Positions 1-64,000 of a DNA stretch of 64,000 nucleotides are shown piece after piece; positions within the stretch are counted from its first letter, which is position 1; each line of letters begins with the position of its first letter. The notes under the pieces are model-generated. The model was not told where the DNA came from. It was given only the letters and a program-made list of their open reading frames with translations, and did no database searches. Source of the stretch: a candidate division KSB1 bacterium (lineage in GTDB: Bacteria; Zhuqueibacterota; Zhuqueibacteria; JANLFK01; Oleimicrobiaceae); NCBI GenBank assembly GCA_024655945.1, contig JANLFK010000001.1, positions 434,001 through 498,000 on the forward strand, written 5' to 3'. Both the position numbers and the translations under genes were made by a program.

Positions 1-259
1 CGATGGCCACTGCCGGCGGGATGCCACGAATCTCGTCCACATCTGGGCGGTCCATGCGCTCGAGGAACTGGCGGGCGTAAGCGGAGAGGCTTTCCACGTA
101 GCGCCGTTGTCCCTCGGCGTAAAGGGTATCGAAGGCAAGGCTTGATTTGCCAGAGCCGGAGACCCCAGTGATGACGGTAAGCTTGTTCCGCGGCAGATCC
201 AAGGAGATGTTCTTCAGATTATGCGTGCGCGCACCGCGGATCGAAATGGGTGTTGGCAT
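1..259 (-). CDS. UvrA-type excinuclease ATPase (uvrA paralogue), N-terminal part only
   Basis: Only the first 86 or so residues are inside the window; the rest lies beyond the left edge. The translation starts [18 protein letters not shown] and carries the first UvrA Walker A motif ([14 protein letters not shown]) followed by the family hallmark [19 protein letters not shown]. UvrA is the damage-sensing ABC-type ATPase of nucleotide excision repair. A second, complete UvrA lies at 5519-8347, and the two differ in sequence (for example [18 protein letters not shown] here against [18 protein letters not shown] there), so this is a paralogue and not a copy. It may be a UvrA2-type protein, which cannot be decided from this fragment. 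Confidence 0.9.
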
Positions 260-442
260 CGACTCGTCTATACCATATTGATTGCGCCTGAGCGCCTAAT
301 TTATCAAAAGAGGAGAAAAGATGCAAGCGCTTTGCGCGCCTGCCGGCTGGGGGTCGAGCAAGGAAACACGGTCCACCGCTGAGATATTCTCTCGGGCCCA
401 TGAAAGGGACTGCGCCTTGCCCCGACTCCTGCGGCATGCGCA

Positions 443-1009
443 TCAACATGCGGTCTCTTCTCCGTCCCCTCTGCGCCACATGGGCAAGAGGCCTATCCTT
501 GCCAACACGGCATTGAAGCCCAACGCAGCAAGGACTCCGGCCAGCGCAGTGAAAAGTTGCCAGGTGGTCAGCACGAGGACAAGCGAGGGGGACAATTTGG
601 TGCCCAAGACCACCGGGAGAATGAGTCTCACGCCCAGCGTGAGCCAGAGATACTTGGCCAGCGCCGCTGCCACCACCGCCACAGTGCCGGGTAGCACCCC
701 AGGGGAGGCAGGTAGCCGCCGCCACAGTCGACACACACTTGCGTATGCGCCGACAAGAAGCCCGTTGCCCAGCGCAATGACCGGCACTGCCGGACCAAGC
801 GCCGGTGGAAGCAGTCCTCGCAGCAGGGCGACCACCGGCGTGACGCACCCGAGGCCCAGCGCGGGTACCCACCCGACAAGGGCTACCGTGAGAACAAGCA
901 TGGCGTTCACGAACGGGCCGGTGAACGGTTGCGGAAGACCGGCAGCCTGGCCTGCCACCGTCAGGGCAGCCAGCAAGGAGAGCCGTGCCAGCACCTTTGA
1001 ACGCTTCAT
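443..1009 (-). CDS. ECF-transporter S-component-like membrane protein
   Basis: A 188-residue, very hydrophobic protein with about five to six membrane segments. The sequence near residues 23-60 (GLPQPFTGPFVNAML, then a Gly/Pro-rich turn and LTP-like segment) resembles small integral-membrane substrate-binding (S) components of energy-coupling-factor vitamin transporters. The substrate cannot be read from sequence. The start at 1009 has a purine-rich AAAGGTGGGCGGG stretch upstream. It runs divergently from ylxR, and another ECF S component (queT) lies nearby; neither has the EcfA/EcfT energising module beside it in this window, so a shared group-II module elsewhere is likely if the call is right. 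Family assignment is moderate; function beyond membrane transport is inference. Confidence 0.55.
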   Translation of the reverse strand: MKRSKVLARLSLLAALTVAGQAAGLPQPFTGPFVNAMLVLTVALVGWVPALGLGCVTPVVALLRGLLPPALGPAVPVIALGNGLLVGAYASVCRLWRRLPASPGVLPGTVAVVAAALAKYLWLTLGVRLILPVVLGTKLSPSLVLVLTTWQLFTALAGVLAALGFNAVLARIGLLPMWRRGDGEETAC

Positions 1010-1155
1010 CGCCCGCCCACCTTTCCGAGAAAGCGGAACGCCAAAGGTTCAATGAGGCCTCGAGATACCCGACGTACCCCCGCAGCTATCGGTCCCTTGC
1101 GCTGAGGGGGCCCCACCGCGGGAGCGCCTCGCCCTTGAGGCAGGGAAAATTCTCC

Positions 1156-1184
1156 TTGAAAATCGCAGTGGCGATTTGTATACT
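1156..1184 (+). promoter_or_regulatory. Sigma-70-type promoter for ylxR-ylxQ
   Basis: A TTGAAA -35 box (1156-1161) is separated by exactly 17 bases from a TATACT -10 box (1179-1184). Transcription would begin near 1191, about 28 bases before the ylxR start. Confidence 0.65.
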
Positions 1185-1218
1185 TCACGGCAGTGTTTCG
1201 GACCTCTCTGGGCACGCG

Positions 1219-1515
1219 ATGAAGCACTCCAAGAGCTCACACGCCGGACATGTCCCTTTGCGCACTTGCGTGGGTTGTCGCCAAGTGCGCGAAAGGTGGC
1301 GCCTGCTGCGCATCGTCAGAGCCAGCGACGGTTCGGTGGCCGTGGATGACCAGGGCACGGCACCTGGCCGTGGTGCATATGTGTGCCGGAATGCCGCGTG
1401 CGTGCAGCTTGCTCGCAAGCGGCGCGCTCTTGACCGATCGTTGCGCGCCCACGTGCAGGAGAGCGTCTACGACACGCTGACCAAAATGGTCGGGAGTGAC
1501 GATGCTGCTTGCTGA
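1219..1515 (+). CDS. ylxR: YlxR family RNA-binding protein
   Basis: A 98-residue basic protein. The motif LRTCVGCRQVRERWRLLRIV followed by a GRGAYVC segment is the signature of YlxR (DUF448), a small nucleic-acid-binding protein normally encoded between nusA and infB. The start at 1219 was chosen because it follows the predicted promoter and TSS; the open frame extends further upstream, but that stretch has no family similarity. Its stop codon overlaps the start of ylxQ (ATG at 1502), the usual ylxR-ylxQ coupling. Neither nusA nor infB is next to it, which is unusual. Confidence 0.88.
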   Translation: MKHSKSSHAGHVPLRTCVGCRQVRERWRLLRIVRASDGSVAVDDQGTAPGRGAYVCRNAACVQLARKRRALDRSLRAHVQESVYDTLTKMVGSDDAAC

Positions 1516-1867
1516 GTTAGGCATTGTCGGCCTTGCCCAGCGAGCTGGCAAGGTGGCCGTCGGCCGCGAGGCGGCACGCACGGCCATCCTCCGCCACCGT
1601 TGCCGAGTGCTCCTCCTGGCACAAGATGCGCCCACCAGGGTGCGTACTCGCCTCGCCGCCCTGGCCGCAGAGTCGCAAATACCCATCGTGGAGGTGGTCA
1701 GCAAGGTCGCGCTGGGGGAGCGACTGGGGTACCCAGAGGTTGTCGCGGCTGCGGTGTGTGACCAGAGCTTCGCTGAGGGCATCATCAGCAAGTGCCTCCG
1801 CGCGTCGGTTGGGAGCGCTTCTGCAGGAGCACAAGCAGCGGATACCCCAGAGCACAACAGGCAATAG
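1502..1867 (+). CDS. ylxQ: YlxQ-like L7Ae/L30e family ribosome-associated protein
   Basis: A 121-residue protein with the L7Ae/L30e-type fold pattern: LGLAQRAGKVAVG-like N-terminus (GIVGLAQRAGKVAVGREAA), a central strand VLLLAQDAP and IPIVEVVSKVALGERLGY near the C-terminus. Such proteins bind kink-turn-like RNA. The ATG at 1502 is preceded by GGGAGTGACG and fits better than the GTG six bases upstream. The gene overlaps ylxR by 14 bases. The last ~27 codons overlap the 3' end of the convergent queT gene by 83 bases. The C-terminal tail (after residue ~105) is outside the family's usual length. Confidence 0.8.
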   Translation: MLLAELGIVGLAQRAGKVAVGREAARTAILRHRCRVLLLAQDAPTRVRTRLAALAAESQIPIVEVVSKVALGERLGYPEVVAAAVCDQSFAEGIISKCLRASVGSASAGAQAADTPEHNRQ

Positions 1868-2288
1868 CCTCCCCCGCGGCGATGTACAAGACCGTAAGCC
1901 AGTACGGCATGCCGGCGATGCGGTGGAGATAGAGGCTTACGCCAAAGGCATTGCAAAGGATAGGCGGCAGCGGTGCCAGCCACGCCTTGCCGGTGCAGCG
2001 TAGCAGGTAAGTGAGGCAGGCGGCAACCAGAGAGATGAAGCTGCCGCCGAAGATGTCCACCGGGCCCAGGCCACCAAAGACATTTGCCACCATGCAGCCG
2101 AAGTAAAGGCCTGGAATTGCCCAAGGGGTGACAAAGGGGAGCACGGTGAGCGCCTCGGCCACCCGCACCTGCAGCGGACCATAGCTGATGGGCGACAGCA
2201 CCACGGTGAGCGCCGCGTACAGGGCGCCGATAATCCCAGCCGTCGCAATCTGTTTGCTTGTCACTGTCCTCTTTGGACGCGAATCCAA
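1785..2288 (-). CDS. queT: QueT-family transporter (probable queuosine-precursor ECF S component)
   Basis: A 167-residue membrane protein with about five hydrophobic segments. The stretch YGPLQVRVAEALTVLPF (residues ~36-52), then AIPGLYFGCMVANVFGG and VDIFGGSFISL, is a close match to the QueT family, linked to uptake of preQ1/queuine-type precursors. The start is TTG at 2288 with GGGAGG ten bases upstream. No convincing preQ1 riboswitch was found in the short leader, which overlaps the nth start region. Family assignment is strong; the substrate is from family knowledge, not from anything seen here. Confidence 0.85.
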   Translation of the reverse strand: MDSRPKRTVTSKQIATAGIIGALYAALTVVLSPISYGPLQVRVAEALTVLPFVTPWAIPGLYFGCMVANVFGGLGPVDIFGGSFISLVAACLTYLLRCTGKAWLAPLPPILCNAFGVSLYLHRIAGMPYWLTVLYIAAGEAIACCALGYPLLVLLQKRSQPTRGGTC

Positions 2289-2310
2289 ATCTCAGGAACC
2301 TCCCAATTCG

Positions 2311-3012
2311 ATGATGCGCCGGACACAACTTGCTCGTGATCAGTCAAGGAGCGCTACGGCCAGGACTGCGCAGGTCGTGCGCCTGCTGGAGGCAGCATTT
2401 GGCGAACCGCGCTGGCGCGGCCCAGCCGACCCTTTAGAGGTGCTCATCCGCACGATCTTGTCGCAGAATACCAACGACCGCAACCGCGACCGCGCCTACG
2501 AAGCCTTGCGAGCTCGCTATCCGCGCTGGGAAATGCTGCTCGAAGCGCCGGCCGCCGAGGTGGCCGCTACCATCCGTCCCGCCGGCCTGAGCAATCAGAA
2601 AAGTGTGCGTATCAAGCAGATCCTTTCGTGGATACGCCAGACGTACGCCGCCCTCGACTTGCGGGCAATCTGTGCGCTACCACGCGAACAAGTGGAGGAG
2701 ACTTTTCTGAAGCTCAACGGCATTGGCATCAAGACCATCAGTGTCGTACTCATGTTTGCTTGTGGACACGACGTCTTTCCGGTGGACACGCACGTGCATC
2801 GCATCTGCGCGCGCTTGGGCCTGGTGCCAGAAGGCGCCAGCGCCGAAAAGACGCACTACCTCATGCAGCCGCTGGTGCCGAAGGGCAAGGCTTACTCGCT
2901 GCACATGAACCTCTTGCGCCTGGGCAGGACCATCTGTCGTGCCCGCAAGCCGGCCTGCCAGCTCTGTCCGTTGCGTGCGGTCTGCCCCTATCCCGCAGAG
3001 GCTACGACGTGA
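2311..3012 (+). CDS. nth: Endonuclease III (DNA glycosylase/AP lyase)
   Basis: A 233-residue HhH-GPD base-excision-repair enzyme that removes oxidised pyrimidines and nicks abasic sites. The helix-hairpin-helix with catalytic lysine is seen in LNGIGIKTISVV, the catalytic aspartate in PVDTHVHR, and the C-terminal [4Fe-4S] loop as C-x6-C-x2-C-x5-C (CRARKPACQLCPLRAVC). Both catalytic residues are present, so glycosylase and lyase activity are expected. The ATG pair at 2311/2314 is chosen over a frame extension of 41 codons upstream that has no family similarity and overlaps queT. It faces the nhaC-like gene, with a strong hairpin between them. Confidence 0.9.
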   Translation: MMRRTQLARDQSRSATARTAQVVRLLEAAFGEPRWRGPADPLEVLIRTILSQNTNDRNRDRAYEALRARYPRWEMLLEAPAAEVAATIRPAGLSNQKSVRIKQILSWIRQTYAALDLRAICALPREQVEETFLKLNGIGIKTISVVLMFACGHDVFPVDTHVHRICARLGLVPEGASAEKTHYLMQPLVPKGKAYSLHMNLLRLGRTICRARKPACQLCPLRAVCPYPAEATT

Positions 3013-3137
3013 CCTGTTCGCCTCTTCCCCCAGGGCCGCAGCCAACGCCTTTTTCCTCCCGTCGCCCGCCGAGGGGGGCCATCGAGAACCTGCAGCCCGC
3101 GTCTCTCGGCCCTGATCCGTCCAACGTGGAGCCCCAG

Positions 3138-3170
3138 CCGGCGGAAGGGGCAAGGTCCCCCTTCCGCCGG
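3138..3170. terminator. Strong hairpin between convergent genes
   Basis: A perfect 13-bp inverted repeat (CCGGCGGAAGGGG at 3138-3150 and its complement at 3158-3170) with a 7-base loop lies between the convergent nth and antiporter genes. There is no U-tract on either side, so it may act as a bidirectional or factor-assisted terminator or an mRNA 3'-end stabiliser. Confidence 0.5.
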
Positions 3171-3199
3171 ACGGGACCTGGCGCACTTCGTTCCCGCCG

Positions 3200-4609
3200 C
3201 TATCTATTCTCCTCACCTGTCCCAGGGGCTTCATCGGCCTTAGCCATGGTGATGCCCGTGTACCCGTAGAACATCGACACCACCGGATTGGAGAGGTTAA
3301 GAAACGCAAACGGGAGGTAGACCAGGGGACTCACCCCAAGGGTGGCATGCATAAAGGCCCCGCAGCTATTCCAGGGGATCAAGGGCGAGGAAAGCGTCCC
3401 GGAATCCTCCAAACAGCGGGATAGGTTCTTTGGGTGGAGCCCCATGCGGTCGAAGGCGTCCTTGTACATCCTGCCCGGGATGACGATGGCCAGGTATTGG
3501 TCGGAAGCGATGGCGTTCATGCCGATGCAGCTGAAGAGCGTGGTCGCCACCAAGGAGCCTGTGGTGCGCACGCGGCGCAGGAGCGCCTCGGCAATGGTGG
3601 CCAACATGCCAGTCTTTTCCATGATGCCGCCAAACGACAGAGCGCAGATGATGAGCGCCACGGTCTCCATCATGCTCACCAGCCCGCCCCTGGTGAGCAG
3701 TTCATCGACCACGGCGACACCGGTTTGGGAGACATAGCCGCGGTGGGCGGCGCCTACCACGGCAGAAAGTGACGCCGACTGCGCCGCCAGCGCGCAAATT
3801 CCACCCATGGCCGTGCCAGCCAACAGCGCCGGCAATGGCGGCACACGTCTTATGACCATCACAATCACCAAGCAAGGCGGCAAGAGCAGCAGAGGGTGAA
3901 TAAGAAACGCACCTCGCAGGGTGCTCAGGATGAGGCTGACATTTTGGGTGTCCAGGGTGCCTCCCCGGAAGCGGAGGCCGAGCACCGTGTACAAGACCAG
4001 GGCAATCGCATAGCTGGGTGCGGTGGTGTAGACCATGTGGCGCACGTGGGAAAAGATGTCCGTCCCTGCCACGGCCGGCGCAAGATTCGTGGTGTCCGAA
4101 AGCGGCGACATTTTGTCGCCAAAGTAGGAACCCGAGATAATGGCTCCAGCCACCATGGGCAGGGGGACTCCGAGGCCGTGCCCCACACCGATCAGCGCCA
4201 CCCCCACAGTCCCTGCCGTGGACCAGGAGGAGCCGGTGCCCAGCGAGACGATGGCGCAGATAATCAAGGTGGCGACCAGAAAAACGGATGGCGAAAGAAG
4301 CTGCAGGCCGTAGTAGATCATCGTGGGCACCACCCCGCCGAGGAGCCACGTGCCGATGAGCGTGCCCACCACCATGAGGATGAGGATGGCGTCCAAGGCC
4401 AAGGTGATGCCCAGCACCATCCCCTGCTGGATTTCCCTCCACGGGTAGCCGTGCGCCACGGCGATGATGGCCGCCACAACCGCCGCGCAAATCAACGGCA
4501 CGTGCGCGGACTGTTTGAGCACCACTATGGTAAAGGACAGGGCCACCACCAGGAACACCACTGGAACCAACGCTAACCCCAACCTGATCCGTCTGCTCTT
4601 TTCCGCCAT
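3200..4609 (-). CDS. nhaC: NhaC-family Na+/H+ antiporter
   Basis: A 469-residue polytopic membrane protein with 11-12 hydrophobic segments. Recognisable NhaC-family features are GTGSSWSTAGTVGVALIG and the following SGSYFGDKMSPLSDTTNLA segment with conserved Asp/Asn in the membrane. It would exchange sodium for protons (related members exchange malate/lactate). The start at 4609 (MAEKSRRIRLG) has GGGAG upstream; the frame is open 27 codons further, but that part is not membrane-like and has no family features. Ion specificity is inference. Confidence 0.85.
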   Translation of the reverse strand: MAEKSRRIRLGLALVPVVFLVVALSFTIVVLKQSAHVPLICAAVVAAIIAVAHGYPWREIQQGMVLGITLALDAILILMVVGTLIGTWLLGGVVPTMIYYGLQLLSPSVFLVATLIICAIVSLGTGSSWSTAGTVGVALIGVGHGLGVPLPMVAGAIISGSYFGDKMSPLSDTTNLAPAVAGTDIFSHVRHMVYTTAPSYAIALVLYTVLGLRFRGGTLDTQNVSLILSTLRGAFLIHPLLLLPPCLVIVMVIRRVPPLPALLAGTAMGGICALAAQSASLSAVVGAAHRGYVSQTGVAVVDELLTRGGLVSMMETVALIICALSFGGIMEKTGMLATIAEALLRRVRTTGSLVATTLFSCIGMNAIASDQYLAIVIPGRMYKDAFDRMGLHPKNLSRCLEDSGTLSSPLIPWNSCGAFMHATLGVSPLVYLPFAFLNLSNPVVSMFYGYTGITMAKADEAPGTGEENR

Positions 4610-4747
4610 GCCGGCTCCCGAGCTCAGGGTTGTTCTCCAGACATGCCCCAACGTCCGTTCGCAGCCGCCAGTGCCGGGCTCATCGGCCATTCCCTTCTTC
4701 TCTCCCCTCTTCGCCGCCTATCAGAATCGGCAGGGATAAAGCCGAGC

Positions 4748-5440
4748 TCATCGCCACTCTAAAGTGGTCACTCCTCGCACACTGGAAAGCTTCTCCAAAA
4801 AACCAGACCCGCCGGAGCGGGTGGTGCCCCGCAGGCGAAAGATGACCTGAGCCACCCCTGCCTTTGGCTTGAGAACATACTGCGTGTCCTGGATGCGCAG
4901 CCCTTCCCGTGAAAGAATCTCGCGAAAGGCCCGCTCAGCCTCATGCCGCTCGGTCATGGGAACCACCACCCGCAAGCAGCGATAAACCACGTGCGCAAAA
5001 CGGTGCTCGAAGCGGTCCAGCACGATGAGGACGAAAAGCGCTATCGCCGTGGCCACCACACTGAGCAAGTAGAACCCCTCGCCAATAGTGATGCCCAGCG
5101 CAGCCACGAACCAGAGACACGCGGCAGTGGTCAGCCCCCGCACAAAGTCACCCGATTTGATGATGGAGCCGGCGCCAAGAAAGCCGATGCCAGTGATGAT
5201 GCCCGCGGCGATTCTACCGGGGTCGACGGTTATCCTCGCCAACAGGCTCCCTTCCGGGCTCACACTGGCCAGGCCGCGAGCTGTGAGCATGATCATCGTC
5301 GAGCCCACACACACCAGGGCATGGGTGCGCAGCCCGGCAGGACGCCCGTGCAGCGCCCGCTCGAAACCCACCGTTGCCCCCAACACCACGGCAAGAAGCA
5401 TCTGCAACACGGCGACCAGTTCAAACGGCAAAGATAGCAT
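4748..5440 (-). CDS. MgtC/SapB family membrane protein
   Basis: A 230-residue protein: four to five membrane segments in the first ~145 residues with the MgtC-type motifs GATVGFERALHGRPAGLRTH and GIITGIGFLGAGSII, then a soluble C-terminal domain of about 80 residues. That domain (ending in SSVRGVTTLEWR) looks like the ACT-like domain of many MgtC proteins. MgtC proteins modulate Mg2+ homeostasis, membrane potential or ATP synthase in the organisms studied; the role here is unknown. It follows the antiporter gene on the same strand (gap ~140 bases), and both may be membrane-energetics functions. Confidence 0.85.
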   Translation of the reverse strand: MLSLPFELVAVLQMLLAVVLGATVGFERALHGRPAGLRTHALVCVGSTMIMLTARGLASVSPEGSLLARITVDPGRIAAGIITGIGFLGAGSIIKSGDFVRGLTTAACLWFVAALGITIGEGFYLLSVVATAIALFVLIVLDRFEHRFAHVVYRCLRVVVPMTERHEAERAFREILSREGLRIQDTQYVLKPKAGVAQVIFRLRGTTRSGGSGFLEKLSSVRGVTTLEWR

Positions 5441-5518
5441 GGCTCACTCCTCGCCATTAGCCCTAATCTGTCTTTGCAAGCCAAGAGGCTGCCGCAGCGA
5501 CTCGCGCCTCCTCCCTTG

Positions 5519-8347
5519 CTAAGCTGCCAGCTCGCGACGCAAGAACATGCCGGTGTAGGAAGATTCCACCTTGGCCACCTGTTCCGGAGTACCTGCAGCG
5601 ACCACATAGCCGCCCTCATCTCCCCCCTCGGGACCAAGGTCGATAATGAAGTCAGCTCCCTTGATGACGTCCAGATGGTGCTCGATCACGACCACGGTGT
5701 TCCCCATGTCCACCAGGCGGTTCAGGACGTTGAGCAACATCTTGATGTCCTCAAAATGAAGGCCCGTGGTCGGCTCATCCAGGATGTAGAGCGTGCGGCC
5801 AGTGCTCACCTTGGAAAGCTCGGCAGCAAGTTTCACGCGCTGCGCCTCCCCTCCGGAGAGGGTGGTGGCCTGCTGGCCAAGGCGGATGTAGCCCAGGCCG
5901 ACATCGTGCAATGTCTGCAACTTGCGCCTTATCTTGGGGATGTTGGCGAAAAACTCAAGCGCCTGCGTCACGGTCATGTCCAGCACATCAGCAATGGAGC
6001 GGCCCTTGTACCTTATCTCCAACGTCTCGCGATTGTAGCGGCGCCCCTTGCACACCTCGCAAGTCACGTACACATCGGGCAGGAAGTGCATCTCGATTTT
6101 GATGATGCCGTCTCCTTGGCAGGCTTCGCATCTCCCGCCCTTCACGTTGAAGCTGAACCTGCCCGGGCGATAGCCGCGGATTTTCGCCTCCGGAATCTGC
6201 GCAAACAGGTCCCGGATCAGGCTGAACACACCCGTGTAGGTGGCAGGGTTCGAGCGCGGCGTGCGCCCTATGGGCGATTGGTCGATATCGATGACCTTGT
6301 CAATGTGCTCTAACCCCTCGATGCGGTCATACGGGAGCGGCTGCTCCTTGCTGCGGTAGAGCTCCCTGCTTAGCACCCGAAACAAGGTTTCGTTGACCAG
6401 CGTGCTCTTTCCCGAGCCGGATACACCGGTGATGCAGACGAACATGCCCAGGGGGATGCCCACGTCGATGCTCTTGAGGTTGTTCCCCCGCGCGCCGCGG
6501 ATCGTCAGGAAATTGCCGTTGCCTGGGCGGCGCCTGCTGGGGACCGGAATGGAGCGCCTGCCGGCCAAATAGTCACCGGTAATGGAACCGTTGCTTGCTC
6601 GAATGACCTCGGGGGGCCCGGCTGCCACTACCCTCCCCCCGTGCTCACCAGCGCCCGGGCCAAGGTCAAGGATATAGTCGGCGTGCTCCATGGTCTCGCG
6701 GTCGTGCTCGACCACCAGCACCGTATTGCCCAGGTCGCGGAGTTGCTCTAAGGTGGAAATCAAGCGGCGGTTGTCACGCTGATGGAGCCCCACCGAGGGC
6801 TCGTCCAGTATGTAGAGCACCCCCACCAGCTGGGAGCCGATCTGCGTGGCCAGACGGATGCGCTGCGCCTCCCCCCCCGACAGGGTGCCCGCTGCCCTGT
6901 CGAGGGTCAGGTAGTCCAGCCCCACGTTGAGCAAGAAGGTGAGCCGCTCGCGGATCTCCTTCAGAATCTGACGGGCGATCTCCATTTCCCGGGCGCTGAG
7001 CTGCAGAGAATCGAAAAAGTGCAGCGCCTCCTTGATGGACATCGTGGTGATGGCATGGATGTTGTGCTCGCCGATGCGCACCGCCAAGCTCTCCTTCTTG
7101 AGCCGCGCTCCGCCGCATTCCGGACACTGCACCGCACGCATGAAACCCTCGATCCACTCCCGCACTGCTGCAGATTCGGTCTCCCTGTAGCGCCTCTCCA
7201 GATGCGGGGTGACGCCCTCGAACTTGCCGGTGAAGGAGCTTTCGCGCTGCCCGGTGGAGCTGCGATACTTGAAGTGGATTTCCTTTTCCCCGAGGCCATA
7301 GAGGAGAGCGTCGCGCTGCTGGCGAGTCAACTCCCTGACCGGTGTGTCTAGGGCGAAGTGCAGATGGTGGGCCACGCCAAGGAGCAAAGCCCGATACCAA
7401 CCGTCGCGCAGGTCCTTCCAAGGGGCGATGGCCCCCTGGTTGAGGCTGAGTGCGTCGTCGGGAATGACCAGCGCCGGGTCGACGACCATGCGCTCGCCCA
7501 AGCCATTGCACGTGGGACAGGCGCCGTAGGGACTGTTGAAGGAAAACTGGCGCGGCGCCAGCTCTTCGTACGAAATGCCGCATTCCACGCAGGCATAATG
7601 CTCGCTGAAAAGCAGTTCCTGCTCGCCGAGCACATCTACCAGCACCATTCCGGAGCCGAGACCCAAGGCGGTCTCCACCGAGTCAGTGAGGCGGGAGGCG
7701 ATCTGGGGGCCGATGACCAGCCTGTCCACGACCACCTCGATGTTGTGCTTCTTGTTCTTGTCTAACTTGATCTTGCTCTCCAGGTCATAGACCTTGCCAT
7801 CGATCCGCACCCGCACGTAGCCGTCGCGGCGGGCCTCTTCGAACACCTCGCGGTATTCGCCCTTGCGCCCGCGCACGATCGGTGCTAAGACCTGAATCTT
7901 CTGTCCGAGTGGCAGGGCGAGGATAGCCTCGACGATCTGCTGCACGGTCTGCCGCTGAATGCGTCGCCCGCACTGGTAGCAGTACGGCACGCCGATGCGC
8001 GCAAAAAGGAGGCGCAGGTAGTCATAGATCTCGGTTATTGTGCCCACCGTGGAGCGTGGGTTCTTGCCAGCGGTACGCTGCTCAATGGAAATGGCCGGCG
8101 ACAGCCCCTCGATATAGTCCACATCGGGCTTTTCCATGAGGCTGAGGAACTGCCGGGCGTATGCCGAGAGCGACTCCACATACCGCCGCTGCCCCTCGGC
8201 ATAGATGGTGTCGAAGGCCAGCGACGACTTGCCAGAACCGGACAGGCCGGTAATGACCACCAGCTTGTTGCGCGGGATCTCGAGGTCGATGTTCTTGAGG
8301 TTGTGCTCCCGCGCCCCGCGAATTATGATCGAGTCCTTTTCAGCCAT
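5519..8347 (-). CDS. uvrA: Excinuclease ABC subunit A
   Basis: A 942-residue protein of normal UvrA length. It contains two ABC ATPase modules: first Walker [15 protein letters not shown] near residue 32 with signature [17 protein letters not shown], second Walker [17 protein letters not shown] near residue 640 with signature [15 protein letters not shown]. CxxC zinc modules are seen ([25 protein letters not shown]...CEVC). UvrA dimers load UvrB on damaged DNA. The start [14 protein letters not shown] at 8347 was chosen by family length; the frame extends ~110 codons upstream without family similarity and through the predicted promoter. A paralogue begins at the left window edge. Confidence 0.96.
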
Positions 8348-8391
8348 ATGACGTGCGAAAAACCTCACCTTCCTCTTTTGTCCAGGCATGC

Positions 8392-8420
8392 AATATACAA
8401 AAACGGCAGGCAATTGTAAA
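8392..8420 (-). promoter_or_regulatory. Sigma-70-type promoter for uvrA
   Basis: On the minus strand a TTTACA -35 box (complement of 8415-8420), 17-base spacer and TATATT -10 box (complement of 8392-8397) place the TSS near 8385, about 40 bases ahead of the uvrA ATG. No LexA-type operator was recognised. Confidence 0.6.
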
Positions 8421-8449
8421 GGGAAAAGTCCCTGTTGGAGGAAAAGAGG

Positions 8450-8478
8450 TTGACTCTCATGAGGGCCTTTGCTACATT
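8450..8478 (+). promoter_or_regulatory. Sigma-70-type promoter for the secreted glycosidase-like gene
   Basis: TTGACT (8450-8455), a 17-base spacer and TACATT (8473-8478) give a TSS near 8485 and a long leader of about 165 bases before the ATG at 8650. The 302-base divergent interval between uvrA and this gene holds these two promoters and nothing else I can recognise. Confidence 0.5.
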
Positions 8479-8649
8479 TATCGCCGTCACATCTGTAATT
8501 GTCGCAAGCCGAACAGCTACTTCCGGAGGTGTCACAGCCTGAGACACGTGCCCACCCCATCCTGACCTGCAGAGTACAGAGGGTCGGTGGCCTGAAAATT
8601 GCAAGTCGAAAGGCACACACTTCGCACAGGCAAAAAGGGAAAGGAGACA

Positions 8650-10539
8650 ATGCGCCGCCACTTCCAAACCTACGCATGGTGTTGCACCGTCTTCGTGGTC
8701 CTTTCTTGGGGAACTGCCCGCGCTGGAGACATTCTCAGCATCGATGGCACCAGGTTCCGCCTTGACGGCAAGCCATTCGACATGTGGGGTGTGCGCGTGC
8801 CCAACGCGCTGTGGGACGACGCCACCGTGCAGGCATGCATCAACGAACTACCCACCTACCTCTCCTACGGCGTCAACACAATCTACGTGAACCTGCAAGG
8901 GTGCTGGCCGGGTTTCGATCGCAATGTCGACCCCAACACTGGCAAGTACTACGACTCCAGCACCTTCAATCCGGATGGCTCGCTCCGGCCGCAGTATCTT
9001 GCGCGTCTGCAGCGGCTTCTTGAGGCCACGCGCAATCAGAACATGGTGGTCAACATCTGCTACTTCTACCAGCGCCAGTGCCGGCGCGCGGCCACCACCC
9101 CTTACCTTGACCACGACCACTTTGTGGACAATGCAGCCATTTTCCGCGCGATGAGGAACATCACCGAGTGGTTGAAACCCTATCGTCACGTGTTCATCGA
9201 TGTGGCAAACGAGTTTGGGCATGAGGCCTACGACTATGACGATGTCTTTCCCTGGAACGGCACGGACAAGTGGCCCACTGCGCTCGTACTCCAAAAAGCA
9301 AAGCTGCTGGTTGACAGCGTGCACGCCGTTGATCCCAACCGCATCTGCGGAGTGAGTCCGTGGTCCAACTGCGGCGCCCTGGAGGTCTCCTCGGCGGACG
9401 TGTGGTTCTACCACGGTTCAGGGATATCACGAACGCCCTCACGGCACGACCGGCCGATAATAAACAACGAGTCGTGGCACGCTCCGGCCTATAGGGTGGG
9501 CGATCCTGGCATCAGACTCGACGGGGTCTACACCGAGGACCAAAAGGACATGCTGAAGAACGAGCCGGTTCAGCAGTACAACATGGGCTATTTCTGGTTC
9601 TGGCACAGCGGCTGGTTGCTGATGTACCCATTTCGTTTCGACGTCGGAGGGGATGGCACCGAGCAAGACCCAGGCGACCGCTGGATGTTCGAGCATATCC
9701 ACCAATTCCGCTTCAAGGTCACGCTCTCGGACCTCGATGCCGAAGTTGCAGATGGCAAAGTCCACCTTTCGTGGAAGGCCGAGACAAGGCTCGAGAACAC
9801 GCGCTTCAACGTGTATCGGTGTGCCGAGCCGTTTTTCTCGCTGGGCGGCCCCCTGGTGGTCAAAGTGGGTGCGGCGGTGGCCGACCAAGACCCGGCAACC
9901 CAGGCTATCGACTGGAGCGAGGCGGCGGAAGGTTTCCTCGGCAATCCTGCGCAAAACGCTTTCTACGCCATCACCGCCACGCATGGTGGACTGGAGTCGG
10001 CCCTGTACGGCTACGCGGGCGAGCTCGACTTTCCCCTCGTGATTACCGCCGGCACCGATTTCAATGCCGTCGCACTTCCCTTCGCTCAACAGACTCCATT
10101 TACTGCTGCGGACCTGGTCGCTCGTTTTCCCTGCATCAATTCAGTGGCCTGCCTTGACCCGGAAAGCGGACAGTTCCAGCAGTATGCCCCGCAGCTCCCT
10201 GCGACGAACTTTCTCCTGAACCCTGCTGAGGCACTGTTAGTGAATGCTACCGCTCCGGGGGTAATGAGCTTAGCTGGCGCTCTGGTCAATGGGAGCTACC
10301 AGCTTAAGGCATCGCTCCAGGGGCGCCTCAACACCATTGTGCTGCCCTTCAGCAAGCGGCACCTGACCAAGGCCTCGGACTTGTTGGCCAACATCCCGCG
10401 CTGTACCCAGGTCGGAAGGTGGAATCCCGAAGCGCAGGCGGTCGAATTCTACCAGCCTTCGCAACCCGCCAGCAACTTCACGCTGATCCCCGGCTGGCCT
10501 TACTTTGTGCGCGTGAGCCAGGACGTCACCTGGCCGTGA
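8650..10539 (+). CDS. Secreted glycoside-hydrolase-like protein with duplicated C-terminal module
   Basis: A 629-residue exported protein. A signal peptide (residues 1 to ~25, ending GTARA) is followed by a TIM-barrel-like domain of clan GH-A character ([35 protein letters not shown] with a candidate acid/base Glu, and [10 protein letters not shown] with a candidate nucleophile Glu). Next comes an FN3-like segment (~residues 360-440). Finally there are two copies of an ~80-residue module (about 470-545 and 560-629), each with LPF, a DL segment and a PA(T/S)NF block. It probably acts on a polysaccharide outside the cytoplasm; the substrate is unknown. The ATG has AAGGAGAC just upstream. The next gene starts 14 bases after its stop, so the two are likely co-transcribed. 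Confidence 0.7.
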
Positions 10540-10553
10540 GGAGGAAAGAGAAG

Positions 10554-11537
10554 ATGACACGTGGGACGCATTGTGCGGTGCTGCTGGCGACGGCTGCCGT
10601 GCTGCTGAGCTGCAGCGAGGTTCTCAGGGCGCAAGTGCCCCATCTGGTCTACGGCGAAGTTCGTGCCAGCGACGGCAGTGTGCCGGCAGCGAGCCAAGTG
10701 ACCTTCGAAGCATTCATCCAGAACCGTCCCGGGGAGATGCTGACAGACAGCGCTCCAGGCCAGACCGGCCTGCTGCCGGAGACTTCGCCTCTGATCTGGA
10801 TGGTGCAGTGTGCCGACTTCCCAACGCCGTGGTCGATCGGCGACCTCCTGGTGGTAAACGTCCGCAGCCAACTCACTGGAGAGTCTGCCTCTGCCGAGGT
10901 TCTGCTCACCTCGGACCCATACCAGGACGCGGGCATCCTGCCCCTGCCTCTTCACCTGGTCCTGCTGGAGGCCGCGTGGCAGGACGAGGGTGTGCTGGTG
11001 AGATGGCAGACCACTGACGAAGTCGATTGCATGGGCTTTGACCTTTGGCGGGCTGAGCAAGGAAAACAGGGCTGGGTGCGCCTCAACGCGAGCCTGCTCC
11101 CCGCCGTGGGAGGCATAGGCCGCCGGCAAGAGTACCGCTACCTCGACCAGGAAGCGCCGCGCCGAACACGATGCCACTACCGCCTTGAGGAAGTTGCCAG
11201 AAACGGTGTGCGGACTGTCCTGGGTACCGTGAGCGTGGAAACGCCCGGCCTCCTGCCAACCGCTTTCCGCCTCTCGCCGGCGTTCCCCAATCCCTGTCGT
11301 GGGGCAACGCGCATCTCGCTGTCGTTGGCACGAGAGTCATCGGCGCGGGTGGCGATAGTAGACCTGCGTGGCGCGCTGGTCAAGGTGCTGGCAGAAGGGT
11401 CGTTGCCACCTGGGGAGCACGGCCTGACCTGGGACGGCAAGGATCAGCATGGGCGCGAGCTCCCTGCAGGCATTTACTTCTGCCGCGTGACGGCCGGCGG
11501 TGAGCACCGCGTGGAGAAGATTGTCTTGACCAGGTAG
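10554..11537 (+). CDS. Secreted protein with C-terminal Por/FlgD-like sorting domain
   Basis: A 327-residue exported protein of unknown function. The N-terminus is hydrophobic with either a lipobox (LLSC) or signal peptidase I cleavage after LRAQ. The middle has an FN3-like region (VLVRWQTTDEVDCMGFDLWR). The last ~90 residues form a typical FlgD-Ig/type-A sorting domain: FRLSPAFPNPCRGATRI..., WDGKDQHGRELPAGIYFCR, ending VEKIVLTR. Such domains direct secretion or surface attachment in FCB bacteria. The start at 10554 follows GAGGAAAGAGAAG. It is coupled to the glycosidase-like gene upstream and nearly abuts the convergent sigma-factor gene (5 bases). Confidence 0.72.
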   Translation: MTRGTHCAVLLATAAVLLSCSEVLRAQVPHLVYGEVRASDGSVPAASQVTFEAFIQNRPGEMLTDSAPGQTGLLPETSPLIWMVQCADFPTPWSIGDLLVVNVRSQLTGESASAEVLLTSDPYQDAGILPLPLHLVLLEAAWQDEGVLVRWQTTDEVDCMGFDLWRAEQGKQGWVRLNASLLPAVGGIGRRQEYRYLDQEAPRRTRCHYRLEEVARNGVRTVLGTVSVETPGLLPTAFRLSPAFPNPCRGATRISLSLARESSARVAIVDLRGALVKVLAEGSLPPGEHGLTWDGKDQHGRELPAGIYFCRVTAGGEHRVEKIVLTR

Positions 11538-11542
11538 AACAC

Positions 11543-12124
11543 TCAGGGACGCAGTTGCTCTTTGAGGCGCTTCTTGAGCATCTCGCGGGCGCGGAAGATG
11601 CGGGCCTTCACCGTGCCCAACGGCACGTTGAGAATCTGGCTAATCTCCTCGTAGGAGCGATCTTCACTGTGGCGAAGGATGATGCAGATGCGATACCTTT
11701 CGGGCAGACTGGCGATGGCCTCCTCGATGATTCTCGTGCGCTCCTTGGCCAGCAGCGTGCGTTCAGGGGTGGCTGAAGCGTCGGCAAACTCGCGGGGGAT
11801 CTCGCCGTCCTTGGCCTGGATGGGATGCTCCAAGGAACAGGTGGCAAGTTTTTTCTTGCGGAAGTAGTCGATGCAGTTGTTGATGGCGATCTTGTAGAGC
11901 CAGGTGGAGAAGGCGTACTCTTCGTTAAAGTTCGCCAGGGCGGCAAAGGCCTTGATGAAGGTCTCCTGCACGAGGTCTTCAGCCTGTAGCCGATTCCGGA
12001 CCATGCGATAGACGACACTGAAGATGGGCCCACGGTAGCGTTCCATGATGCGGCGATATGCTGCCTGATCACCGCCCAGCGCGCGCTTGATGAGGATGGA
12101 GTCGGGTAAGCCGCTTCTCTTCAC
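11543..12124 (-). CDS. ECF-subfamily RNA polymerase sigma factor
   Basis: A 193-residue sigma-70-family protein with region 2 (YRMVRNRLQAEDLVQETFIK, FSTWLYKIAINNCIDYFRKKK) and region 4 helix-turn-helix (RYRICIILRHSEDRSYEEIS, LNVPLGTVKARIFRAREML), the RpoE-like group IV arrangement. The start is GTG at 12124 with GAGGG upstream; the longer frame passes through the promoter. No anti-sigma factor gene is adjacent, so control must be elsewhere or transcriptional. It ends 5 bases from the convergent sorting-domain gene. The regulon is unknown. Confidence 0.88.
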   Translation of the reverse strand: MKRSGLPDSILIKRALGGDQAAYRRIMERYRGPIFSVVYRMVRNRLQAEDLVQETFIKAFAALANFNEEYAFSTWLYKIAINNCIDYFRKKKLATCSLEHPIQAKDGEIPREFADASATPERTLLAKERTRIIEEAIASLPERYRICIILRHSEDRSYEEISQILNVPLGTVKARIFRAREMLKKRLKEQLRP

Positions 12125-12148
12125 GCTTTGGCCCTCAGAGGTTGCCCG

Positions 12149-12177
12149 AAAATAGTGGAAAAATGCCAAACAATCAA
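12149..12177 (-). promoter_or_regulatory. Sigma-70-like promoter for the ECF sigma factor gene
   Basis: Minus strand TTGATT (complement of 12172-12177), 17-base spacer and TATTTT (complement of 12149-12154); predicted TSS ~18 bases ahead of the GTG start. It also supports the short version of the protein. Confidence 0.45.
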
Positions 12178-12304
12178 GGGGATTTTGGACGGCCGCGCCA
12201 GAAAGCGGGAATGGCTGGGGGCCGAGCGCGCTGCCAGATAACGGCTGGCGCAAGAGCCAGCGAGGAAAGGAATTCCGGTGCCCACTTTGAGGCGATTTTT
12301 CCTC

Positions 12305-12332
12305 TTGACAAAGAAGGAAAATCTTCTATATT
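12305..12332 (+). promoter_or_regulatory. Promoter for tRNA-Phe
   Basis: A consensus TTGACA (12305-12310) is followed by a 16-base spacer and TATATT (12327-12332), with transcription expected near 12339, a few bases before the mature tRNA 5' end. Confidence 0.65.
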
Positions 12333-12347
12333 TGTCACCGGTGACTT

Positions 12348-12420
<73 letters not shown>

Positions 12421-12425
12421 CTCCC

Positions 12426-12451
12426 AGGCCCTGGGTGCCAGCTCAGGGCCT
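12426..12451 (+). terminator. Terminator-like hairpin after tRNA-Phe
   Basis: An 8-bp inverted repeat AGGCCCTG / CAGGGCCT (12426-12433, 12444-12451) with a 10-base loop, followed by the T-rich stretch TCTTCATT. Confidence 0.6.
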
Positions 12452-12502
12452 TCTTCATTAGGCGCCAAACACGCTGGGTGATGCAGAAGGTGTGGGCTGG
12501 GT

Positions 12503-13993
12503 GTGGCGCGCATCGCAGGATGCGCTACCCAAGCGCTGACACATAACGAGCTGTCCTGGCGGAGAGGGCCAACGTCCACCGCAGTTTCACAACGCCGGCA
12601 TCGGCAAGCAATAGGGCTCATGGTCATCCTCCTCATTGGAGGGGCCATCCGGCTTTACAGGCTCGGCGCCTGGAGCTGCTGGATCGACGAGCTCTACACC
12701 TTTGAGCGCCCACAGCAGCCGTGGGGCAACAACCTTTCCTATCCCTTTCTCCTTTTGAGCCGCGTTTCCCTTGAGCTCTTTGGCCATAGTGCCTTCGCCC
12801 TGCGTCTGTTCCCTTGCCTCTTCGGCATCCTCGCACTGCTGGCAATCTACGCACTGGCGCGGCACCTGTTTGACGCCCGGGTGGCAATGGTCGCGCTGCT
12901 CTTTGCCACCTTCTCGCCATGGCACATCTACCTCTGGCAGTTTGCCAGGGCTTACTCGGCGGTCATCCTCTTCTCCCTACGTGCCCTCTTCTGCCTGCAC
13001 CGTTTCGCGCAAAAAGGGCCCCCTGCCGACCTGGCGCTCTTCCTTGACCTGTTTTTCCTGGGCTTCTTCTTCCACAACACCGCCGCCTTTGTCCTCGTTA
13101 CTGCCCTCGTCTTCATGCTCACGGCCCACTTCTTTCCCCCCCGACCACAGGCGGAGGTGGCAAAGCGTGCGGCCCTTGTCACTGCAGTAGTAGCGGTTTT
13201 GGGACTATTGTTCTTCCCCAGCTTTCTCCGGTTTGCAGCACATTGGCGCGAGAAGCAGATGGCCTCAGGCTACTGGGGGGCCACGCCTGCTGGCTTTGTG
13301 CTGAGAGTCGGCTATCACTTGACCCCCAGTTTAGGGGTGGCCGCCTTGTTGGGGATGGGTCACCTGCTGGCAATACGCCGGCGCGAAGGGGCCTTGCTGG
13401 CAAGTTACGCACTCATCGGACCCGTGGCCCTCGTGCTTGCTGCCGCATGCCGAGTCAACGTCAGCGCAAAGTACGTCTCCTGCACGCTCCCAGCTTTTTG
13501 CATTGCCGCCGCCTACTTTGTGGCTCATCTGGCGAGTGGCGCACAGGGGAAGAAAGTTGCCTGGGCAGGGATCGCTGCGCTGGTGCTCATTCCTTCATTG
13601 GAGACTTGCTACGGCTACTTCACTCACGGCTGGGGCAACCGCGACCGGCTGCAGGAGGCGATCTGCTATGTGCACGAGCAGGCGGCAAAGGAAGATGTCA
13701 TCGTGCCTCTGTATTTCTTCAAGGACCCCGCTGAGGCGCGCTTCTACGTTGTCGGCATTGCGCAGTTGAAGGGAATTGCGCTGGACAGCAGTCGCATCTA
13801 CGTGCCGCGGCAAGAAGAGGACCTGCGGACCCTTCCTCGCGCGTGGGTGCTCACCGTAGGCAAGACCGTCCCGCCGGAACGCCCTCACATGTATCGTTGG
13901 TTGACAGCGTCTTCCCACCTTGTGGCGGAATTCCCTGCTCTCCGCGGGGTGCAGGATAATGCAGTCAGGGTCTATTTCCATGACACCCAGTAG
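12503..13993 (+). CDS. GT-C type membrane glycosyltransferase (GT39/ArnT-like)
   Basis: A protein of up to 496 residues with about 10-12 membrane segments. The first periplasmic loop carries the acidic GT39/GT83-type motif CWIDELYTFERP (~residues 58-69), typical of polyprenyl-phosphate-sugar-dependent transferases. It is followed by HSAFALRLFPCLFGILAL and FSPWHIYLWQFARAYS, also typical of the family. It would transfer a sugar from a lipid carrier to a lipid or protein on the outer face of the inner membrane. The GTG start at 12503 is uncertain; a start up to ~35 codons later is possible, because the early residues are not hydrophobic. A transglutaminase-like secreted protein follows. Confidence 0.72.
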   Translation: MARIAGCATQALTHNELSWRRGPTSTAVSQRRHRQAIGLMVILLIGGAIRLYRLGAWSCWIDELYTFERPQQPWGNNLSYPFLLLSRVSLELFGHSAFALRLFPCLFGILALLAIYALARHLFDARVAMVALLFATFSPWHIYLWQFARAYSAVILFSLRALFCLHRFAQKGPPADLALFLDLFFLGFFFHNTAAFVLVTALVFMLTAHFFPPRPQAEVAKRAALVTAVVAVLGLLFFPSFLRFAAHWREKQMASGYWGATPAGFVLRVGYHLTPSLGVAALLGMGHLLAIRRREGALLASYALIGPVALVLAAACRVNVSAKYVSCTLPAFCIAAAYFVAHLASGAQGKKVAWAGIAALVLIPSLETCYGYFTHGWGNRDRLQEAICYVHEQAAKEDVIVPLYFFKDPAEARFYVVGIAQLKGIALDSSRIYVPRQEEDLRTLPRAWVLTVGKTVPPERPHMYRWLTASSHLVAEFPALRGVQDNAVRVYFHDTQ

Positions 13994-14110
13994 GGTTCCA
14001 TGCGAAGCCATTTTTTCCCCCAGCGCCTTGCGAGGCCAGGATTGTCCAGGCAGTCTGAGGCCTGGGGCCATCCGCGCGGCAAGTTGGCGAACAAGGCGGA
14101 GGAGGTGAAA

Positions 14111-15556
14111 ATGCCGAGAACCTGCACAATTTTCTTCATTGCTCTGTTCGCGCTCCCTTCCCTCGCGCAGCGCCAAGGCGTCCTTGCCCCGTTCGAGGCC
14201 TTCATCGAGCGTGGCGAGTTTGCCAAGGCACAGAGCGAAATGAGAATGGCGCTTGCCCAACACCCCGACATGCCGGCCTTGGAACGCTTGACTCTGGAGT
14301 TCGAAATCGAGAGGCTGGACCGCATTCGCAAGGACTTTTGCAAGACAAAGGAGGAGGTGGTCGACTACATTCGCCTGTACATCCCGACGGTGGGCGATGC
14401 AGATCTGGAACACTGGGAAAAGGAGCGCTCGTTGGAGTGCATGATAATCGACGGCCAGAAGTGGTACTTTGCCAGGGCGGCCAGCAACCTCTTCCGCATC
14501 GACAAGGAGGCACGACGCATCAAGGAGGCCTACGATCGCACCCATGGCCTGCTTCCCAAGAGGGGCTATAGCTACGAGCAGGACGCGGCGGAGATCATCC
14601 ACGCAAGCGAAACCTTGGGGTGCCGGCTCGTGAAGCCGAAGCGCTTCCGCATCACCTACACCATTCGGGTTCATCCCGATGCCGTCCCTGCGGGGGAGAC
14701 GATCCGCGCCTGGCTTCCGTTTCCGCGGGAGGGCAATCGCCGCCAGCGGCACATCCGCATAGAGCAAGCAAGCCCCGACACCTACATAATCGCCGACAAT
14801 GAGCGCTATCCGCAGCGGACTGTCTACATGGAGCAGAAGGCGGTCGCCGGGCAACCCACCGTCTTCCAGTACCGTTTCTCTTTCACCTCGTATGCCGAGT
14901 ACAACAACATCGACCCTGCTCGCGTACAACCCTACGACACCTCCTCGGCATTGTACAAGGAGCACACCCGAGAGGTGCCGCCGCACATCGTCTTCACCGA
15001 GGAGTTGCGGGCAGTCTCGCGCAGGATTGTCGGCAACGAGACCAACCCTTACCTGAAAGCCAAGAAAATCTTCGCCTGGGTGGATGAGTGGGTGCCCTGG
15101 GCAGGGGCACGAGAGTACTCCACCGTGCGCAACATCCCCATGTACGCCTATCAGGAGCGGCATGGGGACTGCGGGATGCAGACGCTCCTTTTCATGACCC
15201 TGGCGCGCATGAATGGCATCCCCGTCCACTGGCAGTCCGGCTACGAAATGATGCCCGGCCAAGAGTCTATGCACGACTGGTGCGAGATGTACTTGGAACC
15301 GTACGGCTGGGTGCTGGTCGACCAGTCGTATGGCCTCAAGGAGTCAAAAGATGAGCGCGTCCGTTGGTTCTGCCTGGGCAATACCGATGCTTACCGCTGG
15401 ATCGTGAACGACGACTTTTCGCAGCCGCTCTATCCAGCCAAGATCTACCCGCGCAGCGAAACCGTAGATTTTCAGCGGGGCGAAGTGGAGTGGCGCGGGG
15501 GCAACCTCTATTTCGACTCTTGGGACTATGACTGGCAGGTAGAGCGATTGGACTGA
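14111..15556 (+). CDS. Secreted transglutaminase-like cysteine-protease-fold protein
   Basis: A 481-residue protein with an N-terminal signal peptide (IFFIALFALPSLAQ). After a ~170-residue helical region comes a beta-rich segment (~180-300) and a transglutaminase-like core. The catalytic triad is visible: Cys in HGDCGMQTLLFMTL (~residue 356), His in ESMHDWCEMYL and Asp in WVLVDQSYG. Such proteins act as peptidases, amidases or crosslinkers; the substrate is unknown. The start at 14111 has GGAGGTGAAA directly upstream. The triad is intact, so it is probably active. Confidence 0.75.
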   Translation: MPRTCTIFFIALFALPSLAQRQGVLAPFEAFIERGEFAKAQSEMRMALAQHPDMPALERLTLEFEIERLDRIRKDFCKTKEEVVDYIRLYIPTVGDADLEHWEKERSLECMIIDGQKWYFARAASNLFRIDKEARRIKEAYDRTHGLLPKRGYSYEQDAAEIIHASETLGCRLVKPKRFRITYTIRVHPDAVPAGETIRAWLPFPREGNRRQRHIRIEQASPDTYIIADNERYPQRTVYMEQKAVAGQPTVFQYRFSFTSYAEYNNIDPARVQPYDTSSALYKEHTREVPPHIVFTEELRAVSRRIVGNETNPYLKAKKIFAWVDEWVPWAGAREYSTVRNIPMYAYQERHGDCGMQTLLFMTLARMNGIPVHWQSGYEMMPGQESMHDWCEMYLEPYGWVLVDQSYGLKESKDERVRWFCLGNTDAYRWIVNDDFSQPLYPAKIYPRSETVDFQRGEVEWRGGNLYFDSWDYDWQVERLD

Positions 15557-15649
15557 CAATGCGGGACGTCGGCGGCGCGAGGCGTCGAGGCAATGCGCCC
15601 CTCCCGCCTGCGCGACCCGAGGGAAGGCCACTTTCGCCAGCTTTTTGGC

Positions 15650-15678
15650 TTGCAAATGTTGCAACATTTTCGTAAATT
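15650..15678 (+). promoter_or_regulatory. Promoter of the DUF4921 gene overlapped by a 16-base palindrome
   Basis: TTGCAA (15650-15655), 17-base spacer, TAAATT (15673-15678). A perfect palindrome AAATGTTGCAACATTT (15654-15669) fills the spacer between the two boxes, as expected of a repressor operator. Confidence 0.5.
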
Positions 15679-15739
15679 GGCATTCGCCGTGTGCCACTAA
15701 GGACAGCCATAATTTTCAGCAACTACGGAGGGAGCCGCC

Positions 15740-17074
15740 TTGTTAGAGCGTGTTCATGAGGCGATGTACCACGTGATGCCAGATGGCACCGAGAAACAGA
15801 TCCACCCCTTCACCGGTACCGAGGTCTGGGCCATCCCCGGACGAAGGCACAAGCCCATAGCCAACGAGCGACCCAAGACTGCCAAGAAGCTTGAGATTCA
15901 CACGCCTGAGGACTACTGCAACTTCTGCGAAGCAAACTACTTGAACACTCCCCCAGAGAAGGGTCGCCTGGTGCGCAAGGACGGCGGCTACTACGCTTTG
16001 GAGAGAATCGACCCAAGCCAGCTCTTTGCTACGGACGCCGAGTTCCGGCGCATTCCCAATCTCTTCGAAATCGTCAGCGTAGACTACTGGAAGAAGAACC
16101 ACGACTATCGGCTGAGCGAAAAGAACCTCGCCTGGAAGCAACGCTACCTTTCCAGCAAAGAGGGGCTGGCTCATGTGCTGCACATGGTGGACATGAAGCT
16201 GAGCATGAGCGGCTACGCAGAGGCCCAGCTGCGCAGCATGTCCGCGGATGAAAAACTGGAATACTCGGATGCCTTCTTTGGCGGCTGCCACGAGCTGCTC
16301 ATCTACCGTCGCCATTACATCCCCGGGGCGCAGTACGATTCGGACTCTTTTTCCTCCGGCATGCTCACTCCCGACGAGCACTTCTGGTACTTCAAGTTCA
16401 CCATTGCCGCCATGGAAGACATCTACGACCAGAACCGCTACGTGCGCTACGTGAGCGTCTACCAGAACTGGCTGCGCCCGGCTGGCGCATCGTTCGACCA
16501 CCTGCACAAGCAACTGGTCGGTCTGGACGAATGGGGCGTCTCGGTGGAGCGCGAACTGCAGCTTGCCCACGCCAGCCCCAACATGTACAACGAGTACGCC
16601 GCCAATTTCGCCTCCTACCAGAACCTGGTGGTTGCCGAGAACCCCTTTGCCATGGCCTTCGTCGACTTAGGTCATCGCTATCCCACCATCGCCATCTATT
16701 CAAAGAGCCAGCACTGCAAGCCGAGCGAGCACACCGACGAAGAACTGCGCGGCTTCAGCGACATCGTCCATGCCATTCACGCGGCCATGGGGAACCAGCT
16801 TTCCTGCAACGAGGAGTGGTACTACATGCCGCGCGACGCGATCATCCCCATGCCGTGGCATGTGCTGATCAAGTGGCGGGTCAATATCCCTGCGGGATTC
16901 GAGGGCGGTACCAAGATCTACGTGAACCCCTTCCGGCTGAAGGACCTGCGCGACATGATTGTGCCGCGGCTATTCGAAGTGCGGGACAAGGGCCTGATCG
17001 CCGGCGTGTGTATCGCACAAGAGTGTGAAGTCAAACCAAACTCCCTGAAATACTATCTGAACGGCCGCTGCTGA
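15740..17074 (+). CDS. DUF4921 family protein, GalT/HIT-like nucleotidyltransferase fold
   Basis: A 444-residue protein. A CNFC cysteine pair lies near residue 61, and FDHLHKQLVG near residue 256 resembles the HxHxQ-type nucleotide-binding site of galactose-1-phosphate uridylyltransferase and HIT proteins. The whole architecture matches DUF4921, annotated as GalT-like. A role in nucleotidyl transfer to a sugar phosphate is likely, but the substrate is unknown. The start is TTG at 15740, after GGAGGGAGCCGCC. It has its own promoter with a possible operator, and a hairpin follows the stop. Confidence 0.72.
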   Translation: MLERVHEAMYHVMPDGTEKQIHPFTGTEVWAIPGRRHKPIANERPKTAKKLEIHTPEDYCNFCEANYLNTPPEKGRLVRKDGGYYALERIDPSQLFATDAEFRRIPNLFEIVSVDYWKKNHDYRLSEKNLAWKQRYLSSKEGLAHVLHMVDMKLSMSGYAEAQLRSMSADEKLEYSDAFFGGCHELLIYRRHYIPGAQYDSDSFSSGMLTPDEHFWYFKFTIAAMEDIYDQNRYVRYVSVYQNWLRPAGASFDHLHKQLVGLDEWGVSVERELQLAHASPNMYNEYAANFASYQNLVVAENPFAMAFVDLGHRYPTIAIYSKSQHCKPSEHTDEELRGFSDIVHAIHAAMGNQLSCNEEWYYMPRDAIIPMPWHVLIKWRVNIPAGFEGGTKIYVNPFRLKDLRDMIVPRLFEVRDKGLIAGVCIAQECEVKPNSLKYYLNGRC

Positions 17075-17100
17075 GCAGCCGCAGAGCAGGTCTGTCTGCC

Positions 17101-17124
17101 CAGGGTCCCGCACACGGGGCCCTG
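17101..17124. terminator. Hairpin downstream of the DUF4921 gene
   Basis: A 10-bp stem (17101-17110 with 17115-17124, one G-U pair) and CACA loop starts 26 bases after the stop codon. No U-tract follows, so it is a weak intrinsic terminator or a 3'-end structure. Confidence 0.4.
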
Positions 17125-17157
17125 AAGATGAACCACAATCCCCGAAAACGAGCAGAG

Positions 17158-17193
17158 GGGGCTAAGCCCCGAAGGTGGTGCCGCGCAGCGGCA
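17158..17193. other. Two adjacent perfect hairpins in the 309-base gap before the TonB receptor gene
   Basis: GGGGC-TAA-GCCCC (17158-17170) and TGCCGC-GCA-GCGGCA (17179-17193) lie eight bases apart, upstream of the receptor promoter. They are too far upstream to be in that mRNA and may be part of the 3' untranslated region of the DUF4921 transcript. Confidence 0.3.
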
Positions 17194-17245
17194 GGGGATG
17201 CTTCGCCCATGCGCTGATTTCCGTTCATTTTTCTCGCTTTTCCTC

Positions 17246-17274
17246 TTGACTTTTTCTCCGGCTGTGGTTATATT
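17246..17274 (+). promoter_or_regulatory. Sigma-70-type promoter for the TonB receptor / PorV cluster
   Basis: TTGACT (17246-17251), a 17-base spacer and TATATT (17269-17274); the predicted leader is ~105 bases. It probably drives the three genes to 24159, which have no other clear promoter. Confidence 0.6.
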
Positions 17275-17383
17275 ATAGGCGGTGTGTGGGCGTAGACGAC
17301 GCTCAGGCACCTGCTCTATTGTGCTCGCGGCAGTGCAGCGTCGACGTGTGGGCTCGACCATCACACGGAAGGAGGAAAGAGCT

Positions 17384-20185
17384 ATGAAGCGTGGTGTATG
17401 GCTGGCGGCAATCGTATCGGTGGCAGCCCATGGCTTCCTCTGGGCAGGGACCACGGGCAAGATCGCCGGTACGGTGAAGGACAAGAGCACCGGCTCCCCC
17501 TTGCCTGCGGTCAATGTCATCCTGGAAGGCACCACCATGGGTGCGGCCACGGACAATGATGGCTACTACTTCATCATCAACGTGCCGCCAGGCAAGTATA
17601 GCGTACGGGCCACCATGATCGGCTACACGGCGGTGGTGAAGCACGAGGTGCAGGTCACGGTCGACTATACCACCAGGGTCAACTTTGAGCTGTCGCCCAC
17701 GGTGCTGGAAGGGCAGGTCGTGGAAATAATCGCCGAGCGACCGCTCATCGAGCGCGACATGACCGCAACGGCCAGCGTCACCACGGGCGAGCAGATCGAC
17801 AAGATGCCGGTGAATACCTACCAGCAGGTGCTGGCCACGTACCCCGGCTTTGTGGAGTCAGGCACCGGGCTGAACCGCGAGTTCAATGTCCGTGGTGGGC
17901 GTGCCGGGGAGCTTGCCTACCTCATCGACGGCTTTTACGTGGAGGACCCGCAGGTCGGCAGCATGGGGAGCAACGTGGCCAACGTGGGCATCGCCGAGCT
18001 GGCAGTGATGACCGGTACGTTCAATGCCGAGTACGGCGAGGCCATGTCTGGGGTGCTGAACATCGTCACCAAGGAAGGCGGTGCCAATTACTCTGGTCGT
18101 GTTCGCTTCCGTACGGATAAGGGGGCGAATCCGCACGAGGTCACCTATTTGCGCAAGTACCAGCGCATAGAGAATGGCGTCCGCACCGATTGGGTCACCT
18201 CCGACGGCCAGCCTATTAGCGTCGCGGGCACCGCCCCGGCCACGCCAGGCAGCAATAAGAACAACCCGAAGTACTGGGAGACCGTCACGCAGAAGCTGCG
18301 CGACTATGACACCTACCGCCTGGACGCCTATGTGGGCGGACCTATCCCGTTCTTGGGCAAGGCGAACACCTTCTTCGTCTCCGGCGACTATTTGGACACC
18401 GATACCTACCTCGGGTGGACCGGCATTCCCTACCGCATCGAGAGCCGGGGCAACGGCAAGCTGGTCTTCAAACCGCTGGAAAGCATCAAGCTTACCCTCG
18501 GAGGCGTAGTGGGCAGGTCGCAGTACAAGAACTACGCACACGGGTACAAGTACGTGCCCGACGCGCTGGAGACCAACTACGAAGACAACTACATGTTGAA
18601 CTTCACCCTCACCCATGCGCTCAGCCCCAGAACGTTCTACACGCTGCGCGGCTCCCACTTTGTGACCAACTACGCCTACAGGGGCTTGGAGGAAGACAAG
18701 TTCTTCGTCTACAAGAGCAAGCGCACCGGCAAGACCTATGTGGGCAGGGAGTACGCAAAGTACTACCAGCTCAGCGACTCGCTGGAGTACGCAGGCAAAG
18801 CCGGCCGTACTCGTCCAGACGAGGAGTACGAATTCAACAAAGGGTGGTGGACCTACCAGTACGATGAAAGCGGGGCGAAGGTCGACAGTACCTGGACGAT
18901 CGGCGGCGACAACGACTTTGAAGAGCGTAAGAACGCCATCAGCACCCTCAAGTTCGACCTTACCAGCCAGGCGACCAAGACGCACCAGTTCAAGGCCGGA
19001 GTCGAGGTCAAACAGTTGGATCTGCGTTATTTCTACGTGGGCGGCCCCTACAACCCGAAGCCCGAGTACTACCACTACAGCCACAAACCCGTGGAGGGCG
19101 CTGCCTACATCCAGGACAAGATGGAGTTCGAGGACTGGGGTCTGGTGGTCAACGCCGGCCTGCGCGTAGATTATATGGACACCAAAGCGAAGTACTTTGG
19201 CGATCCCACCAAACCCACGACCGCCGAACTGAAGGACGCGGAAAAGAGGATCCATGTCAGCCCCAGGCTCGGCTTCGCTCACCCCGTGACCGACAGGGCA
19301 GTGCTGCATTTTGCCTATGGTCACTTCTACCAGGTGCCCGACTACCAGTACCTCTACTATTTCGAGAACCAAGACGACCCGAACTATCCCTATCCGGACC
19401 TGTCCATTTACGGCATCTACAGCTGGGTGGGCAACGCCAATCTGAAGCCAGAGAAGACCATTGCCTACGAGATCGGCGTGCAGACTCGCCTGAGCCGGGA
19501 CATCGCCCTGGACGTCAGCCTCTACTACAAAGACATCTTCGACTACACCGCCTTGCAGCGCTTCATGGCCACGCCTACCTCCTACTGGCGCTATGTCAAC
19601 ATGGACTATGCCAATGCCAAGGGAGTGGAGGTCTCGTTGGAAAAGCGCTTCTCCCGCTTCTTCGGCGGCACGCTCAACTACGCCTACTCGCGAGCGGAGG
19701 GCAATGCTGCGAACGTCTCTTCTCACTACAACGATTGGTACTCTTTCTCGGTGTTCAAGACCTATCCGCCCAAGAAGACGGTGACCATGGACTGGGACCA
19801 GACCCACACCATGAATTTTGTGCTGGACATTGGCAGACCCGGCAACTGGGCGGTGAACATCGTGGGCAACTATGGCAGCGGTCTCCCCTACACGCCCATG
19901 AGCTCACGCGGTCTGCGTCTCGACGAGCCGAACAGCGCTCGCCGTCCGTGGACGATGACGGTGAACCTGCGCGCGCAAAAGTTGTTCCGACTTATGGGCA
20001 TGGAACTGGCGCTCTATGCGGATGTCTACAACCTGTTCAACAAGCGGAACGTGCTGGCCGTCTTCGGCGATACCGGCAAGCCCGATGCCACATCCGACTG
20101 GGACGAGACCCAGGACTTTGTCTCGCGTCCCCACTACCTCGGGCCGCCGCGCACGTTGGAGCTCGGTCTAAGCGTTGGATTCTGA
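17384..20185 (+). CDS. TonB-dependent receptor with carboxypeptidase-like N-terminal domain
   Basis: A 933-residue outer-membrane protein. After a signal peptide (~1-23) comes a carboxypeptidase-regulatory-like beta domain (GKIAGTVKDKSTGSPLPAVN, then VPPGKYSVRATMIGY). Then come a plug domain (near 125-230: NREFNVRGGRAGELAYLIDG, NVGIAELAVMTGTFNAEYGE) and a long beta-barrel rich in Tyr/Asp ending in an aromatic residue (LGLSVGF), the expected outer-membrane insertion signal. No TonB partner genes are nearby. The ligand is unknown. The start at 17384 has GGAGGAAAGAGCT upstream. It sits 40 bases before a large secreted protein and then a PorV-like gene, so the three probably form one export or uptake unit. 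Confidence 0.9.
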   Translation: MKRGVWLAAIVSVAAHGFLWAGTTGKIAGTVKDKSTGSPLPAVNVILEGTTMGAATDNDGYYFIINVPPGKYSVRATMIGYTAVVKHEVQVTVDYTTRVNFELSPTVLEGQVVEIIAERPLIERDMTATASVTTGEQIDKMPVNTYQQVLATYPGFVESGTGLNREFNVRGGRAGELAYLIDGFYVEDPQVGSMGSNVANVGIAELAVMTGTFNAEYGEAMSGVLNIVTKEGGANYSGRVRFRTDKGANPHEVTYLRKYQRIENGVRTDWVTSDGQPISVAGTAPATPGSNKNNPKYWETVTQKLRDYDTYRLDAYVGGPIPFLGKANTFFVSGDYLDTDTYLGWTGIPYRIESRGNGKLVFKPLESIKLTLGGVVGRSQYKNYAHGYKYVPDALETNYEDNYMLNFTLTHALSPRTFYTLRGSHFVTNYAYRGLEEDKFFVYKSKRTGKTYVGREYAKYYQLSDSLEYAGKAGRTRPDEEYEFNKGWWTYQYDESGAKVDSTWTIGGDNDFEERKNAISTLKFDLTSQATKTHQFKAGVEVKQLDLRYFYVGGPYNPKPEYYHYSHKPVEGAAYIQDKMEFEDWGLVVNAGLRVDYMDTKAKYFGDPTKPTTAELKDAEKRIHVSPRLGFAHPVTDRAVLHFAYGHFYQVPDYQYLYYFENQDDPNYPYPDLSIYGIYSWVGNANLKPEKTIAYEIGVQTRLSRDIALDVSLYYKDIFDYTALQRFMATPTSYWRYVNMDYANAKGVEVSLEKRFSRFFGGTLNYAYSRAEGNAANVSSHYNDWYSFSVFKTYPPKKTVTMDWDQTHTMNFVLDIGRPGNWAVNIVGNYGSGLPYTPMSSRGLRLDEPNSARRPWTMTVNLRAQKLFRLMGMELALYADVYNLFNKRNVLAVFGDTGKPDATSDWDETQDFVSRPHYLGPPRTLELGLSVGF

Positions 20186-20225
20186 CGAGCCACACAAGGT
20201 CAAAGCCCGTACGGAGGAACCTGCC

Positions 20226-23051
20226 ATGAGAGGAAGATTCATCGCCTTGGCGATTGCCATTCCCCTGCTGCTGGGCGTGGTGTTTGTCTCCACGGCTGGC
20301 GATCGCCCTGAAGGAGGCATGAGCAAGTGGGAATACTACCAGCGGCTGGCGCAGCAGCGCAATCTGTCCGGTGCTCTCGGCAAGCCAAGCGGTTTCCAAG
20401 ACCGGAAGTACGGCCGCTTGGATGTGGGCAAGATACGCCTGGAGATCAACAATGCCAACCGTCTGGGTTACAGCCGGGAGATGATTACCTTCGAGTACCC
20501 CATCGGCTCGGGCATTACGTATCAATGGTGCGAGGCGCTGATTGTGGGCGGCAAGCTCAAGGGCGAGAAACGGATCTCATGTGGCGCCCGTGGCTGCTAC
20601 GATGACATCAATGAGAACCACTACGAGCCGCTCCCTGGCTACGACTCAGGCATCGGCGAGAATGGCCTGGCCATGAGCAACAAACCCAATTCCTGGGCGC
20701 CGCAGTGGCCGGCGGATGTGGGGCCCATCGGTTCGTTGGGCTTCCCTGGAGTGAAACCCAACGGCGAGGTGGCTGCCGACGCCGAGGCCATCTGGATGGC
20801 TGTGGATGACGACCCCACCTGCCAGCAGCCGACGCCGCTGCACATTCGCACCTACGGACGGGCCATGCAGTGGTCCAGCTTGCTGGCCGATGATTTCATC
20901 GTCTTCAAGTACTTCATCACCAACACTGGCACCGATACCATCAAGGACTGCTACGTTGGCGTGCACACCGATATGGACTGCCCGGAAGAAGGCGACAACG
21001 AGTGGATGGACGACTTTGCAAAGTACATTGCCCCACAGGACGATCCACTGCTCGGCAGCTTCTTGTATATCTGGGACGGCGACGACAAGTCGGCGGGATA
21101 TGTGAATAAGAACGTTGCCTGGCAAGGCCTGAAGATGTTGGAGACGCCCAAGGGCAAAGACGGCAAGGAACTTGGCCAGACCACGCTTTTCGTGGCAACT
21201 TACGACGACTTTTTCGTGCCCACTCAGGCGGATGTCTACGACATGCTCGCCTCGGGCATCGACAAGATTGACAACGTCCAGCCTCACCCCAACGACTGGA
21301 CGCGGACGCCGGGCACGTACGGGCCGGACGTGACCTCTTTGCACGCCTCGGGGCCATTCGACTTGGCCCCCGGGGAAACGGTGACCTTCACCTTCGCCAA
21401 CATCTTCGGCGCTAACAAGGCCGAGCTCATGGCCAATGCCACCCTGTGTCAACTCCTGTACAATGCCGGCTACAGCGCACCCAGCGCACCTCAGCAGCCC
21501 AACGTGCGCGCCTATGCCGGCGATCAGACGGTGACCCTCTACTGGGATGCCGAGCCTTCGGAGAGTTCGGTGGACCCGCTCACTGGCAACAACGCCTTCG
21601 AGGGGTACCGCATTTATCGCTCTACTGATCGCGGCCTGACCTGGGGCGAGCCCATTCGCGATGCCGTCGGCGCAGTGGTTGGCTACGTGCCCATTGCCCA
21701 GTTCGACCTCGAAAACGGGGTCACAGGAACAAGCCCCTTGAACCCCTATCTGAAGCTCGGCGATGACACGGGACTGCAGCACAAGTACGTTGACCGCAAC
21801 CTGCAGAACGGCGTCGAATACTGGTACGCCGTCTGTGCCTACGACCGGGAGGATATCTACGGCGACTTGCGCATTCCGCCCATGGAGAATGCGCGCAGCA
21901 CCGAGCCAGACAAACCCGGCGACAACACGGTGCGCGTCGTGCCGCAGAGCCCGGCGGCAGGCTTGCGGCAACCGGCCCTGGCCATCGACCACCAGGCAGG
22001 GCTCTCCACGGTGGAGCCGCATGCCGAGATCTTAGACCCCTTGGCAGTGATCGACAATCGCTATCTCCTCACCATCGACGACTCGAACCCGGCGGCGAAG
22101 ACCTTCAGCTTGTATGACAGCCTGCGCAAAGCAACCGTCATCGCTAACTCGCCGCTACTGCACGGCGAGGAGTACGCGCAGGTGGTCGACGGATTCCGGC
22201 TGATCATTGTCGACGAAGAGCGGATCGCCTTCGACAAGTCACGCAGCTATTGGGCCACAACTGCCGGCGACACCGCGCAGACCAATTGGTCCATTCTGGC
22301 CGTGCCCACGACCACACCCAGAGGGTCCGACTACGAGGTGCGCTTCACGGCGCGGGGTGACACGCTGACCGGGCGCATTGTGCCGTTCGAGCTGTGGAAC
22401 GTCAGTTACGGACAGCAGATCGACGGCATTGTGCAGAGCCCGGCCAGCGACACCAACCAGTACAAGGTGCTGCTCAAGGAGAAGGTCGATGACAAGACAA
22501 AGTTCACCTGGACGGTTACTTTGGCTGCCCCACCGCCAAAGCAAGTCATCACCACCCGCGACACGGTGATCAACGGCGTGCCGACCACAATCTCTGATAC
22601 CACCTACGTGCACATCGGCATAAGGCCGCGCACTGGGGATATGGCCAAAATCTACACATTGCGGCCACTGGCCGCTGCCGATCGCTACCTGATAACCACC
22701 ACGGCAGCTACTGCGGCTGGGGCAACGGTCAAGGACCTGCAACAGGTCCGCGTGATCCCCAACCCGTACGCAGTGACCTCGGTCTACGAGAATTCGCTGA
22801 CGCCTTGGGTGCGGGAGCTGCAGTTCCATGGCCTGCCTGAGCGCTGCAGCATCAGGATCTTCACCGCCTCGGGAGAACTGGTGCAGATTCTCCATCACCA
22901 GCCTGGTGACCCGGGCTACCGTGGCCCCAGCGTGCAGGCATGGAACTTGTGGACCTATAACGACCAGGAGGTAGCCTTTGGCGTGTACATCTTCCACGTT
23001 GAGGCACCTGGGATTGGCGAGAAGTTAGGCAAGTTCGCCATCATCAAGTAG
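20226..23051 (+). CDS. Large secreted protein with FN3-like region and C-terminal sorting domain
   Basis: A 941-residue exported protein of unknown function. A signal peptide (IALAIAIPLLLGVVFVSTAG) is followed by ~390 residues of a domain rich in Asp/Gly/aromatic residues with no family I recognise. An FN3-like region follows (~residues 420-560; VTLYWDAEPSESSVDPLTGN, FEGYRIYRSTDRGLTWGEP). The last ~100 residues are a Por-type sorting domain (VRVIPNPYAVTSVYEN, CSIRIFTASGELVQIL, FGVYIFHVEAPG) ending in GKFAIIK. It is likely displayed on the surface or handed to a type IX-like route, with the neighbouring PorV homologue as candidate shuttle. Such proteins recur in KSB1-like genomes next to TonB receptors. 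Confidence 0.75.
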   Translation: MRGRFIALAIAIPLLLGVVFVSTAGDRPEGGMSKWEYYQRLAQQRNLSGALGKPSGFQDRKYGRLDVGKIRLEINNANRLGYSREMITFEYPIGSGITYQWCEALIVGGKLKGEKRISCGARGCYDDINENHYEPLPGYDSGIGENGLAMSNKPNSWAPQWPADVGPIGSLGFPGVKPNGEVAADAEAIWMAVDDDPTCQQPTPLHIRTYGRAMQWSSLLADDFIVFKYFITNTGTDTIKDCYVGVHTDMDCPEEGDNEWMDDFAKYIAPQDDPLLGSFLYIWDGDDKSAGYVNKNVAWQGLKMLETPKGKDGKELGQTTLFVATYDDFFVPTQADVYDMLASGIDKIDNVQPHPNDWTRTPGTYGPDVTSLHASGPFDLAPGETVTFTFANIFGANKAELMANATLCQLLYNAGYSAPSAPQQPNVRAYAGDQTVTLYWDAEPSESSVDPLTGNNAFEGYRIYRSTDRGLTWGEPIRDAVGAVVGYVPIAQFDLENGVTGTSPLNPYLKLGDDTGLQHKYVDRNLQNGVEYWYAVCAYDREDIYGDLRIPPMENARSTEPDKPGDNTVRVVPQSPAAGLRQPALAIDHQAGLSTVEPHAEILDPLAVIDNRYLLTIDDSNPAAKTFSLYDSLRKATVIANSPLLHGEEYAQVVDGFRLIIVDEERIAFDKSRSYWATTAGDTAQTNWSILAVPTTTPRGSDYEVRFTARGDTLTGRIVPFELWNVSYGQQIDGIVQSPASDTNQYKVLLKEKVDDKTKFTWTVTLAAPPPKQVITTRDTVINGVPTTISDTTYVHIGIRPRTGDMAKIYTLRPLAAADRYLITTTAATAAGATVKDLQQVRVIPNPYAVTSVYENSLTPWVRELQFHGLPERCSIRIFTASGELVQILHHQPGDPGYRGPSVQAWNLWTYNDQEVAFGVYIFHVEAPGIGEKLGKFAIIK

Positions 23052-23097
23052 CCAGGCCCGTATGCGGCACTCACCATCCAATTGAGGAGGCCGGAGA

Positions 23098-24159
23098 ATG
23101 AAAGTGCGTCTGTACTTCTGCGTTCTGCTGGCGGTGGCGGTCGCTGCCGCACCGCTCCTGGCAGGCAATGACAATACCGGAACTTCCTGTGCCAACTTCC
23201 TCAAGATAGGCGTTGGTGCCAGGGCTGCAGCCATGGGCGGGGCATGCGTGGCTTCTGTCACCGACTACTCTGCGCTGTACTGGAATCCGGCGGGCATTGC
23301 CCGCATCGGCGGAGCGCATGTGGGCATTGCCTACACCGACTGGATTCTGGACATAAGCCATAGCTTCATCGGCGCCACCTACTCGTTGGGCCCGTGGGGC
23401 ACAGTGGGCGCCAGCCTCAACTTGCTGGACTTTGGCGAGATGGAGCGCACCACGCCGTCAGAGCCCTATGGAACCGGCACTTACTTTGGCGCCTCTGACT
23501 TGGCCTTAGGGGTGGCCTATGCGCGGGAACTGACCGATCGTTTTGCCGTGGGCGTGCAGTTCAAGGTCATCCGCGAATCCATCAGCTTCAGTAGCGCGAG
23601 CGCCATCGCGGTGGACGCCGGCACCCAGTTTGTTACCGGCTTTCACGGCATGCGTCTGGGCATGTCCATCACCAACTTTGGCGGCAAGATGACCATGCGC
23701 GGCACCGACCAAATGGTGAAGGGCGACATCGACGACGTCATCGAGGGGAACCCGCTCAAGGAGTCGCGCTTGGAAACAGAAGCGTGGCCGCTGCCCCTCA
23801 CTTTTCGCATGGGCCTGTCGCTGGACGTGCTGCGGGGCGACTTTGCGACGGTGACCGTCAACACGGACTTTGTTGACCCCCGCGACGTCAACCCCTACGC
23901 CACCTTGGGCACTGAGATTGGCTGGAACAAGATGGTCTTTCTACGCGGCGGGCTGGTCTATGCCCCAGATGGTTTCGATGAGCAAAAGTTGAGCAAGGAG
24001 CAGGAGCTCAGTCTCTTTTACAAGGTAAAGATTGCCGCAGGCGGAGGCCTCCGCTTCACCGTGCCCGGCACACGGGCGACCTTCTGCTTGGACTATGCCT
24101 ACACAGACCTGGGCATGCTGGACTATGCGCACCGCTTCTCTTTCAGCATAGGCTATTGA
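23098..24159 (+). CDS. PorV/PorQ family outer-membrane protein
   Basis: A 353-residue protein with signal peptide (~1-22) and a FadL-like 14-strand-barrel pattern. The diagnostic N-terminal block is FLKIGVGARAAAMGGACVAS followed by SALYWNPAGIARI, which matches the PorV/PorQ family of type IX secretion; the chain ends in FSFSIGY, an outer-membrane C-terminus. PorV shuttles proteins bearing C-terminal sorting domains to the attachment complex in characterised systems. Its position directly after a sorting-domain protein supports that role here. The start has GAGGAGGCCGGAGA upstream. A terminator hairpin follows 21 bases after the stop. Confidence 0.85.
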   Translation: MKVRLYFCVLLAVAVAAAPLLAGNDNTGTSCANFLKIGVGARAAAMGGACVASVTDYSALYWNPAGIARIGGAHVGIAYTDWILDISHSFIGATYSLGPWGTVGASLNLLDFGEMERTTPSEPYGTGTYFGASDLALGVAYARELTDRFAVGVQFKVIRESISFSSASAIAVDAGTQFVTGFHGMRLGMSITNFGGKMTMRGTDQMVKGDIDDVIEGNPLKESRLETEAWPLPLTFRMGLSLDVLRGDFATVTVNTDFVDPRDVNPYATLGTEIGWNKMVFLRGGLVYAPDGFDEQKLSKEQELSLFYKVKIAAGGGLRFTVPGTRATFCLDYAYTDLGMLDYAHRFSFSIGY

Positions 24160-24180
24160 GTTCTGTCCCTCCTGCAAGAA

Positions 24181-24215
24181 GCACAGCGCCTCGTCGGAGC
24201 GGCGGGGCGCTGTGC
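24181..24215. terminator. Bidirectional terminator hairpin
   Basis: A perfect 10-bp inverted repeat (GCACAGCGCC at 24181-24190 with 24206-24215) and 15-base loop sits between convergent genes, followed by ATTTGTGG on the plus strand. Confidence 0.6.
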
Positions 24216-24242
24216 ATTTGTGGCGGCACAGGAGAAGTTCTT

Positions 24243-25772
24243 CTACTCGAGCACGAAGCTGGTCGCTGCCGACGCCTGTTGTCCAGTGTTGTGGTCTGTC
24301 ACGGTCACCACGAGCTCCGTGCGCCCGGCTGGACAGTTGCTCATGTCCAGCTGCACGTAGCGCTGCTCCCAGTCCGCAGTGCCCTGGCTGCGAAAGGCCA
24401 TCTCCACTGCCTCGCTCCTTTTGCCTTGCACCAGGAAGCTCACCGCCTTGGCCAGCTCGGTGAGCAGGCCACTGCCGCCGGCGCTGCGAAGCGCATAGGC
24501 GACGTGATAGTCACTCTTGCCGCTGCTATCCAGCCTCAGGTTGTAGACCTCGAAGTAGACAAAGACCGGTTTGCCCCTCGGGAATTGCCGCTGCAGGGTG
24601 GGTACCACCAACACACCGTTGGGCTTCAGGTGGCGGGCTGGCACCTGCTCCACAATGCGCAACGAAAGCTGCAGGTCGCTTATCATGAGGCTGTCCCCGG
24701 CAAACGACCGCACCCGCAACTGGCTCTTCAAGACGGCCAGACGATCTGACTCGGGGCATTCCAACTCCAGAGCCACGTTATACAGGCCAGGGGTGAGCAG
24801 CTCATCATGCTGGTTCACATAGGACCGCCTCGCAATCTCCTCCCGCGCACCTGCGGTGAGCTCCAACGTTTCGCTTCTGCGCAGAAGCGGCTGATAATCT
24901 TCGTCAAAGAGCGTGAGACGCTTGTGCAGATGACTGACCAGTGTGGCCTTGTCCCCAGGCGAAAAGCTCAGCTCCTCCAAGGGGACAGAAAAGTAGAACT
25001 CCACGCGCGTCGCCCCCTCAGCAGCACGAAAGCAGGCCGAGGCAAGCTGTGCGCTAAGGGGCTGCTGCCGGTGCTGGAAGCTGAACCGATGCGGCGGCGC
25101 TAAGCCGAGAGCTTGCGTCTTCTCCGTTGCCAGACCGCTCACCAAGCTAAAGTAGGCGTCGGCGTTTCGTTGCGCACCTCGAAAGGCACCGTAGCGGTGG
25201 TGCAGAGACTCGCGTTCGGCGTAGAGCTCGCAGGCAATACGCGCCTTCTCGTTGAGCGGCACACCGACCACTGCCTGGGAGAGGTCGTTTACCTCCTGAT
25301 ACCCGTAGCCCATGCGCCGCACAAAATCGACAAACAGATTGAGGCCGAAGTACGCCCACGTCAGGTTGTCAAGATACTGACGGCCCGAGCCAGCCATCTC
25401 CACAGAATCGTCCGGAGGACCGTACCGGAGGTAGTACTTGGCGCGGTCGTCCAAGTAGGTCGGGCCAACGAGGCAGGAGAAGTGCTCCCACGCGTAGGCA
25501 AAGCGCGTCTCGAATTCCTCGCGGTAGGGATTCTGCGGAGAAGATGGCAGAGGATCAATCATCCGCCAATACTTCTCTTCCCATCGGGCACGGGCGCCGG
25601 AATCGGGCAACGCCTCGTACAGACGAGCTAACTCCTGCGGCAGGGTCAGGGAAAAGGCCGCTTCTCGTGCACGCGCACGACGCTGCTCCCCGGGAGATGC
25701 CATGGTCGCGAGCCCTGCCAGCACTGCGACACACACCGCGCCGCAGTAGAGCACAGTCCGCATGTTGCCCAT
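24243..25772 (-). CDS. GWxTD-domain-like exported protein with degenerate GWxTD motif
   Basis: A 509-residue exported protein (signal peptide ~1-25). The segment near residues 45-125 follows the GWxTD domain layout: WEEKYWRMIDPLPSSPQNPY, REEFETRFAYAWEHF, then the block ending in LRYGPPDDS. The signature Gly-Trp-x-Thr-Asp itself is absent; GPTYLDDRAKYYLRYGPPDD occupies the spot. The rest is beta-rich. GWxTD proteins are common in KSB1-like and Acidobacteria-like genomes and their function is unknown. The start at 25772 was selected because AAAGGAGGA lies eight bases upstream and it follows the predicted promoter. Confidence 0.65.
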   Translation of the reverse strand: MGNMRTVLYCGAVCVAVLAGLATMASPGEQRRARAREAAFSLTLPQELARLYEALPDSGARARWEEKYWRMIDPLPSSPQNPYREEFETRFAYAWEHFSCLVGPTYLDDRAKYYLRYGPPDDSVEMAGSGRQYLDNLTWAYFGLNLFVDFVRRMGYGYQEVNDLSQAVVGVPLNEKARIACELYAERESLHHRYGAFRGAQRNADAYFSLVSGLATEKTQALGLAPPHRFSFQHRQQPLSAQLASACFRAAEGATRVEFYFSVPLEELSFSPGDKATLVSHLHKRLTLFDEDYQPLLRRSETLELTAGAREEIARRSYVNQHDELLTPGLYNVALELECPESDRLAVLKSQLRVRSFAGDSLMISDLQLSLRIVEQVPARHLKPNGVLVVPTLQRQFPRGKPVFVYFEVYNLRLDSSGKSDYHVAYALRSAGGSGLLTELAKAVSFLVQGKRSEAVEMAFRSQGTADWEQRYVQLDMSNCPAGRTELVVTVTDHNTGQQASAATSFVLE

Positions 25773-25800
25773 ATGCTGAATCCTCCTTTCGCTGGTGAGA

Positions 25801-25829
25801 ATTGTAAAGAATTCCGTCGGAAAATGCAA
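25801..25829 (-). promoter_or_regulatory. Promoter of the GWxTD-like gene
   Basis: Minus strand TTGCAT (complement of 25824-25829), 17-base spacer, TACAAT (complement of 25801-25806); TSS ~22 bases ahead of the ATG. Confidence 0.55.
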
Positions 25830-25955
25830 GAGGAATTCAGCCCGGCTGGCCAGGCCTGCGATAAAGCAAAGTTGCGAAGCTGATGACGCTCTCCCCTGCC
25901 GCAGGGGAGGAGCATTTGCGCCCCAAGGCCTATCGGGGGAGGTCCCCTTTGTGCG

Positions 25956-25989
25956 AAACCCCCCGCCGCCTGGAGACGACAGGGGGTTT
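25956..25989 (-). terminator. Possible terminator of the tad operon
   Basis: An inverted repeat AAACCCCC / GGGGGTTT (25956-25963 and 25982-25989) about 75 bases beyond the last tad-operon gene in the direction of transcription. The stem end provides three U residues only, so strength is uncertain. Confidence 0.4.
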
Positions 25990-26065
25990 GCACGTAGGAT
26001 GGTGGAAGAGTGAGGGTGTGGTTTCAGGATTGTTCGGTAAGCAGCCCAGCCATCCAGTGAAATGG

Positions 26066-27034
26066 TCACACGACGCCAGGGATGAATCTGTAGCGCACGC
26101 GCCGTCTATAGGCCCGGTAGCTGGCCTCAGAGGAAAGGATCTCCTCTTCAGCTGCGGCACGCACATATTGGCCCACAAAGATTCCCGTGACAAGCAAGGC
26201 GTTGAGCCAGGTCACATTGCCCAGCAGAAATCCGAAATAGTAGAGCAGCTCGCTGGAATAGAGCGGATGTCTGACAAAGCGATACATCCCCGTGGATTTG
26301 ACGGTGCGCACTGCGGGCACCACCCCGAAGCTTCGTCCCAGGCTGACAAGCGAGGCGACTATAGCGACCATCCCGATGCCCTGCACCGCCGCAGACATCG
26401 TGTACAGGACAGTCGATCCGGATTTCGCCGGGTGGAGGCAGAAGGAAAGAAACACGGTGCCGAGCGCTGCAAACCAATCGAAGGTGCGACTAGACACGGC
26501 CGTGCTCTGCCGACGGGTCAGGAAAAGGTAGAACAGAAGGGAATTCACAAACATTAGTTCGAGGGTGAGGACATCCCCAGTGTGCCGCCAGTGCGCGTAA
26601 GAAAGTCGGGCGAAGCGCAGGTAGAAGAGCGCAAGTACGCCGTTGGTGAGAAAGTGGGTAAGCTTGGCAAGGTAAGCGAGGTGCGTTCCGTCCGGGGCAA
26701 GGTGAACTACATCGCCCACGCGCACCTTTGTGCTGCGGCACACGCCTGCAGGCAGCTCCAGCACACTGTTGGCATTAGGCACCGTCTGCACCACGCGCCC
26801 AGGTTGCAGTTCCGATACGATGCGCACCACACGGTTCTTCGCGTCTAGAAAGAGCGCGTCTATGGGCTGCCGCATGCCCAGGGTATGGATTGCCTGGCAG
26901 GGCCGCAACCAAAGGGCCAAGCCGTGACGGAACTGGCGGATGCCGAGAAGTCCCACCAACCGGGCAAGGTAGGTATTTGCCTCCACCACTGTGGTAGCTA
27001 AGGTGCGCCGCCTAGTCGTATCAATTGCGGGCAT
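26066..27034 (-). CDS. DUF192 domain fused to an isoprenylcysteine-methyltransferase-like membrane domain
   Basis: A 322-residue two-domain protein. Residues ~18-112 match DUF192 (FRHGLALWLRPCQAIHTLGM, then PIDALFLD and NSVLELPAG). From ~125 on there are four to six membrane segments. The C-terminal ICMT/PEMT-type methyltransferase pattern follows: STGMYRFVRHPLYSSELLYY (~residue 255), and ending EEILSSEASYRAYRRRVRYR. It would be an inner-membrane S-adenosylmethionine-dependent methyltransferase with a cytoplasmic or periplasmic DUF192 cap. It is the last gene of the Tad operon, 32 bases after the lipoprotein gene, so a role in modifying a pilus or lipid component is plausible but unproven. 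Confidence 0.75.
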   Translation of the reverse strand: MPAIDTTRRRTLATTVVEANTYLARLVGLLGIRQFRHGLALWLRPCQAIHTLGMRQPIDALFLDAKNRVVRIVSELQPGRVVQTVPNANSVLELPAGVCRSTKVRVGDVVHLAPDGTHLAYLAKLTHFLTNGVLALFYLRFARLSYAHWRHTGDVLTLELMFVNSLLFYLFLTRRQSTAVSSRTFDWFAALGTVFLSFCLHPAKSGSTVLYTMSAAVQGIGMVAIVASLVSLGRSFGVVPAVRTVKSTGMYRFVRHPLYSSELLYYFGFLLGNVTWLNALLVTGIFVGQYVRAAAEEEILSSEASYRAYRRRVRYRFIPGVV

Positions 27035-27066
27035 TGGGTCCTCCCTGCAATTGGGACTGCACGCCC

Positions 27067-27417
27067 TTACCAGATCTTCAGCACGACCACGGCGTGCTTC
27101 TGCAAGTCGATGACCCGCTCTTCGCGCACCACGCGGCTCCCCTCCACGCGGGTCTTGTAGCCCTCGGCCAGCGTCACCTGCCGGTCACTGATTTGCACCA
27201 GACGCCCTTCGTAGCGACGCCCGTCTTCGGTGACTGCTTGCATCAGGGGAGCAGTCTCTGCACGCAAGCGACCGTCGGTATGGAGGCTCTTGATCTGGCT
27301 CCCCACGAAGACCGCCTTGGGCGGCGTTGCCGGCGGCGCATACTTGTGGATGCCGCCTCCGCAAGCCACCATCACCGTGCCCAGCAGAATGGCGAAAGTC
27401 ATCACACACTTTCTCAT
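27067..27417 (-). CDS. Small Tad-operon lipoprotein
   Basis: A 116-residue protein with a lipoprotein signal (AILLGTVMVAC, Cys at ~residue 19). The mature part is a small beta-rich domain (EDGRRYEGRLVQISDRQVTL) with an Sm/SH3-like look. The start at 27417 has GGAGGTGAAGGCA upstream. The position between tadC and the DUF192 fusion suggests a pilotin-like or accessory pilus factor such as TadD/RcpB/TadG stand-ins, none of which were found; this is inference. No family was recognised. Confidence 0.65.
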   Translation of the reverse strand: MRKCVMTFAILLGTVMVACGGGIHKYAPPATPPKAVFVGSQIKSLHTDGRLRAETAPLMQAVTEDGRRYEGRLVQISDRQVTLAEGYKTRVEGSRVVREERVIDLQKHAVVVLKIW

Positions 27418-27442
27418 TGCCTTCACCTCCACACTGTTCGCC

Positions 27443-28387
27443 TCATCGAATCCCACCTGAAGAAAAGACTTTGATCACTTGGAGCAAGCCAGGTCCCAAG
27501 AGAACCACAAACAGGGCTGGCAAGATGAAGAACACTAACGGAAAGAGCAGCTTGATGCTCGTCTTGGCTGCTGCTTCTTCGGCGCGTTGCCGACGCCGCG
27601 TGCGGAGACTATCCGACTGCGCCCGCAGCGTCTTGGCCATACTCGAACCCAGACGGTCGGTCTGGATGAGGATCGCCACGAACGATTGAATATCCTCCAC
27701 CGGGTTGCGCTGGGCAAGATGGCGCAGCGCATCGTGCCGGGAGATACCGGCGCGCGTTTCTTTGGTGACCATCAGGAACTCTTCACTGACCACTGGACAG
27801 TGCAGCTTCAGCTCCTCCCCCACGCGCAGCAGGGCAGCGTTGAGCCCCAAGCCGGCTTCCACACAAACCACCATCAGGTCCAGAGCATCGGGCAGGCCGC
27901 GAACGACAGCCTTCTTGCGGCGATTGATCTGGCCCCGCAGCCAGAGTTGGGGCATAATGTAGCCCGTGAGGGAAAATATGGTGATAATCGCCACGCTCAC
28001 CATCGCCGGCTTGTGCGTGGCCGCCGCCATGCTCATGCCGGCCAGCCCAAGGAGCAGCGTGAGGACAATCTGGGCGCCGATGAAGATGTGCACGGCATCG
28101 TTGCGCATCACGCCGGCCTGCATGAGCTCGCGGCGCAGGCCCTGCAACTTCTTTTCGCTCAGTGGACGAGACTGACTTACGCGCTCCAGCACCCGCACCA
28201 TGGCCGGACGGAGCCTGTCCACCCCTGGCACTGTGCCTTCCTTCTCACGGACAGCATAGTCCTCCTGAACGTAGCGATGAAGGCGCTGGATAACCGGGTT
28301 TCGCTTCGTGAAAAGCATGTATAGCCCGTATCCGACCAGGAGGGTGATCGCAAAAGTTGCCAAAGCTGTCGCAACGATCAGGTCCAT
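27443..28387 (-). CDS. tadC: Tad pilus inner-membrane platform protein TadC
   Basis: A 314-residue type II secretion GspF-family protein. Membrane segments lie at the N-terminus (~5-27), in the middle (~105-150) and at the C-terminus (~285-305), around a cytoplasmic GspF domain with LPDALDLMVVCVEAGLGLNAAL (a hallmark of TadC). It pairs with TadB to form the platform that couples the CpaF/TadA ATPase to pilin extrusion. It lies 17 bases after tadB in the pilus operon. Length is normal for TadC. Confidence 0.9.
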   Translation of the reverse strand: MDLIVATALATFAITLLVGYGLYMLFTKRNPVIQRLHRYVQEDYAVREKEGTVPGVDRLRPAMVRVLERVSQSRPLSEKKLQGLRRELMQAGVMRNDAVHIFIGAQIVLTLLLGLAGMSMAAATHKPAMVSVAIITIFSLTGYIMPQLWLRGQINRRKKAVVRGLPDALDLMVVCVEAGLGLNAALLRVGEELKLHCPVVSEEFLMVTKETRAGISRHDALRHLAQRNPVEDIQSFVAILIQTDRLGSSMAKTLRAQSDSLRTRRRQRAEEAAAKTSIKLLFPLVFFILPALFVVLLGPGLLQVIKVFSSGGIR

Positions 28388-28404
28388 GTGATGCTCTGCC
28401 GATC

Positions 28405-29421
28405 CTAAGGCTTGATATTCACAACCTTCCTAATGACCAGGAAGCCCAAGAACTGCATAAAGAGGGCCATGCCGATCATGTACTGCCCAAGCCTCTCAGT
28501 CACCAAGAGCATGATGTACTGCCGGTTGAGCAGGGAAATGATGAGGGCCATGATGAAGGGCATGCCCGTGAGCATCCAGCCGGTGAAGCGCCCTTGCGCC
28601 GTCTGTGCCCGTACCTGGCCAATCAGCTTGAAGCGCTCGCGAATCGTGAGGCTGATCTTCTCCAGCAGCTCAGTCAGGTTTCCGCCTATGTCCCTTTGAA
28701 TGAGCAGCGCCGTGACGAAGAAGCGCAGATCGAGGCTATCGATGCGCTGCGTAAGCCTCTGCAACGATTCCTCGATGGGCACGCCCAGGGCCTGCTCTTC
28801 GTAGGTCTTGCTGAACTCCTCGCTAATGGGCGGCTGGGCCTCTTTGCCCACCATCCCCAAAGCGCCGACAAAGGAGAGGCCGGCGCGCAAGGCGCTGGTC
28901 ATGAGATCTAAGGCGTCAGGGAAGTGACGCTCAAACAGCTTGAGACGGCGCTTCTTCTTGCGCTTCACCCAAAGCAAGGGCAGAAACCCACTGGCGATGG
29001 TGACGAGCATGGTGAGAGCAGGATTCTGCAGCCGCACCGTAAACAGAAACGCCACACTGGCCACGATGAGCATGATGAGCACCATGCTGCCCACAGTCAT
29101 CTTCATGCCCGCCTGGTCGAGAAGGCGCCGCAGCGCCGCCGCAAAGTCCATGCGCCGGAGGATGCGGTTGAAGAGTGGGATGGTACTGAGCTGGTCGCGC
29201 GTGATGACGATCTCGGCGGGCTCCTCCTTCTTGACCTGCGCCTTCTGCAAGGTGAACCGCTCCAACCGCTCGCGCACTCGCCGGCGCCGCTTCTCTGTGG
29301 GGAGCGTCACCCCGAAGTAGAACAAGCCAAACCCTAACAAACAGGCAATGAGTATGTCAATAGCATCAATCTGCACGACTTCCTCGACTTCGTGAAGACC
29401 GTCTTCCCGCTCCTTGGTCAC
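28405..29421 (-). CDS. tadB: Tad pilus inner-membrane platform protein TadB
   Basis: A 338-residue GspF-family protein with an N-terminal membrane segment (~21-40), paired helices near 105-150, the GspF core HFPDALDLMTSALRAGLSFVGAL, and C-terminal membrane segments ending KVVNIKP. It is the partner of TadC. The start is GTG at 29421, overlapping the stop of the upstream response regulator by 4 bases (GTGA), so the signalling genes and the pilus genes are translationally coupled. Confidence 0.9.
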   Translation of the reverse strand: MTKEREDGLHEVEEVVQIDAIDILIACLLGFGLFYFGVTLPTEKRRRRVRERLERFTLQKAQVKKEEPAEIVITRDQLSTIPLFNRILRRMDFAAALRRLLDQAGMKMTVGSMVLIMLIVASVAFLFTVRLQNPALTMLVTIASGFLPLLWVKRKKKRRLKLFERHFPDALDLMTSALRAGLSFVGALGMVGKEAQPPISEEFSKTYEEQALGVPIEESLQRLTQRIDSLDLRFFVTALLIQRDIGGNLTELLEKISLTIRERFKLIGQVRAQTAQGRFTGWMLTGMPFIMALIISLLNRQYIMLLVTERLGQYMIGMALFMQFLGFLVIRKVVNIKP

Positions 29422-30248
29422 AGGGAGCTGGCCACACCTTCGCGCTTGTAAAGACTCAGCAGTCGGCCGAGGACCTCCACAACAAACACCTGAGCATTGA
29501 TGGCCACCCCCTTTTGTGCAGCCAGCTCACCCTTGCTCAACTCTCTCTGGAGCGCACGGGTGTGGATTTCCACGACGTCCCGCGCGCCTGCCGATTCCTC
29601 CCGCAGTCGCATGACCAAGTGAGCTATGCGTGGGTCAGGAGACTGGCGCACGCCGTCTCCCAAGTAGTCGTCCATCAGCTCGGCGTACAGTTCAGCAATC
29701 TCCTCCACGAAGCGCGGCTTCCGCTCCTTGAGCGGCTGGTCAACATCCTCGAAGATGGCCGATCTGCCGTTGAGCATCTGTCGGTAAGCGGCCAAAGCGG
29801 CCCGCAGGCTCGTCTTGTCGTCCTGACCGTTTTCGCGCAGCGCCTTCAGGTCATCCAAGATCTTGCGCCTTTCCACCGCATAGCGGATGGTGCGGCGCAA
29901 GGTCTCGCCGGTGGCGGTGCCTTTGACCAGATAGTCTTGGGCGCCCATATGCAGTGCCTCCACCGAGCTGCGCTCGTCGTCAAGCCCGGTGAGCACAACC
30001 ACCGGCACCTCGGGGTTCTGCTTGCGCACCGCCACGACCGTGTCTAACCCCTGGCTATCCGGCAGAGAAAGGTCCAAGAGGACGACATCGAACTTTTCCT
30101 TTTCCAGGCGGCGGAGCGCAGCAGAGAGCAGGCCCACGCGTTCCAAGCTGAAGGGAAGGGGCCCAGGCTCCGAGAGGGCAATTTCCACCAGCCGCGCGTC
30201 GCCGGGATTGTCCTCCACCAGGAGCACCTTGTAAGGTTCTTCCACCAT
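29418..30248 (-). CDS. Response regulator with receiver and novel helical output domain
   Basis: A 276-residue protein. A receiver domain spans about residues 6-125, with the acidic pair in [12 protein letters not shown], the phospho-acceptor Asp in FDVVLLDLSLPDSQGLDT and a conserved Lys in AQDYLVKG. The remaining ~140 residues are alpha-helical (FVEEIAELYAELMDDYLGDG, then DVVEIHTRALQREL) and are not a DNA-binding domain. They vaguely resemble the helical N-terminal domain of RsbU/RsbR-type stress regulators. It begins 6 bases after the preceding receiver gene and overlaps tadB by 4 bases. It is likely the effector of the pilus-control module; the mechanism is unknown. Confidence 0.75.
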   Translation of the reverse strand: MVEEPYKVLLVEDNPGDARLVEIALSEPGPLPFSLERVGLLSAALRRLEKEKFDVVLLDLSLPDSQGLDTVVAVRKQNPEVPVVVLTGLDDERSSVEALHMGAQDYLVKGTATGETLRRTIRYAVERRKILDDLKALRENGQDDKTSLRAALAAYRQMLNGRSAIFEDVDQPLKERKPRFVEEIAELYAELMDDYLGDGVRQSPDPRIAHLVMRLREESAGARDVVEIHTRALQRELSKGELAAQKGVAINAQVFVVEVLGRLLSLYKREGVASSL

Positions 30249-30254
30249 CGCATC

Positions 30255-30704
30255 CTACTCCTTGGGTAGGTTCACTACGGAGAGCCAAAAATGCTCTACC
30301 TCCTTGACTACCTCCAAGAAACGTTGCAGGTCCACGGGTTTGCTGATGTAACAATTGGCGTGGAGCGCATACGACTTGACGATGTCCTCCTCGGCCTGCG
30401 AGGTGGTCAAGATGACCACCGGTATGTGGCACAGTTCCGGGTCGGACTTGATCTGAGCGAGCACTTCCCTCCCATCCACGCGGGGGAGGTTCAGGTCCAG
30501 CAAGATGAGTCCCGGGCGCGCCGCATTGGCATAGGGACCCTGGCGCCGCAGATAGGCCAGGGCCTGCTCACCGTCGTTCACGACGTTGAGCTTATTCCTG
30601 ATCTTGTTCTCCCGAAAGGCCTCTTGTGTCAGGCGCACGTCACCCGGGTTGTCTTCCACCAAGAGTATCTCAATGGGCCGTGCGTTGCTGCGATCGTCCA
30701 TCAT
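30255..30704 (-). CDS. Single-domain response regulator (Rcp1-like)
   Basis: A 149-residue stand-alone receiver. The acidic pair is in [17 protein letters not shown], the phospho-acceptor Asp in [19 protein letters not shown], the Thr in [14 protein letters not shown] and the Lys in [13 protein letters not shown]. Its sequence style is that of Rcp1, the cognate of cyanobacterial phytochrome kinases. The ATG at 30704 overlaps the stop of the histidine kinase by 4 bases (ATGA), which strongly suggests that the kinase phosphorylates it. It has no output domain, so it must act by contact or phosphorelay. Confidence 0.88.
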
Positions 30705-33454
30705 GCTTGTTCCTCCCTGCCATTGTTCGCGGGCAAAGTGAAGGTGAAGCAACTCCCCTTGCCAGGTTCCGACTCGGCGCGAATGCGCCCACCGTGGCGC
30801 TCCACAATCTTTTTCACTACGGCCAGACCGATGCCTGTCCCGGGATACTGCTCCCGGGTGTGCAGGCGCTGGAACACGCCGAAGATACGGTCGGCGAATT
30901 TCTGCTCGAAGCCGATGCCGTTGTCACGCACCGAGATCTCCCAGTTCTTCTTGTCGGACGCCACTCCCACATGAATCCTTGGAGTCTTTGCGTTGCGGAA
31001 CTTGATGGCATTGCTGAGGAGGTTTTGCAGGACCTGCGTCATCTGGGTTCGGTCCACGCTGACTGTGGGCAGCGGGTCATTGGTGATGACCGCCCCGCTC
31101 TCCTCGATGGCGAAGCGCAAGTTCGCCTTCGCATCCTCCAGCACGGCGCCCAGGTCCACGGGCTCGAAAGGCTTGCCGCGGGTGCTCACGCGCGAGTACT
31201 GCAGCAGGTCGTTGATCAGCACCTGCATGCGTCGTGCGCCATCCACGGCGAACTGGACGAACTGCTGAGCCTCGGCGTCCAGTTTGTCCTTGTACCGTTG
31301 CGCCAGCAGCTGGCAATAACTGGACACCATGCGCAACGGCTCCTGGAGGTCGTGCGAAGCAACATAGGCAAACTGCTCAAGGTCGGCGTTGGAGCGGGCC
31401 AGTGCCTGGGCGCGGAGGGACAGCTCCTTGCGCGCCTTGCGCAGGGCAGCCAGGTTCATGGCGCGCGATACGGCAACCGTGGCATAGTCGGCAAGGAGCG
31501 CAAGGTCGGATTCGTCCTCCTGGCCGAGAAGCCTCTCCTGCTGCGGCTCCCCGACCACCAGGAGGCCATACACGCTACCACCCGGTCCAAGCAGCGCTGC
31601 GGCCAGGAGCTGCCTCTTGCCCTCTCCGACGCGCACGGCGCGTCTTGCCCCTTGCCTGAGGGGAGCATAGGCCTTGTCATCGTAGCACAGCACTTCTTGC
31701 GCCCAGGCACTGGCCTCTGCCTCTTCCTCGCTGCTGACGACAAGTTTCGCCAGCCCCTTGCGGTCACTGGTAAACTCCCCAATGGCGGCACGGCGACATC
31801 GCAACATCTCGCGCGCCGCATCGCATATCTGGCGGTAGATCCCAGCCACGTCTGAGGAGCGGATGAGCTGCATGGTCAGGCGGTTGATGACATCGGCGCG
31901 GCGCAGGCGTTCCTCGCGCTCTTCCTGAATCCGCTTCTGCTCGCTGATGTCCTCGACCATGCCATCGTAGTACAGAGGCGCACCGCTGTGGTCGCGGATG
32001 CACGTCGCCGACAATTTCGCCCAGAAGCAGGAGCCGTCCTTGCGCGCCAGGCGCAGTTCCAGCCCGTCGACCTTGCCCTGTTTGAGCAGTTGGCGCCGGC
32101 ACGCCGCGGCTTCCTTTTTGTCCAGGATAAGCGCGGCAAGACCGATGCGCAGCAGCTCTTCGGGGTCTTCATAGCCGAGCAAGCGTGCCAGAGCCGGATT
32201 GGCACTGCGGAGGGTGGCACGCCGATCAGGGGCGGCGCGGAAGATGCCCACCGGCACGTTCGCCTGCAGGGTTCGGTACTTCTCCTCGGACTCTGCCAAC
32301 GCCCGCTGCGCCCGCTTGCGCTCGGTGATGTCCTGATAGATGCCAAAAGCACCGATGCGTTCGCCGCGAATCATCACTGGCACGCCGAAGATCTCCACGT
32401 CCACTGGCGAACCATCGCGGCGATGGCGCACGGTCACCACGTGCACTCGGTCGCCGGCCATCACCTGCTGCGTCAGGGCAAGCGCCTCGCCCGACTTGTC
32501 CTCTGCCGCCACGAATGTATCCAGAGGCTGGCCGATGATTTCATCGCGCTGATACTGGAAAAGACGCTCAAAGGCGGGGTTGACGGTAGTAACCTTCCCT
32601 TCCAGGTCGACAGCCACGACAGCCAACGGGGAGTTCTCGATGAGCGCCTGCAGATAGGTGCGCTGTTGCTTGATGCGCTCCTCTGCCTCACGCCGCGCGG
32701 TGACGTCCTGGAAAACGAGCACCACCCCCAGAATGCGTCCGCTGTCATCTCGAATAGGAGCAGCAGTGTCGTCGATGGGGATCTGGCGCCCGTCGCGCCT
32801 GTTGACCAGGACGGTGCGCAGGAGCGTCAGCGGCTTGCCGTCCTTGAGCACCGCCGCGACTGGGTCGCTCACCGGGTCATGGGTCTCTTCGTCGAGGATG
32901 GTGAGGATCTCGTTCCACGCCTTGCCCAGCGCCTCTTCCTGCGTGCAGCCGACGAGTGCCTCCGCCACCGGGTTCATGAAGACGATTCGACCAGCGGCAT
33001 CGGTAGCGACCACCGCATCGCCAATGCTGCGCAAGGTGGTGGCCAGCCACTGCTCGCTCTCGCGCAAACGCCGCTCAAGCGTGTGCCGATACAGGGCCAT
33101 CTCCACGGCCGTGTGCAGCTCGCGCTCCTCGAAGGGCTTGAGCACGTACCCAAAAGGCTGGGTCACTTTGGCCCGCTGGAGGGTAGTCTCGTCTGAATAG
33201 GCAGTGAGGTAGACGACGGGAATGTCCATTCGCCGCCTGACCTCTTCGGCAGCCTGGACGCCGTCCATCTCGCCCTTGAGCTTGATGTCCATCAGGACGA
33301 GGTCAGGGCGCTCGTTTTCGGCCTTGGCGATGGCGTCTTCGCCCGAGGCAGCCACGCCAACCACCTCGTAGCCGAGCCCCTGCAGCCTCCGCTTGATGTC
33401 CATCGCGGTGATGGCGACATCCTCAACTACCAGTATTCTCGCTCTCTTTGCCAT
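30701..33454 (-). CDS. Hybrid sensor histidine kinase: REC-PAS-PAS-PAS-GAF-HisKA-HATPase
   Basis: A 917-residue cytoplasmic kinase without membrane segments. Domains in order: receiver (~5-118, Asp ~56 in LVLMDIKLK, Lys ~106 in YVLKPF); three PAS domains (~125-260, ~262-375, ~380-510); a GAF domain (~530-660) containing [15 protein letters not shown]; HisKA with [16 protein letters not shown] (catalytic His); and HATPase_c with [11 protein letters not shown] and [19 protein letters not shown]. The N-terminal receiver suggests that it is itself phosphorylated by, or accepts signals from, another kinase. The HisKA segment resembles phytochrome-type kinases, but no bilin-binding Cys/GAF arrangement is visible. 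It lies between the KaiC-like and receiver genes in the tad operon. Confidence 0.88.
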
Positions 33455-33542
33455 GCTCGACGACTTCCTCCTCCCTTCCCAGCGACAACACGCGTCCTGC
33501 TGAGCTGGTCAGCTCCCTCTCCTCAAGCCGCACCAACCGCTG

Positions 33543-35204
33543 CTATGCGACGGCAGCCGGCGCGACGCTTGTACGGCCAAGGGACTCGTCAGCGGAGCTG
33601 GTGCCTTGTTCTCTTCCATGTCCGATATCGCCCCAAAGGTCCTGCGCGGCGTGCGCCTGCGCGCTGCTACCCCCGCTCTCATGCCGAACAGCTTGCCCTT
33701 GTGCCCCGCCGTTTCCTCGGTCCAGACGCTCGCGCAGTTCTTCGATCTGCCGTGAGACGCCCAGCACGAACTCCTCCTGATTCCAGAACACGTTGCCAAG
33801 TTTCAGCCCCTGGTCGGTGATCAGCAGCTCTCGCAGTTCGGAGTCGTGGCGCATGCCACGCGACTTTACCACCAACAACCCGCGGCTCTGCCGTTCCGCG
33901 TTGCTCACCTGCCGCAAGCTGATAATCGTGTCGGCCAGGCAGTAAAGACCGGAGACCCAAGAGTTGCCGTTCTCGTGTTCATTCGCTATGCTGGCCGTCG
34001 CCAACAGGGTAATGCCACGGTTTTTCGCCTCGCTGAACAGGAAAAGCGGTAGGTCAAACCCAGGCTCCTGGCGATAGATGCGCTGCAGGGCCGAGAACGA
34101 ATCGCAGGCGACCACCGCAGGGCGAAATCGATCGATCTCGGTGAGGAGCATGGTGAGATGCTCTTCGCTTCCGTGGGCTTCGGGCAAGACCCCCATCAAG
34201 CGCAGCAGTCCTTTACCTACCCAGTTTTCCACGTTCATGCCCACGCTGCGGAAGTTGCGGTGCAATTGCGCAGGCGACTCCTCGTAGGAAACGTACAGGG
34301 CGCGCTCGCCGCGAGCACATGCGGCGTCCAGACAGGCCATGGCCAAACTGGACTTGCCGGTTCCGCTGCCGCCGACGATGAGCACCGCGCTCTCCCGATA
34401 ATACCCGCCGTCCAACATGTGATCCAAGGCCAGCACCCCGGTGGAGATCCGCTCTTCGCTGACCGCGCTGCTCAGTGCGAAAGTAGACAGGGGCAGAATG
34501 AGTAGGCCATTGGGCGTGATTTGGTATGGGCACTCGTGCGCTCCGTGAGAAGTGCCCCGGTACTTGAGCACCCGCAGCCGGCGACTTGCCACATTGTTGA
34601 CCATCCGATGCTCAAGGCTGATTACGCAGTCGGCCAGGTACTCCTCCACACCACAACGCTTGCCGTTGCGCGCCTCGCCCGTGGCGGTCATGACCAGCGT
34701 GACCCCCTGGGCCTCAATGCCGCGCATAATCGTCTTGAGGTCAGAGGCAGTGTAGTCTTCTTGTCCTGTGCCTGGAAGGGTCAGGTTGGTCTCATCGAGG
34801 GCGACGCGCTTGGCGCCGGTGTGTTTCACTGCGTAAGCGACCGCCTCGATGAGCATCTCAGGCTTCAGGAGCGGTTCTTGCCCCCTCTCGGCACGCTTCG
34901 CAGGGAGGTCGGCCAGCACCAGGCGATTGTCGCGCAGCAAGGGCTCCAAGTCCCAATTCATAGTCCTTACGTCGGCCAGGATCTTCTCCCTGGGGTCGCC
35001 GAAATTCACGTAGATACCCGGCTCCCCGTACTGGGTTGCCCCCCGGTAGAGGAACTCAAGACAGAGAATCGTCTTACCCGCTCCCGGGGAGCCCACAACT
35101 ACGGTGGTTCGTCCGGAGGGCAGACCGCCATTGGTAAGGTCATCAAGCCCCACGATGCCGGTCAGCGTCTTCGGCAACACCGTTCTTCGACCTATCTCGT
35201 TCAT
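33543..35204 (-). CDS. Two-domain KaiC-like RecA-family ATPase
   Basis: A 553-residue protein with two KaiC domains. Domain I has Walker A GSPGAGKT (38-45) but FGD at 68-70 where KaiC CI has the catalytic FEE. Domain II has Walker A GGSGTGKSS (278-286) and an intact YEE (307-309). The positions matching KaiC phospho-sites Ser431/Thr432 are Tyr421/Cys422, so clock-type autophosphorylation is unlikely. A polar tail of ~70 residues (Gly/Ala/Ser-rich) follows the second domain. No kaiA or kaiB is present. It sits between cpaF and the histidine kinase. In archaella the KaiC-like FlaH sits beside the motor ATPase FlaI; a comparable adaptor role for the Tad ATPase is a hypothesis. The start has AGGAGATGAGAGCAG upstream. 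Confidence 0.87.
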   Translation of the reverse strand: MNEIGRRTVLPKTLTGIVGLDDLTNGGLPSGRTTVVVGSPGAGKTILCLEFLYRGATQYGEPGIYVNFGDPREKILADVRTMNWDLEPLLRDNRLVLADLPAKRAERGQEPLLKPEMLIEAVAYAVKHTGAKRVALDETNLTLPGTGQEDYTASDLKTIMRGIEAQGVTLVMTATGEARNGKRCGVEEYLADCVISLEHRMVNNVASRRLRVLKYRGTSHGAHECPYQITPNGLLILPLSTFALSSAVSEERISTGVLALDHMLDGGYYRESAVLIVGGSGTGKSSLAMACLDAACARGERALYVSYEESPAQLHRNFRSVGMNVENWVGKGLLRLMGVLPEAHGSEEHLTMLLTEIDRFRPAVVACDSFSALQRIYRQEPGFDLPLFLFSEAKNRGITLLATASIANEHENGNSWVSGLYCLADTIISLRQVSNAERQSRGLLVVKSRGMRHDSELRELLITDQGLKLGNVFWNQEEFVLGVSRQIEELRERLDRGNGGAQGQAVRHESGGSSAQAHAAQDLWGDIGHGREQGTSSADESLGRTSVAPAAVA

Positions 35205-35278
35205 CTGCTCTCATCTCCTGGCTTGCATCGCCAAGCATGGTGCCCACGACTGGAGTGCCACGGAACACGGTGCGTCGG

Positions 35279-36718
35279 TCAACGCATGAGCTTCCGTGCA
35301 TGCATCTCTATGTCCTCCTGCTGGTGGTCGCGGTGAATCTCCAGCAGAATAGACGGCTCGAAAGTAATGCTTGGCGGCAGCTCGATACCACAAGCCTTCA
35401 ACTTCTCGGTGCACTTTGGACGGACACCCGTCGCTTTGAAGCTACCCACCACCGTGCCATCAGGAGCAACGCCAGTCTTTTCGTAGACGAAGATATCTTC
35501 CATGGTGATCGTGTCGCCTTCCATGCCGGTCACTTCGGAAATGCTGAGCACCTTGCGCGTGCCGTCGCTCAGACGGGAGATTTGCACCACCAGGTCGATC
35601 GCCGAGGCCATGTACTCGCGAATGGCTCTTTCCGGGAGGTTGGCGGTGGCCATCAGCACCATCGACTCCAGCCGGCGCATGGCGTCCCTTGGCGAATTGG
35701 CGTGCAGGGTGGTCATGGAACCGTCGTGCCCGGTGTTCATGGCCTGGAGCATGTCGAAAGCCTCGGCGCCTCGGCACTCGCCCACGATGATGCGGTCCGG
35801 GCGCATACGCAGGGCATTGATCAAGAGCTCGCGCTGCGACACGGCACCCTTGCCCTCCACGTTGGGCGGGCGCGTCTCCAGGCGCACGACGTGCTCCTGA
35901 TTGAGCTGCAACTCCGCAGCGTCTTCGATGGTCACGATGCGTTCGTGGCCCGGTATGAAGCTGGACAACACGTTCAAGAAGGTGGTCTTTCCTGAACCGG
36001 TGCCTCCGGAGATCAAGATGTTCAGCCGGGCACGCACTGCCCCCTGCATGAGGAATGCCATGTCGCGCGTCAAAGAGCCGATTTCGATGAGGTCATCCAT
36101 GGTGAACTTGCGCACGCCGAACTTGCGGATGGACAGCGCCGGCCCGTCGATGGCCAAGGGTGGGATAACAGCGTTGACGCGCGAGCCGTCCGGCAGACGA
36201 GCGTCCACCATGGGACTGGATTCATCGACGCGCCGTCCCACCTGCGACACGATGCGGTCAATGATGTGCAGGAGGTGGTCGTCGTCCTTGAACACCGTGT
36301 CGGTACGCTCCAACTTGCCAAATCGCTCCACGTACACCTGCTTGTGGCCGTTGACCAGAATGTCGGAGACGGTGGGATCGGCCAAGAGCGGTTCCAGCGG
36401 CCCCAGGCCAAAGGTCTCATGCTGGATCTCCGCCAGCAATCGTTCCCGGTTCACGCCGGCCACCGGCAGTTCATCGGCCTCGGAGTTTAGCAGTTCCTCG
36501 ACGATCCTCCGGACCTCGGCGCGCAGCTGCTGCTCAGGAACGGCCCCGATCTGCGAGAGGTCCAGCTTGTCGATGAGCTTGCGGTGAATGCGGGTCTTCA
36601 GCTCTTGATAGGCCTTTTCGCGCTCGTTGGCACTGGACTTCTTGGGCATGCCAGTTTCCACCGCCGCGTCCGACGCCACCCCGAACTTTGCCAATCGTGC
36701 GCTTACTGCCGAATCCAT
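35279..36718 (-). CDS. cpaF: Tad pilus assembly ATPase (CpaF/TadA)
   Basis: A 479-residue type II/IV secretion ATPase. A three-helix N-terminal domain with RKLIDKLDL is followed by the ATPase core: Walker [17 protein letters not shown] (~residue 236-250), the Asp box around [12 protein letters not shown], Walker B in [18 protein letters not shown], and the His box [18 protein letters not shown]. It powers pilin extrusion from the cytoplasmic face. The start has AGGAGTGAGCGGAGC upstream and lies 7 bases after cpaE. All catalytic elements are intact. Confidence 0.95.
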
Positions 36719-36725
36719 GCTCCGC

Positions 36726-37958
36726 TCACTCCTGTGGCCTGAGGTTTCTTTCCTGCGCCATCTCGCTCAGCCGCCTGTCCAGAGCCTCTGCCAACTCAAC
36801 GAGGCTCTTGTTTGCCTTAGACTTTTCGCCGCGCAGCGCAAACGGCTCCCCCTTGTTCACTGCTGCCAAGCACTCCGCATACTTGTGATTGGGAATCTTC
36901 CAGTCTATGGAGCGCTTGACCAACTGCGTGAACTCCTCGAGCATATACTCGTTCTGACTGACGTGCCGGTTGGAAACCAACATGGTCTTTCCCAGGTCAA
37001 AACCCAGCTTCTGCAGCAGGTCCAGCGTGCGATTGGTGTTGACCAAGGATGGCACATCGAGGTTCACCACCAGTAACAACAGGTCGGTCTCATCGAGGAA
37101 CAGCGCGGTCGTCTCGTCCACGAAGCGGTCCAGGTCGACAACGATGTAGTCGTATTCCTGCCTGAGCAGGGCAAACAACTTGGTGAGGTCTGCCGGCGAG
37201 AGCTTGTAAACGCCGTTGTTCGCCTTTGGCGGCGGCAGGAAATAGATACCCGACGGATGCTTCGGCAAGACCCGCTTCAATGACTGCGGGTCGATCTGAT
37301 CGATGTCGCGCACAAGGTCGGTCATGGAAATCTTCGGCTGAATGTCCAGGAAGATGGCCACCGACCCCGTCTGGAAGTTGGCATCCATTACCACCACCGC
37401 CTTCTCGAGCTTGGTGCCAAGATTGACGGCCAGGTTGGTGGCGATGGTCGTTGCCCCCAATCCGCCCTTGACCGCGTACACGGAGATGACCATGCCCGTC
37501 TTCTGCGGCACCAGGCCTTGCGTGACCTTGGTGCTCAGAAACCGCCGCACTGCAGCCGCAAGCTCATGCCGGTCTAAGGGTCTGACCAAAAACTCTCGAG
37601 CACCTGCGCGCATCGATTCCAGCAGCAGCTCGGGAGAGCCGCTATGGGCGGTGAAAAACGTCGTCATGGCGGGGAAGGAAAGGGCAGCGCGCATCAGAAA
37701 AGAGAGCGCCTCAGACGCGTTGGGCACTCCACTCAAGATCAACAGATGCGGCCGATGCACGCGCACCTGTTGCATCCCCTCCGTCAAGTTGGTGCACTTG
37801 ATGATCGGCTCGAAGACGCCGGGCTCGTTGAGCACCTCCTCGATGAGCTGGAGGGAGGACTCCTCCGGCTCAATGACAACCGCGACCAGCTTCTGCGCAT
37901 GTGCCGCCTCTTGCGGCTTTTCCTGTTTCCGTGACTTGCCAAGCATCGCCACACCCAC
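36726..37958 (-). CDS. cpaE: CpaE/TadZ-type pilus localisation ATPase
   Basis: A 410-residue protein. The N-terminal ~130 residues form a receiver-like domain that lacks the phospho-acceptor Asp ([10 protein letters not shown] where DLVLLD is usual), typical of TadZ/CpaE. After a linker comes a ParA/MinD-type ATPase with deviant Walker [20 protein letters not shown] and later [13 protein letters not shown]. TadZ recruits the pilus machine to a cell site. The start GTG at 37958 is uncertain; ATG at 37946 is an alternative. It precedes cpaF by 7 bases. Confidence 0.88.
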
Positions 37959-38009
37959 GCATTCTCTTCACGTACGCATCAGGAAGCCGAACAGCAGTCG
38001 GCCTCGCTT

Positions 38010-39107
38010 TCACTCCTGCAACTTGACTTCTTGCACCTCCTCGGGGCGCATCGGCTGTACGATCCGGGGTACGATGAGGATGATCAACTCAGTCTCCTGG
38101 CGATTGGCACGCCTGCTCTTGAAGAGATTCCCCAGCACAGGTATATGCCCGAGGATAGGTATGCGGGACATGGTGTCCATGAGCTCTTTGGTCATCAAGC
38201 CGCCTATGACCAACCCCTCGCCGTCCTTCAGGTGAACGGTGGTGAGCGCCCGGCGCGTGAGGAGGGCGGGAATGCGAAAACCGCTCAGGACCACGCCGCT
38301 TTCAAAGTCCAGGCTGCTCACCTCGGGAGCCACCTTCAGCTCGATGGTCTCGGAATCGAGGATCGTCGGGACAAACTTCAACCGCACACCAAACTCTTTG
38401 AACACAATGGTCACGCCCTGGAAGTTGACGATGGGCACAGGGAACTCGCCTCCGGCCAAGAAACTGGCAGTGTCGCCGTTGGCTGCGACCAGATTCGGTT
38501 CGGCCAGAGTCGTCAGCACCCTCTTCTCCTCCAGGGCGCGGAGGATGGACGAGAGCTTTTGGCTGGGAATGGAAAAGAAGAAGCTCACATTGTCGTCCAA
38601 GCCAGGGGGGATCGCCGGAGTATTTACCCTCCCGGCGAAGCTTCCGACGGTGAGCTCCTCTGAGCCGACCTTGAGTTGCTCGATGATGAAGTGGGCCCCC
38701 AGTTCACGCAGGGCGCCGCGGCTCATCTCGGCAAAGCGCACCTGCAACATCACCTGGTCGGCCGACTTTGCCCGGCCCACTTGGACCGTGTACTGCTGGT
38801 AGGTCGTCTCGTTCGTCCAGACCACGACATTCGTCACGCCAGCCTTCTTTCCCACCACCAGCAGATGCTTAGGCGTAGTGACGGTGACGTCGGCGATTTC
38901 GGGATCTGCGACGAAGACCTTGGTGATAGGGGCCGTAAACTCCAACACTGCACACCGCGACGGCTCCAGCGTCACGGCTCGCTCAGGGCCACCTTGGTCA
39001 GGTCCGGCCCATAGCTGCGTGTTTACTGCCCATACGAGCAGAGGCAACCAGGCACAAAAGACCCCCGCTCTTCCTGCATGCTTGAAGTCACACCCTCTGA
39101 TGCGCAT
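38010..39107 (-). CDS. cpaC: Tad pilus outer-membrane secretin (CpaC/RcpA)
   Basis: A 365-residue secretin, shorter than many CpaC homologues (450-600). A signal sequence (~14-34) is followed by an N-terminal pilus-assembly domain (ITKVFVADPEIADVTV, LLVVGKKAGVTNVVVW) and the secretin core (ILRALEEKRVLTTLAEPNLV, ANGDTASFLAGGEFPVPI, KDGEGLVIGGLMTKE), ending RIPILGHIPVLGNLFKSRRA. It forms the outer-membrane channel. The start at 39107 has AGAGGAAC immediately upstream. The compact size suggests a minimal machine. Confidence 0.9.
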   Translation of the reverse strand: MRIRGCDFKHAGRAGVFCAWLPLLVWAVNTQLWAGPDQGGPERAVTLEPSRCAVLEFTAPITKVFVADPEIADVTVTTPKHLLVVGKKAGVTNVVVWTNETTYQQYTVQVGRAKSADQVMLQVRFAEMSRGALRELGAHFIIEQLKVGSEELTVGSFAGRVNTPAIPPGLDDNVSFFFSIPSQKLSSILRALEEKRVLTTLAEPNLVAANGDTASFLAGGEFPVPIVNFQGVTIVFKEFGVRLKFVPTILDSETIELKVAPEVSSLDFESGVVLSGFRIPALLTRRALTTVHLKDGEGLVIGGLMTKELMDTMSRIPILGHIPVLGNLFKSRRANRQETELIILIVPRIVQPMRPEEVQEVKLQE

Positions 39108-39166
39108 GTTCCTCTTCCCTTCCTCTTCCCATCCTTACGCATAGCGCCAGAGGGGGCACGGCGCGC

Positions 39167-40030
39167 TCATGGCTTCTCGCGCTCGGCACCCTCCTTGAAA
39201 CTGACTTCCGACTTCTTTCCCTGGCGGAACACCTCCACGGTGTAGTCCTGTTTCTTCGGCTCCGGAGCTGGGCTCGGCCGCGGCCGGTAGGTTGGCTTGG
39301 CCGGCGCTGGCGTGTAGCCCTCGACCAGCTCTGGCAGGGAGGTACCTTTCGTCTCGTGGCGCAGCGAATCGGCGGCGTTGCGCAGAATGAGCTGCAACTT
39401 GCCTTCGCTGCTGGCCAGTGCTAACTTCTCAGCCTCCTCGGGCGTCACCAACAATGTGACCGCCTGCACCGACATGGGCGAGTCGCCCCCCCGCTTCGTC
39501 TCCTGGTCAACGGCGATTACTTCGACGTTCTGCAGAATAATCTTGGTCTTTGCGGTGTCCTTGGAGTAGCCGGTTGCAGTGGTGACAATCACATCCACGC
39601 GGCACCCGGGGAGGATGAAGCCGCTCACGCCGCTGACCACGTTGACGCCCACGGTCATGGCAACTTTGCCTGGCGGAATCACGCTCGACAGCCCTTTCCG
39701 CGCCCCCACCGGGGCGAGCTTTCGCTCCGTGAGGGGATCGCCGGCCAGAATGTCGTAGCGCACCACCCTGCCGACTATGTCGTCGATGCTGTGGAACGCG
39801 TCCGCGGGCGCCACCTCCGGGGGCCAATCTTTCACCACCAGTACCTCTTTGGTCAGCTCGGTGCCGATTTTGAGATCGGTGCCAGCCAAGACCACGCTGA
39901 CCGTGGTCGGCTGGGCGACGGGTTCGCTCTCACTGTGGGCGGCCATCTGGGCGATGCGTCCCTTGGCAATGTAGGCCGCCCCTAACGAGCTGACCAGCGC
40001 AATTGGGACAATGATCTTAGCCTTTAGCAT
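39167..40030 (-). CDS. cpaB: Flp pilus assembly protein CpaB/RcpC
   Basis: A 287-residue protein with one N-terminal membrane anchor (IIVPIALVSSLGAAYIAKG), then a SAF-type domain (VLAGTDLKIGTELTKEVLVV, VGRVVRYDILAGDPLTERKL) and the RcpC core (GVSGFILPGCRVDVIVT, then VTLLVTPEEAEKLALASSEG). The C-terminal ~60 residues are proline-rich (TYRPRPSPAPEPKKQ) and could contact peptidoglycan or the secretin. CpaB proteins are periplasmic partners of the secretin. Gene order cpaB-cpaC matches other tad loci. Confidence 0.9.
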   Translation of the reverse strand: MLKAKIIVPIALVSSLGAAYIAKGRIAQMAAHSESEPVAQPTTVSVVLAGTDLKIGTELTKEVLVVKDWPPEVAPADAFHSIDDIVGRVVRYDILAGDPLTERKLAPVGARKGLSSVIPPGKVAMTVGVNVVSGVSGFILPGCRVDVIVTTATGYSKDTAKTKIILQNVEVIAVDQETKRGGDSPMSVQAVTLLVTPEEAEKLALASSEGKLQLILRNAADSLRHETKGTSLPELVEGYTPAPAKPTYRPRPSPAPEPKKQDYTVEVFRQGKKSEVSFKEGAEREKP

Positions 40031-40102
40031 GGTTCCCTTGCCACCTCGTGTTGAGTCTCCACCATCCCCACGCGAGCCGTCTGCTTCGAGCTTCTCGCGT
40101 GT

Positions 40103-40501
40103 CTACCCCTCCCAACGCATTACTGCAGTGTGGGAGATGTTGAGCTGGCCACCAAGGCCCGGCACCATGTTGCCCGTTAAGAACGTGTGCGGTATCGTCA
40201 CCGTGCAGCGCATGTTGTTGTTGCCGTCGGGCCCACTAATGGTAACCGAGTAGTTGTTGTAGCCAGCAGCGGTGATGACGTTGATGGCGGCCTGCCTGGC
40301 GCTGTTCGAGCCGGCGCCGGTTGCCGCCACGCGCACCCCCTCGCGCGCTGCGCCGCTGGCCACATTCAGGGTCATCATCGCCCGACCGAACTCGATAATG
40401 GCTGCCAGGATCACCAGCATCAAGGGCAGCACCAATGCAAACTCGGCCAGGGATTGACCGCGCTCGCCCAACAGCCGTTTTTTTCGGTGGATTCGTAGCA
40501 C
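40103..40501 (-). CDS. tadE: TadE-like pseudopilin
   Basis: A 132-residue protein with a short basic cytoplasmic leader (IHRKKRLLGERG), then QSLAEFALVLPLMLVILAAI, a prepilin-like segment with the Glu at +5 that TadV-type peptidase processing needs, and a periplasmic domain with one C-terminal Cys. This is the TadE/TadF/TadG-like family. Start GTG at 40501 is favoured by AAGGAGG 12 bases upstream and by the short leader; a longer frame runs to 40558. It lies just after the peptidase gene. Confidence 0.82.
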   Translation of the reverse strand: MLRIHRKKRLLGERGQSLAEFALVLPLMLVILAAIIEFGRAMMTLNVASGAAREGVRVAATGAGSNSARQAAINVITAAGYNNYSVTISGPDGNNNMRCTVTIPHTFLTGNMVPGLGGQLNISHTAVMRWEG

Positions 40502-40523
40502 TGCCCCTCGTTGCCTCCTTGTT

Positions 40524-41015
40524 CTACAGCACCAACGCCAGCACAGCTCCTCCGGCAATCGCCACCCCGTAGGGGACAGTCATTCCTTTCTGCTGAACCT
40601 TCGGCATCTCTTCCTCACTGCAGGCGTTCCTCATCGCCCTGGCCCTGCGCCAGGCGACGGCCATGACCAGTGACAACCCGGCGCCCAAGAGCGCCATGTA
40701 GAAGAGCGCCCGCGGGACTGCCTCCCATCCGATCCATCCCCCCAGCGCCGCTGCTAACTTGACATCTCCTCCGCCCATCATGCCGCCGGCAAACAAGGCT
40801 GCCATGATGAGGAAGGCGATAGCCAATCCAACGGCTCCTTGGGCCGCCACCCCCGGTCCCCCTAGCACCAGCCGGACGGCAATCGCCACGGCTGCTGCGG
40901 GATATGTCAACCAGTTTGGTATGCGGCGCCATCGCCAATCGTAGTAGGCGGCCACCAGAGCCACCGCCATGACTGCGCCGCATACGGCTCCTTGGAGAAC
41001 TGTTTCGTCAGGCAT
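40524..41015 (-). CDS. cpaA: Prepilin peptidase TadV/CpaA (A24 family)
   Basis: A 163-residue polytopic membrane aspartic protease. The two catalytic Asp residues are seen as Asp26 in AYYDWRWRRIPNWL and Asp83 in MMGGGDVKLAAAL, the A24 signature. It cleaves the leader of Flp pilins and TadE-like pseudopilins. It has six or so membrane segments and no N-methylation domain, consistent with the TadV subfamily. It lies between the pilin genes and tadE. Confidence 0.93.
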   Translation of the reverse strand: MPDETVLQGAVCGAVMAVALVAAYYDWRWRRIPNWLTYPAAAVAIAVRLVLGGPGVAAQGAVGLAIAFLIMAALFAGGMMGGGDVKLAAALGGWIGWEAVPRALFYMALLGAGLSLVMAVAWRRARAMRNACSEEEMPKVQQKGMTVPYGVAIAGGAVLALVL

Positions 41016-41209
41016 GCTTGCTCACCAACTACACCGGCAAGAGGAGGGAGGGTAAACGCCCTTGAGAAGGGGCTGCCGCCGGACACGGGAAGGGAGCGGG
41101 TGGGCAAGTACTGCCCCCCGCAGGGCCCGGGGCAACCTGGCTGCTTTCAAGTGGGTCTGCGGTGTGCCGGAACCCTCCCTCCTCCACGCTCAGTGCGTGC
41201 TGCTACGCG

Positions 41210-41374
41210 TCACAACGCATTGGAGATCTGGTTCAGCAGGTTGTTGATGTTGCCGCCTAGCAGCGTCAGGGCCGCGATGCACACGATCGCCACCAGGAAG
41301 ATGATCAGCCCATATTCCGGAAGGGTTTGACCTTCTTCCCGCCTGACCAGTGACCAAATCTGCTTAAGAGCCAT
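41210..41374 (-). CDS. flp: Flp-type pilin, copy 1
   Basis: A 54-residue protein too short for a standard gene list. A basic leader (MALKQIWSLVRREEG) precedes QTLPEYGLIIFLVAIVCIAA. Cleavage after Gly15 leaves Glu+5 and Tyr+6 in the mature chain, the diagnostic Flp pattern, followed by one transmembrane helix and a short tail ending SNAL. The ATG at 41374 has GGAGGTGAGGTGCGTG upstream. It is the second gene of the tad operon. Confidence 0.9.
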   Translation of the reverse strand: MALKQIWSLVRREEGQTLPEYGLIIFLVAIVCIAALTLLGGNINNLLNQISNAL

Positions 41375-41484
41375 CACGCACCTCACCTCCCTTCGTCCAC
41401 AGGTTTAGGGTTCACGGTTTATCGGAATTGACACTCTTTCTCTTCATTTCAGTGAAGACCTTCGTGCGACAAGGTAGTTCGCGC

Positions 41485-41655
41485 CTACAGCGCATTACTC
41501 GCGTTATTGAAAAGTCCACTCACGTTCACCCCCAGAGCCGAGAGCAAGGCAATGCAGGCGATGACAACGAAGAAGACGGTGATGGCGTATTCGAAAAGGG
41601 TCTGACCTTCCTGTCGGTCGACCAGCAGTCGCACCCAATGACGCGCCTTGTCCAC
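41485..41655 (-). CDS. flp: Flp-type pilin, copy 2
   Basis: A 56-residue protein: leader VDKARHWVRLLVDRQEG, then QTLFEYAITVFFVVIACIAL, with Gly/Glu+5/Tyr+6 conserved, one transmembrane helix, and a tail SGLFNNASNAL. The GTG at 41655 (or 41658) has GGGAGGAGG just upstream. It differs from the neighbouring pilin over most of its length, but the two share the N-terminal cleavage block and the SNAL tail, so they are diverged duplicates. It is the first gene of the operon. Confidence 0.85.
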   Translation of the reverse strand: MDKARHWVRLLVDRQEGQTLFEYAITVFFVVIACIALLSALGVNVSGLFNNASNAL

Positions 41656-41985
41656 CACACCTCCTCCCTCCGCACCGACCACGCTTGACCTCACTTCTTG
41701 CGCCTCTGCAGCGCACCACCACCCGACCTCCAGCGGCACGACGGCCAGTCACGAACGGCCGGGACAACTCACAAATGCGGGATTGTTGACGGGGTATCGC
41801 AGGTTCCCTCGTGCCTGGGACTTTCCTCAAGACACACGGGAATGGTCCACATTCTGTGACAATGCTCGGGTCCTACCTCCTGCTCAGATTACCGACCGCA
41901 TTCACCCCTGTTTCGCCTCAGTAGTAACCGCATTCCGGCCTCTCCTCATACAACATGCATGCCATTCTTTGGAAGGAAGGTGTTC

Positions 41986-42001
41986 AGCCTTTCAAGTGCC
42001 A
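41986..42001 (-). promoter_or_regulatory. Sigma-54-like promoter candidate for the tad operon
   Basis: On the minus strand TGGCACTTGAAAGGCT has a perfect -24 element (TGGCAC), 10 bases between its GG and the -12 GC, but AG where TT is usual before the GC. It lies ~330 bases before the first pilin start. No sigma-54 activator was seen in the window. Confidence 0.3.
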
Positions 42002-42114
42002 AAATATTAGACAGTTATTCGGCACCTTCAGACCTATTTGGGCATGGATTTTCCGCCGTTTGGATCGGAAAAATGAGGCGCAAAGGAAACAACGGCTAAA
42101 GGAGGCCGCCTAAC

Positions 42115-42273
42115 ATGTTGAAACTACAGGCAATGGTCGTGTGGCATGCGGTCTACAGTGCCGGTGCCGGCTGTCCCAACCGGGCCACAAACCGACGCCG
42201 AGACGTGCGAGAATCAGCGAGGACCACGAGGGGAGAACGAGAAAGAGTTTCGCGCTGCAGGTGGAGAAAGTAA
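42115..42273 (+). CDS. Possible small ORF, 52 residues
   Basis: ATG at 42115 follows AAAGGAGG with 9-base spacing, and the frame runs 52 codons to TAA at 42271-42273. The protein is Arg-rich after residue 24 (TNRRRDVRESARTTRGER) and has no recognised family. Codon-use support is lacking. It could be a real small protein, a leader, or chance. Confidence 0.25.
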   Translation: MLKLQAMVVWHAVYSAGAGCPNRATNRRRDVRESARTTRGERERVSRCRWRK

Positions 42274-42308
42274 GAGAGCGAGGTCCGGAAAGGGGGTGGG
42301 ACGTGTCC

Positions 42309-42965
42309 TCAGCCGGTGTGACCAGAAAGGAGCGCACTCACCCGTGCCATGACATCTGCAAATGTCCTGAATGGTGCATGGGCCAGCCCCTCAAGCTGAC
42401 AATAGCGGAGCAGATCCCCCTTGGCGAACACCACGTCGGCCTCGGCTGCCCCGCAGCGGTCGGAGAACCCGTCGCCCACGTAGACCACCACCTCTCCGTC
42501 CTGGCGGTGCGTGCGCACGTGATAGCCCTTGCAATTGCCGCAGACCCGGCAACCGAGCTCGAAGTACGGGAATTCCGGGCGGATGGTGCCATTGGGGCCG
42601 AACACGAGATGGTTGCTGCGAAACGGGATGTGCGCCAGCCCATGCCGTGCCAAGATACGCTCGATGTAGTAGTCGAGGCCATCGCTCAGCACCATCAGGG
42701 GCATGTGGTGTTGGGCGCAAAAGTCCGCAAACGCGCGAAAGTGGGGGTCAAGCTCCCGTTCGTCTGCATAGGCGGCAAGAGAGGCGGGCGTGACACGGGC
42801 CAGGCGACACTCCCGCTCCAAGCATTCCCGGGAGCTTATGAGCCCCTCCTTCCACGCCTGAACCGCTTTGCGCCAGTCGGGGTGGGCGAAGCGGGCGAAG
42901 AGCCCATCGCCGACGTCCTGAGCTGCCACGGTGCCGTCAAAGTCGCAGAAGATGCGCAGTCTCAT
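42309..42965 (-). CDS. HAD-superfamily phosphatase (MtnX/SerB-like)
   Basis: A 218-residue HAD-IB protein. Motif I is CDFDGTVAAQD (Asp8/Asp10), motif II VLSDGLDYYIE, and the acidic motif III/IV is VVYVGDGFSDRCGA. A cysteine pair CRVCGNCKGYH in the middle could bind metal. The layout fits MtnX-like phosphatases (methionine salvage) or phosphoserine phosphatase; no other mtn genes are nearby, so the substrate is open. It is the last gene of the minus-strand run and starts just after the ppdK terminator. Confidence 0.7.
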   Translation of the reverse strand: MRLRIFCDFDGTVAAQDVGDGLFARFAHPDWRKAVQAWKEGLISSRECLERECRLARVTPASLAAYADERELDPHFRAFADFCAQHHMPLMVLSDGLDYYIERILARHGLAHIPFRSNHLVFGPNGTIRPEFPYFELGCRVCGNCKGYHVRTHRQDGEVVVYVGDGFSDRCGAAEADVVFAKGDLLRYCQLEGLAHAPFRTFADVMARVSALLSGHTG

Positions 42966-42971
42966 CGTTAC

Positions 42972-43002
42972 AAAAAGAGGCGCCCGCCTTGGCAGGCGCC
43001 TC
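42972..43002 (-). terminator. Intrinsic terminator of ppdK
   Basis: An 8-bp GC-rich stem (GAGGCGCC at 42977-42984 with 42995-43002), a 10-base loop with an inner GCC/GGC pairing, and a TTTTT tract on the minus strand (complement of 42972-42976). Confidence 0.85.
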
Positions 43003-43024
43003 TCTCCTCTTGTTCAGTCAAAGC

Positions 43025-45754
<2,730 letters not shown>

Positions 45755-45893
45755 CGAAACAGTCCTCCTCGAATGATGCTCCTGCGTTATCTGGCACACG
45801 GTGCCGGTACTCACCCAGAGGGCTTAGACACCGTGCCTGTGGACACAACCAACTTCTTCCCTTGCTTCTCCAGCGCGCAAATCAACTGCTCGC

Positions 45894-47600
45894 TCACCCC
45901 CCAACCGTCGTCTTCTTGCCGAGAATGGAGCCATACTGGAGCGGATTGCTGAGCACTTCTACTGCCTTCTGTACGACCTCATCGTCGTCTAGGACCGCGC
46001 TAATGCCTGCGGCAGTACCCCACAGCTTGGTGATAATCTCCCTCTCCAGCGACTGTCTGATGTAGCTGAGGCTCTCCTCGAACTCACGCTTCTTTTGCTG
46101 CGCCAGAGCGGCTTTGATCTGCTCCAGCGCTGGCGTCACATCGGACAGGTAGCCACGCTTCCTGGCCGCGCGCTCGAAGGCCTCCAGCTCGGTTTCGCCG
46201 TCGGTCTTGTACTCGAACTTCTTCTCGGCCAGAAACTTGCGGAATTCGTCGACCACCTTGTCGTCGGCCACAAAGTCGCGGGGCAAGTCCGGGTGCCGCT
46301 GCACATAGCCCACGGCAAAGTTGAAGAACATCGACTGGCTGAGCAGGGCGAACTCCAGTCGGCTCAAAGTGTCGGGGCTGACCTGGATGTCGGGGACGAT
46401 GCCCCCTCCGCCACGGACTAGGCGCCCGGAGGTGGTGCGATACTCCTTTTTCGGGTCGGCCGCCTCTTCCAGCCGTTTGATTCCTTCAGCGTAGAGCACG
46501 CTGGTGCGCCCCTTGTCGAAGACGGCCGGATTCTGGATCAGTCGTCCGCTGGGCACAAAGTACTCGGAGGTGGTGATGCGCAACGTGGAGCGGGGGCCCA
46601 CGCCTACCACGCGCTGTACCAGCCCCTTGCCGAAGGTGGTGCTTCCGATGACTACCCCGCGATCCAAGTCCTGAATAGCGCCGGCCACAATTTCGGAGGC
46701 GGAGGCGCTGTAGGAGTCCACCAACACGGCCAGCGGCAGATCGCCCCACACCGGGTCTTTGCTGGCACGGTACTCGCGGTCATCGCTCTTGTTCCGCCCT
46801 TTGGTGGAAACAATCAGCTCGCCTTTGGGAACGAACACGTTGGCGACCTCGACGGCGGCCTCCAATAGCCCACCAGGGTTGGAGCGAAGGTCAAGGATGA
46901 GCTTCTTGGCTCCTTGCTGTTTCAATTTGCTGACGGCGCGCTCCACCTCCGTGCCGGCGTTGCGCCCAAAGCGGGTCAGGCGCACAAATCCCACGTCGCC
47001 ATTGATGATGGTGGCGCAGTTGATGTCTTCCACGGTGATGACGTCACGGATGAGGCGGAAAGTCAGCACCTCTGACACCCCTTCGCGACGGATCTTCACC
47101 ACCACCTCCGTGTCGGGCTCGCCCCGCAACAGAGAAGCAGTTTCCGAAATGGTGAGGTCCTTGGTGCTCTTGCCGTCAACCTCAATGATCTGGTCGCCCT
47201 CGCGGATGCCGGCACGGAAGGCCGGCTTGCCGTCAAATGGCTGCTCCACCACGGTGGCCCAACCGTTGCGCATGCCGATGCGCATCCCGACGCCGCCGTA
47301 CTTGCCCGAGGTGAGGATCTCGATTTCGTCGTCCTCCTCAGCCTTCCGGTACACGGTGTACGGGTCCAGGCGCTCCAGCATCCCGTCGATGGCGGCCTGC
47401 ACGCACTTTTCCGGGTCGACTTCCTCGATGTAACGCTGCACCACGGACTCGTAGACATTGCTGAACAGGAGGATGCTCCTGCGCAGTCCTTCATTGTAGT
47501 CCGGTCCGCGGTTGCCCACCACCGTCGAGAGCCAGCCGCTGACTCCCACCGTGACCAAGATGAGCGCCACGATGAGGAGAATTTGCTTCTTGGTGCTCAT
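45894..47600 (-). CDS. ctpA: C-terminal processing peptidase (S41, CtpA-like)
   Basis: A 568-residue exported protease. An N-terminal membrane/signal segment (ILLIVALILVTVGVSGWL) is followed by an S41 N-terminal helical region, a PDZ domain (GVGMRIGMRNGWATVVEQPF, then IREGDQIIEVDGKS), and the catalytic domain with the Ser-Lys dyad (DSYSASASEIVAGA and TTFGKGLVQR). The C-terminal ~130 residues are an extra helical extension. It cleaves C-termini of exported proteins. Start ATG 47600 sits after GGAGGTGCACA. Confidence 0.92.
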   Translation of the reverse strand: MSTKKQILLIVALILVTVGVSGWLSTVVGNRGPDYNEGLRRSILLFSNVYESVVQRYIEEVDPEKCVQAAIDGMLERLDPYTVYRKAEEDDEIEILTSGKYGGVGMRIGMRNGWATVVEQPFDGKPAFRAGIREGDQIIEVDGKSTKDLTISETASLLRGEPDTEVVVKIRREGVSEVLTFRLIRDVITVEDINCATIINGDVGFVRLTRFGRNAGTEVERAVSKLKQQGAKKLILDLRSNPGGLLEAAVEVANVFVPKGELIVSTKGRNKSDDREYRASKDPVWGDLPLAVLVDSYSASASEIVAGAIQDLDRGVVIGSTTFGKGLVQRVVGVGPRSTLRITTSEYFVPSGRLIQNPAVFDKGRTSVLYAEGIKRLEEAADPKKEYRTTSGRLVRGGGGIVPDIQVSPDTLSRLEFALLSQSMFFNFAVGYVQRHPDLPRDFVADDKVVDEFRKFLAEKKFEYKTDGETELEAFERAARKRGYLSDVTPALEQIKAALAQQKKREFEESLSYIRQSLEREIITKLWGTAAGISAVLDDDEVVQKAVEVLSNPLQYGSILGKKTTVGG

Positions 47601-47632
47601 TGTGCACCTCCACACAAGAGAACTTCTCGCAA

Positions 47633-48256
47633 CTACCCCCCGAGCACTGCCGTCACCAATTGCCGAATCTCCGCGGCGATGGTGCCGACAGCCCTATCGC
47701 CTTGAACAACTTTCACCCGATCTGGTTCCGCCCGCGCCAGGGCCAAGTAACCCTGCCGCACACGCTCGTGGAACGCGCGCTCCTCCTGCTCCAGGCGGTC
47801 CAGGGCGAGGCGTCCCTTTCTCTGCAGCGCCACCTCGACGTCCAGATCTAAGAGGATGGTCAGATCAGGCACCAGCCCGCAGGCGCCGATGCGATTGGCC
47901 TGCATCACAGCCGCCAAGTCCAGCTGGCGCCCGTAGCCCTGGTAGGCAGTGGCGGAGTCGTAGAAACGGTCGCAAATGACCACCTTGCCCAGGGCCAAAG
48001 CCGGCTTGATGCACTCCTCCACCAGTTGCGCCCGCGCCGCCTCGTAGAGCAACAGCTCCGTCCATGGGGACATTGCCCCGTTGGTTCGATCCAGCAGAAT
48101 CCGTCGGATCTGTTCGGCAATGGGGCTCGTTCCCGGGTCGCGCAGCAGGAGCACCGCGCGCTGCTTTGCCGCCTCGAGCCATTGGCGCAATGCCTCTGCC
48201 TGCACGCTCTTGCCCGCCCCGTCGATCCCTTCAAAGGTGATGAGCAGCCCGCTCAC
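47633..48256 (-). CDS. tmk: Thymidylate kinase
   Basis: A 207-residue dTMP kinase. The P-loop is in LITFEGIDGAGKSVQAEALR, the DRF motif in VVICDRFYDSATAYQGYGR, and LRDPGTSPIAEQIRRILLD replaces the usual REPGGT block. It makes dTDP for DNA synthesis. Start GTG 48256 lies one base after the stop of the MATE gene (TGACGTG); the longer frame would overlap MATE. Confidence 0.9.
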   Translation of the reverse strand: MSGLLITFEGIDGAGKSVQAEALRQWLEAAKQRAVLLLRDPGTSPIAEQIRRILLDRTNGAMSPWTELLLYEAARAQLVEECIKPALALGKVVICDRFYDSATAYQGYGRQLDLAAVMQANRIGACGLVPDLTILLDLDVEVALQRKGRLALDRLEQEERAFHERVRQGYLALARAEPDRVKVVQGDRAVGTIAAEIRQLVTAVLGG

Positions 48257-48257
48257 G

Positions 48258-49619
48258 TCACACCCTGTGCGCGACTTGGCCACGGTTGCCATGCAGGCGA
48301 TGGTAGGTCACCGTCAGCCTGGTCACTTCGCCGGTGCCGTGGACCGCCCAGAGCCCGACCAGCCCCCACCCCAGCACGAAAGCCGCAGCGTAGTTCAGTC
48401 CGATCTCGAAGATCAGCACCGACACGATGGTCAGCCACATCAGAAAACGAAGGTCGCCGGCGCCGCGCAGGCTACCGGCCACCGAGCCCAAGAGCGCCTT
48501 GGGAATTTGCGCTAAGGCGAACACATAGACGGCGGCGGCTCCTTTGGCCAGCACCGCGGTCTCGCGCCCGGTCAGGAAGAGCGCCATGATCTGGTTGCTG
48601 AATAGCACGAGCAAGACGGCAACCGCGATGACAAAGGCGAAAGTCACCCTCATGGACAGCCGCGCCGTGCGCAGTGCCCGCGCTTGGTCGCCTGCTCCCA
48701 AGTCCATGCCCACTAAGGTCATGGCGCCTAAGCCAAATCCCATGTAGGCCATGGACAGGACCGCCTGCACTCTTACAAAGACCGCATGCGCCGACAGCGT
48801 GGCCAGCCCGAGGCGGGCAGCGTAGCTCATCATGAACAGTACGCCTACCGAGGTAGCAAGCTGTTCCACCGTGGTCGGCACGCCCGTGCGGAGCAGGCGA
48901 CGGAAGGTTTCCTCATTGGGCCGCAGCAGCTCCCGCAAGGGGAGGCGGAGCCGCCCGTGGGGGCTCAGCAATAGCCCGAAGGTCAGAAAGAAGCCCACCG
49001 AATGAGCCACGCCTACGGCCAGGGCAGCACCGCGCACCTCCAGGCGCGGCAGCCCGAACCAACCAAAAATCAGTGACGGCGCCAGCACCAGATTCAAACC
49101 GTTGACCACCATGTTGATGACCATGGAATGGCGCGTGTCGCCGCTGCCACGGATGATCCCCACCCCGATGAAATTGGTGACAATCAACGGCGCGAAGAAC
49201 GAAACCGTACGCAAGTAGGTGACGCCGGCCCGCTCCGCGGCAAGGCCTGCCTCCTCCGCCCCTGCCTTGCCAATGAGCTTGAACAGGTGAATCGCCCCAG
49301 AGTACCAGATCACGGCAAAGGCAAAGGCCATGACCACCCCGAGCAGCACGGTCTGGCCAAGGATATGGTTGGCCTCCCACTGGTCGTTTCTCCCCAGAGC
49401 GCGGGCGATGATGACCGAGCTGCCCACCACGAAGGTGAGGAGCACGGCGAAGAACACTACCACGATCTGGATGGCCATGGCCACCCCGGCAAACGCCGCC
49501 GCCGATAACCTGCCCACCAGAATCGCCTCGATCGTCCACATGATGGTCTGCGAGGACAGATCCACCACGGCGGGCATGGCGGTCTTGAGAATACTTTTCA
49601 GGTGCGCGGAGCGATGCAA
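48258..49619 (-). CDS. MATE-family multidrug/Na+ efflux transporter
   Basis: A 453-residue protein with 12 hydrophobic segments in two equal halves, the MATE arrangement. Features include SSQTIMWTIEAILVGRLSAA and FAGVAMAIQIVVVFF in the first segments, and RGSGDTRHSMVINMVVNGLN / RGAGDLRFLMWLTIVSVLIF as paired repeat motifs. It would export cationic compounds or metabolites by Na+ or H+ antiport. It overlaps neither neighbour but is 13 bases after ino1 and 1 base before tmk. Substrate unknown. Confidence 0.87.
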   Translation of the reverse strand: MHRSAHLKSILKTAMPAVVDLSSQTIMWTIEAILVGRLSAAAFAGVAMAIQIVVVFFAVLLTFVVGSSVIIARALGRNDQWEANHILGQTVLLGVVMAFAFAVIWYSGAIHLFKLIGKAGAEEAGLAAERAGVTYLRTVSFFAPLIVTNFIGVGIIRGSGDTRHSMVINMVVNGLNLVLAPSLIFGWFGLPRLEVRGAALAVGVAHSVGFFLTFGLLLSPHGRLRLPLRELLRPNEETFRRLLRTGVPTTVEQLATSVGVLFMMSYAARLGLATLSAHAVFVRVQAVLSMAYMGFGLGAMTLVGMDLGAGDQARALRTARLSMRVTFAFVIAVAVLLVLFSNQIMALFLTGRETAVLAKGAAAVYVFALAQIPKALLGSVAGSLRGAGDLRFLMWLTIVSVLIFEIGLNYAAAFVLGWGLVGLWAVHGTGEVTRLTVTYHRLHGNRGQVAHRV

Positions 49620-49632
49620 GCAGCGTCAGCCT

Positions 49633-50949
49633 TCAGTCGTAGTACTCAAGACCCAGGTGGGTGATGAGCTCCTCGCCGCGTAGGTAACGCAAGGTATTCT
49701 TCAACTTCATCAGCTGAATGAACAGGTCATGCTCCGGATAGAGCTCCCGGGCACACATCGGGCTCTTGAAGTAGAATGAGAGCCACTCCTGAATGCCGTG
49801 CATGCCCGCCCGCTGCGCGAGGTCCATGAAAAGCACCAAGTCGAGCACAATGGGCGCCGCCAGAATGCTGTCGCGGCAGAGAAAGTCCACCTTGATCTGC
49901 ATGCGGTAGCCAAGCCAGCCAAAGATGTCCAAGTTGTCCCACCCCTCTTTGTTGTCTCGCCGCGGCGGGTAGTAGTTGATGCGCACCTTATGGTAAAAGT
50001 TGCCGTACAGTTCCGGATAGAGCTCCGGCTGGAGGATGTACTCCAGCACCGAGAGCTTGCTTTCCTCCTTCGTTTTGAAGGAATCCGGATCATCCAGCAC
50101 CTCGCCATCGCGGTTGCCGAGGATGTTGGTGGAAAACCATCCATCCAAGCCCAGCAGACGAGCCTTCAGCCCTGGTGCGATGATGGTCTTCATCAGGGTC
50201 TGGCCGGTCTTGAAGTCCTTGCCGGCGATAGGCACCCGCTTCTCGCGCGCCAGCTGCACCAGGGCCGGAATGTCCACCGTCAGGTTCGGGGCACCATTGG
50301 CAAAGGGCACGCCGCTCATGAGGGAGGCGTAGGCATAAATCATACTGGGCGCAATGGCCGGGTCATTCTCCTTCAGCCCCTTCTCGAAGCTGGCGATGTC
50401 CTGATGGACAGCCGAGGGGCGGATGAAGACTTCCGTGCTGGCGCACCAGACCATGACCATGCGATCGAGGGCGTGCTCGCTCCGGAAACGCTCGATGTCC
50501 TCCATGAGCATCTTGGCCAGATCGTACTTCGTCTTGGCCTTCTTGACGTTGGGGCCATCGAGTCGCCGCACATAGTCCCTGCTAAAGACGGCAGGCCACG
50601 GCCGGATGGCAGCCAGTTCGTCTTTGACCTTTTCCAGATCGCTGACCTCCAAAACCCCCGCTTTGAGCGCCGACTCGTAGCAGTTGTCCGGGAAGATATC
50701 CCACCCCCCAAAGACCAGATCCCCGAGTTCGGCAAGAGGCACAAAGTCCTTGATCTTCGGGATGCGCTTCTCGGTGCGCTTGCCCAGGCGGATAGTGCCC
50801 ATCTGCGTCAGGGAACCGAACGGCTTGCTGTGGCCGTTGCGCACCAGTTGCACACCGGCAATGAAAGTGGTACCCACGGCGCCCAGCCCTGGCAAGAGCA
50901 CCCCCAACTTCCTCTGTGGCTGCTTGATCTCTACTGGTTGCTTGCTCAA
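49633..50949 (-). CDS. ino1: Inositol-3-phosphate synthase
   Basis: A 438-residue NAD-dependent enzyme converting glucose-6-phosphate to inositol-3-phosphate. The N-terminal NAD-binding motif is GVLLPGLGAVGTTFIAGV. Conserved blocks include NLTVDIPALVQLAREKRVP, IAGKDFKTGQTLMKTI with the catalytic Lys, and GWFSTNILGNRDGEVLDDP. With the CDP-alcohol phosphotransferase at 51445-52077 it suggests inositol phospholipid synthesis, as in Bacteroides. It lies 31 bases after panD in the same direction. Confidence 0.92.
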   Translation of the reverse strand: MSKQPVEIKQPQRKLGVLLPGLGAVGTTFIAGVQLVRNGHSKPFGSLTQMGTIRLGKRTEKRIPKIKDFVPLAELGDLVFGGWDIFPDNCYESALKAGVLEVSDLEKVKDELAAIRPWPAVFSRDYVRRLDGPNVKKAKTKYDLAKMLMEDIERFRSEHALDRMVMVWCASTEVFIRPSAVHQDIASFEKGLKENDPAIAPSMIYAYASLMSGVPFANGAPNLTVDIPALVQLAREKRVPIAGKDFKTGQTLMKTIIAPGLKARLLGLDGWFSTNILGNRDGEVLDDPDSFKTKEESKLSVLEYILQPELYPELYGNFYHKVRINYYPPRRDNKEGWDNLDIFGWLGYRMQIKVDFLCRDSILAAPIVLDLVLFMDLAQRAGMHGIQEWLSFYFKSPMCARELYPEHDLFIQLMKLKNTLRYLRGEELITHLGLEYYD

Positions 50950-50980
50950 GAGTCTCCCTCCTCAGCTAACACAAGCGGTC

Positions 50981-51352
50981 CTATTTTCTCGAAGCCTTTG
51001 CTGGCTCCACAACACGGTTGCGCTCGTCGACGTGCACAATCTTCGTCCTAAAGGTGCCTACCTCCTCCTCCGGGACCCAGGCAAAAGACAACAGGATCAC
51101 CAGGTCGCCAGGATGGGTGTTTCTGGCAAGTGCACCGTTGGCGCACACGACGCCGGAGCCAGGTTCGCCCTCGATTACGTATGTCTCGGCTCGGGTACCG
51201 TTGTTGAGGTTGAGCACGTGGACCTTCTCGTTGGGGAGCAGGTCGGCTGCCTCCATCAGCAGGCGGTCGATGGTCAAGCTCCCCTCGTAGTTCAGGTTGG
51301 CGTCCGTAATGCGGGCGCGGTGAACCTTTGATTTACACATCTCGCGAAACAT
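50981..51352 (-). CDS. panD: Aspartate 1-decarboxylase proenzyme
   Basis: A 123-residue pyruvoyl enzyme making beta-alanine for pantothenate. With the start at 51352 the self-cleavage site falls exactly at Gly24-Ser25 (NYEGSLTID) as in characterised PanD, and CKSKVHRARITDANL at the front supports it. The start has GGAGGGAG about ten bases upstream. No other pan gene is nearby; it lies between inositol-lipid genes. Confidence 0.93.
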   Translation of the reverse strand: MFREMCKSKVHRARITDANLNYEGSLTIDRLLMEAADLLPNEKVHVLNLNNGTRAETYVIEGEPGSGVVCANGALARNTHPGDLVILLSFAWVPEEEVGTFRTKIVHVDERNRVVEPAKASRK

Positions 51353-51444
51353 CTGCGGTCGTTCTCCCTCCTCTGTTCTTTCCCATACGCAGGAGCGCTG
51401 GCCAGCCACTTGCCTTGGCCTCTATTCGCTTCCTGCGTTTTGCC

Positions 51445-52077
51445 TTAGGTGGCGTCCTGCGACCTCGCCCTCTTCTCGCTGGCCCACACATGATAAAGCC
51501 TCTGCCCGGCAGTAAAATTCGACAGAAGGGCGATCACAAAAATTGCCGCGATGAGGGCATACTCATGCGCAAGGCTGCCTGCGCCCACCAACACCAGGCG
51601 CTCAGGTCGTTGCATGAGCCCCACTTTGCACTCAAAGCCCAGGCCCTCGGCGCGCGCGCGCACATAGCTGACCATGAGCGAGCCGGCGAGGGCCACGCAG
51701 ATAGCCACCGAGACCAGCAGCTGCTGGTGAGCCACGAAGTAGAAGGCCATTCCGAAGAAGGCGATTACCTCTGCGTAGCGGTCCAGGGTCGAATCGTACA
51801 GAGCGCCAAACCTCGTCACCCGGTTGGTGGCCCTTGCAACTTTGCCGTCCAGAGTGTCCAGCAAGCCGCAGATCAGCACCAGCGCTCCGCCCCATCGGAG
51901 GTAGCCTTTCGCGTAGCACACGCCCGAGGCCCCGCCCACCAGCAGGCTGAACGTCGTCAACCAGTTCGGATTCAACTTGAGCTTCACCAACCACCCTACC
52001 AAGGGGTTCAGCCCGTTGAGGAACCCCTCTTTCAGCCTGGGCGGCAAGATAGAGAACTTCATACGCGGAATAGTCAT
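51445..52077 (-). CDS. CDP-alcohol phosphatidyltransferase (probable phosphatidylinositol-phosphate synthase)
   Basis: A 210-residue integral membrane enzyme with about six helices. The signature D-x2-D-G-x2-A-R-x8-G-x3-D-x3-D is complete: GLLDTLDGKVARA, then FGALYDSTLDRYAE. The LMQRPERLVLVGAG segment is shared with bacterial inositol-phosphate transferases. In the same run as ino1, it is likely to join CDP-diacylglycerol with inositol phosphate; this is inference from context. Confidence 0.85.
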   Translation of the reverse strand: MTIPRMKFSILPPRLKEGFLNGLNPLVGWLVKLKLNPNWLTTFSLLVGGASGVCYAKGYLRWGGALVLICGLLDTLDGKVARATNRVTRFGALYDSTLDRYAEVIAFFGMAFYFVAHQQLLVSVAICVALAGSLMVSYVRARAEGLGFECKVGLMQRPERLVLVGAGSLAHEYALIAAIFVIALLSNFTAGQRLYHVWASEKRARSQDAT

Positions 52078-52086
52078 TTCACCTCT

Positions 52087-52908
52087 TCACCGGGTGCTGT
52101 CTGCCTGTCGCTTGGACCGGCCTTTGCCGTCGACAACCAGCACCACCTCGCCTTTCACCGTCTGCGTTTCGAATCTGCTCACCAGCTCACTGAGCCGCGC
52201 CCGGATGATTTCCTCAAACTTCTTCGTCAGCTCTCGTGCCACCACCGCTTGCCGGTCTCCGAGCACGGCCAAGAGGTCGCGCAAGGTTCGCTGCAAGCGC
52301 CGCGGCGACTCGTACAAGACGAGCGTGCGCTCCTCATCCCGCAGGCTCTCCAGGCGTGTCTTGCGCCCCTTTTTTGTCGGCAGAAAGCCCTCGTATGCGA
52401 AGCGCTCCGTGGCCAACCCGGAAGCGGCTAAGGCCGTCATCAAAGCCGTGGGGCCGGGGACTGCTTGCACAGGGATGCCGCTGCTGATGGCAGCCCGCAC
52501 CAAGTAGGAGCCAGGGTCAGAGATGCCGGGGGTGCCGGCATCCGAGACCAAGGCCACGGCTTGCCCTTGTTTGAGACGCTCAATCAGCTGGGGTGTCCTC
52601 TGCACCCTATTGTACTGGTGATAGCTTATCAGGGGCTTGCGGACCCCATAGTGCCGCAACAGGATGCCGGTGTGGCGCGTATCCTCAGCAGCGATAAGGT
52701 CCACCTGCGCCAGCACATCCAGCGCCCGCAGGGTGATATCCCGCAGGTTGCCAATCGGCGTGCTCACTAAGTAGAGGACGCCAGGAGTCACCGCCGTCTC
52801 GCGCTGCGGAGCACCTCCGTCATCCTCCTCCGGCACCTGGCCACCGTACATCGGCCGACCCGCCCAGGAGTCGGAGCCACGTCTTGCGTCACGGCTGGGC
52901 CTTGCCAT
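52087..52908 (-). CDS. rsmI: 16S rRNA (cytidine(1402)-2'-O)-methyltransferase
   Basis: A 273-residue SAM-dependent enzyme with the RsmI hallmarks LYLVSTPIGNLRDITLRALD, ALVSDAGTPGISDPGSYLVR, and YEGFLPTKKG. It methylates C1402 in the decoding centre. The frame start at 52908 would overlap the end of the upstream methyltransferase by 20 bases; the first ~40 residues are outside the family and a start near 52851 is also possible. C-terminal tail is basic. It is downstream of the restriction-modification pair. Confidence 0.92.
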   Translation of the reverse strand: MARPSRDARRGSDSWAGRPMYGGQVPEEDDGGAPQRETAVTPGVLYLVSTPIGNLRDITLRALDVLAQVDLIAAEDTRHTGILLRHYGVRKPLISYHQYNRVQRTPQLIERLKQGQAVALVSDAGTPGISDPGSYLVRAAISSGIPVQAVPGPTALMTALAASGLATERFAYEGFLPTKKGRKTRLESLRDEERTLVLYESPRRLQRTLRDLLAVLGDRQAVVARELTKKFEEIIRARLSELVSRFETQTVKGEVVLVVDGKGRSKRQADSTR

Positions 52909-55090
52909 ACGTGGCCCTGGCTTCCCTCACGAAAAGGCTCAACTGCTCTGCCTTCCTCGCGCAGGCTCTCGGCAGCGCTGTCTCCTGAACGGCGTTCCGC
53001 ACCACGTGCATCGCCGAGTCCTTCATTTCCCCGAGGGCCTCTGCCAACGTGAACGGTTCATTACGATGCCTCACATTGGGATAGGCCTTGGCGTAGTAGT
53101 CCACGGTTTTCGCCATGATAGTTGCGAATATGTCTGCGTCACTCATGCTCATTCTGGAGCCCACCGTAGCCTTCACGCACTGAATGGCGTCGCCGAGGAT
53201 ATGCTCCCTAATGTTCGACCAAGCAGACTCTTGCCAGTTGCTCGGTCGCTTTCGGCACACCAGGACACAGTCATATCGAATGTTGCCTTTGCTTGAATGG
53301 AAACCGCTCTTTCCCTCAGATCGCACCATGGGGCTGGCTACCACGTAGAAACCCGTATCCAGGAGGATCCTGCCGAGGCTCTCCCACGCCCACACCTTAT
53401 TGTGGTGAAAGGTAAAAACCAAGAGGCCCTCGGCCTTGAGTACCCTGTGGCATTCGGAAAAAACCCTGGTCAAGCCTGCGCAGAACGCTTCGATCGACAT
53501 TCCCTTCTTGTCGTTCTGCACAATCTCCTCGCCTCTACTGGACAACTCCGGCTCGAACCAGGGATAGTCCTTCCTCAGACCGAGTCTTAGCCACACGTAG
53601 AAGAAATCTGCAAGCTCGGAGTACTGAATGTTGTCAAAATAGGGCGGATCAGTTATCACCGCGTCAACGGACTGGTCCGGGAGGAATGACCGGTCCTCCG
53701 AGGAGGCGCAACGCAGCAGCGCAGCGCGCTCGGTCTCGCGCAGCTGGGTATAACAACTATCAACCAGCCTGCCCTCGATCCTCTCGCCAGCAGAAGTCTG
53801 GCGCTGTTCAGTGGCCCTCACGCGACCGACTGGCAAGGGGCTTGCGCAGAACTGCTTTGCTCGCCGGACCTTGTGAAAACACCGAACAAAGGTGCCGCGC
53901 CCAAACTGAGTACCCCAAACGTTGTTCTCTGTGAGTCTCTCGATGCGATGATAGGCGTGCAATCCAAAGAAGAGGGAGATCTTGTGCCACTGCACCTCGT
54001 ACGTGCAGAACATGTTGTTGGCATCCAGACAGTCAGAGAAGGCGAGAAGCATCGCCTCGCGTACGTTCGCATCGGGGATCTGTAATATTGCCTCGAGCAG
54101 ACGTGACAAACACAGAAGCTGCCGTTCGTTAAACATGTCGCGGAAACGCATATAGCCGTGATTGACAGGGCGTGGGTCACTTCTGCCTTCTGCTGGGATC
54201 ACTTGGTCAGGGAGAAGAAGTTCTTCGCGCACTCTCTCGTATTCGGCTTGAGCCCGCCTCCACAAAGCCAAGTCTTCGTCGTCTACTTTCTTGAAGAACC
54301 TACCGCAACTCGGACAATACCCCTCAAGCGCGTGAAGCTGACTTGGAATGGCACTGCCCCGGTGAGCGACAATCTCGAGCAAAGAATCCTCGGCGTGGCA
54401 CCTCGGACAACGTACATTGCCTCTGCTGGCTCCTCCTGCGTGCGGGTCGAATACTCTGCCACAGTCACTGCAAGTTACGGTGCCACTCGTCGCCTCCGTT
54501 TCCAGCACCTGCAGGCAACTCGGACACACCACTACCATTGAATGGTTTCTTCTGGATAGCTGGTAGTCCGGGAAGAGGTGCACCACCTCTCCACAGGTGC
54601 GACACTGGATGACTTTCACCCAGAAGAAGTACATCACCTCGGCCTCATGTCCGCGAGGGCACGTCGTTCGGTAGTACTGCTTGATCCAGCTCCCGACGGT
54701 GCTTTCCAACTGCTTGAAGGCGCGGTCCAGTTCGCCGATGTCGACTGGTTCAATCTCTTTCTTGGTGACAAACCACGCCACAGGGTTGATATCCATCCCG
54801 ATCACTTTGCAACTCAAGCGAAGAGCTTCCACCACCGTGGTACCTCCGCCCATGAATGGGTCAAGAACCACAGGCCCATGCAGGTCGGCCCCAGTGATGA
54901 ACTTCTGGCATGGGTGCTGTTCGGTCTCTGCTTCCTCGCCGAAGGTGGCCAGAATGATCATGCGAAATACACTTCCCAACCGTCGAGCCCACCACTTGTG
55001 CATCTTGTACACCGGCTGCTTGGCGCTGCCTTCGGCCAAAGCCATGGGGTTGAGGAACCTCGACGGGAATGTGCGCTCTAGGGCTCGCAT
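52889..55090 (-). CDS. DNA methyltransferase with zinc-ribbon insert (modification subunit, N4/N6 type)
   Basis: A 733-residue DNA methyltransferase. It opens with YKMHKWWARRLGSVFRM and motif I VLDPFMGGGTTVVEAL (~residue 75) followed by GMDINPVAW. Residues ~140-290 carry at least seven CxxC pairs (for example CRTCGEV, CPSCLQV, CSDCGRV, CPRCHAE, CPSCGRF), a multi-zinc-ribbon insert. Motif IV is TDPPYFDNIQYSELADFFYV (~residue 480), followed by VLKAEGLLVFTFHHNK. This is the DUF1156-like layout of amino-methyltransferases. It starts at the last base of the endonuclease stop (TAATG coupling). It protects the genome against its partner and may have been acquired with it; GC looks lower than in neighbours by eye. 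Confidence 0.82.
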   Translation of the reverse strand: MRALERTFPSRFLNPMALAEGSAKQPVYKMHKWWARRLGSVFRMIILATFGEEAETEQHPCQKFITGADLHGPVVLDPFMGGGTTVVEALRLSCKVIGMDINPVAWFVTKKEIEPVDIGELDRAFKQLESTVGSWIKQYYRTTCPRGHEAEVMYFFWVKVIQCRTCGEVVHLFPDYQLSRRNHSMVVVCPSCLQVLETEATSGTVTCSDCGRVFDPHAGGASRGNVRCPRCHAEDSLLEIVAHRGSAIPSQLHALEGYCPSCGRFFKKVDDEDLALWRRAQAEYERVREELLLPDQVIPAEGRSDPRPVNHGYMRFRDMFNERQLLCLSRLLEAILQIPDANVREAMLLAFSDCLDANNMFCTYEVQWHKISLFFGLHAYHRIERLTENNVWGTQFGRGTFVRCFHKVRRAKQFCASPLPVGRVRATEQRQTSAGERIEGRLVDSCYTQLRETERAALLRCASSEDRSFLPDQSVDAVITDPPYFDNIQYSELADFFYVWLRLGLRKDYPWFEPELSSRGEEIVQNDKKGMSIEAFCAGLTRVFSECHRVLKAEGLLVFTFHHNKVWAWESLGRILLDTGFYVVASPMVRSEGKSGFHSSKGNIRYDCVLVCRKRPSNWQESAWSNIREHILGDAIQCVKATVGSRMSMSDADIFATIMAKTVDYYAKAYPNVRHRNEPFTLAEALGEMKDSAMHVVRNAVQETALPRACARKAEQLSLFVREARATYGKAQP

Positions 55091-55821
55091 TACCTCGCGT
55101 AAGAATTGCGTCTCAGGAGCTCATTCCACATTCCGGCGCCGCCTTTCCCGTATGTCCGCTCAGATTCTTCAGTCAACTCGTCAATCTCGTTCCGTAGGAC
55201 CTCTGCAAGAGATTGCCCAGACGTATCCCGGAACGACTCCGCCACGGAACGTGCGATTTCATAGACCGTGTCGATGCAATCTGGTTCACCAGAGATGAAC
55301 TCCCAGAACTCGCGCCCAGAGAGATACTCGACACCGCCTTCCTGTTCGACGTATTTCCTCACAATGCTGGACACTCGGGCGCGGTTGCCATGGCACATCC
55401 CGTACAAAGCCACCGAGCCTCGATTGCGACGCTCCGCCGAGCGGAGGAGTTGAGCGATACGGACACTAAGGTCCTTGGGAATGGTATTGGGCCCGCTCTT
55501 CACTTGGATGTAGTAATGCCTCCCCTGCTTGGTCTTGAGAATGTCAGCCCCTTCCACTCCAGTCCCTTCTGAGAACACCTTGGCTGCATCTTGCAGAGCA
55601 ATGCCAAAACCCGTGACGGTGCCACGCTCCAACCGTTGATTCACCAGCCACTCTACGATAGCCCGGGGCCGATGCAACCCCAATTTAGCTGAGAGCATGC
55701 GGACAAGAAACGGGTTTATGTCCAAGTCGTCGAGTTTCAAACGACGAATTCGGTCCGCCCGTTTCTCCAAGAAAGAGCGAAATATGCCCTCGATCTCGGC
55801 TCTCTCTTTTTCGCCGATCAC
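55090..55821 (-). CDS. PmeII-like type II restriction endonuclease
   Basis: A 243-residue nuclease. The layout matches the PmeII-type family: LDDLDINPFLVRMLSAKLGL (~30-50), then GTGVEGADILKTK with the catalytic acidic residues and HYYIQVKSGPNTI with the QVK end of the PD-(D/E)xK core (~105-115), then ERRNRGSVALYGMCHGNRAR and GREFWEFISGEPDC. All core residues are present. The start is GTG 55821 without a clear Shine-Dalgarno. It lies 30 bases after the saccharopine dehydrogenase stop and is coupled to the methyltransferase by a 1-base overlap. Recognition sequence cannot be read. Confidence 0.85.
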   Translation of the reverse strand: MIGEKERAEIEGIFRSFLEKRADRIRRLKLDDLDINPFLVRMLSAKLGLHRPRAIVEWLVNQRLERGTVTGFGIALQDAAKVFSEGTGVEGADILKTKQGRHYYIQVKSGPNTIPKDLSVRIAQLLRSAERRNRGSVALYGMCHGNRARVSSIVRKYVEQEGGVEYLSGREFWEFISGEPDCIDTVYEIARSVAESFRDTSGQSLAEVLRNEIDELTEESERTYGKGGAGMWNELLRRNSYAR

Positions 55822-55851
55822 AGGCCGAACCCCGACCAGGTGCGCATCGCG

Positions 55852-57186
55852 CTAATTCGCCCTCAACTGCTCCACCTTCTCCTTGCACCTAATCCCCAGT
55901 CCCTCTAACTCCTTGAGGATCGGCACATAGATCTCCGGCGTGACGGGGGTGATGACACCCTTCCTGGTAATCTTCCCCTCCAGGATGTAGCGGGCACCAA
56001 TAGCCGCAGGCAAGCCCACGGTGCGCGACATGGAAGAATCGCCGCCTGGGATGCCAAAATCTATCAGGCTGGAGGTGATTTTCTCACGACGCCCCTCTGC
56101 CGGAAAATCAGCGAGGAATTCGTGCACCAGCACAATCATGTCGCGCTCGTTGGGCTTGTACGCCATCTTTTGCAGCATGCGCGCAGCCAGGATGTCCAAA
56201 TTGGAGCCCTGCTCCACGGGCAAAGGCTCTTCGCTGAACAGGCCCAGCCACTCCAGACGGTCCAGAATGTCTGAGTCCACGGGAAGTTTGAGGAAGGCCG
56301 CCACCTTTGCCCGCAAGTCTTGGCCTGGAGCCGCTCCCACCAGCTGTCTGATCAGCTCGGCGAAGGTCATCCCTTTCACCGAGCGCACCTTGTCATCCAG
56401 CATGCCCAGCTCGACGATCTTCTTCATCGTCTTGCACCATCCCAAGTTCCGGAAGGTGCCGCGGAACATGGTCTTCGTCTCCTGGATGCCGTAGGTGTCG
56501 ATGTACGGCAGCGAGTTGCGATTGGGGTACACCTCCATCTCGCCGAGCGTATCGACCTTCTTAGTCCAGTAGTGGTCAAAAAGGTCCTCGCCTGGAATTT
56601 CCACAATGTTGCCGTCCTTGAGGTATTTGGCGGCATTACGCCCCGCCATGACCACGCCGCGGGGACTCCAGGAGAACTTGTAGCCAAATGGGTTGTCGTT
56701 CGCCTCTGGCGCCGGCAGCCCACCACAGCACGATTCAAAGCTGACGATTTGCCCGCCCCGTTTGTGCACATCGTCGATGATGCGCATCGCCGACATGTGG
56801 TCGATGCCCGGATCAAGCCCCAGCTCGTTGAGGATGGTGATGCCCGCCGCCTTCGCCTCGCCGTCGAGTGCCGCCATGGCGTCGCTCACGTACGAGGTGG
56901 TCACCATGTGCTTCTTGTGCTTGATGCAGTGCTTCGCCACCACCACGTGATAGGTGTAGGGGACCATGCTGATAGCCAAGTCACAACCGGCAATCAGCGA
57001 ATCCAGCTGGGCCTCGTCGTCCACGAGCAACGCCTTGGCCACGCCGCGCGGATGCCCTTCGATGAGCGCTTCCGCCTTGGCCACCGTTCGGCTGGCAACG
57101 ATAACCTTCAGGTTCGGTTGCTCCAGAAGGTAGCGCACCAGTGGACGAGCAACCAAACCGGCGCCGAGAATCAAGACGTTTTGCAT
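55852..57186 (-). CDS. Saccharopine dehydrogenase (glutamate-forming)
   Basis: A 444-residue NAD(P)-dependent enzyme of the LYS9/AASS C-terminal family. The Rossmann motif ILGAGLVARPLVRYLL is at the N-terminus; family blocks are LNELGLDPGIDHMSAMRIID, ESCCGGLPAPEANDNPFGYK and SWSPRGVVMAGRNAA. It splits saccharopine into glutamate and aminoadipate semialdehyde. The start overlaps the stop of the lysine-ketoglutarate reductase gene by 16 bases, preserving the order found in the eukaryotic fusion protein. Confidence 0.93.
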   Translation of the reverse strand: MQNVLILGAGLVARPLVRYLLEQPNLKVIVASRTVAKAEALIEGHPRGVAKALLVDDEAQLDSLIAGCDLAISMVPYTYHVVVAKHCIKHKKHMVTTSYVSDAMAALDGEAKAAGITILNELGLDPGIDHMSAMRIIDDVHKRGGQIVSFESCCGGLPAPEANDNPFGYKFSWSPRGVVMAGRNAAKYLKDGNIVEIPGEDLFDHYWTKKVDTLGEMEVYPNRNSLPYIDTYGIQETKTMFRGTFRNLGWCKTMKKIVELGMLDDKVRSVKGMTFAELIRQLVGAAPGQDLRAKVAAFLKLPVDSDILDRLEWLGLFSEEPLPVEQGSNLDILAARMLQKMAYKPNERDMIVLVHEFLADFPAEGRREKITSSLIDFGIPGGDSSMSRTVGLPAAIGARYILEGKITRKGVITPVTPEIYVPILKELEGLGIRCKEKVEQLRAN

Positions 57187-58529
57187 AGCCAGTTCCTCCT
57201 GTTGTCCCTCTCTGCGTTGGCCACGTACTGCTGCAAATACCGATAGTCCGGGGTCAGCTCGCCACGGTGCACGATCACCGCGCGCTTGATCTCCGGCGGC
57301 AATTCGAGCGCCTGGAAATCGCCACCATAGTCGGCGGTGACGATGGCCGGCACATAGTCCTTGAGCACGCTGCTGAAATAGACCGATGAGGCGCGCGGCA
57401 GCTCGCAGGGGAGATTGTCCACCGCCAATACCACAACCCCTCGCCCTTCATGCCCAGGCGTGGCAGTAGCCGTCAGCGGGTCATAGACAAAGATCGGCTC
57501 ATCCGGACTCGTAGCGCGCACGGTACATTCAATCGAGCCTTCGACGTCGCAGGAGATGTCGCCGATCACCCGCAAGCGCGGCTTCGATCCTTGTGCAAAG
57601 AGAAGGCGCAGGTGCTCTTTGGTCACGAGTCGTGGACAGCGCGCGTCCCAGTAGATGCCGTTGACCAGCACCGAGAGGTGGGGCACATAGTCGGCGAAAC
57701 GCCCCTCGTACCGCTGCGGATGCTGGTAGTAGTCTTGCAGGTCGAAGCGACCGTTGGGCTCCACCGGTCTGACCATCTCCTCCTCATGGAAGACGACCTT
57801 GTAGAGGATGTTGCGCGCGCAATCTCCACCAGCACTCAACTCCGATAGCTGGGCAGGCGCAACCTTGCGGTGGGGGAGCAAGTCGAAAATTTCCTGCGCC
57901 CCCTGAGAGACATGCCCATATCCCGCAAACCCGCAGACAAAGGGCACCAAGCCCTCGGGGAGGCCATCGCTGGCAATCCGCTGGCCCACGCGCTCCACCG
58001 CCTCTTTTGCCTCCTGCAGCGTCGCATAGCGGTGTGCAGGCTGAAGCGCGGCGAACGGCGTCTCCAGCCCCTCGTTGCGCAGGCGCAGCCCCAGCGCCCA
58101 CAACGTGTCCAGCATCCCCGCCAGACCGGCATGCCTGCCGAAAAAGATCAGCCGCCTGCCGCGCTCGTCGACAATCCTCTCATAGTCTATCAGAGTGCAA
58201 CCCAGTTCCAAGAGCCTCTTTAGCATGGGCATATTGTGCTTCTGGCCCTTGATGACGTGAGCAAAAAAAACGTACGTACCGCCCGGCCGGAAGAAATGCA
58301 GCGGAATTTCCTTCACGGCAAAGACCACGGGGCAGTCGCTCACATCATCCTTGACGGGAATGCCCAGCTCGCGGTACTGCTCGTCGGTGAACACACGGAT
58401 GGGCGAGCTTTCGACGACGCACTGCAGCCCGTGCTCCGCACACAGCGCCTGCACGTGGTGCGGCGTGAGCGGCGCGCGCCGTTCCCAGCGATTCTTGTCT
58501 TCACGCCTTATGGCAAATAGCTTGTTCAC
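57171..58529 (-). CDS. Lysine-2-oxoglutarate reductase (saccharopine-forming)
   Basis: A 452-residue protein of the AlaDH/PNT-type LKR family. The N-terminus IRREDKNRWERRAPLTPHHV matches the LKR half of eukaryotic LKR/SDH nearly word for word; later blocks are FFGRHAGLAGMLDTLWALG and the GFAGYGHVSQGAQEIFDLL Rossmann-like segment. It condenses lysine with 2-oxoglutarate to saccharopine. It lies 14 bases after the aldehyde dehydrogenase and overlaps the saccharopine dehydrogenase start. Confidence 0.9.
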   Translation of the reverse strand: MNKLFAIRREDKNRWERRAPLTPHHVQALCAEHGLQCVVESSPIRVFTDEQYRELGIPVKDDVSDCPVVFAVKEIPLHFFRPGGTYVFFAHVIKGQKHNMPMLKRLLELGCTLIDYERIVDERGRRLIFFGRHAGLAGMLDTLWALGLRLRNEGLETPFAALQPAHRYATLQEAKEAVERVGQRIASDGLPEGLVPFVCGFAGYGHVSQGAQEIFDLLPHRKVAPAQLSELSAGGDCARNILYKVVFHEEEMVRPVEPNGRFDLQDYYQHPQRYEGRFADYVPHLSVLVNGIYWDARCPRLVTKEHLRLLFAQGSKPRLRVIGDISCDVEGSIECTVRATSPDEPIFVYDPLTATATPGHEGRGVVVLAVDNLPCELPRASSVYFSSVLKDYVPAIVTADYGGDFQALELPPEIKRAVIVHRGELTPDYRYLQQYVANAERDNRRNWLCKTS

Positions 58530-58543
58530 AGGCTCTCCGGTGC

Positions 58544-60073
58544 TCAGTCACCAAACTTGATGCCCTGGGCCAAGGGCAGCTCGGTGGACCAGTTGATGGT
58601 GTTGGTCTGGCGCCGCATGTAGGCCTTCCAGGCATCGGAGCCTGCCTCGCGACCGCCGCCTGTGGACTTTTCGCCGCCAAAGGCGCCACCGATCTCTGCG
58701 CCGCTGGTGCCGATGTTAATGTTGGCGATGCCACAGTCGCTGCCCCGCGCAGAAAGGAAGGTCTCTGCCGACAGCAAGTTGGTGGTGAACATCGCCGAGC
58801 TCAACCCTTGCTCCACGCTGTTGTGGATTTCGATGGCCTCATCCAGAGTGGCGAAAGGCATCACGTAGAGAATTGGGGCAAAAGTCTCTTCGCCGACAAT
58901 GGGCATGTCCGGGCGTGCTTTCACGATGGTCGGTTCCACATAGCATCCTGACTTGAACTGCGGGCCGGTCAGCTCCCGCCCGCCATAGACAATCTCCCCG
59001 CCCTGCTGCTTGATAATCTCAATCGCACGCAGGAAGACCTCCACCTCAGAACGAGCAACCATCGGTCCCATGAGAACGCCCTTCTCCAAGGGGTTGCCGA
59101 TGCGCACCTGTTTGTAGGCATTGACGAGCCTTTCAAGAAGAGTATCAAAAATGGTCTCTTGGACAATAAGCCGCCTGGTGGTCGTGCAGCGCTGTCCTGC
59201 GGTGCCCACGGCCCCAAACAGCACTGCGCGCACGACGAGGTCCATGTTGGCATCCTCCATGACGATGATGCCGTTGTTGCCGCCCAATTCCAGGATGGTG
59301 CGCCCCAAGCGCTGGCCCACCACCGCGCCAATGCGTCGGCCCATCTCGCAGCTCCCGGTGGCGCTGATGAGCGGGAGGCGCGGGTCGTTGATCATCTTCT
59401 CCCCTACCACTCGCCCGCTGCCCACGGCCAAGTTGAGGATCCCCTCGGGCAGGCCGTTGGCCTTCGGCACATCGGCCAGGATTTTGTGCACGGCGATGGC
59501 GCACAGGGGCGTCAGGGACGACGGCTTCCAAATCATCGTGTCGCCACAGACCAAGGCGATCATAGCGTTCCAGGACCAGACGGCCACCGGAAAGTTGAAC
59601 GCGGTGATGATCCCCACAATGCCAAGGGGGTGCCACTGCTCGTACATGCGGTGCATCGGGCGTTCGGACTGCATGGTCAGCCCGTAGAGCTGCCGCGAGA
59701 GACCCACGGCAAAGTCGGCCATGTCGATCATCTCCTGCACCTCGCCCTCGCCCTCGGGCAGGATCTTGCCCATTTCCAGCGTGACCAGCTTGCCCAGCGG
59801 TTCCTTGTATTCGCGCAGCTTCAGGCCCATCTGGCGCACGATCTCGCCCCGCTTGGGGGCAGGCACCATCCGCCACCACTTGAAAGCTTCTTGGGCTTTG
59901 GCCACGATGGCCTCGTACTCCTGTTCGTCCACCTGGCGCACGGTGGCAATCACCTCGCCATCGATGGGGGAGATGGACTGCAGCACACCACCTTTGCCTT
60001 CCAACCACTGGGTGCCGGTACACCCACCAGAGTTTTCCTTCTCAATGCCAAGGGTCTTTAGGAAGTCGTACAT
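58544..60073 (-). CDS. Aminoadipate-semialdehyde dehydrogenase (ALDH7 family)
   Basis: A 509-residue aldehyde dehydrogenase. It has the ALDH7 features FNFPVAVWSWNAMIALVCGD, ATGSCEMGRRIGA and catalytic Glu and Cys blocks ILELGGNNGIIVMEDANMDL and FGAVGTAGQRCTTTRRLIV. In this operon it oxidises aminoadipate semialdehyde to aminoadipate, the third step of lysine degradation. Start ATG 60073 has GGAGG eight bases upstream; the open frame six codons longer is not needed. First gene of the lysine operon. Confidence 0.93.
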   Translation of the reverse strand: MYDFLKTLGIEKENSGGCTGTQWLEGKGGVLQSISPIDGEVIATVRQVDEQEYEAIVAKAQEAFKWWRMVPAPKRGEIVRQMGLKLREYKEPLGKLVTLEMGKILPEGEGEVQEMIDMADFAVGLSRQLYGLTMQSERPMHRMYEQWHPLGIVGIITAFNFPVAVWSWNAMIALVCGDTMIWKPSSLTPLCAIAVHKILADVPKANGLPEGILNLAVGSGRVVGEKMINDPRLPLISATGSCEMGRRIGAVVGQRLGRTILELGGNNGIIVMEDANMDLVVRAVLFGAVGTAGQRCTTTRRLIVQETIFDTLLERLVNAYKQVRIGNPLEKGVLMGPMVARSEVEVFLRAIEIIKQQGGEIVYGGRELTGPQFKSGCYVEPTIVKARPDMPIVGEETFAPILYVMPFATLDEAIEIHNSVEQGLSSAMFTTNLLSAETFLSARGSDCGIANINIGTSGAEIGGAFGGEKSTGGGREAGSDAWKAYMRRQTNTINWSTELPLAQGIKFGD

Positions 60074-60161
60074 GGGCAAGTCCTCCGTCACGCATGTGCC
60101 ACTGTCCGGTGCGCCTCCCTGATCACAGCTGAGGACCTGTGGACGCGCTTCTTAGCTGGTA

Positions 60162-60190
60162 AGTATAGCAAAATTTCGCCTAAAAGTCAA
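60162..60190 (-). promoter_or_regulatory. Promoter of the lysine-degradation operon
   Basis: Minus strand TTGACT (complement of 60185-60190), 17-base spacer, TATACT (complement of 60162-60167); near-consensus. TSS about 80 bases before the aldehyde dehydrogenase start. Confidence 0.7.
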
Positions 60191-60222
60191 GCTGAAAGGC
60201 CTTGTGCGGTGGACGATCCTTG

Positions 60223-61977
60223 TCACGCCAGGGTTAGATTGAGGAGCGTGCCCACTGCCAACGTGACCACCAGCATGATCGCCGTCGCACGCAACATATC
60301 TTTGATCCCCAGCTCTTTGAGCATAACCACAAAGGTCGCCATGCAGGGGAAATACATGGTCAGCACCACGCTGGCGATGACCAGCTGCCTCATGCTCATT
60401 TGCAACGGGGCCAGCATGCCCACCGCCACATCTTTGCGCAGGAAGCCAACAATCATTGCCCCGACCGCCTCCTTGGGCAACCCCAGAAGACCGGTCACCA
60501 CCGGGGCAGCAATGCTTCCCACCACGCCAATAATGCCAAAGCGGTACAAGAGGTTCACGATCAATACCCCCAGGAGTACGAACGGCACCGCTTCCTGGAG
60601 GAACCAACGCAGGCGCAACAGCAGCTTGCGCAGCAGCCCAGGCACGTAGGGGAACCTATAGGGAGGGATCTCCACGAAGATTTCGGGGCTCTCCCCTTTG
60701 AGTAACAGGTTCATGACCACGCCCAGCACTATCCCGACCGCCAAGAGGGTGCCAAACACCATGAGCAGGGCCGAGGCGCCGTAGCTGCCCACCAGACCGA
60801 TGATGACCGCGGTCTGGGAGGCACAAGGAACGGCGATGGCCATCAAGGTGGCTGCGATGAAGCGCTCACGGCGCGTCTCAAGGATGCGGGTAGCCATGAC
60901 TCCTGGCACATTGCACCCGCACCCCAGGAGCATGGGCACAATAGCTAAGCCGTGCAGGCCGAGGCGGTGCATGATGCCATCCAAAAGCACGCTCAGCCGC
61001 GGCACGTAGCCAGAATCCTCGCCGATGCTCAAGACCAGATAAACAGCGACCACATACGGAAATACCACCGCAAAGTCGACAAACAGCCCTGTGGTCAGGA
61101 GCCCCAATGACTGGAGAAAGTCGATTCTGCCTTCTACCAGCCGACCCACCAGGATGTCGTGCAGCACTCCTCCAGACCCCAACAGGTGGGAAAGGCGCAT
61201 CATGAGCGAGCCCCAGTAGCGCTCGAACAGAGGCTCCATCAGGCGCGTGGCCAGTCCCTCGCCGACGAAGCGAATGACCCGGAAGGAGAGATAGAGGACC
61301 ACTGCGCCCATGATGGTGCCGGAGAAAGGCTGCAGGGAGGCATCACTCAACTTCTCCAACCAGGTGTGGTGGCGATGCTCGACCTCCTGCACCTTGCGCA
61401 CCACCTTGCCGACTTCCGCCCACCGGTCTTCCTCGTCGAACTCCCAGGTGCCGCCGCGCGCTTCAGGCAAGCGCTGCACCAGCGAGCGGATTCCCTCCCC
61501 AGTGATGGCTACTGTCGGCACCACCGGCACGCCGAGGATCTGCTCCAACTCCTCGACATTGATGGACACTCCGACGTGCTTGGCCTCGTCCCACATGTTG
61601 AGCGCGACCACCATCGGCACGCCGGCCTTCAGCAGTTGCAGCGTGAGGTTGAGGTTGCGCTCCAAGTTGGTGGCATCCACCACGTTGATGACTATGTCAG
61701 GACACTCGCCAGCGGTATGCGCCTCCCGCAACATCTCCAGGGCAACTTCCTCGGCACGCGATGTAGGCTCCAGCGAATAGGTCCCGGGCACGTCTACCAC
61801 CTCCACCTGTTCATCGCCCATGCGCATGAAACCCTTGGTGTACTCGACGGTGGTGCCCGGGTAGTTCGAGGCGATCACGTTTGCGCCGGTCAGGCGCGAA
61901 AAGACCACGCTCTTGCCCACATTGGGGTTACCCATGAGGAGCACACGGCGGCGCCTCTGCGGAACCCGCTCGTTCAT
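60223..61977 (-). CDS. feoB: Ferrous iron transport protein B
   Basis: A 584-residue protein. The N-terminal GTPase domain has G1 LLMGNPNVGKSVVF, G2 in NYPGTTVEYTKG, G3 VVDVPGTYSLEP, G4 LNMWDEAKHV. About eight membrane helices follow with two Gate-type repeats, including PMLLGCGCNVPGVMATRILE and VPCASQTAVIIGLVG with conserved Cys. It imports Fe2+. It is somewhat short (typical FeoB 620-770). The ATG overlaps the stop of feoA by 4 bases. Confidence 0.95.
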   Translation of the reverse strand: MNERVPQRRRRVLLMGNPNVGKSVVFSRLTGANVIASNYPGTTVEYTKGFMRMGDEQVEVVDVPGTYSLEPTSRAEEVALEMLREAHTAGECPDIVINVVDATNLERNLNLTLQLLKAGVPMVVALNMWDEAKHVGVSINVEELEQILGVPVVPTVAITGEGIRSLVQRLPEARGGTWEFDEEDRWAEVGKVVRKVQEVEHRHHTWLEKLSDASLQPFSGTIMGAVVLYLSFRVIRFVGEGLATRLMEPLFERYWGSLMMRLSHLLGSGGVLHDILVGRLVEGRIDFLQSLGLLTTGLFVDFAVVFPYVVAVYLVLSIGEDSGYVPRLSVLLDGIMHRLGLHGLAIVPMLLGCGCNVPGVMATRILETRRERFIAATLMAIAVPCASQTAVIIGLVGSYGASALLMVFGTLLAVGIVLGVVMNLLLKGESPEIFVEIPPYRFPYVPGLLRKLLLRLRWFLQEAVPFVLLGVLIVNLLYRFGIIGVVGSIAAPVVTGLLGLPKEAVGAMIVGFLRKDVAVGMLAPLQMSMRQLVIASVVLTMYFPCMATFVVMLKELGIKDMLRATAIMLVVTLAVGTLLNLTLA

Positions 61978-62303
61978 CGCCGCACGATTACCTTCCGCGC
62001 AAGGCCAAGACCGATGGCGTAGTGGCTGGAGCCTACGCGAAAGGTCACCGGTCCGCGCAGCATCTGGCTGGCGACCTTGGTCACCGTGACCCCAGGTTTT
62101 ATTCCCAGGACTTCCAACCGCTTGACAACTCCATGGCCTCCGGCAATTCTCACCACTGTGCCACTCTCGCCCGGGCGCAACGCAGCCAAATCCACCTCAG
62201 CGGACCTCTCCTGCTCTTCCTTCTGCCGCCCGTGCATCCAAGGGCCCCAACACCAGTGGCGTGCCGTTCTTGTCCTCTGCCTGAACCATTCTATCATTGC
62301 CAT
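61974..62303 (-). CDS. feoA: FeoA-domain ferrous transport accessory protein
   Basis: A 109-residue SH3-like FeoA protein: LAALRPGESGTVVRIAGGHG, VKRLEVLGIKPGVTVTKV, and SHYAIGLGLARKVIV. It binds FeoB. The first ~30 residues (Trp/Arg-rich) lie outside the domain; the true start may be Met3 at 62297, which has AGGA just upstream. The 200 bases before it hold no clear promoter. Confidence 0.88.
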   Translation of the reverse strand: MAMIEWFRQRTRTARHWCWGPWMHGRQKEEQERSAEVDLAALRPGESGTVVRIAGGHGVVKRLEVLGIKPGVTVTKVASQMLRGPVTFRVGSSHYAIGLGLARKVIVRR

Positions 62304-62423
62304 CCTGCGAAATCACCGTCCTTTGTCCGAGTGCGTGTCTGGAAAAGAAATGCTATCTCGGGTCGAGAAAACCGCGGAGTAGACGTGAGACGTTCATGGT
62401 CTTCTTGGCCGGTGCAATGATAC

Positions 62424-62476
62424 AAAAAAAAAGCCACCTGCGCAAGGTCTTTCTCCGACCTCCTAAGGCGCAGGTG
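62424..62476 (-). terminator. Intrinsic terminator after the DUF2851 gene
   Basis: CACCTGCGC (62435-62443) pairs with 62468-62476, with an inner AGGTC/GACCT pairing in the loop. It is followed on the minus strand by nine T residues (complement of 62424-62432). Confidence 0.9.
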
Positions 62477-62503
62477 ACTCACACTGCTCGGGTCGGCAAG
62501 GCG

Positions 62504-63907
62504 CTAAGCTGAAGGCCGCAGTTGAAAGTGCTCTAAGCAGCGAGCGCACCCGTCTTGCTGGCAGAGCGTTTTCCAGAGCTGGATCAATCCCTGCTGGCGG
62601 CGAGCGCTATCCACCGCTGCTCCCGGCCTTCTGGCGAAGAGGCGGTGCCTCATCTGCCTGATGATGGTGTTGTCCGCAAGCAACGGCCTTTGGGCGTAAG
62701 CTTGGGCGAGGAGCGTGCACAGCTGCCCGTCGTCGGTCTCTTTGGCGTAAGCCATCAGGCAGGGGAAGACGATGTTGACCACCATATCGGCGGCGCGTTC
62801 TGGGCCGAGGAGTCTACCACCGCCGCTCATCGCGCCACAGGTGGCCGCCTCGAACCAGTAGTGGCTGCGCCAGAATTGGTCCGCTTCCACGGACAGCGCG
62901 GCGGTCAACTCCCGTCCCAGGTGTGCGATGCGCCGCGCGCCCATCTTCACCTTCCGCACCAAGCTCTCCAGGAAGCCTTGTGCCGCGAAGCGTACCACGA
63001 GGGCGGCCAGGGCGGGGATGCGCCTGGTGGGAAAATTCTGCGGGCGCAGGCGAAAGAAGAGCCACTCCTCCTTGCGCAATGGGTCGATCTTGCGCCGGTA
63101 AGGGAAAGCCTCCCACTCGGCGGCCAGAGCAACCACGTAATCGCGCATGGCAGCATCTGCGCCGGCCAGCTCCTCCGGCGTGGGCAGCAGGCCAGCCGTG
63201 CCGAACAGATAGGCCTGCGCGCGCCGCAATGCCACCTCCTCCCCTGTCCCGTAGATGGCGCGGCACATTTCGGCAAAAGGAAGGCGATCAGCGAGCTTGC
63301 GGAACGGCACCTGGTTCTTGGCGTAGCCCAGTGCTTCCGCAAAACCGCGATACAGAATCTGGTCCCAGTCGTCGGTTAGGCGCTCTTCCTGAAAGCGCAG
63401 GCATTTGGTGCTCAGCCGCTCGTCGCCGGCCATCTCCACCACCTGCAGAATCTCCGCCTCACTCAGCCGCTGCAAAGCGCAATCAACAGCAGGCGGCACG
63501 GTCGATGGTGCACCCTCGTCGGCGAGCTGCTCTGCCGGCTTCGGGAGAAACTGGTCGAGGTTGAGCACGGGGATTTCCACCCCGTCTTGCCGCGTAGTGC
63601 GTTCCTCCGGGTTGGCCTCCATGGTCACCACGTGCAGCACAACACTGTTGTAGCGCGGGTCGCGGTGGTGGCCGTGGCGGTACCAGTCAACTGCTACGGG
63701 ATGGATCTCGATGTCGCCGCAGCACATTTGGCCATCGATGATGACGGTGGCGCCGCGAAAGTCGGGGCCGGCGTCCAGGTTTCGGGTACCGCGGGCGACA
63801 ATCTCCAGGCTCCGGCCGTCCACCGTACACAGCCGACGACCGATGAGATCCTCCCCATCCCACAGCTGGTAAAGGAAGCGCTCCGGGGCAGGTTCTTCGA
63901 TTTTCAT
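62504..63907 (-). CDS. DUF2851 family protein
   Basis: A 467-residue protein of unknown function found mainly in Bacteroidota-like and FCB bacteria. The N-terminus carries the family block FLYQLWDGEDLIGRRLCT, TRNLDAGPDFRGATVIIDG, and CCGDIEIHPVAVDWYRHGHH, which looks like a nuclease- or metal-site region (Asp/Glu/His), and ends QLRPSA. Starts 63907, with AAGGAGGGGG upstream. It has its own strong terminator and no obvious partner in the window. Confidence 0.85.
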   Translation of the reverse strand: MKIEEPAPERFLYQLWDGEDLIGRRLCTVDGRSLEIVARGTRNLDAGPDFRGATVIIDGQMCCGDIEIHPVAVDWYRHGHHRDPRYNSVVLHVVTMEANPEERTTRQDGVEIPVLNLDQFLPKPAEQLADEGAPSTVPPAVDCALQRLSEAEILQVVEMAGDERLSTKCLRFQEERLTDDWDQILYRGFAEALGYAKNQVPFRKLADRLPFAEMCRAIYGTGEEVALRRAQAYLFGTAGLLPTPEELAGADAAMRDYVVALAAEWEAFPYRRKIDPLRKEEWLFFRLRPQNFPTRRIPALAALVVRFAAQGFLESLVRKVKMGARRIAHLGRELTAALSVEADQFWRSHYWFEAATCGAMSGGGRLLGPERAADMVVNIVFPCLMAYAKETDDGQLCTLLAQAYAQRPLLADNTIIRQMRHRLFARRPGAAVDSARRQQGLIQLWKTLCQQDGCARCLEHFQLRPSA

Positions 63908-64000
63908 GCCACCCCCTCCTTGCTGCAGAGAGAGAACCTTTTGCTTGCTTCGCCGCGTAGCCTGCGGCAGTCCAGTCCCTCAGGGTCTCATCCCTGCGCG

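What the first reader, a model, noticed from the sequence alone, without database searches (positions are those of the whole stretch)
52889..55821. PmeII-like restriction-modification pair between metabolic genes
Endonuclease and methyltransferase overlap by TAATG and are packed 30 bases after the saccharopine dehydrogenase and into the start of rsmI. GC seems lower than nearby by eye. This is a likely horizontal insertion that joined a housekeeping transcript.
Basis: partly seen in the sequence, partly recalled or inferred. Interest (0 to 1): 0.5.

Follow-up and report, generated by a model that had tools for sequence, protein, structure and literature searches.

The report
Imported restriction-modification pair inside housekeeping operon
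A bacterium seems to have gained a two-gene DNA-cutting and DNA-marking defence cassette, dropped cleanly between two unrelated housekeeping genes; a close relative has the empty site, and similar cassettes, with an unusual kind of marking enzyme, occur in distant bacteria and in one archaeal genome bin.

Summary
On the minus strand, R (55090-55821) and M (52889-55090) overlap at TAATG, R starts 30 bases after a saccharopine-dehydrogenase-like gene, and rsmI follows. R has the lowest and M the second-lowest GC of 49 ORFs. Same-genus G002 has 38 bp between the dehydrogenase stop and aligned rsmI, no R, and only weak partial M matches elsewhere: an empty site. The nearest cassettes found lie in bins titled as other phyla and one archaeon (R 52-67% identical); 9 of 12 R loci share the R-then-M order.

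Corrections: R is EcoO109I family (Pfam over cut-off; fold Z 17.2). M is not a C5 enzyme but a 733-aa amino-methyltransferase with predicted zinc ribbons, distantly related to DUF1156/HmaB enzymes of BREX-related defence. The rsmI overlap is probably an over-long ORF.

A second insertion of a cousin cassette was found: in L067 it splits nuoH from nuoJ, which lie together in 16 of 19 related loci examined. No carrier, target duplication or recognition site was established. Verdict: a real, horizontally moving Type II R-M cassette; new variant of a known kind.

The parts
55090..55821 (-). R: Type II restriction endonuclease, EcoO109I family (PF14511), 243 aa, GTG start; probable catalytic signature D93 ... 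Q106-x-K108
   Evidence: Pfam E 5.2e-16, 59.5 bits against cut-off 22.5; model pLDDT 89.1; EcoO109I 1wte Z 17.2 over 237 residues; D93, Q106, K108 invariant in 11 sequences
52889..55090 (-). M: 733-aa amino-methyltransferase (N6-adenine more likely than N4-cytosine), motif I DPFMGGGTT at residues 77-85, zinc-ribbon insert, motif IV TDPPY at 480-484
   Evidence: PF01555 E 4.9e-16; PADLOC MTase_II 3e-29, DUF1156_MTase 2.6e-28, HmaB 4e-26, PglXI 4.9e-26; motifs conserved in an alignment of 10 sequences
54305..54661 (-). Predicted zinc-ribbon segment of M (residues 144-262): C144..H148, C163xxC166, C189xxC192, C207xxC210, C228xxC231, C259xxC262; possibly part of the target-recognition region
   Evidence: all these residues invariant in the 10-sequence alignment A2, checked against the window; weak, below-cut-off zinc-ribbon Pfam hits; role inferred
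55088..55092 (-). stop/start overlap TAATG joining R and M (translational coupling inferred)
   Evidence: sequence; 8 of 9 relatives have 5-9 bases between R stop and M start, L072 appears to overlap by ATGA
55852..57186 (-). flanking gene upstream: saccharopine-dehydrogenase-like protein, 444 aa
   Evidence: PF16653 E 6.5e-86, PF03435; 90% identical orthologue in G002
52087..52908 (-). flanking gene downstream: rsmI (16S rRNA C1402 2'-O-methyltransferase); ORF as listed; true start probably near 52791
   Evidence: TIGR00096 E 1e-79; similarity begins at residue 34 or later in 9 of 12 relatives

Best explanation
R and M are a complete Type II restriction-modification cassette of about 3 kb that was acquired horizontally and inserted cleanly between a saccharopine-dehydrogenase-like gene and rsmI. 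M methylates one short DNA site throughout the genome and R, a PD-(D/E)XK enzyme of EcoO109I type, cuts the same site when unmethylated, so unmarked phage or plasmid DNA is destroyed. The two genes have no controller gene (the gaps leave no room for one) and most likely ride on the transcript of the upstream dehydrogenase gene, with M translated in step with R through the TAATG overlap. Shown: gene content, order, families, empty site in G002, foreign affinity, composition. Inferred: enzymatic activity, shared specificity, cotranscription and coupling, direction (gain rather than loss in G002).
For: EcoO109I family and fold; amino-methyltransferase M with intact motifs. Order R then M in 9 of 12 R relatives found in genome contigs and in a further locus, L196 (R 67%, M 62% identical). 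R and M identities correlate over 10 loci (window plus nine; r 0.85, permutation p 0.0003), so they travel together. Empty site in same-genus G002: 38 bp between dehydrogenase stop and aligned rsmI against 3,042 bp in the window (worked out; alignment break). Among 82 genomes of the phylum (own included) no other R match exceeds 32% identity. L066 (archaeal title) and L069 (Aerophobetes title) share R at 86% and the comparable part of M at 89%, which fits transfer between very distant hosts. Lowest GC in the window. A cousin cassette in L067 interrupts nuoH-nuoJ. No terminator-like site in the junctions.
Against: Only one genome gives a readable empty site at the window's position, so loss in G002 is not strictly excluded. 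No motif test pointed to a site: GGWCC is the most depleted of 32 five-base palindromes relative to the two sisters pooled (own O/E 0.70; G002 0.82), but G001, without the pair, is at 0.72, and RGGNCCY shows no depletion. All 12 loci come from metagenome bins, several on contigs of 3.2-4.5 kb, so some taxon labels may be binning errors. The AlphaFold model of M is poor (pLDDT 64) and its fold search gave nothing at E<=0.001 (best CcrM, 1.4e-3). The nuclease family also occurs with other methyltransferase types in 3 of the 12 loci.
Confidence: 0.85

Rival explanations
1. The pair is ancestral to the genus and was deleted from G002 (and from G001).
For: Only three genomes of the genus were met in the searches (own, G001, G002), and the site is readable in one sister.
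Against: Nearest relatives found carry titles of other phyla; none in the phylum above 32% R identity; GC lowest in window; two sisters lack R, and lack any close M.
Confidence: 0.1
2. R and M are not a cognate restriction-modification pair: M is a stand-alone regulatory methyltransferase and R a decayed or unrelated nuclease.
For: EcoO109I-family R proteins also occur beside other methyltransferase types (L074 after a C5 enzyme; L076 and L077 with small methyltransferase-like ORFs), so partner identity is not fixed; no site avoidance could be shown.
Against: R-M order and co-divergence in 10 loci; R intact and its probable catalytic residues invariant.
Confidence: 0.05
3. A remnant of a BREX-related (DUF499/DUF1156/helicase) defence system that lost its other genes.
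For: M resembles DUF1156/HmaB/PglXI methyltransferases; relatives of 1004-1032 aa exist in the same phylum, and the two of these loci whose neighbours were scanned (L167, L168) have HmaC-like ATPase and BrxH/HmaA-like helicase neighbours.
Against: M of about 730-740 aa with the same R recurs in loci where the flanking proteins that were scanned and identified match no such ATPase or helicase; window flanks are metabolic. Many flanks are short, so this is only a partial look.
Confidence: 0.03

Closest known systems
EcoO109I restriction-modification system (RGGNCCY) and the related enzyme AvaII (GGWCC)
   Same: R is over the Pfam EcoO109I cut-off and aligns with its fold along nearly the whole length. 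AvaII/EcoO109I kinship and sites: passages of PMC7337904.
   Different: Only about 17-18% identity; partner methyltransferase is a large amino-methyltransferase, not a C5 enzyme (that M.EcoO109I is a C5 enzyme is recalled). No PF00145 match in any of the 3 genus genomes searched.
DUF1156 / HmaB / Type-1 BREX-related methyltransferases
   Same: 31-41% identity over most of M to relatives of 1004-1032 aa; the DUF1156 model is matched at E<=0.01 by 9 of the 10 aligned M proteins, the window's being the exception (15.6 bits, below cut-off); large insert between motif I and DPPY. Architecture described in PMC12839542, section 29 read whole, passages elsewhere.
   Different: About 270-300 residues shorter; stands with an EcoO109I-type nuclease instead of ATPase and helicase.
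Restriction-modification systems inserted in operons or moving by illegitimate recombination
   Same: Compact R-M genes between codirectional host genes; movement by reciprocal recombination at 1-3 bp identity seen in the laboratory in 2 of 28 products (passages of PMC3031569).
   Different: No long target duplication at the borders here and no mobility gene among the six flanking genes scanned. Furuta et al. 2010 (PMC2853133), which I recall as describing insertion into operon-like clusters, is not held and was not read.

Membership tests
EcoO109I family endonuclease (PF14511) | sequence over the family's curated cut-off | tested here: met
   59.5 bits against 22.5
EcoO109I family endonuclease (PF14511) | EcoO109I fold | tested here: met
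   Z 17.2, rmsd 4.4, 237 residues against 1wte; first entry that is not EcoO109I Z 6.7
EcoO109I family endonuclease (PF14511) | recognition of RGGNCCY or a GGNCC core | tested here: inconclusive
   avoidance statistics do not separate the genome with the pair from G001 without it
Type II restriction-modification system | separate endonuclease and methyltransferase genes side by side, conserved as a pair | tested here: met
   9 of the 12 loci, plus the window and L196
Type II restriction-modification system | both enzymes act on the same site; R blocked by M | not testable with these tools
   needs methylome and cleavage assay
Type-1 BREX-related / Hma system | DUF499 (HmaC) ATPase and Swi2/Snf2 helicase neighbours | tested here: not met
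   the six flanking genes scanned are saccharopine-dehydrogenase-like, alanine-dehydrogenase-like, rsmI, CDP-alcohol phosphatidyltransferase, aspartate decarboxylase and inositol phosphate synthase
DUF1156 methyltransferase family (PF06634; NF042963) | score over curated cut-off | tested here: not met
   PF06634 15.6 against 24; NF042963 120.7 against 1000
PmeII-type R-M system | m5C modification of the recognition site | tested here: not met
   M has amino-methyltransferase motifs, no C5 methyltransferase match in the genome; m5C status of PmeII from one passage of PMC8112702; the sequence of PmeII itself was not compared

The most novel reading that the evidence does not exclude
This R-M cassette is a minimal mobile unit in its own right: without a transposase of its own it repeatedly inserts, in the right orientation and without breaking either neighbour, at junctions between cotranscribed housekeeping genes (dehydrogenase-rsmI here; nuoH-nuoJ in L067; next to hypA in L068; between a tRNA-synthetase gene and a UDP-sugar dehydrogenase gene in L073), borrowing the host operon's promoter and becoming hard to lose. 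Its methyltransferase is a stand-alone offshoot of BREX-related enzymes that was recruited to an EcoO109I-type nuclease, and the cassette crosses between Bacteria and Archaea.
Probability: 0.25. Interest if true: 0.6.

Novelty: new variant of a known kind. Interest (0 to 1): 0.4.

Why it matters
It gives readable examples (empty and filled sites) of how a two-gene restriction system can enter a genome without visible mobility genes and persist, probably by joining existing transcripts. It also links two defence lineages that are usually described apart: EcoO109I/AvaII-type nucleases and the DUF1156-type methyltransferases of BREX-related systems. The pair offers a testable specificity with a zinc-ribbon methyltransferase.

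Tried and rejected
Carrier: plasmid and phage records hold no R relative at E 1e-5 (tblastn), and none of the six M peptide patterns was found in viral contigs. Target duplication: the direct-repeat search over 52760-55900 (20 largest of 23 families shown) gave no repeat at the two outer borders. The best border-related pair (16 of 18 bases, 52938-52955 in the end of M and 55862-55879 in the end of the dehydrogenase) does not fit a duplication, because the M copy encodes a segment native to M in its relatives. Recognition site by avoidance: 2,086 palindromic motifs with enough expected copies were screened in 464 kb of own genome (window included) against 392 kb of G002, then 32 motifs in 864 kb own against 588 kb from G001 and G002. 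CTAG, GATC and GGWCC are depleted, but also in sisters, and other methyltransferase genes exist in the genome, so no claim is made. One search counted both strands and inflates its z values; averages strands. AlphaFold of M was too poor for a fold claim. Dehydrogenase C-termini of relatives were read on the wrong strand for minus-strand loci (L002, L004, L007, L009-L011); only the other seven rows were used, to see that the repeat-bearing end of the window's protein is not shared. Literature: searches for EcoO109I, DUF1156 with methyltransferase, R-M with long target duplication, PmeII, R-M in operons and EcoO109I with zinc, N6-adenine, methyltransferase, horizontal showed, in the listings seen (at most 20 rows each), no title or abstract start describing this R-M combination. 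Four papers were opened: passages of PMC7337904, PMC8112702 and PMC3031569; passages and section 29 of PMC12839542.
Full report
What is there. On the minus strand of the window the order is alanine-dehydrogenase-like gene (57171-58529), saccharopine-dehydrogenase-like gene (55852-57186), R (55090-55821), M (52889-55090), rsmI (ORF 52087-52908), CDP-alcohol phosphatidyltransferase (51445-52077), aspartate decarboxylase (50981-51409), myo-inositol-1-phosphate synthase (49633-50949). R begins 30 bases after the dehydrogenase stop; R and M share TAATG. The 500-base windows inside the pair have GC 0.546-0.576. Against 49 greedily chosen ORFs, R is the lowest and M the second lowest in GC; both have unusual codon use, although some likely spurious ORFs score worse.

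R. Pfam places R in the EcoO109I family, 59.5 bits against a cut-off of 22.5. phmmer and a profile of 11 sequences find only EcoO109I among solved structures at E<=1 (E 0.00086 and 2.7e-7). The AlphaFold model (pLDDT 89.1) aligns to EcoO109I over 237 residues at Z 17.2; the first other entry is at 6.7. D93 and Q106-x-K108 are invariant in 11 sequences; the lysine aligns with that of an SLK in EcoO109I. R is an unbroken frame. In the nine relatives R ends in ...NS and a stop; M starts 5-9 bases later in eight, and in L072 appears to overlap by ATGA. In the window R runs three residues beyond that NS, up to the TAATG overlap.

M. M carries DPFMGGGTT (motif I) at residues 77-85 and TDPPY (motif IV) at 480-484, with a long insert between them in which C144, H148 and five CxxC pairs (163/166, 189/192, 207/210, 228/231, 259/262) are invariant in 10 sequences. 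I read these as three zinc ribbons. Pfam N6_N4_Mtase scores 59.8 bits over cut-off 26.7. PADLOC hits include MTase_II (3e-29), DUF1156_MTase (2.6e-28), HmaB (4e-26) and PglXI (4.9e-26), but curated DUF1156 models are not reached (15.6 against 24; 120.7 against 1000). Relatives of 1004-1032 aa in the same phylum align to M at 31-41% over most of its length. In the two of those three loci whose neighbours were scanned, L167 and L168, there are HmaC-like ATPases and BrxH/HmaA-like helicases. PMC12839542 (section 29 read) describes DUF1156 N6-methyltransferases as part of Type-1 BREX-related systems. So M looks like a shortened, stand-alone cousin. Adenine-N6 is favoured from the DPPY motif by established knowledge; N4-cytosine is not excluded. 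The model of M is poor and adds nothing firm.

Horizontal origin. One scan of genome contigs with R gave 12 loci. Nine have R followed by a homologous M on the same strand (L066 to L073 and L075; M of L066 is cut by the contig end). L074 has a C5 methyltransferase upstream of its R. L076 and L077 have small methyltransferase-like ORFs overlapping the start of the R ORF. Record titles of the 12 name Methanosarcinales, Anaerolineae (two), Ardenticatenia, Aerophobetes, Chloroflexi (two), Armatimonadetes, Bacillota, Actinobacteria and two unnamed bacteria, all metagenome bins. R of the window is 52-67% identical to the nine. In its own phylum 11 of 82 genomes (own included) have any R match at E<=0.001, and none but its own exceeds 32% identity. 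L066 (archaeal title) and L069 (Aerophobetes title) share 86% of R and 89% of the comparable part of M; R and M identities correlate over 10 loci, Mantel r 0.85, p 0.0003. In a sample of 400 genomes from the phylum of L067's genome, 2 carry a close R at E<=1e-30, one being L067's own; the other (L196) has R 67% and M 62% identical to the window's. The cassette is rare and patchy there.

Empty sites. Sister G002 carries the dehydrogenase (90% identical) and rsmI on one contig; after the dehydrogenase stop the aligned rsmI begins 38 bp later, against 3,042 bp in the window (worked out; alignment breaks). G002 and G001 have no R match. For M, G001 has none, and G002 has two partial matches of 27-30% in a 1027-aa frame on another contig. 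In G001 the contig starts inside rsmI and the dehydrogenase was not found, so that site is unreadable. Loss in G002 instead of gain is possible but less likely given the foreign affinity. A second case: in L067 the 164 bases before R encode the C-terminus of a membrane protein ending 10 bases before R, and nuoJ starts 69 bases after M. Of 40 related genomes searched, 27 have a nuoJ match; 19 of these, the best, were given as loci. In 16 of the 19 (two others are cut by contig ends, one gave no hit) that C-terminus lies directly before nuoJ, reading into it or ending at most 108 bases away. The upstream gene in L180, the one identified, is nuoH (PF00146). Thus a cousin cassette split nuoH from nuoJ.

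Contexts. Tight codirectional embedding on at least one side is seen in the window, L067, L068 (hypA starts 3 bases after M) and L073 (next gene overlaps M by 4 bases; synthetase gene 118 bases upstream). Looser codirectional neighbours, 116-260 bases away, are seen in L066, L070 and L071; L075 has a convergent gene downstream and L196 a divergent gene upstream. L069 and L072 have too little flank to say. So operon embedding is frequent but not universal, and no random-gene control was run. Cassette GC is below flank GC in 7 of 9 loci; the two exceptions are the two with under 1 kb of flank.

Expression. Promoter-like sites in 52500-58600 are at chance level (2 against 1.9), and the single terminator-like site, below the chance number of 5.5, lies inside M on the coding strand. 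Cotranscription with the dehydrogenase gene is therefore plausible and unproven. The ORF of rsmI reaches back into M, but similarity begins at residue 34 or later in 9 of 12 relatives, so I take the overlap as an over-long ORF.

Specificity. AvaII cuts GGWCC and EcoO109I RGGNCCY (PMC7337904, passages). In 864 kb of own genome RGGNCCY is not depleted (O/E 0.99 and 1.04 in two samples). GGWCC is at 0.70 against 0.82 in G002 and 0.72 in G001. G001 lacks the pair, so this is inconclusive.

Verdict. A Type II R-M cassette arriving by horizontal transfer is a known kind. The pairing of an EcoO109I-type nuclease with a zinc-ribbon, DUF1156-like methyltransferase, its occurrence in distant taxa and its clean insertion at operon junctions make it a new variant.

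Noticed in passing
L067:1-165, L068:1-169, L069:1-203, L070:1-277, L072:1-371: In 5 of the 12 loci the contig ends within 400 bases upstream of R. Assembly breaks at the junction would fit a mixed population with and without the cassette, or a repeat; G001 also breaks at rsmI.
   Followed up: partly
52938-52955 and 55862-55879: 16 of 18 bases shared between the end of M and the end of the upstream dehydrogenase gene, one inside and one just outside the insertion; may be chance or a trace of short-homology recombination.
   Followed up: partly
G000:C1:344618-345578, G000:C2:395339-396229, G000:C3:41988-42680: Further N6/N4-type methyltransferase genes in the same genome, so the pair is probably not its only DNA methylation system.
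   Followed up: no
sampled stretches of G000, G001, G002: CTAG is strongly under-represented (O/E 0.13-0.16 in G000 and G001, 0.33 in G002), GATC mildly (0.75-0.86).
   Followed up: no
L167:3076-13882 and L168:3810-16129: Loci in the same phylum with HmaC-like ATPase, DUF1156/HmaB-like methyltransferase and BrxH/HmaA-like helicase, and in L167 a short PglZ-like match: possible BREX-related systems.
   Followed up: partly
L074:29-1948: EcoO109I-family R directly after a C5 methyltransferase gene: the same nuclease family with a different methyltransferase class.
   Followed up: partly
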